DNA of 39,166 nt from the NCBI GenBank assembly GCA_025454475.1, contig JALOOJ010000030.1, forward strand, positions 1 through 39,166, read 5' to 3'. Each line of letters begins with the position of its first letter. The stretch's first letter is position 1. Of the stretch, positions 1 through 39,166 are shown in pieces. Position numbers and translations under genes: made by a program. The notes beneath the pieces are model-generated. The model was not told where the DNA came from. It did not search any database and saw only the letters and a program-made list of their open reading frames with translations. The DNA comes from Anaerolineae bacterium (lineage in GTDB: Bacteria > Chloroflexota > Anaerolineae > B4-G1 > SLSP01).

Positions 1-1077
1 GGTAACCAGCTTCCGTACATCGACACGGTCACACACCGCCTTTTCGAGGCCGTCGACGTCTTCAACCTCTGGATCGTGAATGGGGAGATCGACTTTCACA
101 ACCGTCACGTCAACATCGCCAACTATAGCCTCTTCAAGGAAAACGAGGCCAACGGCGACTATAAGGTCTTCCTGGGCGTCAGCGCGGGGCACGACGCGCT
201 CCAGCTCAACCTGGCGACGAAGGAGCCGAAGCTCAATGAGTTCTTCAACACGCGCGAGGTCCGCATCGCGGTCTCCCACGCGATCAACCGCGAGGAGGCG
301 AATGAGCTGATCTGGGATGGTCTGAAGACACCGCGCCAGTACAGCCCGATCTCGCTCTCGCCCAACTACTACCCGAAGCTGTCGAATGCCTACATCGAGT
401 ACGACCCCGAGCTGGCCAACCAAATGCTCGATGATGCCGGCTACGACCGGAAGGACTCCGAGGGCTATCGGATGTTCAAGGATGGCAGCGGCCCAATCAG
501 CTTCACCATCGAGGGCACGGATCAGCCTGGAACCCCTGGTGAGGATATGGTGCTGCTGATCGTCAAGTACCTGGGTGACGTGGGCATCAAGGCGGCCTAC
601 AAGTACTTTGAGCGCGCGCTTTACACGGAGCACTACAGCGCAAACGAGATCGAGGCCGCCTGGTGGGGCGGGGACCGCACGGTGCTGCCGCTGGCACCCA
701 TGGCGCAGCTCTTCCGTGGTCTGAACCCCGACCGGCCATGGGCGGCTGGCTTTGGCATCTGGCATGAGGACAAGACCAATGCTGCGGCCGTCGAGCCACC
801 GGAGGGCCACTTCATCTGGAAGATCTGGGAGGCCTGGGACAGGGTCGCAGTGGAGCCGGATCCCGATCAGCAGAACAAGCTGTTTGAGGCGGTTCTGGAC
901 ATCTGGGCCGAGGAATTGCCGATGATCGGTGTGTTGGGCGAGGCGCCCGCTCCGGTGATCGTCAAGAATGGCTTCCACAACTACCTGCCGGGCCAGCCCG
1001 TCGACGACACGTCGGGGGACGAGCACCTGCTGCAGACCGAGTCCTACTTCTGGGACGATCCAGCCGCACACACATGA
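1..1077 (+). CDS. ABC transporter substrate-binding protein, family 5 (C-terminal part)
   Basis: The reading frame is open from base 1, so the gene begins upstream; an in-frame GTG at 76 is an internal Val, not the start. The visible 358 residues read as the second half of a family-5 (Dpp/Opp/Nik-like) extracytoplasmic solute-binding protein. The typical block with NTREVRIAVSHAINREE, where the periplasmic-binding-protein fold re-enters lobe 1, is followed by a YDPELANQMLDDAGY helix, both hallmarks of SBP_bac_5. It would capture a ligand outside the membrane and deliver it to the permeases encoded next. Family-5 proteins bind peptides, nickel or oligosaccharides; the sugar-active genes downstream favour an oligosaccharide, but the sequence alone does not decide this. 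The signal peptide lies outside the window. Confidence 0.9.
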   Translation, partial: GNQLPYIDTVTHRLFEAVDVFNLWIVNGEIDFHNRHVNIANYSLFKENEANGDYKVFLGVSAGHDALQLNLATKEPKLNEFFNTREVRIAVSHAINREEANELIWDGLKTPRQYSPISLSPNYYPKLSNAYIEYDPELANQMLDDAGYDRKDSEGYRMFKDGSGPISFTIEGTDQPGTPGEDMVLLIVKYLGDVGIKAAYKYFERALYTEHYSANEIEAAWWGGDRTVLPLAPMAQLFRGLNPDRPWAAGFGIWHEDKTNAAAVEPPEGHFIWKIWEAWDRVAVEPDPDQQNKLFEAVLDIWAEELPMIGVLGEAPAPVIVKNGFHNYLPGQPVDDTSGDEHLLQTESYFWDDPAAHT

Positions 1078-1144
1078 TGTAGGTGCGGGCTGTCACATCT
1101 ATGGAGGGCGGGCCCTCGCGTCCGCCTTCCATATCCTAGGGATT

Positions 1145-1210
1145 GGTGACTGGTGATCAGGGATTAGGAATAGGGTCTCGCCGTATCGGCGAGCCTAATC
1201 CCTTGTCACC
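1145..1210. repeat. Nested inverted repeat between binding-protein and permease genes
   Basis: Three nested stems share one axis: GGTGAC (1145-1150) with GTCACC (1205-1210), GGGATTAGG (1160-1168) with CCTAATCCC (1194-1202), and CTCGCCG (1177-1183) with CGGCGAG (1187-1193) around a TAT loop. There is no T-run, so it is more likely an mRNA-stabilising or attenuating hairpin than a simple terminator. That would fit the usual excess of binding protein over permease. Similar wording (GGTGATNGGGGATT) recurs near 9660 and 13610. Confidence 0.75.
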
Positions 1211-1234
1211 GGTTCCTGACGGAGGAGGCTGCGC

Positions 1235-2224
1235 ATGCTGAAATACATACTCAAGCGCATAGGGATCATGGTCCCGACGATCATCGTGATCTCTATGATC
1301 TCGTTCGCGATCATCCAACTGCCGCCAGGTGATTATCTCACCTCCTATGTGGCGGGCTTGCGCCAGATGGGTGACAACGTTGACGAGGACGAGATCGCGG
1401 CCCTTAGAGAGCGGTATGGACTGGGGCAGCCGATTTATGTGCAGTACTACAAGTGGGTTTCCGGGATCATCCTTCGCGGCGACTGGGGACAGTCGATGGA
1501 GTGGCGTAAGCCGGTCAAAGACCTGATCTGGGAGCGGATGGCCTTGACGGTGGCGTTGTCCCTGGTCGCGGTCCTGGTGAGCTGGTTCGTCGCGATTCCT
1601 GTCGGGGTCTTCTCGGCAACGCACCAGTACACGATCCCTGACTACCTTTTCTCGGCGGTGAGCTTCATCGGCGCGGGCTTACCGGGCTTCCTGATCGCGC
1701 TGGTGGTGATGTGGGTCGCCATGCGGCAGTTTGGTCTCAACGTGGGTGGGCTCTTCTCCCAGGAGTATATGGTGGCGCCCTGGAGTTGGCCCAAGGTCGT
1801 CGACTTGCTCAAGCACCTATGGATCCCCGTGATCGTGATCGCGCTTGGAAGCACGGCAGGCAGCATTCGCACTACGCGCGCCAACGTGCTTGACGAGCTC
1901 AACAAGCCGTATGTAGAGACGGCTCGGGCCAAGGGGCTGAGGGAACGGAAACTCGTCTGGAAGTACCCGGTGCGAGTGGCGATGAACCCTTTCTTCAGCA
2001 CCGTGGGCTGGACGTTAGCGAACCTGATCTCCGGACAGACGCTGGTGGCCTACGTACTCAGCCTGCAGACGACAGGCCCGATGATGCTTCGCGCGCTGAT
2101 GTCGCAGGACATGTATCTGGCGGGCAGCTTCCTGCTACTCCTGAGTACCTTGACCGTGATTGGGACGTTGATCTCGGATATCCTGCTGGCGTGGTTCGAT
2201 CCGCGCATCCGGATGGAGGGTTAA
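1235..2224 (+). CDS. ABC transporter permease, DppB/OppB type
   Basis: A 329-residue inner-membrane permease of the binding-protein-dependent (BPD_transp_1) family, normal length for DppB. An N-terminal membrane segment (about residues 9-28) begins with the typical LKYILKRIGIMVPT, followed by an external loop with the GLGQPIYVQYYKWV motif of DppB proteins. Further membrane segments lie in the second half. The cytoplasmic EAA loop, which contacts the ATPase, reads YVETARAKGL around residues 227-236. The ATG start has a GGAGGAGG SD a few bases upstream. The next gene starts 3 bases after the stop, so the two permeases are probably co-translated. With the DppC-type partner it would form the channel for the ligand caught by the upstream binding protein. 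The substrate is unproven. Confidence 0.92.
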   Translation: MLKYILKRIGIMVPTIIVISMISFAIIQLPPGDYLTSYVAGLRQMGDNVDEDEIAALRERYGLGQPIYVQYYKWVSGIILRGDWGQSMEWRKPVKDLIWERMALTVALSLVAVLVSWFVAIPVGVFSATHQYTIPDYLFSAVSFIGAGLPGFLIALVVMWVAMRQFGLNVGGLFSQEYMVAPWSWPKVVDLLKHLWIPVIVIALGSTAGSIRTTRANVLDELNKPYVETARAKGLRERKLVWKYPVRVAMNPFFSTVGWTLANLISGQTLVAYVLSLQTTGPMMLRALMSQDMYLAGSFLLLLSTLTVIGTLISDILLAWFDPRIRMEG

Positions 2225-2227
2225 TCG

Positions 2228-3418
2228 ATGACGACCCCAACGCAACACGTCCACAAAGAAGTTCGCGAGAGGCAGGCGCTGGACAGGGACATCGAGGAGA
2301 GCGATGGGACCATTGGGGCCGAAGAGGAACGGCTCTATGTGGCCAGCCAGTGGCAACTGATGTGGTGGAAGTTCCGCAGGCACAAGCTGGCGATGGCGAG
2401 TGGGGTGATCCTCATCATCTTCTACGTGGTGGCGATCTTCGCCGAGTTCGTGGCGCCCTATGACCCGGAGGCGTACTTTGCCTCGTTCAAGCTGGCACCG
2501 CCGACCCCAGTGCGCATCTTCGACACGGAAGGCAAACTGCGCCCGCCCTTCATCTACCGACGAGATCGCTATCGCGATGAGGAAACGTTGCGTTATTCCT
2601 ACATTGACGACATCAGTGTCCGGTATCCGGTAAAGCTGTTCGTGCAGGCAACCCCCTACAAGCTCTGGGGGCTCTTTGAAACCGACGTGCATCTCTTTGG
2701 CATCGAGGCTGCTCGTGAGGAACAGGGGGTCTTTCTGACGGGTGCCGATCGGTTGGGCCGCGATCTGTTCTCCCGTCTCTGTTACGGGGCCCGTATCTCG
2801 CTCTCTATTGGACTGATCGGTGTCCTTATGAGTCTGGTGTTGGGTATCATCCTTGGGGGGGTCTCGGGATATTACGGGGGGCGTATCGACACGATTATCC
2901 AGCGGGTCATCGAGTTCGTACGGACAATACCGAATATCCCGCTCTGGATGGCGCTCAGTGCGGCGCTGCCGCCGGACTGGCCTGTGATTCGGCTCTACTT
3001 CGGCATCACGATCATCCTGTCGCTCATTGGGTGGACGGGGATGGCGCGGGTAGTGCGCGGGCGGTTCCTGGCACTTCGCAACGAGGATTTCGTGCTGGCG
3101 GCACGACTTGGTGGGTCCAGCGAGATCCGTATCATTCTGCGACACATGGTGCCCTCATTCTTGAGCTACATCATCGCCAGCCTGACAATCGCCATCCCTG
3201 GCACGATCCTCGGCGAGACGGGCCTGAGTTTCATCGGGCTGGGCATGCGCGCGCCGGCGATTAGTTGGGGGGTGCTGCTGCAGGAGGCGAATAACATACG
3301 TTCACTGGCGCAGGCGCCGTGGGTCTTCGCCCCCGCCTTTACCGTCGTGCTAACCGTCTTCGCCTTCAACTTCCTGGGCGATGGCCTGCGCGATGCTGCG
3401 GATCCCTACGCGCGTTAG
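2228..3418 (+). CDS. ABC transporter permease, DppC/OppC type
   Basis: A 396-residue permease, the expected partner of the preceding DppB-type protein. About 45 cytoplasmic N-terminal residues precede the first membrane helix (KLAMASGVILIIFYVVAIF). A long extracellular insertion follows (about residues 75-175) and then the permease core with GTDxxGRD-like wording (TGADRLGRDLFSRL). The EAA loop reads DFVLAARLGGSS. The C-terminus LGDGLRDAADPYAR is the standard end of DppC proteins (LGDGLRDxLDPR). The insertion between helix 1 and the core is longer than in E. coli DppC, a pattern common in sugar-type family-5 systems of deep-branching bacteria (family knowledge, not proof). The gene follows the upstream permease by 3 bases, and the ATPase gene starts about 50 bases downstream. 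Confidence 0.92.
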   Translation: MTTPTQHVHKEVRERQALDRDIEESDGTIGAEEERLYVASQWQLMWWKFRRHKLAMASGVILIIFYVVAIFAEFVAPYDPEAYFASFKLAPPTPVRIFDTEGKLRPPFIYRRDRYRDEETLRYSYIDDISVRYPVKLFVQATPYKLWGLFETDVHLFGIEAAREEQGVFLTGADRLGRDLFSRLCYGARISLSIGLIGVLMSLVLGIILGGVSGYYGGRIDTIIQRVIEFVRTIPNIPLWMALSAALPPDWPVIRLYFGITIILSLIGWTGMARVVRGRFLALRNEDFVLAARLGGSSEIRIILRHMVPSFLSYIIASLTIAIPGTILGETGLSFIGLGMRAPAISWGVLLQEANNIRSLAQAPWVFAPAFTVVLTVFAFNFLGDGLRDAADPYAR

Positions 3419-3471
3419 TGGTGCAGAGCGGACACGGATCCGTACGCACAATAGCCATAGGAGCATGCCAA

Positions 3472-4500
3472 GTGGACAACAATGACCTGCTTGTGGAAGT
3501 GAAGAATCTGCAGACTTATTTCTACCTCGATGAGGGCACAGTCCGAGCAGTGGATGGTGCGGACTTCAACATCAGGCGCGGTGAGATCCTGGGCGTGGTT
3601 GGGGAGAGCGGCTGCGGGAAAAGTGTCACTGCGCGGTCCATCATCCGCATTGTGGCGAAGCCGGGCCGGATTGTGGGGGGGCAGATCCTATATCACCGGC
3701 GCCAGAACGGCAACGGACAGGGAGAGGTGATCGATCTCACGCAACTCTCGGCACAAGGCGACGTGATGCGCAATATCCGAGGCGCGGAGATCTCGATGGT
3801 GTTTCAGGAGCCGATGACCTCACTCAGCCCTGTGCACACGATCGGCAACCAGATCATCGAGGCCATCACCTTGCACCAACGGGTGGATCCACAAGAGGCG
3901 CGTGCGAAGGCTATCGAGATGCTGGACTTTGTGGGGATGCCGCTGCCCGATCGAACGATCGAGCAGTACTCCTACGAGCTGAGCGGTGGGATGCGTCAGC
4001 GCGCAATGATCGCGATGGCGCTTTCATGTCATCCGAGCCTGCTAATCGCTGACGAGCCCACCACGGCTTTGGATGTGACGACAGAGGCTCAGATCCTGAC
4101 GCTGATGCGCCGGCTGCAGCGCGAGTTGGGCATGGCGATTATGTACATCACACACAACCTGGGTGTGGTGGCGCAGATGACAGAGAATGTGGTGGTGATG
4201 TATATGGGCAAGGTCGTGGAGCAGGCCGATGTGGACACGATCTTCCACAATTCGCTGCATCCTTACACGCAGGCGCTGCTTCACTCCATCCCGCACATGG
4301 GTACCAAGAGCATAGAGCGGCGACGACTGGCCTCCATCAAGGGGATGGTTCCGGACCCGTATGCGCTTCCCAGGGGCTGCGCCTTCCATCCGCGATGTAG
4401 TGACATGAGGCCCGGCATATGTGATGAGATTGAGCCGCAGATGATCGAGGTGGCGCCGGGGCACAGAGTACGCTGCGATCGTGCGGCCGGGCTGGCTTAG
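3472..4500 (+). CDS. ABC transporter ATP-binding protein, DppD/OppD type (copy 1)
   Basis: This 342-residue cytoplasmic ATPase energises the permease pair upstream. I place the start at GTG 3472, preceded by an AGGAG SD; a longer frame back to 3319 runs into the preceding permease gene and lacks family similarity. The Walker A motif GESGCGKS is at residues 44-51, the Q-loop is [10 protein letters not shown], the signature is [12 protein letters not shown], and Walker B is [12 protein letters not shown]. The C-terminal [15 protein letters not shown] is the cysteine-containing oligopeptide/dipeptide C-terminal domain of DppD and DppF, which in some members binds an Fe-S cluster. Such transporters normally use a D-type plus an F-type ATPase. 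No F-type gene follows here; the only other ATPase is a second D-type at 12595. Confidence 0.92.
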
Positions 4501-4576
4501 GCTTGGATGCCGGACGTCCCGGGCGGCATTCGCGGATTGGCAGAGGTTGGTCGTCGCACTAGTCGAATAGAACATG

Positions 4577-4603
4577 GGGCCTGTGCGGTCCTCCGCCAGG
4601 CCC
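4577..4603 (+). terminator. Hairpin terminator after the transporter operon
   Basis: GGGCCTG-T-GCGG (4577-4588) pairs with CCGC-CAGGCCC (4593-4603) around a TCCT loop. This gives an 11-bp GC-rich stem with one bulged T, followed by TCTTTGTGT. It lies 77 bases past the ATPase stop and before the radical SAM gene, as expected of an intrinsic terminator with an imperfect T-tract. Confidence 0.65.
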
Positions 4604-4676
4604 TCTTTGTGTCTGGTTCGACACCGATCCAAAGCACTTGTCGGCGTAAGCGCTCGGGTCTATCCTTTTAGGTGCT

Positions 4677-6434
4677 ATGAACGTCCTTCTGGTCTCCCCC
4701 CCCCACTGGTTGCCAACAATGCCGCATCTTGCGTTGCCGATGCTCACTGCATCTCTGCGCGCGGGTGGGGTTGAGGTTGCCCAGCGCGACCTGAATCTCG
4801 AGGTGTTTGACGCCGTGCTGACGCAGACGTATCTGGAGGATGTCTGCGCTCGTCTTGCCTCCGAACCACCCCCGGGGCTGTCGCCCGCCACGGTGCAAGA
4901 GGCCCTAGATCGGGCGGCCGGAACCGGCCCGAACCTCATTCGCCAAGTCGAGCCTGCGAAGGCCGTGATGCGCGACCCACGCTTCTACGACGGTCGCACC
5001 AGCGTACAGGCCTTTGTCACGTTGGTTCAGGGGTTGGCGTTGGCATCATTACCCTTTCATCCGGCTCAGTTCCAGTTCACCAGCTTCACGCCGCCTGGGC
5101 CTGTTGACTCTAGCGGCAGCCTGTTGAGGCTCGCGGGCGATCCGGCACGGAATCCCTTCAGCGATCTCTTCCAGCGGAGTATCGTGGGGGATATCCTCCG
5201 CGATGCGCCGGATGTGGTTGGCATATCCATCCCAACGATGGATCAGATGCTGGCGGGTGTGACACTGGCCTACTTGCTCAAGCAAGCGGGATCGCCGGCT
5301 CACGTGACGATTGGTGGCCCACACGTGTCGATGCTGCGGGAGCAGCTTCTGAAGACGCCTGCGTTGTTCGATTTCGTTGACAGCGCTATTGTTTTCGGTG
5401 GCGAAGGTCCACTCTTGCGGCTCGTCGAGTCGCTTGGCGGGGATCGCGACCTCTCCAAGGTGCCAAACCTGATCTACAGAGATCGTGGGGTCGGAAGCCG
5501 GCAGGTGCGTGCCACACCAGTGGCGTCGATCGAGCACCAGGACCGTGCAGCTGCGGACTGCCGTACGCCCGACTTTGACGGGCTGCCGTTGGATCGCTAT
5601 CTGACGCCCGAGCTGGTGCTGCCACTGCTCAGCTCCCACGGCTGCTACCACGGCAAGTGCGCGTTCTGCAACGTCGGCTATGGTGGGCCCGATGGCTTTC
5701 GGATGATCGATCCCGATCTCGTGGTAGACCAGATGCGTGCGCTGCGGCAGAAGTACGGAACGCGCCACATCTTCTTTGCCGATGAAGCACTGACGCCGCG
5801 AACATTACGGACCCTCTCGAAGAGACTCGCCGATGCGGGAGATGATATCGCCTGGTGTGGTTGTGCACGCTTTGACCCGGGGCTGACGCGTGATCTGCTG
5901 GATGCGATGGCCCGTGGGGGGTGTCGCATGCTCCTCTTCGGCCTGGAGACAGCCTCTGAGGCCACGATCGCGCGGATGCACAAGGGCACGGCGCCCGAGA
6001 CGATGGGCCGGATTCTCCGCGATAGCGCGGCGGCAGGGATCTGGAATCACACTTTCTTCTTCTTTGGCTTTCCGGGCGAGACGATGGAAGCTGCACAGGA
6101 TACGGTCAATTTCCTCTATGCTCACCAAGGGGTGGTCCATTCGGCATCCCCTGGCGCCTTCCTGTTGGAGCGGTATGCGCCGGCCCAGCGCTTTCCGGCT
6201 GAGTATGGGATCACGCGCATCCGTGAGGACCACGCGGGGGATCTGGCGATCTACTTCGACTACGAGTTGACCTCGGGACTGGACGAGGCAATGGCGGATC
6301 GGTTGGCGTCGCGCCTGGTCGATGTCCTGCCCAGGAAGGCGTTTGGGCAGTACTACGTGACGGATGTGTACCGTTTCCTTTATGCCAGTTATCTCTGGGA
6401 CCATAGCGAACCTCTGCCGCTCTGGCTGGTATAG
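4677..6434 (+). CDS. B12-binding-domain radical SAM protein
   Basis: A 585-residue protein with a two-domain layout. The N-terminal part (to about residue 260) resembles a cobalamin-binding fold: MNVLLVSPP start, DVVGISIPTMDQM, and VTIGGPHVSM. The radical SAM domain (about 310-520) has cysteines 323, 328 and 331 in the order GCYHGKCAFC. That is a CX4CX2C spacing rather than the commonest CX3CX2C, and the same spacing is known in several B12-type radical SAM groups. The motif would hold the 4Fe-4S cluster that cleaves S-adenosylmethionine. Such enzymes often methylate unreactive carbons or rearrange carbon skeletons; the substrate cannot be read from the sequence. It sits alone after a terminator, with a weak SD (TAGGTG). 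The neighbours give no clear partner. Confidence 0.85.
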   Translation: MNVLLVSPPHWLPTMPHLALPMLTASLRAGGVEVAQRDLNLEVFDAVLTQTYLEDVCARLASEPPPGLSPATVQEALDRAAGTGPNLIRQVEPAKAVMRDPRFYDGRTSVQAFVTLVQGLALASLPFHPAQFQFTSFTPPGPVDSSGSLLRLAGDPARNPFSDLFQRSIVGDILRDAPDVVGISIPTMDQMLAGVTLAYLLKQAGSPAHVTIGGPHVSMLREQLLKTPALFDFVDSAIVFGGEGPLLRLVESLGGDRDLSKVPNLIYRDRGVGSRQVRATPVASIEHQDRAAADCRTPDFDGLPLDRYLTPELVLPLLSSHGCYHGKCAFCNVGYGGPDGFRMIDPDLVVDQMRALRQKYGTRHIFFADEALTPRTLRTLSKRLADAGDDIAWCGCARFDPGLTRDLLDAMARGGCRMLLFGLETASEATIARMHKGTAPETMGRILRDSAAAGIWNHTFFFFGFPGETMEAAQDTVNFLYAHQGVVHSASPGAFLLERYAPAQRFPAEYGITRIREDHAGDLAIYFDYELTSGLDEAMADRLASRLVDVLPRKAFGQYYVTDVYRFLYASYLWDHSEPLPLWLV

Positions 6435-6508
6435 GCCTGATGGAAAACACGCTTGCGGTGCACCGACCCTACGACCTGCTTGAGCACCGGGTGAACTGAG
6501 GCGGAGCG

Positions 6509-6961
6509 ATGAAACGGATAGCTGATCAGATGATGGTGTTTCTCGCCTGGGCTGTGACCACGACCCTCGGCTTCTGGGTCATGGTCGTGGTCAGGCAGGC
6601 CTTCATGTCGTCCCTGGCAATCCTCTATGTGGAGGACTCCATCCGACGGGGATGGACTGCGCGGTTCTGGGGCCAGGCCTACTATGTGGTTGCGGGGTTG
6701 GTCTACCTCATCTTCATCTTCGTTGTCGATGGGTACCTCAAGGATGGACAGCCGAAGCGCGATGTATTCCGCCGCTTCTGCACGGTCGCCGGGCTGGAGC
6801 TGCTGATCCTGTTCGTCGCCGACATTGTCACATCATTGATGCAGGGCGTCGTGCTTGGGCAGTTGAGCCGTATCATCATGCCTGTCGAGGGTATTCTCGG
6901 CGTCGCGATGCTGGTCTATGCACGTCTGCGTAAGGGGGTAGATCGGTGGATAGGCGAATAA
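6509..6961 (+). CDS. Small integral membrane protein, unknown function
   Basis: I do not recognise a family for this 150-residue protein. It has about four hydrophobic segments: roughly residues 9-30, 53-71 (ending YLIFIFVV), 88-109 (LELLILFVADIVTSLM) and 120-138. Charged linkers such as EDSIRRGW and KDGQPKRDVFRRF lie between them. The ATG has a good SD (GAGGCGGAG). It lies 75 bases after the radical SAM gene and about 100 bases before the large unknown protein, so it may belong to the same transcript. Codon use and the lack of internal stops support a real gene; the function is open. Confidence 0.7.
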   Translation: MKRIADQMMVFLAWAVTTTLGFWVMVVVRQAFMSSLAILYVEDSIRRGWTARFWGQAYYVVAGLVYLIFIFVVDGYLKDGQPKRDVFRRFCTVAGLELLILFVADIVTSLMQGVVLGQLSRIIMPVEGILGVAMLVYARLRKGVDRWIGE

Positions 6962-7004
6962 GCGAAAAGGCGAGCTATGAATCACAGAGCTGCCAGCAAA
7001 CATT

Positions 7005-7026
7005 ACTGGTGGTACAGACCACCGGT
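7005..7026. other. Short hairpin in the leader of the 864-residue gene
   Basis: ACTGGTGGT (7005-7013) pairs with ACCACCGGT (7018-7026) around ACAG, with one T-G wobble. It lies 44 bases after the membrane-protein stop and 39 bases before the next start. It could be a weak terminator or leader structure, and no T-run follows. Confidence 0.4.
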
Positions 7027-7064
7027 ATCACCAATCGCTCCTGAGACGCACAAAGGATTCCTCG

Positions 7065-9659
7065 ATGACCCATTCCTACCTTCGCTACGGCTTGCAGGAC
7101 GGCTACGTCCACAATTGGTTGGTCCTGGGGCCGCGGAGCGTCCCTACTGGGACGACTGAACAGGGGATATTCCTCGATGCCGCCGCTGATCCGGTCGTCG
7201 GGAGCAAAGCGGCCGAGCCCGCCACCCTCGCCGCCGAGACCGTGACATTCGACGACTTCGAGGGTAACTGGCGCTATGTCCGCTGTCTAGAGGATCACTT
7301 TGTGGACCTGTCGGGGCTCACACGGCGCGGTCATTACCTCACTGCGTGGGCCTATGCAGAACTTGACGTCCCCGCGGTATGCACGGCGACCGGCGTGTTG
7401 ACGGTAGTATGGCCGCGCGGTGCCGGGGTGGCCCATGTATGGGTTAACCGGCAGCACGTCCATGCGGCAGTGGACTGTCGGGCGGCAGCGGACGTGGGCC
7501 CGGAGGGCGGCAGGGCGCCAGCCGACACGACTCGGCTGAGCGAGAGCTTTAGCATGAATCTGGGAGAGGGGTGCAACACCGTTCTGGTTCGCTTTGAGGT
7601 GTCGGTGGTGGACCCGTGTCCCTATGCCGTCGCGCTATATGTTGGTGGGGCAGCGGCAACTGTGTGCCTGCCCACGTCGATCGAGCCTGTGGAGCGCCGG
7701 CAGCTGATGGAGCGGGTCTTCGATGCCGCCTATGCTGATCGCTACGTTTACGCCCGTGAGGATGAGATCGAGCTCCGCTGGCCCTCGAAGGATGATCCCG
7801 ATGGTCCCCTTGAGGAGTCGGCTAGCCTGACTGCGCGGCTGCGCGCGCGTTCGGGCAGGATCTACGCAGAGGCCACCCGGACTGGGAAGGCGGGCGATTA
7901 TGCACGCCTGGGGCATGCCTACCAACACCCGGGTGGCGCCTTTGATCTCGTGCTGATGCCGCGACCGCAGGAGTACTACCAGGGCGGTATGCGCATCACC
8001 AGGGAGATGCCGCTCTGGGGCCTGGGGAACAATCGCTATTCCACGGTCCCGACTGGCACGTTTGCGGAAAGGCACCGGGAGACGCTTATCAGCGCCGCGC
8101 GGCGTGAAGCCAATGTCTACTCCGAGGTCGCCAAGATGGCGGTTGGTTGGTGGTCGCGGCTCGATCTGGCAGCTATGTTGAGGACCCTTGACGCGCTCAA
8201 GACCTCGCCGGAGCGTGACTACCGTGAGTTGCTCGGTTTTTTGGGGATGGCCATGCGCTTTGGCGACGCGCCCGAGTTCCCCGCGACATTGAGGGAGGCG
8301 ATAGAGACGACGGCGATGGAAGTGACACTCTCTGAGGAGTGGTTCTCCATAGAATCGGACGTGCTAGTCAGGCCCGAGGGGTTACTGGTCTCTGCATGTG
8401 CGATCCTCGCCGGTCAGGTCCATCCGGAGCATGTCTGGGCTGCTTCCGGTAAAACAGGGCAATGGTATCGTGACCAGGGCGAGAGGTTGGCATTAGCCTG
8501 GGTACACGAATGCGCCACCAAGGGGCTGTGGGCATGGCAATCGGACACGGCGTCTGCGGACGTGATCGTTGTGTTGGCGCACCTTATCGATCTCGCCGAC
8601 ACAGAGGCGATCTGGGAGACCGCCTCTGTGCTGCTGGACAAGCTGCTGTTTCAGCTCTCTGTGAACTCCTTTCAGGGCGTCTTCGGGTCAAGTCGTGGGA
8701 CGACTTTGACGCCGCACCTGTTCGGCGGATACCTGGAAGCGACGTCAGGCATCGCCAAGCTCATGTGGGGAATGGGTGTCTGTAACCACAACTTCCGTGC
8801 CGCCGTGAGCCTTGCCTGTCTCGAGGACTATCAGTATCCGGTCATGCTTCAGGCAATTGCTGCTGACCTGCCACTGGACGGGATGTGGAGTCGCGAACGT
8901 CACGTGGCGGGCGATGTTGTGGGGGCAGTCAGCACGGCGACCTACAAGACCCCTGACGGGATGCTGTGCTCCGCCCAGGACTATCGTCCCGGCCAACCTG
9001 GCGCCGAGGAGCACATCTGGCAGGCGACACTGGGCCCCGGCGCGACGGTCTTTGTAACACATCCGGCGTGCAGCAGCCTGGACGACGCACGCAAGCCTAA
9101 CTTCTGGCGAGGCAATGGTGTGCTTCCACGCGTGGCGCAATGGCGCGATGCGCTGATTGCGCTCTACGCGCTGCCCGATGACGATTGGATGGGGTTCACG
9201 CACGCTTACTTCCCCACGTACGCGTTCAACGAGACTGTGCTTCGCGAGGGCTGGGCCTTCGCTCGTAAGGGCGATGGGTATCTGGCTCTGACGGCAGATA
9301 TGCCACTGACGCTAGTTCGCAGGGGCGACGCCGCCTATCGCGAACTGCGTGCCTACGGCCGACACGTCGTCTGGCTCTGCCAGATGGGGCGCGCTGCCGA
9401 GGATGGCGATTTCGTTACATTCCAGGAGAAAGTGCTGGCGCTGCCGGCTATCTCGGACGGTCTCAGCGTTCGCTGGACGACGTTGCGCGGCGACACGCTC
9501 TCCTTCGACTGGACAAGGCCGTTTTCTAAAAACGGTGAGCCCCTGGCGATGACCGTGGAGAACCTGATGGAGAACCCGTACTGTGTCGCCACATTCCCTG
9601 CCGAGAGGATGGACATCCGCTATGGTGATGTGGTGATGAGGCTGGATTTCACTAGTTAG
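7065..9659 (+). CDS. Large uncharacterised protein (864 residues) of the sugar locus
   Basis: I do not recognise a characterised family. The ATG at 7065 follows an AAAGGA SD. No signal peptide or membrane helix is seen, so it is probably cytoplasmic. The first 200 residues (with YVHNWLVLGP near the start) look beta-rich, like an accessory sandwich domain. Residues about 330-620 are helical with many Trp and aromatic residues, compatible with an alpha-toroid. The C-terminal 250 residues (TYKTPDGMLCSAQDYRPG, then EEHIWQATLGPGATVF) look beta-rich. This toroid-plus-sandwich layout is reminiscent of polysaccharide lyases and family-specific glycosidases, but that is only an architectural impression. 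Its place just upstream of an oligogalacturonate lyase gene makes a carbohydrate role plausible. Confidence 0.75.
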   Translation: MTHSYLRYGLQDGYVHNWLVLGPRSVPTGTTEQGIFLDAAADPVVGSKAAEPATLAAETVTFDDFEGNWRYVRCLEDHFVDLSGLTRRGHYLTAWAYAELDVPAVCTATGVLTVVWPRGAGVAHVWVNRQHVHAAVDCRAAADVGPEGGRAPADTTRLSESFSMNLGEGCNTVLVRFEVSVVDPCPYAVALYVGGAAATVCLPTSIEPVERRQLMERVFDAAYADRYVYAREDEIELRWPSKDDPDGPLEESASLTARLRARSGRIYAEATRTGKAGDYARLGHAYQHPGGAFDLVLMPRPQEYYQGGMRITREMPLWGLGNNRYSTVPTGTFAERHRETLISAARREANVYSEVAKMAVGWWSRLDLAAMLRTLDALKTSPERDYRELLGFLGMAMRFGDAPEFPATLREAIETTAMEVTLSEEWFSIESDVLVRPEGLLVSACAILAGQVHPEHVWAASGKTGQWYRDQGERLALAWVHECATKGLWAWQSDTASADVIVVLAHLIDLADTEAIWETASVLLDKLLFQLSVNSFQGVFGSSRGTTLTPHLFGGYLEATSGIAKLMWGMGVCNHNFRAAVSLACLEDYQYPVMLQAIAADLPLDGMWSRERHVAGDVVGAVSTATYKTPDGMLCSAQDYRPGQPGAEEHIWQATLGPGATVFVTHPACSSLDDARKPNFWRGNGVLPRVAQWRDALIALYALPDDDWMGFTHAYFPTYAFNETVLREGWAFARKGDGYLALTADMPLTLVRRGDAAYRELRAYGRHVVWLCQMGRAAEDGDFVTFQEKVLALPAISDGLSVRWTTLRGDTLSFDWTRPFSKNGEPLAMTVENLMENPYCVATFPAERMDIRYGDVVMRLDFTS

Positions 9660-9662
9660 GGA

Positions 9663-9766
9663 ATGGTGATAGGGGATGGGGGATTCGTGACGATTGACTG
9701 CGGATCTGGACCAAGTCACCAGTCACGAGTACCAAGTCCTAGGTCACTGCCTGCTATCAGAAACCT
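9663..9766. repeat. Degenerate intergenic repeat (GGTGATAGGGGAT type)
   Basis: The spacer between the 864-residue gene and the lyase gene starts GGTGATAGGGGATGGGGGAT and contains CGTGAC (9686-9691) facing GTCACG (9722-9727), then ACCAAGTCC and GGTCAC. The wording matches that of the spacers at 1145-1210 and 13610-13674, although the palindrome is more decayed. No promoter of convincing quality is seen in it. The lyase SD (GGGAGG) follows at about 9768. Confidence 0.5.
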
Positions 9767-9780
9767 GGGAGGTTGCTCTA

Positions 9781-10861
9781 TGGCAAAGACAGGCGTGGGC
9801 AGACGTTGGGAGTCGGAGTTGTCGGTCTATCCGGACCCGAAAAGCGGGGCGACGGTGCACCAGTTGACGGGTTACATGGGGCACAGCAGCCACTTCTACT
9901 TCACGTACCCCTGTTGGTATGATAACGGTAAGAAGATCGTGTTCTACTCCGACCGCGAGAACCGGACGAATCTCTTTGGGGTCGATCTGGAGAGTGGTGA
10001 GATTACCCAGCTAACGGACTTCGATCCGGCGGACGGAGGGATTGGAGGGCTGAGCAAGAACCCAGTGCGAGAGGAGGTCTACTTCTACCGCGCGGGGGTA
10101 CTGACGGCACTCGATCTGACAACGCTTGACCTGCGCCCGCTCTACACGCGCCCGGCGGGGTTCGTGGGGGGGAGCTCCAATGCCACCGCCGATGGGAAGA
10201 CGATCTGCGTGGGACACTACAAGGATTTGTCGGACCGGTTCATGATCGATCTCGGGCACGGCTACGTCGGTTTCCGTGAGATCTGGGAGGCGCACCCACC
10301 CTCGACCATCTACAAGATCCCGGTCGACGGGGGCAGCCCCGTCACGAGGGGCCGTGGACACTGGTGGAGAACCGGATCTGGGGACTCGATCTGGACACCG
10401 GCAAGGCCTGGCAGATCCGGCCAAACGCGCCAGGTGAGGCGATCGGGCACGAGTACTGGATGCCTGACGGCGAACACATCGGCTACCATGGGACAACGCC
10501 ACAGGGCCCGGTCTACGGCGCGGTCAAGTATGATAATACCGATCAGGTCGAGGCGCCCTTCGAGGGGCACTGTTGGCACTTTCATAGCTACAAGCTCGAG
10601 TTGGTGATCGGCGACGGGGATGCCAAGGATCCGTACTTGCTCCTCTGGCGCTTCCACCATGGGGAGTTCGAGGGACCGAAGGTCCTCGTCTGGCATCGCG
10701 GCTCTTTCCACACGCAACGTGTTCACCTGCACCCGTGCTTCAACAGCGTCGGTACGCAGGTGATCTACACGGCGGATCCACAGGGGTATGGTCAGGTCTT
10801 CGCGGTGGATGTGCCGGCCTGGGAGGCCCTGCCGGATCTGACGAACGTAAAGGCGAAGTAG
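9781..10861 (+). pseudogene. ogl: Oligogalacturonate lyase (PL22), broken by internal deletion and frameshift
   Basis: The family cleaves pectin-derived oligogalacturonides by beta-elimination inside the cell. The start ATG has a GGGAGG SD. The first 186 codons (LTGYMGHSSHFYFTYPCWYDNG, GVDLESGEITQLTDFD, ending at VDGGSP) match Ogl well in frame. From about 10340 the match continues in another frame (HEGPWTLVENRIWGLD to the TAG at 10861). In Ogl about 25 residues, including a GHVN-type segment, separate these two blocks, so an internal deletion of roughly 75-85 bases changed the frame. The total length of 1081 bases is not a multiple of three. Metal and catalytic signatures remain in the second block: GHEYW, GHCWHFHS, and QRVHLH, which fits the Gln/His/His Mn ligands described for the family. 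The product should be truncated and inactive unless the base calls are wrong. Confidence 0.85.
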
Positions 10862-10862
10862 G

Positions 10863-11258
10863 ATGCAGTACGTTCCAACGAGCGAGGGTACCCATGGACG
10901 CGAGGAGGAACTGCAGTGGGCGCGCGTCGTGGCTAGCGGACAACCTGCCAGAGGCGTGGGCCTTATTTTCATCCAGAAGCTCTGCACGGCATTTCACGAG
11001 TTCGAGCCGGCGTGGCAGAGTGGCGCCCTGAGCCCGGAGTCCCTGGACTACTTCCGTGGGAGGTTGGCTGCCAGGGGGCAACGGGTGCTTCAGGTGCTGG
11101 AGGCCAATGGCCTGGACGGCCTCGATGGCGCCCAGCAGCTGCGGGACCTGGTGCAGGAGGTCCAGGGTGCTGAGAGCCTGCAAGCCCTGGCGGTCTTGGC
11201 TGAGCCCGTTCACGCCATTGCCCACGCCCTCACGGACGCGTTGGAGCTGACTGCGTAG
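10863..11258 (+). CDS. Small helical protein, unknown function
   Basis: A 131-residue frame starting one base after the broken lyase gene. The AAGGCGAAGTAGG just before the ATG can act as SD. Codon third positions are strongly G/C, as in the neighbours, which supports a coding frame. The second half is almost entirely amphipathic helix with many Leu, Gln and Ala (QQLRDLVQEVQGAESLQALAVL). I recognise no domain. The tight spacing suggests translation together with the lyase gene, so the frameshift upstream may lower its expression. Confidence 0.55.
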   Translation: MQYVPTSEGTHGREEELQWARVVASGQPARGVGLIFIQKLCTAFHEFEPAWQSGALSPESLDYFRGRLAARGQRVLQVLEANGLDGLDGAQQLRDLVQEVQGAESLQALAVLAEPVHAIAHALTDALELTA

Positions 11259-11375
11259 CAGTTCGACGGTGCGTCCTGGATCTGAGGGCGCCGAGGTGGG
11301 TAGTGTTCCCTCGTCGCTGACTATGGACACAGATGATCGACGGAGGCGAGCTTCTGTCGGCGGAGGCATGAGACT

Positions 11376-12368
11376 ATGATGTACGCAGATACGTCTCGCA
11401 GAGGAAGGCCGTTCTCGAAAGACCCCGCGGTGGTCCGCTATGCGGGACACTATTGGCTTTACCATTCGATTCCCCCCTTTGGTGAGGGGTACACCCACAA
11501 TGGATGGGGCGCTCCCCCGGCGTGGGCTCCACATCGCGGTTGGGCCATCGGGATTGCGCGGAGTGACGATCTGGAGACCTGGGTCAAGGTCGGGGAAATC
11601 CTACCCACTGCGGGTCACGAGGAGAATGGGATCTGCGCTCCAGGCGCGGTGGTCCTGCAGGGGCGTGTGCATCTCTTCTACCAGACCTATGGCAATGGCC
11701 CGAAAGATGCGATCTGCCACGCCGCGTCCTCCGATGGCCTGCACTTCGTTCGTGATGCCACTAACCCGGTATTTCGCGCAGCGGGGGACTGGAACTGCGG
11801 TCGCGCCATTGATGCGGACGTCGTCGTCGACGGCGACCGGCTGTTGCTCTACTTCGCTACCCGCGACCCGACGATGACGACACAGATGCTTGGCGTCGCT
11901 GCGGCCACCCTGGACTCGGGTTTCGGGCGCGCCACATGGCAACAACTGTGCGACGCGCCGATCCTTGCTCCCGAGCTCCCGTGGGAACAGGAGTGCATCG
12001 AGGCACCGGCTGTCCTGAAGCACGAGGGTCGATTCTTCATGTTCTATGGGGGGGCCTACAACAATTGCCCTCAGCAAATCGGCTGCGCGTTCAGTGATGA
12101 TGGCGTTAAATGGCGCCGGCTCTCACTGGAGCCCTTTTTGCCCAACGGCAAGCCGGGGAGCTGGAATGCCTGTGAGTCGGGGCATCCCTATGTGTTCGTG
12201 GACGAGGCCGTTGCAGACAACGGGGTCGCCGCGGACGACGAGACTGCGGCTGATGGCGGGGTTACGTATCTCTTCTTCCAGGGCAATTGCGATCTTGGCT
12301 TGACCTGGCAGATATCGAAGCGCAGGATCGTGTGGCGCGGGGGCTATCCCTATCTCGAAGAGGCTTAA
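11376..12368 (+). CDS. Glycosidase-like five-bladed beta-propeller protein (GH43/GH32 clan type)
   Basis: This 330-residue protein has no signal peptide. Repeated blade motifs are visible: SKDPAVVRYAGHYWLYHS near residue 14, IGIARSDDLETWVKVG, GAVVLQGRVHLFYQTYG, HAASSDGLHFVRD, and APAVLKHEGRFFMFYGG. The first motif carries the Asp that serves as catalytic base or orienting acid in GH43/GH32 relatives, and the CIEAPAVL motif carries a Glu placed like the catalytic acid. Such enzymes release arabinose, xylose, galactose or fructose residues. In this locus a side-chain-trimming role on imported oligosaccharides is plausible. ATG 11376 follows GGAGGC at 8-9 bases; a second ATG comes immediately after it, so either may be used. 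GH43 versus a non-catalytic relative cannot be settled by eye. Confidence 0.75.
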   Translation: MMYADTSRRGRPFSKDPAVVRYAGHYWLYHSIPPFGEGYTHNGWGAPPAWAPHRGWAIGIARSDDLETWVKVGEILPTAGHEENGICAPGAVVLQGRVHLFYQTYGNGPKDAICHAASSDGLHFVRDATNPVFRAAGDWNCGRAIDADVVVDGDRLLLYFATRDPTMTTQMLGVAAATLDSGFGRATWQQLCDAPILAPELPWEQECIEAPAVLKHEGRFFMFYGGAYNNCPQQIGCAFSDDGVKWRRLSLEPFLPNGKPGSWNACESGHPYVFVDEAVADNGVAADDETAADGGVTYLFFQGNCDLGLTWQISKRRIVWRGGYPYLEEA

Positions 12369-12594
12369 GCGCTCTGGAAAACAGTGGTGTTCAAACGCAC
12401 TCCTCACCTATCCCATGACACCTGCGCGAGAAAGAGGTCCTAGTGCAGGAAGAGAACTGGACTGCGCCGAACTGCGCTTGGAGGCGATGGACCAAATTGA
12501 CGGTGGAGGGAGATGTGAGCCCGCCATGCATTCGACGTGGTGAGGAGGCATTGGTCGTCGATCTTCGCGGCGATCATCTGAAAGCTGATATAGG

Positions 12595-13605
12595 ATGACG
12601 TCAACGCGTCCGCTACTGCTTGAGGTGGAGGATCTCAGGACCTACTTCCAACTGGAAGGGGGCCTCGTCCGTGCGGTGGACGGCGCCAGTTTGCGGATGT
12701 ATGCGGGCGAGACCCTCGGAGTGGTTGGCGAGAGCGGATGCGGGAAATCCGTGATGGCCCTTTCGATTCTAGGAGTCGTGCCCACTCCGGGGAAGATCGT
12801 GGGCGGGCGGATCCGTTTCTACCCGGATGCAGGCGACGGTGAGCTAATCGATCTGACAGCACTCGATCCCAAAGGGGACCGAATGCGGGGAATACGCGGG
12901 CTTGATATCACGATGATCTTCCAGGAGCCGACGTCCGCGCTGAGTCCGGTCTACACGATCGGTCAGCAGATTGTTGAGGCGCTTCGGCTGCACCGCGACC
13001 TGTCGCGCCCCCAAGCCCGGGAGCAAGTGATCGAGATGCTGGGCAAGGTCGGCTTGCCCGACCCTGAACGCACGATCGATCGCTATCCTCATCAGCTAAG
13101 CGGCGGTATGTGTCAGCGGGCGATGATCGCGATGGCGTTGTGCAGCTTCCCGGACCTCCTGATCGCGGACGAGCCGACCACCGCGCTCGATGTGACGACC
13201 GAGGCCCAGATCCTGCACCTGATGCGCTCGTTGCAGCAGGAATTCGGTATGGCGATTATGTTCATCACACATAACCTGGGCGTCATCGCGCAGATGGCGC
13301 AGCGGGTGGTCGTGATGTACCTGGGAGAGGTGGTAGAGGAAGCGCGGGTGTACGACATCTTCTACCACCCACTTCATCCTTATGCCCAAGCGCTGCTGGA
13401 CTCCGTCCCGCGGCTGGGGGGCCGAATCAGGAGAAGAAGGCTGACCGAGATCCGTGGCAGTGTCCCCAACGTCTATACAGTCCCCAGCGGGTGTCGGTTC
13501 CACCCGCGCTGTATTCACATGCGCCCAGGGGTATGTGACACGGAGCGACCTCCCTGGTTAACCCCGGATCCCGAACACTCGGTGCGGTGTGTGTTGTATC
13601 GGTGA
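12595..13605 (+). CDS. ABC transporter ATP-binding protein, DppD/OppD type (copy 2)
   Basis: A 336-residue ATPase closely resembling the one at 3472 over its whole length. Walker A GESGCGKS is at residues 45-52, the Q-loop is MIFQEPTSALSPVYTIGQQI, the signature is LSGGMCQRAMIA with Cys in place of the usual Arg, and Walker B is [12 protein letters not shown]. The C-terminal Cys motif is CRFHPRCIHMRPGVC. It is clearly D-type and does not substitute by sequence for the missing F-type ATPase. It may pair with copy 1 as a heterodimer, or serve other permeases. The SD is poor (ATATAGG right before the ATG), and 226 bases without a recognisable gene precede it. Confidence 0.9.
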   Translation: MTSTRPLLLEVEDLRTYFQLEGGLVRAVDGASLRMYAGETLGVVGESGCGKSVMALSILGVVPTPGKIVGGRIRFYPDAGDGELIDLTALDPKGDRMRGIRGLDITMIFQEPTSALSPVYTIGQQIVEALRLHRDLSRPQAREQVIEMLGKVGLPDPERTIDRYPHQLSGGMCQRAMIAMALCSFPDLLIADEPTTALDVTTEAQILHLMRSLQQEFGMAIMFITHNLGVIAQMAQRVVVMYLGEVVEEARVYDIFYHPLHPYAQALLDSVPRLGGRIRRRRLTEIRGSVPNVYTVPSGCRFHPRCIHMRPGVCDTERPPWLTPDPEHSVRCVLYR

Positions 13606-13674
13606 GCCAGGGATTGGTAACCAGGGATCAGTGATTGGGGAAGACAATCCGGCCTAATCTCTAGTCACCGACCC
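13606..13674. repeat. Degenerate intergenic repeat between convergent genes
   Basis: The spacer reads GGGATTGGTAACCAGGGATC on the left and CCTAATCTCTAGTCACC on the right. These are the same elements as in the well-formed hairpin at 1145-1210, but with mismatches. It lies between the ends of the second ATPase gene (+) and the enolase-superfamily gene (-), where it could serve as a weak bidirectional terminator. Confidence 0.5.
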
Positions 13675-14736
13675 CTATTCCCAGCTGAAGCCGGGTCCCC
13701 GGGGGACAGGAGCGCAGCCGTTGGTGAGCGTGAACGGCGAGTCGGCGCCGAGGAGTCCGGTCTCCAGATAGATCGCGTTGGAAAGGCTGGCCATAACGTT
13801 TAGCTGGACGGGCCCGCCGCCGTGGGAGGCATAGGGTCGCCGGAATGCTGCAGCCATCGTGCCGATCTGGAGCATGGCCGTGGGCCCGCCAGCCCGGCGT
13901 AGGTCGGGCTGGATGATATCGACGGCGTCTCGTCGCAGAAAACGGGCGAAGTCCGTCCGAGTATAGAGATTCTCCCCGGTCGCGATGGGGATGTCCAGCG
14001 CCTGGACCAGCGCCGCGTAGCCGTCGATGTCATCGGCGGCGATGGGCTCCTCCCACCAGAGGCATCCCAGATCCTGGAACGCGCGCCCACGGCGGATGGC
14101 CTCGGCAGTTGTCAGGGACTGGTTGGCGTCGACCATAAGGTCCATCCGCTCGCCGATGGCTCTGCGCACCGTCTCGACCCGCGCAATATCCTCTTTGAGC
14201 GACGGCGCACCCACCTTGATCTTGACCCCGCGGAACCCCTGGGCCGTTGCCTGTTCGGCGATGTCGGCGAGCTTGGCAAGGTTGTAGTTGAGCCAACCGA
14301 CCATAGCATAGGCAGGGATTTGCGTGTGGACGCCACCCCAGAGCTGCCAGCAGGGCACGCCCAACGCCCGGCCCTGACAGTCCCACAGCGCGGTGTCGAT
14401 CGCGGCGATGCCAAAGGTCGCCAGGCCGGCGGTGCCATGATATTCGGTATCCCGGACCATTGCCTCGTGTGTCGCTGCGACAAAGGCCGGGTCGGTGCCG
14501 ACCACCAGCGGCTCGAGCTCGTGCTTGATCAGCGCCGCGAGGGCGTCGGGTCCGCCTCTGATGCGGCCAAAGCCGGCATCACCGGTGCCCGTTATGGGCG
14601 CGCCATGCCACGTCGCATCCGTATGGAGCGTGACTTGGACCGAGCCGGCGCCAGGCAGGCTCTGCAAGGCATCTCGAATCGGGTCGGGGTTAGGGGCACG
14701 GTGTTGGACAGTGATCTCCAGACGGGTGACTTGCAA
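13675..14736 (-). CDS. Enolase-superfamily enzyme, mandelate racemase subgroup (sugar-acid dehydratase-like)
   Basis: The start is a TTG at 14736, six bases after a strong AAGGAGG SD; a longer frame would run through the terminator upstream. The product has 353 residues. An N-terminal capping domain precedes a TIM barrel with the KxK pair K172-I-K174, metal ligands D203 (VDANQ), E229 (WWEEP) and E255 (GEN), and H305 (SHGGG). The spacings K174-D203-E229-E255-H305 (29, 26, 26 and 50) equal those of mandelate racemase (166, 195, 221, 247, 297). These enzymes abstract a proton next to a carboxylate; many are acid-sugar dehydratases. Beside pectin-type genes, a galactarate-, galactonate- or uronate-derived substrate is the best guess. 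The exact substrate is not readable. Confidence 0.88.
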   Translation of the reverse strand: MQVTRLEITVQHRAPNPDPIRDALQSLPGAGSVQVTLHTDATWHGAPITGTGDAGFGRIRGGPDALAALIKHELEPLVVGTDPAFVAATHEAMVRDTEYHGTAGLATFGIAAIDTALWDCQGRALGVPCWQLWGGVHTQIPAYAMVGWLNYNLAKLADIAEQATAQGFRGVKIKVGAPSLKEDIARVETVRRAIGERMDLMVDANQSLTTAEAIRRGRAFQDLGCLWWEEPIAADDIDGYAALVQALDIPIATGENLYTRTDFARFLRRDAVDIIQPDLRRAGGPTAMLQIGTMAAAFRRPYASHGGGPVQLNVMASLSNAIYLETGLLGADSPFTLTNGCAPVPRGPGFSWE

Positions 14737-14789
14737 CGGCGACCTCCTTGGGGCGAGCGTGAGGTTATTGTAGCTCTGTTCGACCAACG

Positions 14790-14825
14790 ACAAAGGGCCT
14801 GCGGCGTATGCCGCAGGCCCTTTGT
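14790..14825 (-). terminator. Long perfect hairpin after the SIMPL lipoprotein gene
   Basis: ACAAAGGGCCTGCGGC (14790-14805) and its exact complement (14810-14825) form a 16-bp perfect stem with a GTAT loop. It lies 11 bases past the stop of the minus-strand SIMPL gene. The A/T ends of the stem supply a short U-tract in either direction. It also insulates the enolase-superfamily gene, whose SD begins about 45 bases further on. Confidence 0.88.
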
Positions 14826-14836
14826 ACAACAGGAGT

Positions 14837-15631
14837 CTACCTTATCTCGTAGACGATCTGGACGTTCACCGACACCGAGAAGGAGCCCGCTGTGACGGTG
14901 GGCGAAGCCGCATCCATCGCCGAGCCGCCCATTCCAAGGGCAGCCCGCTCGACATAGACCGGGTAGTCGCCGCCCCCCTCGGTGACGAGAATAGGCTTGC
15001 CGAGTGAGATGTTCAGTTGGCTTGCGATATGCTCCGCACGGGCCTTCGCATCGGCAAGGGCAGCAGCACGGGCCTGCTCAACCAGCGCGGCCGAATCCTC
15101 AACCGTGAAATTCACGCCGGAGACAGCGTTGGCACCCGCACTCACAACACCTGAGAGCAACTCACCCACCGACGAGATCTTGTCTGTGGTCACCTGGACC
15201 TGATGTGACAGGTGGTAGATCACCTCACCCGTGGGTCGACCATTCTCCGGATTGTAAACCGTCTCAATCCACAGGCTGTAGTTCGTCGTCTTGGTCTTGT
15301 CCTCAGCAATGCCGAAGCTCGTGGCGGCTGCCATTGCCGCCTCCATCTTCTGGGCCGCTTCAGAGACGAGCGCATTGGGGTCTTGCCCCTGCAGTTCGAC
15401 ACCGAAAGTCACCTGGGCGATCTGCGGGTCGGCGCTTGCCACCCCGGTGCCGGAGACGATCACGCCCTGCTGAGATTGCCCGGTGACGACAACCGAGTTA
15501 CCGCCACCGGCCAACCGAGCGGCATCGCCGGATGTTAGCGTGGACAGCGAACCTGCTGCGCCGCAACCACTTAGTACAGCAGCCAGAACCAATACAGAGA
15601 GCGCCACAAAGGGCAAGTGCAGCTTCTTCAT
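14837..15631 (-). CDS. SIMPL-domain (DUF541) lipoprotein
   Basis: This 264-residue exported protein has a KK charged start, a hydrophobic h-region, and a lipobox LSGC with the lipidated Cys at residue 23. A low-complexity linker follows. From about residue 55 the SIMPL/DUF541 fold is recognisable: VSGTGVASADPQIAQVTFGVE, LVSEAAQKMEAAMAA, an IETVYNPENGRPTGEVIYHLSHQVQV strand pair, GANAVSGVNFTVED, and ALADAKARAEHIASQLN. The family is mostly of unknown function, with E. coli YggE linked to oxidative-stress tolerance. The ATG follows GGGAGGATTACG, a strong SD. It has its own terminator and no co-transcribed neighbour. Confidence 0.88.
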   Translation of the reverse strand: MKKLHLPFVALSVLVLAAVLSGCGAAGSLSTLTSGDAARLAGGGNSVVVTGQSQQGVIVSGTGVASADPQIAQVTFGVELQGQDPNALVSEAAQKMEAAMAAATSFGIAEDKTKTTNYSLWIETVYNPENGRPTGEVIYHLSHQVQVTTDKISSVGELLSGVVSAGANAVSGVNFTVEDSAALVEQARAAALADAKARAEHIASQLNISLGKPILVTEGGGDYPVYVERAALGMGGSAMDAASPTVTAGSFSVSVNVQIVYEIR

Positions 15632-15965
15632 CGTAATCCTCCCACCTTCCTACCTATTGAGATTACCAATATGCTCTCTGGTTCGGGGTTCTCCCCGGAC
15701 CGGAGCTGGTGTTTCTGGGTGAGTATCCCACCCGTTACGAGGTATTGACGTAGGTCAGTGCACAGAAGTTCCAGAGCGTTCGGGTCTTGACTGGGAAGCT
15801 GTGATGTCTTGACGCTTCGCAAGGAGGCGGCTGTGCAGGTTTCCGAGAGATCCTTGTACAGGTAGGTAGGCAAGGTACAATCCGAGCTGGGTCGCTCGTT
15901 GGGCGTAGATCGATTTCCGCGCTGTTCCGTTTGGTGCAGTGCGTCGGAAAGCTACTGGAGGGATC
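15632..15965. other. Intergenic region with divergent leaders
   Basis: This 334-base spacer separates the divergent SIMPL and MscS-ParB genes. It holds the SIMPL SD at its left end, a short imperfect hairpin (GTTCGGGGTTCTCCCCGGAC near 15682), a likely plus-strand promoter (15854-15881), and the GGAGGG SD of the channel gene at its right end. Frames open on the minus strand here have unlike codon use and no recognisable product, so I see no gene. Confidence 0.5.
15854..15881 (+). promoter_or_regulatory. Probable sigma70-type promoter for the MscS-ParB gene
   Basis: TTGTAC (15854-15859) and TACAAT (15876-15881) are 16 bases apart. The -10 matches 5 of 6 consensus bases; the -35 is weaker. Transcription from here would give a leader of about 75 bases. 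Confidence 0.45.
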
Positions 15966-17195
15966 ATGCACGTCAAACGGAACTTACTGCTGCTTCTGGG
16001 CTGGAGTCTGGCCGCGGGGCTTTTTGGTGTTCTCAATGCTCGCGGTATAGGTCTTGCGACGATGCCCAGTGGCACGACGCTCACCATGGGCTTGCTCGTG
16101 TTTTTCGCGATCCTCGCCGGATACCAGGTAGGCGTACTGACTATCAAGGGGAGTGTCCACCTTAACCGCGGAGCTCCTGGTGAGGTCACGATGCTGTCCG
16201 GCGTCCTGCGCCTTGTAGCTGGCATCGGCGTCATTGCAGTACTGCTCTCGCTGTTCGGTCAGTTGCAGACTGTCGGGACAGCGTTGGGGGCGTTCAGCGG
16301 CCTTCTCCTGGGCTGGTCCCTCCAGGCGCCGGTGAGCGGCATGGCTGCGTGGATCATGATCTCGCTCAAGCGTCCGTTCCGCGTCGGGGACCGCATCCAA
16401 TTGCCCTCGCTGGGGTTGGTGGGTGATGTGGTCGCCCTGGGACCGATGTACACCGAGCTCAACCAGGTCGGGGGCGCGGTAGGCAGCGAGGAGGCTGTGG
16501 GCCGGCCAATCCTCATCCCCAATGCTATGCTGTTCAGCAATGTGGTGATCAACTACACGGCCCGCCAGGACGCGGCTTTCATCCTCGACGAGGTGGTCAT
16601 CCGCATCACGTACGATACGAACTGGGACGTGGCTGAGGGTATCCTGCTCTCCGCCGCGCGTGAGGTCACCGCCGACATCATCCGCCAGACGGGCCAAGAG
16701 CCCTATGTGCGTGCGGATATGTACGACTATGGGATCTACATGCGGTTGCGCTACACGACCAGCGCCACGGATAGGCCGCGGATCACCTACCAGATCATCA
16801 AGCTCATCTTTCAGGGCTTCCAGGACGATGCGCAGGTGGACTTCGCCATTCCCTACATCTACTCGTTCCGCAAGGGCGTGCAGGCGTCGGCGCGGTTCGA
16901 CGAAGCCGAGCACACCAAGTCGACGATCGACCTGCCGCTCAGTGATATCATCTTTGATGAGGAGGGCAGGCTGTTTCTGAAGGCCAACGAGGAGAAGATC
17001 GATGAGCTGGCTGAGGGCATAAAGGTGGATGGGCTTATCCAGCCCGTGGTCGTCACGTTGACTTCTACTGGTGCCTATCGCGTGGTGGCGGGACACATGC
17101 GTGTCGCGGCATGCAAGCGCCTCGGCTGGCGCACAGTGCCGGCGATCGTGCGGGAATCGGCTGGAGACATCGGGTTGCCTCCGGCCTCTGAGTAG
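15966..17195 (+). CDS. MscS-type mechanosensitive channel fused to a ParB-like domain
   Basis: A 409-residue protein; ATG 15966 follows GGAGGGATC. Three hydrophobic segments (about residues 5-27, 40-60 and 76-97) lead into a Gly/Ala-rich pore-like helix (GTALGAFSGLLLGWSLQAPVSG) and then the MscS beta domain with KRPFRVGDRIQLPSLGLVGDV and PILIPNAMLFSNVVINYT. This order is typical of MscS. From about residue 319 the chain becomes a ParB/sulfiredoxin-like domain: IDLPLSDIIFD, EEKIDELAEGIKVDGLIQPVVV, YRVVAGHMRVAACKRLGW, TVPAIVRE. The box corresponding to GERRxxA, the CTP-binding motif of ParB, reads GHMRVAA (residues 376-382), so a key Glu and Arg are changed. The fusion places a ParB-like domain at the cytoplasmic face of a channel. 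The role is unknown. Confidence 0.88.
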   Translation: MHVKRNLLLLLGWSLAAGLFGVLNARGIGLATMPSGTTLTMGLLVFFAILAGYQVGVLTIKGSVHLNRGAPGEVTMLSGVLRLVAGIGVIAVLLSLFGQLQTVGTALGAFSGLLLGWSLQAPVSGMAAWIMISLKRPFRVGDRIQLPSLGLVGDVVALGPMYTELNQVGGAVGSEEAVGRPILIPNAMLFSNVVINYTARQDAAFILDEVVIRITYDTNWDVAEGILLSAAREVTADIIRQTGQEPYVRADMYDYGIYMRLRYTTSATDRPRITYQIIKLIFQGFQDDAQVDFAIPYIYSFRKGVQASARFDEAEHTKSTIDLPLSDIIFDEEGRLFLKANEEKIDELAEGIKVDGLIQPVVVTLTSTGAYRVVAGHMRVAACKRLGWRTVPAIVRESAGDIGLPPASE

Positions 17196-17212
17196 CTCTG
17201 TTAGGGCCGATT

Positions 17213-17240
17213 TTGCCTCGCGGCCATCCTGCGGTATAAT
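17213..17240 (+). promoter_or_regulatory. Promoter of tRNA-Gln
   Basis: A perfect -10 TATAAT (17235-17240) lies 11 bases before the tRNA, and TTGCCT (17213-17218) lies 16 bases upstream of it. This is a strong sigma70-type arrangement. Confidence 0.7.
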
Positions 17241-17250
17241 AAAGGTGCGT

Positions 17251-17322
17251 TGGGGCGTGGCCAAGTGGCAAGGCGACGGACTTTGAATCCGTTTATCGCA
17301 CGTTCGAATCGTGCCGCCCCAG
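17251..17322 (+). tRNA. tRNA-Gln (anticodon TTG)
   Basis: A full cloverleaf can be drawn. The acceptor stem TGGGGCG pairs with CGCCCCA, with discriminator G at 17322. The D-arm is GCC-AAGTGGCAA-GGC, the anticodon stem ACGGA/TCCGT carries loop CTTTGAA (anticodon TTG), the variable loop is TTATC, and the T-arm is GCACG-TTCGAAT-CGTGC. U1-A72 with discriminator G is typical of bacterial glutamine tRNA. The 3' CCA is not encoded (CCT follows). No duplicated tRNA end or integrase was seen nearby, so there is no sign that it serves as an integration site. Confidence 0.96.
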
Positions 17323-17326
17323 CCTG

Positions 17327-17352
17327 GCGGCCCGGGCCTTGGCTCGGGCCGC
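17327..17352 (+). terminator. Hairpin after tRNA-Gln
   Basis: GCGGCCCG (17327-17334) pairs with CGGGCCGC (17345-17352); G36-C43 and a G-T wobble extend the stem inward. The following TCGTCTTG is only moderately T-rich. It is placed right after the tRNA, as expected for its terminator. Confidence 0.6.
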
Positions 17353-17507
17353 TCGTCTTGCCCCGCCATTCCGCTCACTTGGCTCGCCGGTTGGCGCGGG
17401 GTATCATACCGTGCACTCGCGATCCGGTCGGACGGTACGCTATCTGGGCGACGCAGGCATATCTTAGCCGGTAGCGGCTTATCATCTCACAGGGTAGGGG
17501 AGGAGAC

Positions 17508-18443
17508 TTGACTACGTCGGGCATCGTTTTTAACATTCAGCGCTTTTCGGTCCACGACGGGCCGGGCATCCGGACTACGGTGTTCCTGAAGGGGTGCTCT
17601 TTGCACTGCTTCTGGTGTCACAACCCTGAGGGTATCAGTCCAAAGCGGGAAATCCAGTTCTATCCCGAGCGCTGCATCGGGTGCGGCGCCTGTTTCGCTG
17701 CGTGTGAGTACGGCGCACATGTTATGGAGGACGGCGTACACAAGTACGTGCGCGAGAACTGCGTGCTCTGTGGTAAGTGCACGGACAACTGCTTCTCAGG
17801 CGCGTTGGAGATGACCGGTGATGAGTTGACCGTCGACGATGTGATGAAGGAAGTCCTTGCCGATCGCACATTCTACCAGAACTCGGGCGGCGGCATGACC
17901 CTGTCCGGCGGCGAGCCGATGCTACAGAGGGCATTCACAAAGGCGCTGCTCAGACGGGCAAAGGCTGAGGGCGTACACACGGCGATTGAGACGTGTGGCA
18001 ATTACCGCTGGGCTGAGCTCGAGGAGTTGTTGCCCGTGATCGATATGGTGATGATGGATCTTAAACATATGGATCCGGTGGCCCATCGGGAGGCCGTAGG
18101 TGTCTCCAACGAGCGTATCCTCGCCATCGCCGAGCAGTTGATGCATACGGATAAGCCGGTTTGGTTCCGCACGCCAGTGATCCCCGCCGTCAACGACACG
18201 CCGGAGGCGATCGGTGCGATTGCGGCCTTCGTGCGGCACCTGACGGATATCAGGGAGGCGCAGGGGAACGGCGCAGCCGCGCCGACGCTGGATCTGCTCC
18301 GCTTCCACCGGCTGGCCGGCGACAAGTATCGTAGCCTCGGCCTGGAGTACAAGGCGAGCACGCTCGAAGCTCCCAGTCTGGCATATATGGATGAGCTGCG
18401 CGATCTGGCGCGTAGCCACGGGATCGTGGTCAAGGGGTCATAA
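17508..18443 (+). CDS. Glycyl-radical-enzyme activating enzyme (PflA family, with extra Fe-S clusters)
   Basis: A 311-residue radical SAM protein. The start is TTG 17508 with a GGGGAGGAG SD two bases away. The SAM cluster motif CSLHCFWC uses Cys30, Cys34 and Cys37 (CX3CX2C). A ferredoxin-like insert follows with Cys56/59/62/66 and Cys85/88/91/95, which would hold two further 4Fe-4S clusters. This insert is typical of activases for diol, choline, hydroxyproline or arylacetate glycyl-radical enzymes rather than of pyruvate formate-lyase itself. GGMTLSGGEPMLQ is the glycine-rich SAM-binding loop. The family installs the glycyl radical in a partner enzyme under anoxic conditions. No glycyl-radical enzyme lies in this window; the next gene is a uroporphyrinogen-decarboxylase relative. 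Confidence 0.92.
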   Translation: MTTSGIVFNIQRFSVHDGPGIRTTVFLKGCSLHCFWCHNPEGISPKREIQFYPERCIGCGACFAACEYGAHVMEDGVHKYVRENCVLCGKCTDNCFSGALEMTGDELTVDDVMKEVLADRTFYQNSGGGMTLSGGEPMLQRAFTKALLRRAKAEGVHTAIETCGNYRWAELEELLPVIDMVMMDLKHMDPVAHREAVGVSNERILAIAEQLMHTDKPVWFRTPVIPAVNDTPEAIGAIAAFVRHLTDIREAQGNGAAAPTLDLLRFHRLAGDKYRSLGLEYKASTLEAPSLAYMDELRDLARSHGIVVKGS

Positions 18444-18527
18444 GGTTAGGTAGCGGTCCTCGACTGGACCGTTCATCGATCATCGTGTCCAGCCTGAGCA
18501 GGGCTCGGACGACAAGTCGAGGCGACA

Positions 18528-19628
18528 GTGGCATATGATGACCTCTGCTACCAGGCGCTGATGGGGCTTGCGCCCAAGGATATTCCCCACTGGGAGTATC
18601 TCGGCTGCCCGCAGGCCGAGACGGTCATCACGGGCATCGACTACTTCGAGCATCCTCGCCAGTGCCGTCTGCGGCTCGCTGCGATGTATCCCAAGCTGAA
18701 CGTGGAGATCCCCGAGACCGATGATCCGGTGAAACGGCCCGACCTGGGACTGACCCACGACACCATCGGCGAGGACGAGCACGGGCGCCGCGTGGTCCGT
18801 TGGGGCAATAGCGTAACCCATCACTGGGATAGCGATCCGAGGTTCAAGACGGTCGAGGATGTGTTTGCTTTCTCCCCATTGGCGGAGCCCGACTGGACCG
18901 ACAGCTATATCGTGACCACCTGGGACTTCACCAGTGAGGAGACGCTTTACCAGCACTTTCGCAAGAACTATCCTCCGGAATGGGGAGATAAGGCACCTGA
19001 GGGTTCACCGGCCAACGTTGGTATGTACCAGACGATGTTTATGTGGCCTCTGCTTACCTTTGGATGGAAGCTCTTCATGGAGGCTTGCCTTGATCCGCGC
19101 TTCGAGCGGGTAATGGACGAATTCGCCGAGCTCAACCGCCGTCTGTTCCGGGCCTTTGCTCGGCTGCCGATCAACTTTGTTCACTGTCACGACGACATCG
19201 TCAACACGCGGGGGCCGGTCTGTTCGCCGAAGTGGATGCGCAAGTACATCTTCCCGCGGTATGAGGAGTTCTGGGGGATCGTCAAGGATGCCGGTAAGGA
19301 AGTGACCTTCATCTCCGACGGGTGCATGGACGCATTTGTCGACGATGTGGTCGCCTGCGGGGCTCGTGGGCTCCTGGGCGAGCCCTACAACGACTACAAA
19401 GCGATTGCCCGAAAACACCAGGACTGTTTCCTGACCGGCGAGGGTGACACCCGCGTATTATCGAGGAACAACCCGGACGAGATCAGGGCGATGGTTGAGC
19501 GCATGGTGGAGACATCTCGGATGACCGGGGGCTACTTTATGCGCATCGGCAACGAGTTCACCTGGGCAACGCCTCCTGAGGCTGTGAAGCTTTACCTCGA
19601 TCTGAGCCATGAGCTAGCGCATCGATAG
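18528..19628 (+). CDS. Uroporphyrinogen-decarboxylase-like (URO-D family) protein
   Basis: This 366-residue cytoplasmic protein starts at GTG 18528 after GAGGCGACA. The fold is that of the URO-D superfamily: a TIM barrel with FVHCHDDIVNTRGPVCSPKWMRKYIFPRYEEFWGIVKDAGKEVTFISDG and, near the end, LSRNNPDEIRAMVERMV. These segments match the group of URO-D relatives that are corrinoid-dependent methyltransferases or unknowns in anaerobes. The MRxAGR and other haem-pathway residues of true HemE are absent, so a haem role is unlikely. It lies 84 bases after the activase gene and may share its transcript. A structured, convergent boundary follows. The substrate is not known. Confidence 0.82.
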   Translation: MAYDDLCYQALMGLAPKDIPHWEYLGCPQAETVITGIDYFEHPRQCRLRLAAMYPKLNVEIPETDDPVKRPDLGLTHDTIGEDEHGRRVVRWGNSVTHHWDSDPRFKTVEDVFAFSPLAEPDWTDSYIVTTWDFTSEETLYQHFRKNYPPEWGDKAPEGSPANVGMYQTMFMWPLLTFGWKLFMEACLDPRFERVMDEFAELNRRLFRAFARLPINFVHCHDDIVNTRGPVCSPKWMRKYIFPRYEEFWGIVKDAGKEVTFISDGCMDAFVDDVVACGARGLLGEPYNDYKAIARKHQDCFLTGEGDTRVLSRNNPDEIRAMVERMVETSRMTGGYFMRIGNEFTWATPPEAVKLYLDLSHELAHR

Positions 19629-19658
19629 GTTCTGGGGTTGCTGATCGCCTATCACAGT

Positions 19659-19838
19659 GTGGGCCGGGACGCCTGTCCCGGCCAAGCGACGAGGCGCGCT
19701 GCTTACTGAGTACGGCGAACCGGTGTGCCTGCATCCGGAACGGGCTTTCGCCTCCGGGCGGAAAGGGGCCTCCCGACGGAGCGAGTGTGCCACACCGAGC
19801 CACGCCTTGTCGCGGGCGAACAAGACAGTTCGCCCCAC
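19659..19838. repeat. 180-bp folded palindromic element between convergent genes
   Basis: The two ends are imperfect inverted copies of each other, and each carries its own hairpin: GGCCGGGAC-GCCT-GTCCCGGCC (19662-19683) and GGGCGAAC-AAGACA-GTTCGCCC (19814-19835). The stems differ in sequence but keep pairing. Further in, GTGGG (19659) faces CCCAC (19834), GCGAC (19686) faces GTCGC (19809), and GGTGTG (19722) faces CACACC (19791). The centre has another stem, CTTTCGCC-TCCG-GGCGGAAAG (19745-19765). It lies between the URO-D-like gene (+) and the helicase gene (-). It resembles a non-coding mobile (MITE- or REP-like) element that also serves as a two-way terminator. Confidence 0.75.
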
Positions 19839-19846
19839 AACGCAGA

Positions 19847-22312
19847 TCAGGCGGGGCGCTGCTGGAGGAACGCCGCCACGTCGGCGAAGTCGGTGGTGTG
19901 GCAGCTCTCGGGCAGCGAGCGGATGATCTGTTGGCCGTAGCGCTTGTGAAGAACCCGTCCATCGAGCAGGGCGATGACACCCCGGTCGGTCTCCGAGCGG
20001 ATCAGCCGCCCGGCTCCCTGCCGTAGGTTGAGAATGGCGGATCCGAGCTGTAACTCGTAGAAAGGGTTGCCGCCGCGGGCACGGATCTGTGCCTCCTGAC
20101 GCTGGATCACGGGGTCGTCGTACGGGACGAACGGGATCTTGTCGAGGATCACCAGCGCTAGCGCATCGCCGGGGATGTCCAGTCCCTCCCAGAATCCGCG
20201 GGTCGCGAAGAGGATCGCGTTGCCGTCCGCCTGAAACCGCGCGACGAGCTCCGGCTGGGCATAGTCGCCCTGGAGATAGCAGGGATAGCGTGTGCGGAGG
20301 ATGGGTGCCAGCGCGTCATAGAGCTGCAGCATGCGTTGACGACTGGTGCACAGTACGAGTGCCCGCCCGCGGCTCATCTCCAGCAGTCGCCTGACCTCCT
20401 CGGTAAGCTGTTGTACGTAGCCGTCTGAGAAGGACTGCGACTGTTCGTCGTACACCGGTGTCAGAGCGCGCGGTGTGTAGAGTACCATCTGTCGTTGGTA
20501 GTCGAAGGGTCCCCGAATCGCCTGAGAGATAACGTGTGCGGCCCCCTCTCCGTCTGCAGATGGGAGCCCGATCTGGCGCTTGAACCAACCCAGGTCGTTG
20601 TTGACGCTGAGTGTGGCGCTGGTGCAAACAACGCGGGGCCATACCTCGAAGAGCATCCGCCGCAGAGGGTCAGCCACCTCCAATGGGCGGTAGAGCGCCT
20701 GGTAGGTCTCTTCGGCGCCCGGCATCGTTTCCTCAGCGACCTCGCAGAGACGGATATGGGTCTCCGGCTCCGGGAGGGCCAAGGCCCGGACCGTTGTTGC
20801 CAGCTCCTCAACTTGCATCACGGCGGCGTCACGGTCGCCATCGTCCAGCTGTGGGGCGTTGATCAGCGCGCGCTGGACGTGGTTTAGGATGTCCCAGAGG
20901 GCCAGCCCGGCCTGAACCTGACCCTCGAGGGCCCAGCGAGGAGGGCGCCCGTTCGTCCTGGCTCGTCCGGGACGCTGCTGCTCCACGGCGCTGAAGAACT
21001 CGTCGTAGCCCGTGCGCGCCTCGACGAGGAGATCGGCGTCTGATACGCCACCGCGCACGGTAGGGTTATTCATCAAGCTCCAGAAAAGGTCGTGGCTCAG
21101 CGCCATCGTCAGCGCCTCGACAGCGTAGCGCGGCAGCTGGTGCGCCTCGTCGACGATGAGCATCGGGCGAACGGGAAGAATGTGGTTCTCGGCGAGCAAG
21201 GCATTGTAGCAGAGGAGGGCGTGGTTGGTCACTACCAAGTCGGCGCCCAAAGCTTCGCGTTTGGCGGCCTCGTGGAAGCATCCATCAAAACGCGCGCAGC
21301 GGTGCCCCTGGCAGTCGTGTCCCCCGACTGTGATACGTGCCGCAAGCTCAGGTGGCAGGCGCATCATCTCCACGTCGCCCGAGGGCACGGCCTCCAGACC
21401 CTTTCGCACGAGGCTGAGCATAGCGGGCTGGTTCGGGTTCCCCACCTGCTGGTGCAGCCGCTCCAATCGCAGCGCACAGATGTAGTTACTGCGCCCCTTG
21501 AGTAGCGCAGCCTTCATCGGATGGGGTGCAAGCTGCTGCAGTCTAGGGATGTCTTTCTCCCAGAGCTGGTTCATCAGCCCCTTGTTTGAGGTGCTAACCA
21601 CGGCCTGCGCGCCGGACCACAGAACGGGGATCAGGTAGGCAAAGGACTTACCGATGCCGGTCCCCGCCTCGATGACGGCGTGGCTGCGTCCCTGGAGCGC
21701 GTCGCGGACGAGGTGCGCCATCTGCGTTTGGCCGGCTCGGGCGCGATAGCGATCACCGAGCAGCGCGGCGAGCGGACCCCCTGGGGCAAAGACGCCCTCC
21801 AGCGGCGGGCAGACGATGGGCCGCATCGTCGTGTCGTCTTTCGCATCGCCGTTCGGCGACCGGCGCTCCTTCGCGGCATAGACGGCTGCGGGTTCCTTGA
21901 CATAGTCCGGCGACTCGGGTCCTGCCTGCCGCGCATTGGGAGCACTCTTCGTGAGGACTCGTCCGCCCACCACGACCGCTGGCTCGGCACCCACCGGCAT
22001 CTTGGAATGCTCCGCGGGCCGCGGCTGGGGCGCAAGGGCAACTTGCATTGCCTCGAGCAGCGGCTTGGCCCGGGGCTCGCCGAGCTCGTGGGCGCGGGTG
22101 AGCGCCTGGGCGGCATCGTTCCAGCGATGACGCTGCCGATAACAAAGTCCCAGTTGGTAGTGGGCGTTGGCGTGGTCGGGATCGAGGCTCAGGATCTCGC
22201 GATAGGCCGCGATGGCCCCGTCCAGGTTGCCTTGCAGCAAGAGCTTGAACGCACGGCGCTCCTGGGCCCGGACAGCGATCTCGGTTACGTTCGCGTTCAG
22301 CCAACCCGACAT
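19847..22312 (-). CDS. DinG/XPD-type ATP-dependent helicase with N-terminal TPR segment
   Basis: An 821-residue protein. Residues about 14-80 form two tetratricopeptide-like repeats (LLLQGNLDGAIAAYREILSLDPDHANAHYQLGLCY), followed by a low-complexity linker to about residue 165. The superfamily-2 helicase core then has Walker A EAGTGIGKS (K222), four cysteines in YICALR, GHDCQGHRC and DGCF that fit the Fe-S cluster of XPD/DinG helicases, and VDEAHQ (D388). Late motifs include VLCTSRQRMLQLYDAL, ATRGFWEGLDIPG and RQGAGRLIRSETDRG. DinG-type enzymes unwind damaged DNA, R-loops or forked structures 5' to 3'. The TPR extension is not part of E. coli DinG and suggests a protein partner. It is read divergently from the peptidase gene, with overlapping promoters. 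Confidence 0.92.
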   Translation of the reverse strand: MSGWLNANVTEIAVRAQERRAFKLLLQGNLDGAIAAYREILSLDPDHANAHYQLGLCYRQRHRWNDAAQALTRAHELGEPRAKPLLEAMQVALAPQPRPAEHSKMPVGAEPAVVVGGRVLTKSAPNARQAGPESPDYVKEPAAVYAAKERRSPNGDAKDDTTMRPIVCPPLEGVFAPGGPLAALLGDRYRARAGQTQMAHLVRDALQGRSHAVIEAGTGIGKSFAYLIPVLWSGAQAVVSTSNKGLMNQLWEKDIPRLQQLAPHPMKAALLKGRSNYICALRLERLHQQVGNPNQPAMLSLVRKGLEAVPSGDVEMMRLPPELAARITVGGHDCQGHRCARFDGCFHEAAKREALGADLVVTNHALLCYNALLAENHILPVRPMLIVDEAHQLPRYAVEALTMALSHDLFWSLMNNPTVRGGVSDADLLVEARTGYDEFFSAVEQQRPGRARTNGRPPRWALEGQVQAGLALWDILNHVQRALINAPQLDDGDRDAAVMQVEELATTVRALALPEPETHIRLCEVAEETMPGAEETYQALYRPLEVADPLRRMLFEVWPRVVCTSATLSVNNDLGWFKRQIGLPSADGEGAAHVISQAIRGPFDYQRQMVLYTPRALTPVYDEQSQSFSDGYVQQLTEEVRRLLEMSRGRALVLCTSRQRMLQLYDALAPILRTRYPCYLQGDYAQPELVARFQADGNAILFATRGFWEGLDIPGDALALVILDKIPFVPYDDPVIQRQEAQIRARGGNPFYELQLGSAILNLRQGAGRLIRSETDRGVIALLDGRVLHKRYGQQIIRSLPESCHTTDFADVAAFLQQRPA

Positions 22313-22342
22313 AGCGGTTTCCTCCCACGCTCGGACGCCCCC

Positions 22343-22371
22343 ATTATATAGTGCAAATGTTCTATTGGCAA
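22343..22371 (-). promoter_or_regulatory. Promoter of the TPR-DinG gene (minus strand)
   Basis: On the minus strand TTGCCA (22371-22366) is 17 bases from a perfect TATAAT (22348-22343), 31 bases before the ATG. The -35 box overlaps that of the divergent peptidase promoter. Confidence 0.75.
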
Positions 22372-22394
22372 GCCACGCGAGCAGAGGATATACT
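22365..22394 (+). promoter_or_regulatory. Promoter of the prolyl oligopeptidase gene
   Basis: TTGGCA (22365-22370) and TATACT (22389-22394) are 18 bases apart, each 5 of 6 to consensus. Transcription would begin near 22401, past the in-frame codons at 22351. This supports ATG 22441 as the start of the peptidase. Confidence 0.7.
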
Positions 22395-22440
22395 CCGTAT
22401 TGCTCTCTGTCACGAAACGCTCGAGAATTGGAGGCATCGG

Positions 22441-24489
22441 ATGGCTGGACTTGCGTATCCCTCGACCCGTAGAAGCGATCATGTCGACGACTACCATGGC
22501 ACGACGGTGGCCGACCCGTATCGCTGGCTGGAGGATCTGAACGCGCCCGAGACGGCGGATTGGATCGCGGCGCAGAACGGGCTCACCTTCGACTTCCTGA
22601 GGCAAATCGCCGAGCGGCAGAAGATCCGGGAACGCCTGATTGCTTTGTGGGATTACCCAAAGTTGGGCGCGCCCTTCAGATATGGGCAGCAGTATTTCCA
22701 GTTCCGCAACACGGGACTGCAAAACCAGGATGTTCTGTATGCAATGGAGACGCCGACGGATGAGGGCAGAGTGTTGATCGACCCCAATACGCTCTCCACG
22801 GATGGGACGGTGGCTCTGACGGACCTGGCGATCAGCTGGGACGCCCGGTGGGTCGCCTACGCCACCAGCGCCAGTGGTTCGGATTGGAGGTCCTGGCATG
22901 TCCGAAGCGTAGAAACGGGTGAGGACCTTCGGGATACCCTCGAGTGGAGCAAGTTCGCGGGGACTGCTTGGCTTCCGGACAACAGCGGGTTTTACTATGG
23001 CCGCTATGACGCGCCCGAGGAGGGCACGGAGTATGCTGGGGCAAACTACAATCAGCAGGTCTATTGCCATCGTCTGGGCACCGATCAGGCCGAGGACGAA
23101 CTGGTCTATCACCGGCCCGACCAACCCACTTGGGGATTCAGCCCCAGAGTGACCGATGATGGCGCGTATCTGGTGCTGCACGTGTCGGAAGGGACCGACC
23201 GACGAAATCGCATCTTCTACAGGGCTCTGGACGGTGCCGTGTTTGTGGAGCTCATTGGAACGTTGGAGGCGAGGTTTGACTTCGTGGGCAACACCGGGAC
23301 AGTATTCTACTTCCATACTGATCTCGAGGCCCCCAAGGGCAGAGTCATTGCCATCGATGTAGCGCGATCCGAACCCGAGGCTTGGCGCACTCTGATTGCT
23401 GAAGGAGACGATACACTAGAGTATGTGACGATGGTCCACGACGAGTTCGTACTCATCGCACTCCACGATGCCTATCACCAGATTCGGCGCCATGCGCTCG
23501 ACGGCACAGTCCTGGAGGATATTCCTTTGCCCACGTTGGGATCGGTGAGTGCTCTGACCGGCCGGCGTGAGGACGCCGAGCTGTTTTTCGGCTTCAGTTC
23601 CTTCACGACCCCGCCGACCGCCTACCGCTACGACTTCGGCCGAGGCACCTGCACCGTTATCTACGAACCCCAAGTTCAGTTCAACTCTCAGCCCTATGTG
23701 ACCGAGCAGGTGCTCGCCACCAGCAAGGACGGGACGCGGGTGCCGCTATTCCTCGTGCACCGCAAGGACTGGGTAAAGGACGGTCAGAATCCTACCTTGC
23801 TCTACGGCTATGGGGGATTCAACATCCCTACTACCCCGAGCTTCCAGGTGGCGCGTCTGGTCTGGCTGGAGATGGGAGGCGTGCTCGCTGTTTCCAATCT
23901 TCGCGGCGGCGGCGAGTATGGCGAGGCATGGCACAGGGCGGGCACGGTGCACCAGAAGCAGAATGTCTTCGACGACTTCATCGGTTGTGCGGAGTACCTG
24001 ATCGCTTCAGGGGTGACATCCACCCGGAAACTTGCCATCGAAGGGCGGTCCAACGGTGGGCTGCTCGTGGGCGCGTGCCTGACGCAGCGCCCCGACCTAT
24101 TCGGCGCCGCGCTTCCCGCCGTTGGCGTTATGGACATGCTGCGTTTTCACAAGTTCACCATTGGCTGGGCGTGGGTCAGCGACTACGGCTCCGCCGAGGA
24201 TCCGGACGAGTTCCAGACGCTCTATGCCTATTCACCGGTCCACAATACACGTCCTGCCATCTACCCGCCGACGCTGATCCTGACCGGTGACCACGACGAC
24301 CGCGTGATGCCTGCGCACTCCTACAAGTTCGCCGCAGCCATGCAGGTTGCCCAGCGGGGTGAGGCTCCGATCCTGATTCGGATCCAGACCAACACGGGGC
24401 ACGGTGTTGGAAAGCCCACGCAACTACTCATCGAGGAGCGGGCGGATATGTGGGCATTTCTGGTGTGCGCGCTCAGAATGGAAGAATAG
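22441..24489 (+). CDS. Prolyl oligopeptidase family serine peptidase (S9A)
   Basis: This 682-residue protein has the normal length of the family. ATG 22441 is chosen because TTGGAGG lies just upstream and the promoter would miss any earlier start. The N-terminus YPSTRRSDHVDDYHGTTVADPYRWLED is the standard S9A opening. Residues about 75-410 form the seven-bladed propeller, and the alpha/beta hydrolase domain follows. The catalytic triad is Ser537 (GRSNGG), Asp619 (GDHDDRV) and His654 (NTGHG). Such enzymes cut short peptides after proline. No signal peptide is present, so it probably acts in the cytoplasm, perhaps on imported peptides. The gene is single and ends in an inverted repeat shared with the convergent kinase gene. 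Confidence 0.96.
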   Translation: MAGLAYPSTRRSDHVDDYHGTTVADPYRWLEDLNAPETADWIAAQNGLTFDFLRQIAERQKIRERLIALWDYPKLGAPFRYGQQYFQFRNTGLQNQDVLYAMETPTDEGRVLIDPNTLSTDGTVALTDLAISWDARWVAYATSASGSDWRSWHVRSVETGEDLRDTLEWSKFAGTAWLPDNSGFYYGRYDAPEEGTEYAGANYNQQVYCHRLGTDQAEDELVYHRPDQPTWGFSPRVTDDGAYLVLHVSEGTDRRNRIFYRALDGAVFVELIGTLEARFDFVGNTGTVFYFHTDLEAPKGRVIAIDVARSEPEAWRTLIAEGDDTLEYVTMVHDEFVLIALHDAYHQIRRHALDGTVLEDIPLPTLGSVSALTGRREDAELFFGFSSFTTPPTAYRYDFGRGTCTVIYEPQVQFNSQPYVTEQVLATSKDGTRVPLFLVHRKDWVKDGQNPTLLYGYGGFNIPTTPSFQVARLVWLEMGGVLAVSNLRGGGEYGEAWHRAGTVHQKQNVFDDFIGCAEYLIASGVTSTRKLAIEGRSNGGLLVGACLTQRPDLFGAALPAVGVMDMLRFHKFTIGWAWVSDYGSAEDPDEFQTLYAYSPVHNTRPAIYPPTLILTGDHDDRVMPAHSYKFAAAMQVAQRGEAPILIRIQTNTGHGVGKPTQLLIEERADMWAFLVCALRMEE

Positions 24490-24588
24490 AGAATCTGGGG
24501 ATGCACGAATCATGGAGACGGAAAGCGGGGCTCGCCATCTCCAATCCTCCGTTCTCCTGTTCCTTTGTTCTTCCATTCTCTGATTCTC
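24475..24588. repeat. Large imperfect inverted repeat between convergent genes
   Basis: AGAATGGAAGAA (24475-24486, which includes the last codons of the peptidase) is the exact complement of TTCTTCCATTCT (24568-24579). GAGAATC (24489-24495) faces GATTCTC (24582-24588), and GGAGACGG (about 24514) is near-complementary to CCGTTCTCC (about 24550). The T-rich right side (CCTTTGTTCTTCC) supplies a tract for plus-strand termination. It fills the whole gap between the two convergent stops and is probably a bidirectional terminator derived from a repeat. Confidence 0.65.
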
Positions 24589-25936
24589 AGTGCAGTTTGT
24601 ACACCGAGCCGCCGATGAACTCGCGCACGTGAGAGGTGGCAGGGATCGCGGATTCGTCCTCGATGGGAATCAGGGCCTGAAGCAAGCGATGTACTCGTTC
24701 GGCGCGCAGATAGGCGTCCATTCGATTGGGGTCGTCCCTGTACTCCCGCACCCACTGCGCGAAGTTTGCGAAGAGCCGTGCGCGCATTACAGGTAGCTCG
24801 TAAGGCGTGGCGCTGTTCACCACGTAGTCCGCTGTGTTGACGTAGGGGATGATGTGGCGCAGCTCGCTGCTGCGCACGTAGTGCCAGTGCTCCAGCGTCT
24901 GGCGTGGATCGTAGGCGCGCTCACGGGCATCGCGGACCATCCGTCGCATCAGCCGCAGGTCGGTGAACCGGATGTACTGGTTGTCTGGCCCCTTCATCTG
25001 CAGCAGGGTCTCAATGTAGAGCTTGAACTTCTGCGCGTCGGGGATCGCAGCTGTCATGCCCTCATAGAGGCCATGGAGGCTGTCGATCAGGATCAACTGG
25101 TCGTCGTGCACCTGCATCGGGGTTACGTCCAACTGGCGCTTCCCCGTCTTGAAGTCGTAGCGGGGCAACATGACCTCTTCCCCCGCGATCAGGCGCTGGA
25201 GGTGCTCGTTGATCAAGGCCAGATCCAGGGCCTGTGGGGTCTCGAAATCATAGTCACCATACTCATCCCTGGGGTGCATCTCCAGGTCGAAGAAGTAGTT
25301 GTCGACGTTGAGCGCTACCAGGCTCAGCCCTGCCGTCTTCAGACGTTCCTCGAGCTTGGCCGTCGTGGTTGTCTTGCACGAGGACGACGGGCCGGCGATG
25401 ATGGCGACTCGCAAAGCCTCACGCCGGTGGAGGATGCCGGCGAGCGCATCATCCACATCCTTTTCGTAGGCCTCGTCGGACTCGCGGACGATTTCGGCGA
25501 ACTCCCCTTTCGCGATGCGCTCGTTGAGCCTGAACACGTTGTGGACGCTGTGATCGACCGACCAGTTGAGCACTTCCCACAGCTTCCGGTAGGGGATGTT
25601 CTCCGGATCGCGCTGTGTCCGCACCTCTGTCCTGCGCTCACGCCGCATCGCGCGTTCCTGCCGGTAGAGGATGTAGGCTTTGGCAGTCCGTGCGTGGCCC
25701 TGCTCGATTAACACCTTCTCCACGACGTCCTGGATCTCTTCTACCGTGGGGACCTTATCCCCGGTGCACGTCTTCCGCAGGATTCCGACCACTGCATCGG
25801 CAAGGCGCTCTGCTGTCTGTCGATCGCGTCCGCCGACGGCGACTGCCGCGCGGTAGATGGCGTTGGCGATCCGCTCACGGTTGAAGGGTACGACAGCACC
25901 GGTGCGCTTCACAACGTGCGTTAGACACTGGGACAT
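24587..25936 (-). CDS. ATP-cone domain fused to a uridine-kinase/phosphoribulokinase-like domain
   Basis: A 449-residue protein; the ATG follows a GGAGG SD (GGAGGATAACG). Residues about 6-95 are an ATP-cone (VVKRTGAVVPFNRERIANAIYRAA, PTVEEIQDVVEKVLIEQGHARTAKAYILYR), the nucleotide-sensing domain best known from ribonucleotide reductase and NrdR. From about residue 178 a P-loop kinase of the uridine kinase/PRK type follows: VAIIAGPSSSCKTTTTAKL with K188, VDNYFFD, YDFETPQALDL, LPRYDFKTGKR, LILIDSLHGL. The P-loop has Cys where Gly usually precedes the Lys, a change seen in this kinase subgroup. It likely phosphorylates a nucleoside or sugar phosphate under nucleotide control. It is divergent from lexA. 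The substrate is unproven. Confidence 0.88.
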   Translation of the reverse strand: MSQCLTHVVKRTGAVVPFNRERIANAIYRAAVAVGGRDRQTAERLADAVVGILRKTCTGDKVPTVEEIQDVVEKVLIEQGHARTAKAYILYRQERAMRRERRTEVRTQRDPENIPYRKLWEVLNWSVDHSVHNVFRLNERIAKGEFAEIVRESDEAYEKDVDDALAGILHRREALRVAIIAGPSSSCKTTTTAKLEERLKTAGLSLVALNVDNYFFDLEMHPRDEYGDYDFETPQALDLALINEHLQRLIAGEEVMLPRYDFKTGKRQLDVTPMQVHDDQLILIDSLHGLYEGMTAAIPDAQKFKLYIETLLQMKGPDNQYIRFTDLRLMRRMVRDARERAYDPRQTLEHWHYVRSSELRHIIPYVNTADYVVNSATPYELPVMRARLFANFAQWVREYRDDPNRMDAYLRAERVHRLLQALIPIEDESAIPATSHVREFIGGSVYKLH

Positions 25937-26028
25937 CGTTATCCTCCTGCAGGCGCTTGTTATACCAGATCCTTGTCTCTTATTCTATCACGCTTGGCCC
26001 GGATCTGCCACAAGTTTTCGTCAGGATC

Positions 26029-26057
26029 TTGACATAGAACATATGTGCGACTATAAT
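26029..26057 (+). promoter_or_regulatory. lexA promoter (near-perfect sigma70 consensus)
   Basis: TTGACA (26029-26034) and TATAAT (26052-26057) are both perfect and lie exactly 17 bases apart. This is the strongest promoter in the window, as expected for a gene held down by repression. The leader to the lexA ATG is about 70 bases. Confidence 0.93.
26036..26049 (+). promoter_or_regulatory. SOS box (LexA operator) inside the lexA promoter
   Basis: AGAACATATGTGCG matches the Bacillus-type SOS box CGAACATATGTTCG at 12 of 14 positions. It fills the spacer between the -35 and -10 boxes, so bound LexA would block RNA polymerase. This is the usual autoregulation layout. The divergent kinase gene begins 100 bases away and could also feel it. 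Confidence 0.85.
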
Positions 26058-26083
26058 TGGGATAGTTGGGATACTTGGGAATG
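26057..26083 (+). repeat. Three tandem 9-base repeats at the lexA transcription start
   Basis: TTGGGATAG, TTGGGATAC and TTGGGAATG follow one another directly, beginning at the last T of the -10 box. The first two differ at one position; the third differs by a swapped pair at its end. They span the predicted start and early leader of the lexA transcript. The 9-base phase is not helical. The role is unknown. Confidence 0.75.
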
Positions 26084-26132
26084 TGAGATCAGGCCCTGAC
26101 CCGACACCAAGATCGCACAACGGGAGGTACAC

Positions 26133-26783
26133 ATGATCAAGGAATTGCCGGAACGCCAGCAGAAAGTGATGGATGTCATTGAGGCCTATGTTGCCGATCA
26201 CGGGTTTCCCCCCACCGTGCGCGAGATTGGCGATGCTATCGGTGTCAACTCGACATCCTTGGTGTCCTACTATCTGAAGCGCCTGGAGGAGCGAGGGCTC
26301 ATCAGCCGCGAGCCGTCGATGTCTCGCGCGATCCAGCTCACTGCGCCCGCCACTGAGGCCGTGTTGCTCGAGGTCAGCGACGAGAATGTGGTGGCTGTGC
26401 CTTTCTTGGGCTACATCGCCGCGGGTATCCCCATCAATGTTGAGGCGTTCCCCGGAAACGAGACCATCGAGATTAACCGCGCCTTGTTCGGTCGCGACGT
26501 ATCCGACCTGTTTGCACTCAAGGTGCAGGGTAACTCGATGATCGACGCCCTGATCAACGATGGCGATACCGTCATCCTCAAGCACCAAGAACGGGTTGAG
26601 AACGGGCAGATGGCAGCCGTGTGGCTGGTCAACGAGGAGGAGACCACCCTGAAGAAGGTCTACTATGAGGGCAAGCAGGTCCGCCTGCAGCCCGCGAATC
26701 CGACTATGAACGCGATCTATGTCGCAGCGGACGACGTGCAGGTTCAGGGCAAGGTCGTGCTCGTCATCCGCAAGCTATCATAG
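26133..26783 (+). CDS. lexA: LexA repressor, SOS regulator
   Basis: This 216-residue protein is of normal LexA length. The ATG follows GGGAGGTACAC. Residues 1-65 form the winged helix-turn-helix (LPERQQKVMDVIEAYVADHGFPPTVREIGDAIGV, SYYLKRLEERGLI). The cleavage site is Ala97-Gly98 in YIAAGIP. The catalytic pair is Ser135 (VQGNSMID) and Lys174 (TTLKK) of the S24 self-cleaving domain. RecA filaments on damaged DNA would trigger cleavage and so lift repression. The gene controls its own promoter through the SOS box at 26036. It ends 11 bases before the stop of the convergent protease gene. Confidence 0.97.
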   Translation: MIKELPERQQKVMDVIEAYVADHGFPPTVREIGDAIGVNSTSLVSYYLKRLEERGLISREPSMSRAIQLTAPATEAVLLEVSDENVVAVPFLGYIAAGIPINVEAFPGNETIEINRALFGRDVSDLFALKVQGNSMIDALINDGDTVILKHQERVENGQMAAVWLVNEEETTLKKVYYEGKQVRLQPANPTMNAIYVAADDVQVQGKVVLVIRKLS

Positions 26784-26794
26784 CCGGTGTCTAT

Positions 26795-29700
26795 CTAGCG
26801 ACTGCGCATCACTGTAGGGAGATACGAGCGCCATGGCGTGAAGGTGACCCACAGCGCGCGCTCCCAACGGTTGCCGAGGCCATCTTCGATCAGTGCGTCG
26901 AGGCGGACGGGTGCCTTCCAGACCGAGCCCAGGATGGGAACGGTCAGCAGGTGTTCCTCGTGAGGAGCAAGTGCTCCTGACCAGACCGCAATGCTAACGC
27001 CATGTGTGATGGGCATCGTCGCGGTGATGGGCCCAATGCCCCGCATCATCCAGAGTGTCACTTCGCCCCCGTCTACGCTGCCCTCCCCGCGATTGCCCAG
27101 CAGCAGCGTGACTGAGACAGGCGTTCCCACGCGCAGTTCCGCCGGCTCACCCCAGTGGCTCACCGCGAGATCGGGTCCAGTGCCGTAGAAGAGGGCCTCT
27201 CGGGAAAAACCCAGGCCCCACTCAGGCAGGGTCAAGGTCACGGTCGGTCGCGTTGTCGGTGACGCACCGCCTATCCAGGACGCGGTCCACGTCAAGGACA
27301 CTGGAACCCCGGGCGCGACAGTTGCTGACCAAGCGATCTGTCCGCTGCCTGCATCGTAGATCAGGCCAGGCGACATAGACCCAACCCCCACCACGAAATC
27401 ACCAGGCACCCGGTGGACCATCTGAGACATCAGCGGAATGCGGGCGCTGTTCCTCACAACTAGCGTGAATGTAACTGGGTCGCCGGGAGCGGCTGTCTGC
27501 GGCGTCACCCGCCAGTCACTTCCACCCAGCGGCGACAGCCATCCCACGCCATTGGCCAGGGCTTGAACACGTGTGGGCAGCGGCAGCGCTTCCAGTGGCA
27601 TGGCATAGAAGAGAGTCTGCGCCGCACCCGTCGCTGGCGATCCTGCAGCGATGCCCAATGGTTGTCCCAACTGACCACGCATCACTGGCGTGGCGCTCTG
27701 GCTGGGCTCCACCGTGTGCGACCAGTTCGGGAATGGGAAGCTCAGTGGAACCGGTCCCCACGTTCCACCGGCTGGATGCTCACTCACGCCAGCAGCCTCG
27801 GTTGCCACATCCACCCAATCCGCGCTCAGGATCCCCAGCCGGTCGGCCAGGGACTCGCCTTCGTGGTGATAGACGAAATCCTGGGAAGACAACAACAAGC
27901 GCCCTCCCTGATCGAGATAGGCCATCAAGCGCTGCGCCTCGTCGGTCGTAACGGGCGCATACCAGTCGTAGCCTGTGAACCAGACGACGATAGGGTACAT
28001 CGTGAGCGTTTCAGTGGGCGGCGAGGTTGCCGGCGAGATACCGCCCTGCCCGGATTTTGTGTCCCACAGATCGAAGGGGATCCCAGCGTCGGGCAACGCC
28101 TCCAGGTACTGACCTTCGACCGGATACCAACGATCGTCGTCGACTAACAGGATCGGTGCGGGCGTCTTGGAGGAGACGGACAGGGTCACGGGCCTTGAGG
28201 TGAGGGGCGAGGTTAGCTCCAGCGTCACCAGGTCCGACACGTTAACGCCTGTATCCGCCGGGATAGTTACCGTCAGTGTGACCAGCGCCGTTGTGCATGG
28301 CGGTAGACTGAACACTGGCCTCTGCACGGACGTCTGCCACGCATTGCCCCGGAGGGTGACGTGCACGGTCTCCGTCACGCCTGCGGATGCGATATGGTGC
28401 ACCTCAAGCACATGCGTGATCTGCTCTCCCGGGCGTGCCACAAGGACGGGATCAGTGACGCGCGACAACGTGAGCCCTGCTGTCAGGGGCTCGGTCATCA
28501 GCCAGTCGATGCTGCGCTGTATAATCTCACGTCTCTGGGAAGCATCCGGAATGGCCTCGTACCCGAATCCGAAAAACAACGAGCGGTGGGGGACGCAGAT
28601 ATCCGCAGCTATGCCGGCTGTGCTCCCATCTTCATATCGCCACACCGTGGACGCGCGTTGTGTATCGCGGATGCCAACACTATCGGGGGCGATCTGGTTA
28701 TCAGCGCCACCCTCACCGAAGAGGCTGAGGGTCAATCCTTCAAAGGGGCCCAGCCCGGAAACGGACAGCGCTGGGTCACGCTCTTCGACGAACTGGGTGC
28801 TCATCCGATCCAAGAGATAGGGCTCCAGATATCCCCAGAAGCTTAGTCCACCCCCGTCGAAATAGCCCACGTCCTGCCCACTGAGCAGCAGCCGCCCTCC
28901 GCTGTCCAGGTAATCCATCAGCGCGGACCCAGCCCCAACCAGACCCGGCGAGCCTGAAGGAGACGACCACAGCACGAGGTCGTAGCTCTGCAGTGTACTG
29001 CTCAGCGGTGTGTCGCGTCCGGGGACCTTGATTGTGATCTCATCGTATGCGTAAAGCAGGTCATCCAGCGCCGTGCGCCAGTAGGGGATCTGGCTACCAT
29101 AGTACCAGGCACCCTCATCGACCAGCAGCAGGTTGGGTGACCCCGCCAGCGCGAAATCAAGCACAGTGTCCTCTCCGGCGCGCACAGACACCACACGGGT
29201 CGCGACCCGGTAGCCTAGGCCGCGGACCTGTATCGTGTAGACGCCTACGGGCAACACGAGTGTGTAGACTCCAGCGGCATCCGGCATAGAAGAGACCGGT
29301 GTATCGAGCGCTTGAGCAACCACAGTGGAGGTAACTGGCGCGCCGGTCTCGATTTCGGTCAGATGTCCACGTACCCTGCCCGTGAGCAGACGCGTCAAGG
29401 TGAAGTTGAGTTCGGTCTCCGATTCCGGCAGAATCGTCACACGCGGGAGTGACGTGCTCTGGTAGCCAAAGGCCTGAACGCTCATCGCATATTGGCCCGG
29501 GCTCAGCGCCAGGAAGTAGCCGCCCTCGGCGTTGGTCAGTGCCTCCAGGACTGGACCTCCAGCGCCCGGAGCTGAGGACTGCATCGTTATCCTAGCCCCG
29601 CCCAGAGGCTCCCCGGCGACATTCTGAACAGTGCCTGTGACGATGGAAGGATGGGTCAGCGCCACCAGAGCGGCATAGGCGTCGATGCGCCCCCACCCGC

Positions 29701-31147
29701 TGTCGTTGTTGGGCACCGTGAGGGTCAAAGATTGGGCGGTCCCGGTGATCAGACCCGCCATAGCGCCCACGGATACTGTGGGACTCACCGCCCGCATCAG
29801 AGCGCTCAGCCCCGCAACGTGTGGGGTCGCCATCGAGGTGCCGTTCATGGCCGCATACACGCCACCGGGCACAGTCGATACGACGCCGACGCCGGGCGCA
29901 ACCACCGCCGGTTTCAACTCTCCCCAAGGCGAGGGACCTCGACCCGAGAACGGGGCGACGTCATCGTCGGGGTCACTGGCACCCACCGAGAAGACCGCAG
30001 CGTTGCTGGCGGGGGAGCTGACTGATCCCACGGTCGGCCCTTCGTTGCCGGCGGCGAACACCGGGAATACGCCTGCGGCTTTGAGCGCCTCGATGGCTGG
30101 CAGAAACGTAGTCACATACCCGTTGGTGCTTCCCCAAGACGCGTTGACCACATCAGGAGCGAGGGCCGGGTCCCCACCTGGAGCTATGAGCCATTGTAGT
30201 CCGCTGAGGATCCAGGAGTCATAGCCATAGCCCTCGTTGCTGAGAACCTTCACGCCAATCCACTTTGCGCCCGGAGCGACGCCCGTCGATGCGCCGACCG
30301 CGATCCCGGCGACGTGCGTGCCGTGGCCATAGTCATCGTAGGGGTAGACTCCTTCGTTGACAGCATCGTACCAGGACGAGGTGTGGTCGTAGAGCCCTTT
30401 GCCGAGGGTACCTCGGTAGGCGGGGAGGAGGTCGGGATGCATCCAGTCGACTCCTGTGTCGATGATCGCGACCACGGCCCCGGTGCCGGTGATACCCAGA
30501 TTCGCCCAGACCTGCGGCGCGCGGATGGTCTCGATGCCCCATGGCCACGTGGACGCCACGCCCAGCGTGGAAGGAGCACCTGTATCGGCTTCGACGGTAG
30601 TCGTCCCGGAAGCGCCTTCGTCGCTGCTTGGCCAGGCCTCGGGCTCCACTGTATAGGGCCTGTAGTGATCGAGTCGGATCTCGGAGATGGCAGAAGAGCC
30701 CATGAGCTCGCGAACAAGTGCGGGGTCCGCTGTGAGGGCGAGGCCATTGATCAGCCATAGATCCCTGCGCGCAAGCAGCAAGCCGTGTGCGGAAGCCCCA
30801 TCCAGCATAAGCTGTAGCGGATCCAACGCCGCATCAAACGCGCTCTGTTGTGCTTGGACGAACCGGTGGCGGGCGGCATCAGGATCGCTCGTGTCGCTCT
30901 CACCGCCAATCAGCGCTGCAAGGGGGTCTATATCGCCCTTGGGTAACAACGCGATGATGTGGAGGGGCGCTGCGCTGGGCGCTGCGAGCTCGCGAAGAAC
31001 CTCGGGCGCTGTCCACGGCGTCGTTGCACTCGCACCGGCAGGGGAGACCGGGGCCGCTGCCTCGCCTCGTGAGAGAGCTGGCACCGCTGTACCATAGAGC
31101 GCCCCCAACCCAATCGCCAGCAAAAGCGAGGCCAGGCCTCTTAACAT
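26795..31147 (-). CDS. Giant secreted subtilisin-like serine protease (S8)
   Basis: I start at ATG 31147 (1450 residues) because a signal peptide (RGLASLLLAIGLGALYG) then lies at the very N-terminus, with a GGAG 9 bases upstream. An upstream ATG at 31237 would add 30 residues but lies in the probable promoter (TATAAT, 31213-31208 on this strand). A pro-region runs to about residue 200. The S8 domain has Asp230 (IIDTGVDW), His275 (GHGTHVAG) and Ser438 (GTSMATPHVAG). Two carboxypeptidase-regulatory-like beta domains follow (about 500-660). Then come two related modules starting NLLLVDEGAWYYGSQ (about 670) and PILLVDDDRWYPVEGQ (about 997), and adhesion-type repeats (about 1210-1400). The end YLPTVMRSR resembles a C-terminal tag frequent in secreted Chloroflexota proteins. 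It probably degrades extracellular protein. Confidence 0.92.
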   Translation of the reverse strand: MLRGLASLLLAIGLGALYGTAVPALSRGEAAAPVSPAGASATTPWTAPEVLRELAAPSAAPLHIIALLPKGDIDPLAALIGGESDTSDPDAARHRFVQAQQSAFDAALDPLQLMLDGASAHGLLLARRDLWLINGLALTADPALVRELMGSSAISEIRLDHYRPYTVEPEAWPSSDEGASGTTTVEADTGAPSTLGVASTWPWGIETIRAPQVWANLGITGTGAVVAIIDTGVDWMHPDLLPAYRGTLGKGLYDHTSSWYDAVNEGVYPYDDYGHGTHVAGIAVGASTGVAPGAKWIGVKVLSNEGYGYDSWILSGLQWLIAPGGDPALAPDVVNASWGSTNGYVTTFLPAIEALKAAGVFPVFAAGNEGPTVGSVSSPASNAAVFSVGASDPDDDVAPFSGRGPSPWGELKPAVVAPGVGVVSTVPGGVYAAMNGTSMATPHVAGLSALMRAVSPTVSVGAMAGLITGTAQSLTLTVPNNDSGWGRIDAYAALVALTHPSIVTGTVQNVAGEPLGGARITMQSSAPGAGGPVLEALTNAEGGYFLALSPGQYAMSVQAFGYQSTSLPRVTILPESETELNFTLTRLLTGRVRGHLTEIETGAPVTSTVVAQALDTPVSSMPDAAGVYTLVLPVGVYTIQVRGLGYRVATRVVSVRAGEDTVLDFALAGSPNLLLVDEGAWYYGSQIPYWRTALDDLLYAYDEITIKVPGRDTPLSSTLQSYDLVLWSSPSGSPGLVGAGSALMDYLDSGGRLLLSGQDVGYFDGGGLSFWGYLEPYLLDRMSTQFVEERDPALSVSGLGPFEGLTLSLFGEGGADNQIAPDSVGIRDTQRASTVWRYEDGSTAGIAADICVPHRSLFFGFGYEAIPDASQRREIIQRSIDWLMTEPLTAGLTLSRVTDPVLVARPGEQITHVLEVHHIASAGVTETVHVTLRGNAWQTSVQRPVFSLPPCTTALVTLTVTIPADTGVNVSDLVTLELTSPLTSRPVTLSVSSKTPAPILLVDDDRWYPVEGQYLEALPDAGIPFDLWDTKSGQGGISPATSPPTETLTMYPIVVWFTGYDWYAPVTTDEAQRLMAYLDQGGRLLLSSQDFVYHHEGESLADRLGILSADWVDVATEAAGVSEHPAGGTWGPVPLSFPFPNWSHTVEPSQSATPVMRGQLGQPLGIAAGSPATGAAQTLFYAMPLEALPLPTRVQALANGVGWLSPLGGSDWRVTPQTAAPGDPVTFTLVVRNSARIPLMSQMVHRVPGDFVVGVGSMSPGLIYDAGSGQIAWSATVAPGVPVSLTWTASWIGGASPTTRPTVTLTLPEWGLGFSREALFYGTGPDLAVSHWGEPAELRVGTPVSVTLLLGNRGEGSVDGGEVTLWMMRGIGPITATMPITHGVSIAVWSGALAPHEEHLLTVPILGSVWKAPVRLDALIEDGLGNRWERALWVTFTPWRSYLPTVMRSR

Positions 31148-31315
31148 CCGGTATCCGTTCTCCAATAGACCCTCTCCATACCCAACTACAGCTCGCTGTG
31201 CCAGTCGATTATAGACCCGAACGGCAGTTGTGCTCATTTTGGTCAGGACTATACTGTGGGCATTGAGGTTGGGCGCAATGAAACTTACACGATTTCCAGC
31301 TCAACACGCTGCATA

Positions 31316-31343
31316 TTGACATGCTGGTGGGTTGTGCTAAACT
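31316..31343 (+). promoter_or_regulatory. Promoter of the first response-regulator gene
   Basis: A perfect TTGACA (31316-31321) lies 16 bases before TAAACT (31338-31343), giving a start near 31350 and a leader of about 25 bases. The same intergenic region carries the probable minus-strand promoter of the protease. Confidence 0.7.
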
Positions 31344-31373
31344 AGATGAGATGTACGAGCGAGGAGGTACGTT

Positions 31374-31766
31374 GTGGCTGATTCCCAGGAACCCCTAAGA
31401 GTCGTCTGCATTGAAGACGAACCGGAGATGATCGAACTCATCAAGCTTATCCTAGGCCGACGTAACTTCGAGTTGATTGGTGCTGTGGGGGGACGCGAGG
31501 GCCTCGCCACCGTACGCGAAGTGAAACCCGACCTCGTGCTGTTGGACTTGATGATGCCCGATATGGACGGGTGGGAGGTCTACCAGCAGATGAAGGCGGA
31601 TGAGGATCTGAACACCATCCCCGTCATTGTAGTCACAGCAAAAGCTCAGAGCATCGATAAGGTCCTGGGACTGCATATCGCCAAGGTCGACGATTATGTC
31701 ACCAAGCCGTTTGGCCCTCAAGAGCTGCTTGCAAGCGTCAGGAAAGTTCTCCAGCTCGATATCTGA
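31374..31766 (+). CDS. Stand-alone response-regulator receiver protein (1)
   Basis: A 130-residue protein consisting only of a receiver domain; the GTG start follows GAGGAGG. The acidic pocket is E14-D15, the phospho-acceptor is Asp58 in LVLLDLMMPDMDGW, the switch Thr is T88, and the conserved Lys is K111 in TKPF. There is no output domain, so it must act by binding another protein, as CheY- or Spo0F-type relays do. No histidine kinase is encoded in the window. A paralogue follows 143 bases downstream. Confidence 0.93.
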   Translation: MADSQEPLRVVCIEDEPEMIELIKLILGRRNFELIGAVGGREGLATVREVKPDLVLLDLMMPDMDGWEVYQQMKADEDLNTIPVIVVTAKAQSIDKVLGLHIAKVDDYVTKPFGPQELLASVRKVLQLDI

Positions 31767-31909
31767 AAAGTCGGCCCTGCGCGCCCAGCGGGCGCTCACC
31801 ACAATACGAAGAGCCGTCGGTGTGCATTGATGATGCGTCGGATAGTGGGTGGGGTCTGATGGGCCTGGTGGTGCGTACGGCGCCCTAAGGTCGCTGAGGA
31901 GTTGCTTCC

Positions 31910-32299
31910 GTGGTAAGAGCCGAGAAACGCCGAATCATCTACGTCGAAGACGACGCCGACATGGTTGATCTGGTACGGATCATGTTGGATCCGACACGCT
32001 TTGATCTCATTGGGGCAGGCGATGGTAGAGCTGGCCTCAGCCAGATGCGTGCGACGCCGCCCGATCTAGTCCTGCTGGACTTGATGTTGCCCGACCTGGG
32101 GGGATGGGCGGTCTACCAGGTGATGAAAGAGGATGCTGACCTGTGTAATATCCCGGTCATCGTGATCACTGCCCAGAACACGCCCATCGATCGTGTTCTG
32201 GGCGAGCACATCGCCAAAGTGCAGGTCTATATCACCAAGCCCTTCACACCCAACGAGCTTCGCACCGCAGTTAACACGGTGCTGAGTTCCCAAGTCTGA
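31910..32299 (+). CDS. Stand-alone response-regulator receiver protein (2)
   Basis: This 129-residue paralogue of the preceding protein keeps the same layout: D14-D15 pocket, Asp57 phosphate acceptor in LVLLDLMLPDLGGW, the Thr of VITAQ, and TKPF. GTG start with GAGGAG eight bases upstream. The two share most of the alpha-1/beta-3 wording (FxLIGA, PDLVLLDLM, NIPVIV), which suggests a local duplication. The loop DDYVTKPF of copy 1 reads QVYITKPF here, so partners may differ. Its cognate kinase is not present. Confidence 0.93.
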   Translation: MVRAEKRRIIYVEDDADMVDLVRIMLDPTRFDLIGAGDGRAGLSQMRATPPDLVLLDLMLPDLGGWAVYQVMKEDADLCNIPVIVITAQNTPIDRVLGEHIAKVQVYITKPFTPNELRTAVNTVLSSQV

Positions 32300-32387
32300 C
32301 CTCTTCGTGCACGGTGTCTGCTCCGCCATCCCGAATCCAAATGTCGTGGGCGTCAACTCACCGACACCGGAGTGGAAAGGAGTATCT

Positions 32388-33221
32388 GTGCCTACCTGTA
32401 GCCTGCTTGCCATCGGCAATGAGCTGCTGAATGGCGAGATCCGTGATCTCAACCTCCATACGCTTAGCCAGAGGTTGACCCGACTCGGGTTTCACGTAGG
32501 CCCGGCCGTCATCACACGCGATATCCCTGAAAGCATCGTCAGTAGCTTGACGTTCCTCCTGGCTGGCGCGCCGGATGTGTTGATCTGCAGCGGTGGACTT
32601 GGCCCAACCGAGGATGACCTGACGCTTCAGGCCCTAACGCGGTACCTTGGCCGTGATCTGGTTCCCAGCGCCGAAGCGCGGCTGCTGGTCGAGGCGCAAT
32701 ACGACCAACTCATGAAAGCGGGCTATCTGGAGCACCGAGGCCCGGAGGCTGCGCGGGACAAGATGGCTTGCCTCCCGGAAGGCTCTCGGCCCTTACCTAA
32801 CCCGGTCGGTACCGCTCCCGGCGTATGCCTGCAGGCGCAGGACACCGTTATCTATGTGCTGCCGGGTGTGCCGGCTGAGCTGGACGCAATCTTCGCGACC
32901 TCGATTGTGCCCGAGCTGAGGCAACGCTATGCCCTCGGCTTCTGGGCTCAGGGCGCGCTCCGCGTCTTTGTGGATGACGAAGCGGAGGTTGCTCTGCCGC
33001 TGACGACGGTCAGCGCGCGACACCCCGATGTCTATCTCAAGTCACTGGCGCAGCCATTCCCTGCGGCGGGCCGCGAAGGCCTGCGGATCATCGCGTCGAT
33101 CAATGCCTCGACGATTATGTTGGCCCGCCAGAAAGTCAATGATGCGCTGGCGGATCTGGGGCTTGCGCTGGATGCCGCAGGTCTGCGGTTCGCCTACGAG
33201 GAAGACGTGCCCGTCCAGTGA
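32388..33221 (+). CDS. CinA N-terminal-type protein (molybdopterin-binding fold, COG1058)
   Basis: A 277-residue protein; GTG 32388 is chosen because AAAGGAG lies 5 bases upstream and the family begins exactly there (SLLAIGNELLNGEIRDLN). The MoCF fold is clear: TRDIPESI, ICSGGLGPTEDDLT, ALTRYLGRDL, PNPVGTAPGVCLQ, VLPGVPAEL. The family includes ADP-ribose/CoA pyrophosphatases and was once called competence-damage inducible. The C-terminal nicotinamide-nucleotide amidase domain of full CinA is absent, as in the many stand-alone versions. Its place with NUDIX and HD enzymes fits a role in nucleotide clean-up. Confidence 0.88.
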   Translation: MPTCSLLAIGNELLNGEIRDLNLHTLSQRLTRLGFHVGPAVITRDIPESIVSSLTFLLAGAPDVLICSGGLGPTEDDLTLQALTRYLGRDLVPSAEARLLVEAQYDQLMKAGYLEHRGPEAARDKMACLPEGSRPLPNPVGTAPGVCLQAQDTVIYVLPGVPAELDAIFATSIVPELRQRYALGFWAQGALRVFVDDEAEVALPLTTVSARHPDVYLKSLAQPFPAAGREGLRIIASINASTIMLARQKVNDALADLGLALDAAGLRFAYEEDVPVQ

Positions 33222-33252
33222 TGGGCCGCGAGGGGTTACTGAGGAGGCCACG

Positions 33253-33744
33253 ATGTCACTCGAGCTACAGACCGTCTCTATCGATAAACCCGAGGCCGCT
33301 AACTTCATCCTTGGGCAATCGCACTTCATCAAGACTGTCGAGGATCTGCACGAGGCGCTGGTCACAGCGGTCCCGGGTATCAAGTTCGGACTGGCGTTCT
33401 GTGAGGCCTCCGGAAAGGCGCTCATCCGTTGGAGCGGCACCGATGAGGCTATGATCGCGTTGGCTATTGCTAATGCGGAGGCATTGAGTGCTGGCCACAG
33501 CTTCATCATCTTCCTGGGTGAGGGGTTCTATCCCGTCAATGTGCTGAATGCAGTCAAGAACGTCCCCGAAGTCGCCGGCGTTTTCTGTGCTACGGCGAAT
33601 GCGGTGGAGGTTATCGTCGCCGAGTCCGAGATGGGGCGCGGTATTCTCGGCGTGATCGATGGTATCAAGTCTCGGGGCGTCGAGGGTGAGGAAGACATCA
33701 CCTGGCGCAAGGGTTTCCTTCGCGCGATTGGGTATAAGCTCTAG
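33253..33744 (+). CDS. Adenosine-specific kinase family protein (DUF355, COG1839)
   Basis: This 163-residue protein matches the family strongly from end to end: ANFILGQSHFIKTVEDLHEALVTAVPG, KFGLAFCEASGKALIR, GHSFIIFLGEGFYPVNVLNAVKNVPEV, FCATANAVEVIVAE, GRGILGVIDG. The ATG follows GAGGAGGCCACG. A longer frame from 33028 overlaps the CinA-type gene and is not family-like before the ATG. The family is reported to bind adenosine and has been annotated as an adenosine-specific kinase; its physiological role is poorly known and it occurs mostly in archaea and thermophilic or anaerobic bacteria. It follows the CinA-type gene by 31 bases, so it is probably in the same transcript. Confidence 0.92.
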   Translation: MSLELQTVSIDKPEAANFILGQSHFIKTVEDLHEALVTAVPGIKFGLAFCEASGKALIRWSGTDEAMIALAIANAEALSAGHSFIIFLGEGFYPVNVLNAVKNVPEVAGVFCATANAVEVIVAESEMGRGILGVIDGIKSRGVEGEEDITWRKGFLRAIGYKL

Positions 33745-33785
33745 GCGCGCTTCCTGGCCCCGCACCTGCGAGAAGGCACCGACCC

Positions 33786-34718
33786 ATGCACTGGATGGAC
33801 CTGGTTGCACGTGATCCGGTGCCCTGGTTACTTGACCCCGGCAATCCTTCCGCGCGTCTTCAGACGCTGAAGCACATCTACCGAAAGCCTGCAGAGCAGC
33901 TCTTCGGGGAGCAGCAGGCGCTGCTTGCCTGGGAGCCTGTGGCGCGGCTTCGGCGCCATTGGGACCCGATGCACTTTTGGGGCCGCGCCGAATCCCCCTA
34001 CTACGGCGGTCCGGTCGGCAACTTCGGCACGCTCTACCTGTTGACACAGATGGGTGTGGCGCGATTCCCGGAGGTTGAGCCGGTCTGCGAGAACCTGTTG
34101 GCCAACGGCAGGCGTGAGGATGGCCACTATGCCCCCCAAGGGGGCGGTGCGGCCCCTTGGCACTGTTATGCCGGGATGGCGCTGCATATCCTCACGCACT
34201 TCGGCTATGGCGACGACCCCCGTGTGGTGTCCGCGTGGCAGGCGCTGGCTGCCACGATGCGGGAGGACCCCGACCACTTGGGCTGTGTGATGGCCGACAG
34301 GGCATGCAGGGCGGGGGCGGTCAAGGCTCTGGCGGCGCTTATCCACTGCAATACGGAATCGCCGGGTGGTGTCGATACGGCGACGATGGGCCTGCTCTGT
34401 GAGTATTTGCTCGCCCACGCGTACGACATCGCGGGAGAGGATGCCGACTGGGCTAAGCCGCGCTTCCCGCGCTTCTATGACACCGACCTGATTGAGCTCT
34501 GCCACGTGCTGGCTCACACCGCATACCGAACGCATCCGACCAGCCAGCGGTTGTTGCGGCACATGCTCGACTTGCAGGATGCCGATGGGCGCTGGCACAA
34601 GGAGAAGGTGACGCCGGCACTAGCCGAGGAACGCATCTTCCAACCCAGTCGCTGGCTCACGTTTGAGGCAGTCCATGCCCTCGTGCTGACCTATGGAGAC
34701 GCGCTCTATGCGCCCTGA
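33786..34718 (+). CDS. Prenyltransferase/squalene-cyclase-like alpha-toroid repeat protein
   Basis: A 310-residue protein made of paired helices, with short motifs such as QDADGRWHKEK, NGRREDGHYAPQ and GNFGTLYLLTQMG that resemble the QW/prenyltransferase repeat of alpha-alpha toroid proteins. No DxDD cyclase motif is seen, so it need not be a terpene cyclase; many relatives are unassigned. The ATG has only a weak SD (GAGAAGG). Its stop overlaps the start of the NUDIX gene by 11 bases, which implies coupled translation. The function is open. Confidence 0.7.
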   Translation: MHWMDLVARDPVPWLLDPGNPSARLQTLKHIYRKPAEQLFGEQQALLAWEPVARLRRHWDPMHFWGRAESPYYGGPVGNFGTLYLLTQMGVARFPEVEPVCENLLANGRREDGHYAPQGGGAAPWHCYAGMALHILTHFGYGDDPRVVSAWQALAATMREDPDHLGCVMADRACRAGAVKALAALIHCNTESPGGVDTATMGLLCEYLLAHAYDIAGEDADWAKPRFPRFYDTDLIELCHVLAHTAYRTHPTSQRLLRHMLDLQDADGRWHKEKVTPALAEERIFQPSRWLTFEAVHALVLTYGDALYAP

Positions 34719-35217
34719 GGATCAGCGCAGCGCCGCAGGCCAGTACACTGTCGTCGCGCGGACGCTCATCTTCCTGACCCGTGGTAGCAAGGTGTTGCTG
34801 CTCAAGGGCGCGCCGACGAAGCGGCTCTGGGCCGGCAAGTACAACGGAATCGGCGGGCATCTGGAGCCCGGTGAGTCCCCCTACGCATCCGCGCTGCGCG
34901 AGCTGGGCGAGGAGACGGGGCTCACCGTCGACGCGTTGGCGCTGCGGGGCCTGGTCCACGTGACGTTGCCGGAGCCTCCCGGCGTTGTGTTGTTCGTCTT
35001 CGTCGGAGAATCCTCTGCGGGCGATCCCGTCGCCTCGGATGAGGGGACGCCCGAATGGGTTGAACAGACCGAACTGGCTGCACTCCCTCTGGTCGACGAT
35101 CTCCCGGCGCTGCTGCCCCGGGTGCTGGTCGGGGACACGATGACGTATGCTCACTACATGGTCACCAACGGTGGGCTCGAGATCCGGTTCGATCCGGGCT
35201 GCTCCGAAGCCGGTTGA
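34708..35217 (+). CDS. NUDIX hydrolase (8-oxo-dGTP diphosphatase-like)
   Basis: A 169-residue protein. I prefer ATG 34708, with GGAGA eight bases upstream, to the ATG at 34693. The NUDIX box GX5EX7REUXEEXGU is complete at residues 50-72 (GGHLEPGE, RELGEETGL). Just before it, LWAGKYNGIGG is typical of MutT/MTH1-like clean-up enzymes. It should hydrolyse a nucleoside diphosphate linked to another group, perhaps oxidised dNTPs. It overlaps the genes on both sides (11 bases upstream, 1 base downstream through ATGA), so the three proteins are probably made in step. Confidence 0.93.
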   Translation: MRPEDQRSAAGQYTVVARTLIFLTRGSKVLLLKGAPTKRLWAGKYNGIGGHLEPGESPYASALRELGEETGLTVDALALRGLVHVTLPEPPGVVLFVFVGESSAGDPVASDEGTPEWVEQTELAALPLVDDLPALLPRVLVGDTMTYAHYMVTNGGLEIRFDPGCSEAG

Positions 35218-36245
35218 TGACCCCAGTCCACTTCATCGATCCAGTCTACGGGGAGGTCAGGTTCACCGAGCCATTGCTCGTCGAGCTGTATGCCTGCGAT
35301 GCTGTGCAGCGCTTGCGTAGTGTCTATCAGGGCGGCATCACGGCCTTCATCAGGTCCGAGCGGCGGACAACGCGCCTCGATCACTCGCGCGGTGTCGCGG
35401 CGCTGTTAAGGCTTCTTGGTGCGGATGTTGTGGAACAAGCTGCCGGGCTCCTGCACGATGTCGCGCACACTGCCTTCTCACACGTGGTCGACTTCGTGTT
35501 TCCGAATCGGGACCACATCTACCATGAGGTGCATCGCGAGCAGGTCATCGAGGCCTCCGACCTTCCGGCTATACTGGCACGGTATGGCCTCGATTGGCGC
35601 CGGGTCACCGATGCGGATGCCTTTCCGCTTCTGGAGCAGCCTCTCCCGTTGCTCTGCGCTGACCGTCTGGACTACTTCCTGCGCGATGCAGTGGTGGACT
35701 TCCATATGTTTGGCGGCGACGATGCTCGACGCCTGTTGTCCCATCTGCGTTCGTGGCAAGGCCAGATCGTTGTCGACGACGTTGCGGCAGCCCGCTGGCT
35801 TGGCGAGCGTTTTATCGAGCTCGATGACAGCTGCTGGTGTTCGGTCCAGGAGGTGGGATGGTACGCGGTGATGGCGCGCGCCCTGCGAGCAGCGTTGGCC
35901 CACGGCATCATCGAGGAACAGGATTTCGCCGGTACGGATGCGGACCTTCTCGGGCGTCTCAGGGACGCCCGAGCCCCTGACATCGATGTTTGGTTGCATC
36001 TCCTGCGGCAGGACGTCGATTTCGTGCGCATCCCTGACAGCCAATCCAGAGAGGACGCCCTCGAGGTACTGCCGAAGGTGCGGACTATCGACCCGCCGAC
36101 TCTGGTCGATGGACGTGTCGTGCTTCTGTCACAGATGGACTCGGACTTCGCGCAACGCCGGCAGGACTACATGTCTCGCAAGGCGGGCCTTTGGCACCTC
36201 AAGATCCTGGCGAACGCGGAGGATCCGGCGTGCCTGACAGCTTGA
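35217..36245 (+). CDS. HD-domain phosphohydrolase (dNTPase/SAMHD1-like)
   Basis: This 342-residue protein starts at ATG 35217 within the stop of the NUDIX gene. The metal-binding HD motif is complete: His56 (RLDHSRGV), His80-Asp81 (GLLHDVAHTAFSH) and Asp149/Asp152 (ADRLDYFLRDA). The opening FIDPVYGEVRFTEPLLVEL and RLRSVYQGG are those of the YdjK/SAMHD1-like group, which removes triphosphate from dNTPs or hydrolyses related nucleotides. With NUDIX and CinA-type neighbours, nucleotide-pool control is the likely job. The substrate is unproven. Confidence 0.9.
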   Translation: MTPVHFIDPVYGEVRFTEPLLVELYACDAVQRLRSVYQGGITAFIRSERRTTRLDHSRGVAALLRLLGADVVEQAAGLLHDVAHTAFSHVVDFVFPNRDHIYHEVHREQVIEASDLPAILARYGLDWRRVTDADAFPLLEQPLPLLCADRLDYFLRDAVVDFHMFGGDDARRLLSHLRSWQGQIVVDDVAAARWLGERFIELDDSCWCSVQEVGWYAVMARALRAALAHGIIEEQDFAGTDADLLGRLRDARAPDIDVWLHLLRQDVDFVRIPDSQSREDALEVLPKVRTIDPPTLVDGRVVLLSQMDSDFAQRRQDYMSRKAGLWHLKILANAEDPACLTA

Positions 36246-36331
36246 CAGGCCGGGCATGCCTCCTATAATCACGGTCGTTGGCGGGTGGCTTGCTCGGCAG
36301 ATCCCTGATACCTTGCTGAAGGAGGAACACC

Positions 36332-36496
36332 ATGCAGAAGTATGAGTGCACTGTGTGTGGGTATGTATACGATCCGGCGGTCGGCGATCCGGACCACGAC
36401 ATCGCCCCGGGAACACCCTTTGAGGATCTCCCCGATGACTGGGAGTGCCCTGATTGCGGCGCAGAGAAGGACTGGTTCGAGCCCTACGTGGAGTAG
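36332..36496 (+). CDS. Rubredoxin
   Basis: A 54-residue protein too short for usual gene-length cut-offs. The ATG follows AAGGAGGAACACC. Two CxxC knuckles, [10 protein letters not shown] and [12 protein letters not shown], bind one Fe, and the intervening [20 protein letters not shown] is classic rubredoxin. It is a small electron carrier, common in anaerobes, serving oxygen or peroxide reduction and other redox enzymes. The next gene encodes a methionine-sulfoxide reductase, so the pair may act in oxidative-damage repair. A terminator stands between them. Confidence 0.97.
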
Positions 36497-36526
36497 GTCC
36501 GGTTCGCTTTAGGTCTGCCTATCGAG

Positions 36527-36563
36527 AGTCCACATCGGATCGTCCCTCCGGTGTGGACTTTTC
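36527..36563 (+). terminator. Rho-independent terminator after rubredoxin
   Basis: AGTCCACATCGG (36527-36538) pairs with CCGGTGTGGACT (36548-36559) with a single T-G wobble and a 9-base loop, and the strand continues TTTT with the stem T (36559-36562). This is a textbook intrinsic terminator, 30 bases past the stop. Confidence 0.9.
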
Positions 36564-36610
36564 CGTGCGCCGGCCCGGAAGCAGCTCACCCGACGACTGT
36601 GGAGATACCC

Positions 36611-37078
36611 ATGCCATTAACAGAGACGTTCAGTCGCCTGCTTCGACAGGTCGAGGCCCTTGTGAGCTCGTCCCGATCGAGGGACGAGGCTCTTCGCAGC
36701 ATCTGCGCGCTTCTTGAGGCGGAGATCCCGCACTATGACTGGGTGGGCTTCTATCTGGTAGACCCCGCCGCGGAGCGCGAGCTTGTGCTCGGACCCTACG
36801 TCGGCGCGCCCACGGAGCACGTGCGCATCCCATTCGGCAAGGGCATCTGTGGGCAGGCCGCCGACACTGCGGCGGTCTTCATCGTTCAGGATGTGTCGCA
36901 GGAGATGAACTACCTGTCCTGCAGCCCCGATGTGCGCTCCGAGATCGTCGTCCCGATCCTTCGGGACGGGGAGGTCCTGGGCGAGCTCGATATCGACTCC
37001 CACGCGCTCGCCCCCTTCAGTGCACAGGATCGCGAGTTTCTGGATGCCGTCTGTGCTTGCGTCGCCGCGATCCTCTGA
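36611..37078 (+). CDS. Free methionine-R-sulfoxide reductase (GAF domain)
   Basis: A 155-residue single GAF domain. ATG 36611 is chosen because GGAG lies 6 bases upstream and earlier in-frame codons are not family-like. Signature stretches HYDWVGFYLVD, LVLGPYVG, RIPFGKGICGQAA, CSPDVRSEIVVPI and GELDIDSHAL are those of fRMsr enzymes (E. coli YebR type), which reduce free Met-R-sulfoxide. The Cys80 and Cys104 positions match the GVCG and IACD cysteines. The third cysteine, ten residues before GICG in the E. coli type, is His70 here, so the recycling disulfide probably runs Cys80-Cys104. Confidence 0.92.
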   Translation: MPLTETFSRLLRQVEALVSSSRSRDEALRSICALLEAEIPHYDWVGFYLVDPAAERELVLGPYVGAPTEHVRIPFGKGICGQAADTAAVFIVQDVSQEMNYLSCSPDVRSEIVVPILRDGEVLGELDIDSHALAPFSAQDREFLDAVCACVAAIL

Positions 37079-37131
37079 GCGTCTGTGCCAGTAGAACCAT
37101 CGACCTATGGCATCTAGTACTCATGGAGATT

Positions 37132-37185
37132 GGTTTGTAGTAACCGCTTCAGCGGTTCCGAGGGCCAAAGCCGCAACTACAAACC
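37132..37185. repeat. Small inverted-repeat element (TIR GGTTTGTAGT)
   Basis: GGTTTGTAGT (37132-37141) and ACTACAAACC (37176-37185) are exact inverted ends of a 54-base unit. Inside lies a second palindrome, AACCGCT-TC-AGCGGTT (37142-37157). It stands 40 bases before the tandem ABC gene, whose ATG has no SD. The wording GTAGTAACCGCTTCAGCGGTT recalls short interspersed palindromes of some filamentous bacteria, an impression that needs a search. Confidence 0.7.
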
Positions 37186-37225
37186 CCAACCACTCACCCA
37201 ACAGCCCACTAGCCTCTCGCAACCC

Positions 37226-38740
37226 ATGATCAGCCTGACCGATGTGACGCTCCACGTCGAAGGACGTGCTTTTGCCGTTCATCTCAACTGGACCCTCCGT
37301 GGAGGCGAGACGTGGGCGATCGTGGGGCCGACGGGGGCAGGGAAGTCGCTGCTGGCCAAGACGATCGCGGGGCTCGTGCCACCTCTCGGCGGATGCATCG
37401 ACTATCATCTGCCGGCGGAATCGGCGATGGGCGGGCAGACCCGCGACCGTGTCGCCTACGTGGCCTTTGACGAACGGCCCGGTGGGGCTGCTCTCTTCCA
37501 TCAGGCGCGATGGCACGCGTCGCTCGATACGCCATTGCCCAGGGTTGCCGATATCCTGACCGCCGACGCGATCTGGCGTCGCAACCCCTATGAGATCTCC
37601 GACCGGCGCTTCCCCGATCCGGCGACCTTCGAGCGCAACAGGGAGCGTGTCATCGCCCAACTCGAGCTCGCGTCGCTCCTGGAACGGCAGCTCCACCAAC
37701 TCTCCGACGGAGAGTGGCGACGCGTCCAGATCGCCCGTGGATTGCTCAAGGCGCCGGCGCTCCTCATCCTGGATGATCCCTTCACGGGGCTGGACCGGCA
37801 CTTCCGCGAGACGCTGCAGCGCCTGATCCCGGCGCTGACACAGCACGGCACTCAGATCCTACTGGTGCTCCCTGACGGACAAGAGCCCCCGAGCGCCGTC
37901 ACGCACGTGCTGGCAATGGACCGCGGCAGGATCGTGGCTCAGGGGGCAAAGGACGCGGTGCTCCTGACGCTCGGCACGGATAGGTCTCCGACACAACCGG
38001 GTGCCCCCGATAGCCGGGGCTTCCTTGGTCCTGCGGCCCCGCCGGTTATCGAGATGCACGACATCCACGTGGTCCACGAGGGCCTCCCCATCCTGGAAGA
38101 CATCACCTGGATTGTGCGCGAGGGCGAGAAATGGGCACTCCTGGGACCGAACGGCGCCGGGAAGTCCACGCTGCTGAGCCTGATCCTTGGCGACCACCCC
38201 CAGGCGTATGCCAATGCCGTCGCGCTGTTCGGGCGTCCTCGGGGCAGCGGCGAGAGTGTCTGGGAGATCAAGCGGCGCATTGGGTGGGTTGCGCCCGAGT
38301 TGCAGCGTTACCATCCGCCACAGAGCAGTGCGTTCGACGTGGTGTGTTCCGGGTTCCACGATACACTGGGGCTCTACCGCCCCGGAACCGCGGAGCAGGA
38401 GGCCATCGCCGGAGAGTGGATGGCGCGCCTGGGCCTCGACGCCGACCGTGCCCGATCCTATCGCAGCCTATCCCGGGGTGAGCAGCGCCTGGCCCTTATC
38501 GCACGTGCGCTGGTGAAGGATCCCGAGCTCCTGATCCTCGACGAGCCCTGCCAGGGCCTCGACCTCGAACACCAACCCCGCGTCCTGGATGCGATCGACG
38601 CTGTCGCTAGCGAGCCGGGGCGCACCATGATCTACGTGACGCATCGGCCCAGCGAGTTCCCACGGTGCCTTACGCACGTACTCGAGTTGCGCGGTGGCAA
38701 GGTCGTGCGACAGGGCACTACGACCTCGCCGGGGACCTGA
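37226..38740 (+). CDS. Tandem ABC ATPase, ModF/PhrA type (3' end altered)
   Basis: This 504-residue protein has two complete ATPase modules and no membrane part. Module 1: Walker A GPTGAGKS (34-41), signature LSDGEWRRVQIARGLL, Walker B LLILDDPFTGLD. Module 2: Walker A GPNGAGKS (307-314), signature LSRGEQRLALIARALV, Walker B LLILDEPCQGLD. The order and TGLD/QGLD wording fit E. coli ModF/PhrA, of unclear role in molybdate metabolism or repair. ATG 37226 begins at family homology; there is no SD, and a longer frame from 37130 would start inside the inverted-repeat element. The last residues TTSPGT are not family-like: they are RHS DNA read in another frame, so the natural end is lost. Confidence 0.9.
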   Translation: MISLTDVTLHVEGRAFAVHLNWTLRGGETWAIVGPTGAGKSLLAKTIAGLVPPLGGCIDYHLPAESAMGGQTRDRVAYVAFDERPGGAALFHQARWHASLDTPLPRVADILTADAIWRRNPYEISDRRFPDPATFERNRERVIAQLELASLLERQLHQLSDGEWRRVQIARGLLKAPALLILDDPFTGLDRHFRETLQRLIPALTQHGTQILLVLPDGQEPPSAVTHVLAMDRGRIVAQGAKDAVLLTLGTDRSPTQPGAPDSRGFLGPAAPPVIEMHDIHVVHEGLPILEDITWIVREGEKWALLGPNGAGKSTLLSLILGDHPQAYANAVALFGRPRGSGESVWEIKRRIGWVAPELQRYHPPQSSAFDVVCSGFHDTLGLYRPGTAEQEAIAGEWMARLGLDADRARSYRSLSRGEQRLALIARALVKDPELLILDEPCQGLDLEHQPRVLDAIDAVASEPGRTMIYVTHRPSEFPRCLTHVLELRGGKVVRQGTTTSPGT

Positions 38741-39166
38741 CCACACAGACCGACGCGCGCGGATGCGTGACGGGGTTCACGTACGACGGGCTCAACCGGC
38801 TGACGGGGAAGAGCACCAGCGGGGCGACCTATGACCAGGCGGGGTATGGGGAAAGCCTGGGGCGGCGGACGGCCATGACCGACACCTCGGGGAGCACAAC
38901 CTGGGCCTACGACGTGCGGGGGCGGGTGACGCAAGCGGTGAAGCTGATCGGCACGCAGCCGTTCACTACGAGCACGAGCTACGACGCGCTGGACCGGGTG
39001 GTGACGACGACATACCCGGACGGGGAAGTAGTGACGACCGCCTACAACGCGGCGACACAGCCGCAGAGCTTGAGTGGGAGCAGCACCTACGTGAGCGAGA
39101 CGCTCTACAGCGCGGTGGGACAGCTGACGCGCCGGACGCTGGGCAACGGTCTGGTGACCACCTATG
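38713..39166 (+). CDS. RHS/YD-repeat protein fragment (no start, runs off window)
   Basis: From 38713 a frame different from that of the ABC gene reads HYDLAGDLTTQTDARG, FTYDGLNRLTG, TYDQAGYG, WAYDVRGRVTQ, TSYDALDRVVTT and LYSAVGQLTRRT. These are successive YD repeats of RHS core or wall-associated proteins. The frame stays open to the window end (151 codons). No start codon with SD precedes it, and the repeat homology begins within the last 30 bases of the ABC gene. It is therefore a piece of an RHS gene joined to the ABC gene by recombination or by an assembly join. Codons are strongly NNG-biased (ACG, GGG, GTG), unlike the neighbours. Confidence 0.85.

Follow-up and report, generated by a model that had tools for sequence, protein, structure and literature searches.

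Our analysis has shown that a gene of this Anaerolineae bacterium joins an MscS-type channel to a C-terminal domain of the ParB/Srx fold, and that the MscS-ParB fusion is real and conserved. The gene occupies positions 15966 to 17195 on the + strand of the window, the whole stretch of 39,166 nucleotides that was analysed, and encodes 409 amino acids with no internal stop, as delimited by Pfam, AlphaFold2 and orthologues. Direct reading of the sequence places a Shine-Dalgarno-like GGAGGG (15957 to 15962, + strand) upstream of the ATG at 15966. The C-terminal domain has the predicted ParB/Srx fold and keeps the GxxR motif and the C-motif loop, and the DNA-binding and dimerisation parts known from ParB proteins have been lost.

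The channel half opens with three membrane helices ahead of the pore helix (residues 1-97, positions 15966 to 16256). AlphaFold2 places them at residues 2-26, 36-64 and 70-97, and 19-residue Kyte-Doolittle windows exceed 1.6 for all three. The kinked pore helix TM3a/TM3b (residues 100-113 and 115-135, positions 16263 to 16370), identified by alignment and AlphaFold2, carries the signature GWSLQAPVSG. It leads into the MscS beta domain (PF00924; residues 123-198, positions 16332 to 16559), matched by the Pfam model MS_channel_2nd with an E of 3.1e-9 and 37.2 bits against a curated cut-off of 20.2. A confident cytoplasmic alpha-beta domain and the start of the barrel strand follow (residues 201-296, positions 16566 to 16853), as judged from alignment with unfused MscS proteins, AlphaFold2 and Foldseek. 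The beta-domain match, and the pore-lining TM3 followed by beta and alpha-beta domains in the model, place the protein in the MscS superfamily. By sequence (phmmer), the channel half matched solved MscS and YnaI structures with E down to 5.6e-10, and Foldseek matched the full model to MscS, YnaI and MscK (YnaI-MscS chimera 9h2v, E 1.2e-14; MscS 4hwa, E 2.7e-13). These results bear out the sequence-only reading, which had described a single frame with a Shine-Dalgarno start, three membrane segments, and an MscS pore and beta domain.

When the pore helices of the fused clade were compared (window 16263-16370 and the loci L031 and L032 described below), the tryptophan of GWSLQAPVSG was aligned by hand with L109 of E. 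coli MscS. The pore helix of this clade is one residue longer than that of unfused Chloroflexota relatives. The tryptophan and the extra residue could alter conductance or gating. A second MscS gene of the source genome carries no additional Pfam domain. Elsewhere in the window, an ATP-cone domain is fused to a phosphoribulokinase/uridine-kinase-family domain (24590 to 25936, - strand), and open frames of 864, 339 and 310 amino acids (7065 to 9659, 22297 to 23316 and 33786 to 34718) had no Pfam match at E 0.001.

A linker of about 20 residues (297-317, positions 16854 to 16916), which has a pLDDT below 50 and is probably disordered, connects the cage to the ParB domain. The ParB/Srx-fold domain itself (residues 319-400, positions 16920 to 17165) was delimited by Pfam and by sequence and structure matches, and its residues 320-396 reach a pLDDT of about 90 or more. 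ParB_N (PF02195) matched residues 341-398 with an E of 2.6e-14 and 53.5 bits against a curated cut-off of 26.3; membership of the ParB/Srx fold thus has both a match above the cut-off and the same fold behind it. The ParB-type segment proposed from the letters is therefore present, and the C-terminal 91 residues searched alone, for which the lack of any ParB match had been a conceivable outcome, gave ParB_N at E 1.8e-15. The Pfam match spans model positions 23-80 of 95, and the Box III (ENxxR) segment falls beyond the protein end. Modelled by itself, the ParB part has a pLDDT of 87 and matches Noc, ParB-CTP, plant sulfiredoxin (Srx), the serine kinase SerK, SbnI-ADP and PadC at Z 10-12, with Z about 12 for Noc, ParB and Srx. 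Searched by sequence, the tail found Noc and ParB structures, the closest being Noc (7nfu, E 1.1e-11). The full-length AlphaFold2 model, built from an alignment of 37 sequences, has a mean pLDDT of 80 and a pTM of 0.47, a value at which the relative placement of the domains carries no information. By homology with MscS, the C-terminus would be expected to be cytoplasmic.

Orthologues were found in two further genomes. The protein of a sister species of the same genus (G003, locus L002, on a contig deposited as Chloroflexi bacterium UR.bin234) is 86% identical to that of the source genome (G000) over 403 residues. Its setting is also that of the source genome, flanked by a tRNA-Gln(TTG) and a radical-SAM gene at one end and by a SIMPL-domain gene at the other. 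The second orthologue, from another family of the same class (G233, locus L031), shares 51% identity over residues 31-398 and scores 54.7 bits for ParB_N and 30.8 bits for MS_channel. At this locus, a CorA-type transporter gene (397 to 1416, - strand) follows the fusion gene on the same strand with about 66 bases between them. A gene with a nucleoside-diphosphate-kinase (NDK) domain (2765 to 3691, + strand) lies divergently upstream; an NDK gene adjoining a putative nucleotide sensor is suggestive, and is a feature of this one locus, not shared with the source genome.

It is hardly conceivable that an assembly or frameshift artefact joined two genes here. The genomes concerned are draft assemblies in hundreds of contigs, but the same fusion and gene order recur in the sister species and the same fusion recurs in a different family; with two independent orthologues carrying it, the artefact was rejected. 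Homologues that always end near residue 315, which the sequence-only reading had weighed against itself, were not the pattern seen: the intact orthologues keep the ParB domain, and the unfused MscS relatives examined have no ParB part after the cage barrel.

The fusion is rare and confined in our searches to a few Chloroflexota: roughly 400 class genomes gave three intact copies. It was found in 2 of 48 genomes of the order, and the class (396 genomes drawn) yielded the three intact copies and one remnant. When the G233 protein was used as the query, 395 class genomes gave no further members. The remnant is a decayed channel copy in the genome G329 (locus L032, 1495 to 2277, + strand), with an in-frame TGA and a deletion joining residue 231 to about 295, and with no recognisable ParB part. 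A search for a ParB remnant near this copy gave as its best match 20 residues at E 0.01, 6.6 kb away, probably by chance. All members of the order of G329 were already among the genomes drawn earlier, so the class is well covered. No new fusion was found in a sample of 400 genomes of the phylum Chloroflexota, plasmid records held no match covering 80% of the fusion protein, and IMG/VR viral contigs gave no match to it. In a scan of GTDB contigs with peptide patterns, the sister-species copy was the only one among the full-length matches; since these patterns reach close relatives only (G233 was missed), independent fusions in other phyla are possible.

In the channel tree, the three fusions and the G329 remnant form one clade with support of 100/100, and the remnant stands beside G233 (98/96). 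The three fused ParB domains also cluster (94/81), although with 82 columns this grouping is not decisive. Taken together, the two groupings fit one fusion event, and the simplest reading of the trees would be that the fusion arose once and was inherited patchily, and that one copy is decaying.

To compare the domain with ParB of Caulobacter, the Caulobacter positions were placed on the alignment by hand, residue by residue, from what we take to be its sequence. CTP binding by this ParB needs R60, S74, G79, R103, R104, N136 and R139, each of which on substitution leaves binding weakened or abolished, and hydrolysis needs Q58, E102 and E135 (PMC8367383). Among the CTP-binding residues, the source genome and the sister species keep two of the seven (G79 and R104) and G233 keeps three (S74, G79 and R104); R60, R103, N136 and R139 are changed or absent in all three fusions, and S74 is lost in the two close relatives. 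The catalytic residues are all missing from the source genome and the sister species, and only the Q58 position is retained in G233. The C-motif loop (Box I; residues 356-360, positions 17031 to 17045; motif definition in PMC8367383), whose glycine aligns with G79, is kept as GLIQP in the two close relatives and as GLLQP in G233. The P-motif GxxR of Box II (residues 376-379, positions 17091 to 17102; PMC12704722, PMC11790492) is kept as GHMR, GHLR and GQLR in the source genome, the sister species and G233, respectively, and by alignment R379 of GHMR is the equivalent of Caulobacter ParB R104 and KorB R117. The motifs quoted in the sequence-only reading are thus in place (GLIQPVVV from residue 356, GHMR at 376-379), and GHMR does stand where the GERR box has been lost. 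That reading had suggested that CTP binding may be altered or lost; with only two of seven binding residues kept (three in the distant member), the domain is unlikely to bind CTP in the canonical way.

The fusion protein has no helix-turn-helix, dimerisation domain, Box III or QPR arm and ends 11 residues past the ParB_N match, before Box III would be reached. Together with the missing catalytic residues and the depleted CTP-binding set, this separates the domain from canonical ParB/Noc CTPase DNA clamps, and hydrolysis and DNA clamping are unlikely on these grounds. In the broad sense, GxxR in Box II and the C-motif loop make it a candidate nucleotide-binding ParB-CTPase fold. In KorB, R117 is essential for CTP binding and the Box III asparagine is not (PMC11790492); since the corresponding asparagine is required in Caulobacter, its role varies by protein. 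According to a 2025 survey (PMC12704722), non-canonical ParB-like proteins often have no Box III and can bind ATP, CTP or GTP, and substitution of the GxxR arginine abolished NTP binding in the 11 binders found. Of the 28 ParB-like proteins purified for the survey, 17 showed no NTP binding in the conditions used for the assay, so NTP binding by the fused domain cannot be assumed. The GxxR arginine is kept in all three fusions, which leaves some nucleotide binding by the fused domain possible.

Selective constraint was estimated by the Nei-Gojobori method between the source genome and the sister species. The dN/dS of the whole gene was 0.066. Within the channel it came to 0.026 in the pore and beta domain and 0.031 in the alpha-beta domain, and the ParB part had a value of 0.116 (dN 0.14, dS 1.21); these absolute values are rough because synonymous sites are near saturation. 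Both halves of the fusion are under purifying selection. By these estimates the ParB part is clearly so, and the constraint on it is clearly weaker than that on the channel. All three fusions agree at 28 of 82 positions of the ParB part versus 134 of 215 of the channel.

Based on these observations, our best guess, to which we give slightly less than an even chance, is that the protein is a channel of the MscS superfamily and that a small cytoplasmic ligand-sensing domain would modulate its gating or desensitisation. In this model, single-domain ParB folds of sulfiredoxin size would hang on flexible linkers below the cytoplasmic cage, seven per channel if the protein is a heptamer like MscS. 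The channel would be heptameric and tension-gated, as MscS is, and the ParB domain would bind, but not hydrolyse, an NTP or some related nucleotide. Binding may then alter how the ParB domains associate, among themselves or with the portals of the cage, and this change could shift the tension threshold of the channel or its inactivation. The fusion, its conservation, the confident domain fold, the nucleotide-bound structural matches and the kept GxxR motif speak for a sensor, and by analogy so does the established theme of ligand-binding additions to MscS channels (PMC4560390). Against it stand the loss of most canonical CTP-contact residues, the lower conservation of the ParB part, and a symmetry mismatch, as the fold forms dimers in ParB and the channel would have seven-fold symmetry. 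Gating could depend on nucleotide, as the sequence-only reading had proposed, and we infer support for that idea from this evidence.

A ParB fold that binds no nucleotide might instead serve as a platform for protein binding or self-association. It could gather channels into clusters, form a cap over the cage portals, or bring in a partner, for example ParA or a metabolic enzyme. We consider this unlikely, yet worth weighing: most CTP-contact and nearly all catalytic residues are lost, constraint on the ParB part is clearly present, and the fold can act as a scaffold without switching (PMC12704722). However, the GxxR arginine and the GLIQP/GLLQP loop, key to non-canonical nucleotide binding, are kept in all three fusions, and no neighbour gene common to the source genome and G233 hints at a partner. 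It is improbable that the domain is a passenger of little or no function, retained as harmless. Such a passenger would suit a fusion that is rare and patchy (three intact copies, about 400 class genomes), a related copy that is decaying in G329, and a dN/dS in the ParB part about four times that of the channel core. That dN/dS is nevertheless far below neutral, with dS of 1.2 near saturation, and two lineages with channels of just 57% identity have both kept the domain intact and in frame.

Noc proteins link DNA to the membrane, and a domain that tethers DNA or the segregation machinery in this manner would be in keeping with its closest solved relatives by sequence, which are Noc proteins (7nfu, E 1e-11). 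We regard this as very improbable. With the helix-turn-helix, dimerisation domain, Box III and QPR arm absent and the chain ending directly behind the core fold, DNA tethering is unlikely. A separate ParB_N protein, the only other one in the genome, has an open frame of 287 amino acids and matches the model almost completely (positions 4-95 of 95). The DNA-binding module at the membrane envisaged in the sequence-only reading is not supported, as the ParB/Srx core alone remains.

Among known systems, MscS, YnaI and MscK of E. coli resemble the fusion in the pore helix, beta domain and alpha-beta cytoplasmic domain; unlike them, it has the pore signature GWSLQAPVSG and a C-terminal ParB domain. 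It also has one membrane helix more than E. coli MscS. Comparable in logic are the bacterial cyclic-nucleotide-gated (bCNG) channels, MscS-type channels whose C-terminal nucleotide sensor is a cNMP-binding domain; in the fusion, the candidate sensor is a ParB/Srx fold instead. MscS-superfamily subfamilies are defined by N- and C-terminal additions that include ligand-binding domains (PMC4560390, where the bCNG work is cited). On the ParB side, fusions of the ParB-CTPase fold described in PMC12704722 similarly join ParB_N (PF02195) with GxxR and without Box III to an unrelated partner domain. PadC of Myxococcus and KorB have ParB/Srx domains of the same fold (6ryk, Z 10.2; 8qa8, Z 10.6). PadC is a CTP-binding protein that interacts with ParA (PMC7333895). 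It lacks CTPase activity, and its catalytic positions are altered (PMC8367383), as they are in the fused domain. KorB is a DNA clamp, and unlike the fused domain neither KorB nor PadC forms part of a membrane channel. Sulfiredoxin likewise consists of one minimal domain, alike in size and fold, and its chain too ends shortly past the final strand (6ky4, Z 12.0). Its catalytic cysteine lies in a GCHR motif; in the fusions this cysteine is replaced by histidine in the source genome and sister species and by glutamine in G233, which sets the domain apart from sulfiredoxin.

MscS channels with added domains and ParB-fold fusions in the broad sense were known already, and their joining is a new variant. 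The combination was not found in the literature searched, although an unnoticed entry in a domain-architecture database may exist, and in the main text of the ParB-fold survey (PMC12704722) the words channel and mechanosensitive are absent. One further paper that came up, about filament-forming proteins of cyanobacteria, was judged to be unrelated. In this compact two-domain protein, nucleotide control of a mechanosensitive channel is testable by one truncation and one point mutation. Tentatively, and with rather less confidence than in a ligand-sensing domain as such, we suggest a nucleotide-gated or nucleotide-tuned mechanosensitive channel that would read a cellular nucleotide through its ParB/Srx fold, linking osmotic release to nucleotide status. 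If true, it would be the first case known to us of an ion channel that senses through a ParB fold. The ParB fold has recently been recognised as a widespread nucleotide-binding module with many fusion partners, and MscS channels that have acquired regulatory domains are known; their natural joining would extend the uses of the ParB fold to ion channels.

Follow-up and report, generated by a model that had tools for sequence, protein, structure and literature searches.

Positions 19,659–19,838 are occupied by a small cluster of three hairpin repeats of the REP (repetitive extragenic palindrome) kind, which are non-coding mobile DNA, in an uncultured Chloroflexota bacterium. Very probably, the cluster consists of three GTAG/GTGG-tagged REP units, a type-B REP beside a head-outward heterodimer of units A2 and A1, that were spread in the single-stranded state by a REP-associated tyrosine transposase (RAYT). 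The identification as a GT[AG]G-tagged REP cluster with a REPIN-like heterodimer is based on the pairs of hairpins with fixed spacing, the copies of the stem, the expansion of this stem that is limited to congeners, and the RAYT genes that carry the hairpin in a sister genome (G003). The element is a new example of a reported kind of REP, known also in Chloroflexi, and not a new kind of element. The window, by which we mean the whole stretch of 39,166 nucleotides that was analyzed, is contig C68 of the source genome (G000), which comprises 4,807,223 bases in 369 contigs.

Units of the cluster and their gene setting

The type-B unit is located on the plus strand at 19,659–19,683 and consists of the head GTGG, a perfect 9-bp stem (GGCCGGGAC/GTCCCGGCC), and the loop GCCT; the hairpin proper, as delimited by a hairpin scan (9-bp stem, 4-nt loop), spans 19,662–19,683. 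The long-loop unit A2, also on the plus strand (19,710–19,752), has the stem GGCGAAC (with a single mismatch, in its 3' arm), a 25-nt loop that includes a 19-nt insert, and the head GTAC, which departs from GTRG. Unit A1, on the minus strand (19,814–19,838), combines the head GTGG with a perfect 8-bp stem (GGGCGAAC/GTTCGCCC) and the loop TGTCTT, and the scan places its hairpin proper (8-bp stem, 6-nt loop) at 19,814–19,835. A GT[AG]G-type head thus stands at one foot of the hairpin in two of the three units, B and A1. Together, A2 and A1 form the 129-bp head-outward, REPIN-like heterodimer (19,710–19,838), of which 8 copies in the genome could be aligned. The spacer between them (19,753–19,813) contains recurring blocks, CGACG.AGC and, on the minus strand adjoining A1, GCGACAAGGCG. 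In E. coli, inverted REPs of more than one type are combined into the mosaic clusters known as BIMEs, and with its B unit beside the dimer, the present cluster is a mosaic of this type in its layout.

In the preliminary description, the stretch was presented as a symmetrical element with a fully paired hairpin at each end. Both hairpins are present, their stems are perfect, and they correspond to B and A1. The further view of the ends as inverted, imperfect copies holds for the exact 180-bp extent and the head-to-head arrangement; as to sequence, the likeness is loose, with 14 of 25 bases in agreement, chiefly in the GTGGG head and at the ends of the stems, since B and A1 are two distinct REP types, each of them self-complementary. 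The blocks said to face each other across the center do so in this copy, where GCGACGAGGCGC near 19,687 pairs with GCCACGCCTTGTCGC near 19,798–19,812, and are only partly kept in the others: at the spacer pairs of the inner unit, about 70–73% of the cells pair (72.8% in the 8-copy alignment).

The cluster lies in a convergent gap, as had been proposed. A gene of the URO-D family (Pfam PF01208; 18,528–19,628, plus strand) ends at 19,628, and a gene with TPR repeats and a helicase (PF13307, PF00270; 19,847–22,312, minus strand) ends at 19,847. Probably, the cluster is tolerated in this position rather than needed. Elsewhere in the window, a perfect 16-bp hairpin of terminator-like appearance (ACAAAGGGCCTGCGGC...GCCGCAGGCCCTTTGT) is present at 14,790–14,825, between two convergent-side gene ends.

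Copies in the source genome and in its relatives

A search of the source genome with the 188-bp query returned 46 places, including the query itself, most of the matches being partial. For the stem pattern GGCGAAC...GTTCGCC, there are 56 occurrences, compared to one for the reversed control, and the exact core of the B unit, GGGACGCCTGTCCC, is found in 5 places, with none for its reversed control; B-type variants occupy 7 places in the DNA examined. Words of A1 are among the commonest 12-mers in 417,022 bases made up of the window and sampled contigs, a sample for which contigs were picked partly because they contain matches. Another hairpin family in the same sampled DNA, AGACCTTTGAGCT...AGCTCAAAGGTCT (loci L047, L037, L048, and L052 of the source genome), equals the A1 repeat in frequency and possibly represents terminators.

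The unit that recurs is the A2–A1 pair and not the 180-bp stretch. The 8 dimer copies, on contigs C68, C172, C353, C28, C175, C251, C343, and C76, align up to the edges of the unit, beyond which the flanks are unrelated. The stem starts are separated by 101 bp in four copies, by 100 bp in one, and by 120 bp in the three that contain the 19-nt loop insert, namely, the window copy and those on C172 and C353. Among the 13 head-outward pairs seen in the source genome, 8 have a distance of 100–101 or 120 bp, and the other five are spaced at 66, 70, 84, 150, and 192 bp. Tandem copies exist as well, for example, at C267:5459–5703, with one unit per 81–82 bp. At three loci of the source genome (L041, L006, and L026), the A stem encloses a long loop of another kind, which is GC-rich, is built around CCCGCGTCTGCGCGGGC, and parallels the 19-nt insert in the window.

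The placement of the hairpins was assessed with our own crude gene calls, under which 86% of the examined DNA is coding. Of 61 placed hairpins of the A, A-long, and B types, 23 are in tandem gaps, 15 in divergent gaps, and 13 in convergent gaps, 2 are inside gene calls, and 8 are at segment edges, so that 51 of the 53 placeable hairpins are extragenic, apart from the 8 at the edges. Some entries in a list of 62 hairpins are recorded on the opposite strand, including several rows designated 'Alike', and orientation counts therefore do not draw on this list. The proposal of a family of non-coding mobile elements is borne out by the many copies, the pairs with fixed spacing, the mostly extragenic placement, and, in relatives, the location of the hairpins at transposase genes.

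When 40 genomes, including the source genome, were searched as relatives, matches to the query were obtained in two, the source genome and G003. Counts of the A stem across 24 genomes of the family were 44 in the source genome, 18 in G003, 10 in G001, and 0–3 in each of the other 21, for which the reversed control gave 0–2. Hence, among these 24 genomes, expansion of the A stem is confined to the source genome and two congeners. An exact pattern scan of genome contigs yielded matches only in two contigs, from the Chloroflexi MAG UR.bin234. The element is absent from the orthologous gaps of four congeners, in which the arrangement of the genes or the sequence between them has diverged too far for an insertion point to be recognized. 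Both congeners with an expanded stem have head-outward dimers of their own: three were seen in G001, with 149, 151, and 150 bp between head starts and with other loops or stems, and in G003 a distance of 93 bp was seen three times, one base pair being swapped between the two stems (spans from 15 stretches, one of them from the source genome).

Taken together, a constant REP stem, loops that exchange whole secondary hairpins (the 19-nt GC-rich insert and a second one similar in size), and species-specific dimers with fixed spacing bring to mind a scenario that we consider rather unlikely, namely, that new REP types arise in place through single-strand template switching, or RAYT-mediated strand transfer, at the hairpin loop. 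If this were the case, the diversification of REPs could be read from a single genus.

Folding and alternative explanations

The stretch from 19,655 to 19,842 folds better than dinucleotide shuffles of its sequence, both as RNA (z = −3.99, with none of 200 shuffles as good) and as DNA (z = −3.93, 1 of 200). This excess is chiefly due to B and A1, the end hairpins, which reach z = −4.73 and −4.47 in DNA folds on their own; for the inner 137 nt alone, z is only −1.07, and 23 of 200 shuffles are as good. All four of the other dimer copies that were tried fold as one long hairpin (DNA z from −3.2 to −4.3), compared to −1.07 for the copy in the window, which therefore looks decayed.

The differences between the two end hairpins had been read as compensatory, a sign that the fold is under selection. 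Across the copies, this interpretation is not supported, because pairing in the 8 aligned dimers is not above that in shuffles: under the structure of local hairpins, 83.0% of the cells pair, the same value as in shuffles (83.0%), and under the whole-dimer structure, 81.2% pair, compared to 82.3% in shuffles. In this alignment, the stem cells are near-invariant and the spacer pairs decay, and the covariation term of RNAalifold is unfavorable (+1.52). As a choice of REP types by their perfect stems would make a covariation test circular, a separate count was made in which each stem position in turn was left free, with no head required; the version that requires the head was set aside because it counts some palindromic sites twice. 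Stem positions 1–6 combined include 18 non-pairing cells compared to 3 with another Watson-Crick pair. Position 7 of the stem, by contrast, has 9 double swaps from C-G to G-C and no one-sided changes; this double change marks a subtype that has a paired stem of its own and is not copy-by-copy compensation. Such a pattern is what a few self-complementary types, together with neutral decay, would give. Because compensatory changes do not exceed those in shuffles in the 8 copies, we refer to the dimer as REPIN-like rather than as a REPIN.

One alternative is that the cluster is a bidirectional transcription terminator, or an mRNA-stabilizing structure, of the two convergent genes, with the fold kept by selection. 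The convergent setting, the strong hairpins, the fold z of about −4, and the fact that one unit stops 9 bp short of where the helicase gene ends are all compatible with such a function. However, there is no T tract, and a scan for sigma-70 promoters and terminators detected no site within the element; hairpins of the family are also present in tandem (23) and divergent (15) gaps, compared to 13 in convergent ones; pairing across copies is no better than in shuffles; and the congeners examined lack the element in their orthologous gaps. We consider this explanation improbable, although the cluster may have a secondary role as a transcript end.

Even less probable is a MITE of a DDE-type insertion sequence, with the outer ends, B and A1, as its terminal inverted repeats. 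These ends are indeed inverted, and they pair in the RNA fold, but the B-to-A1 layout is not repeated over its full 180 bp, unlike the A2–A1 pair with its 8 copies, and the single other close B(+)...A1(−) pair that was seen, on C105, has a different content between the two hairpins. Moreover, each end is a self-contained hairpin that is found singly elsewhere, and the enzyme associated with the hairpins in relatives is a RAYT. A structured non-coding RNA gene is the least credible of the three alternatives: the predicted fold is stable, but the only Rfam match in the window is a tRNA (17,251–17,322), there is no excess of covariation, and the modules are reused separately.

RAYT genes and relationship to known REP systems

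A cluster of REP units spread by a RAYT thus remains the explanation that we prefer, and RAYT genes are encoded in the genus. In a search of the genus with the NF047646 profile (REP-associated tyrosine transposase), scores above the cut-off were obtained in four of the five genomes. L078 and L083 (both in G003), L079 (G004), and L084 (G001) form a group of RAYT-clade genes, the latter three being 48–60% identical to L078; three of the four score above the NF047646 cut-off of 80, whereas the remaining one reaches 74.1. L078 matches TnpAREP (PDB 4er8) with an E-value of 2.4e-5, across a region in which the HxH and Y..NPV motifs are matched.

The two RAYT genes of G003 bear an A-type hairpin on both sides. 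On contig C481 of this genome, the RAYT gene sits between two A hairpins with their heads outward, the same layout as in the A2–A1 dimer, with the gene replacing the spacer. Across the family, 400 bp on each side of the near-full-length genes of the RAYT clade were scanned for GT[AG]G-headed hairpins with stems of at least 8 bp, a procedure that gave 0 of 400 and 1 of 137 stretches in controls. Such hairpins were detected near 5 of the 12 genes, comprising all four within the genus (one of them with a hairpin on one side only) and one of the eight outside it; within the same 400 bp on each side, 7 of the 12 lack one. The hairpin stems differ from one RAYT gene to another.

In the assembly of the source genome, we found no close orthologue of the cognate RAYT, the best match being the protein encoded on contig C61, with 37% identity, and no RAYT gene flanked by hairpins of the type in the window, which are present at RAYT genes in the sister genome G003. 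The gene on C61 (L032; 1100–2230) is at the NF047646 cut-off and has a different hairpin, around GCGGGCATCCTTGCCCGC, on both sides. Given this low identity of the nearest protein and the other hairpin that flanks its gene, the matching RAYT appears to have been lost or to fall into a gap of the assembly. As a matching RAYT was not found in the source genome, we infer that the copies there are now largely orphaned.

Additional hairpins and transposase-like genes were observed in the source genome. The GCGGGCATCCTTGCCCGC hairpin represents a further repeat family and is also part of mosaics on C105 and C362. On C267 (L111; 10,400–11,400), a weak RAYT-like frame (30 bits) lies between two hairpins around CCAAGGACTTTCCGCAGTCCTTGG; translated with guessed ends, it had no match in Pfam and is probably the wrong frame. 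An IS200/IS605-type transposase gene (NF033573) on C332 (L031; 1360–2480) is located beside several other hairpins, including the GTAG-headed GTAGCCCGGCGATTTATCGCCGGGC, and a hairpin similar to GTAGCCCGGCGATTTATCGCCGGGC is present at C48:28131.

GTAG-tagged REPs, as described by Di Nocera et al. (2013; PMC3733652), are short, mostly intergenic palindromes with a GTAG-type tetranucleotide at one end that often form head-head (HH) dimers 20–100 bp apart, with heterodimers and hybrid dimers among them, and GTAG repeats were already described there in Chloroflexi (GTAG-23 of T. roseum). The cluster in the window resembles these repeats in head, size, dimer layout, and placement, and differs from those described in that report by the GTAC head of A2, the insert nested in the loop, and the uncultured Chloroflexota hosts (PMC3733652). 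REPINs, in the account of Bertels and Rainey (2011; PMC3116915), are inverted doublets of REPs that have a fixed spacing, form a long hairpin, are extragenic, and are linked to RAYT genes, and compensatory changes are reported in them. The dimer shares with REPINs the inverted doublet with preferred spacing and the extragenic placement; unlike in that account, compensatory changes are not seen across the copies here, the copies number in the tens, and the cognate RAYT was not found in the source genome (PMC3116915). In the REPtrons and TnpAREP systems as reported, a GT[AG]G head stands at the foot of the hairpin (PMC6006769, PMC8266576), and the RAYT genes of the genus are likewise flanked by GT[AG]G hairpins.

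By analogy with these systems, the units most likely spread as single-stranded DNA through a RAYT. Under the mechanism suggested by earlier studies of REPs, REPINs, and TnpAREP (PMC3733652, PMC3116915, PMC6006769, PMC8266576), the dimer would fold while single-stranded, for example, during replication, the RAYT, an HUH-tyrosine nuclease, would recognize the head and the hairpin and would cut and rejoin the dimer, and the unit would thereby be copied or moved into extragenic sites.

Our literature search identified reports of REPs in Chloroflexi and no paper on this genus, which is not proof that none exists. What the present analysis contributes is a genus of Chloroflexota whose related RAYT genes each have a GT[AG]G hairpin of their own version next to them. 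One species of this genus carries the repeats, but no RAYT that matches them was detected in it. The genus thus provides a compact natural series for the study of the co-evolution of REPs and RAYTs, and of how long REP populations outlive their transposase.
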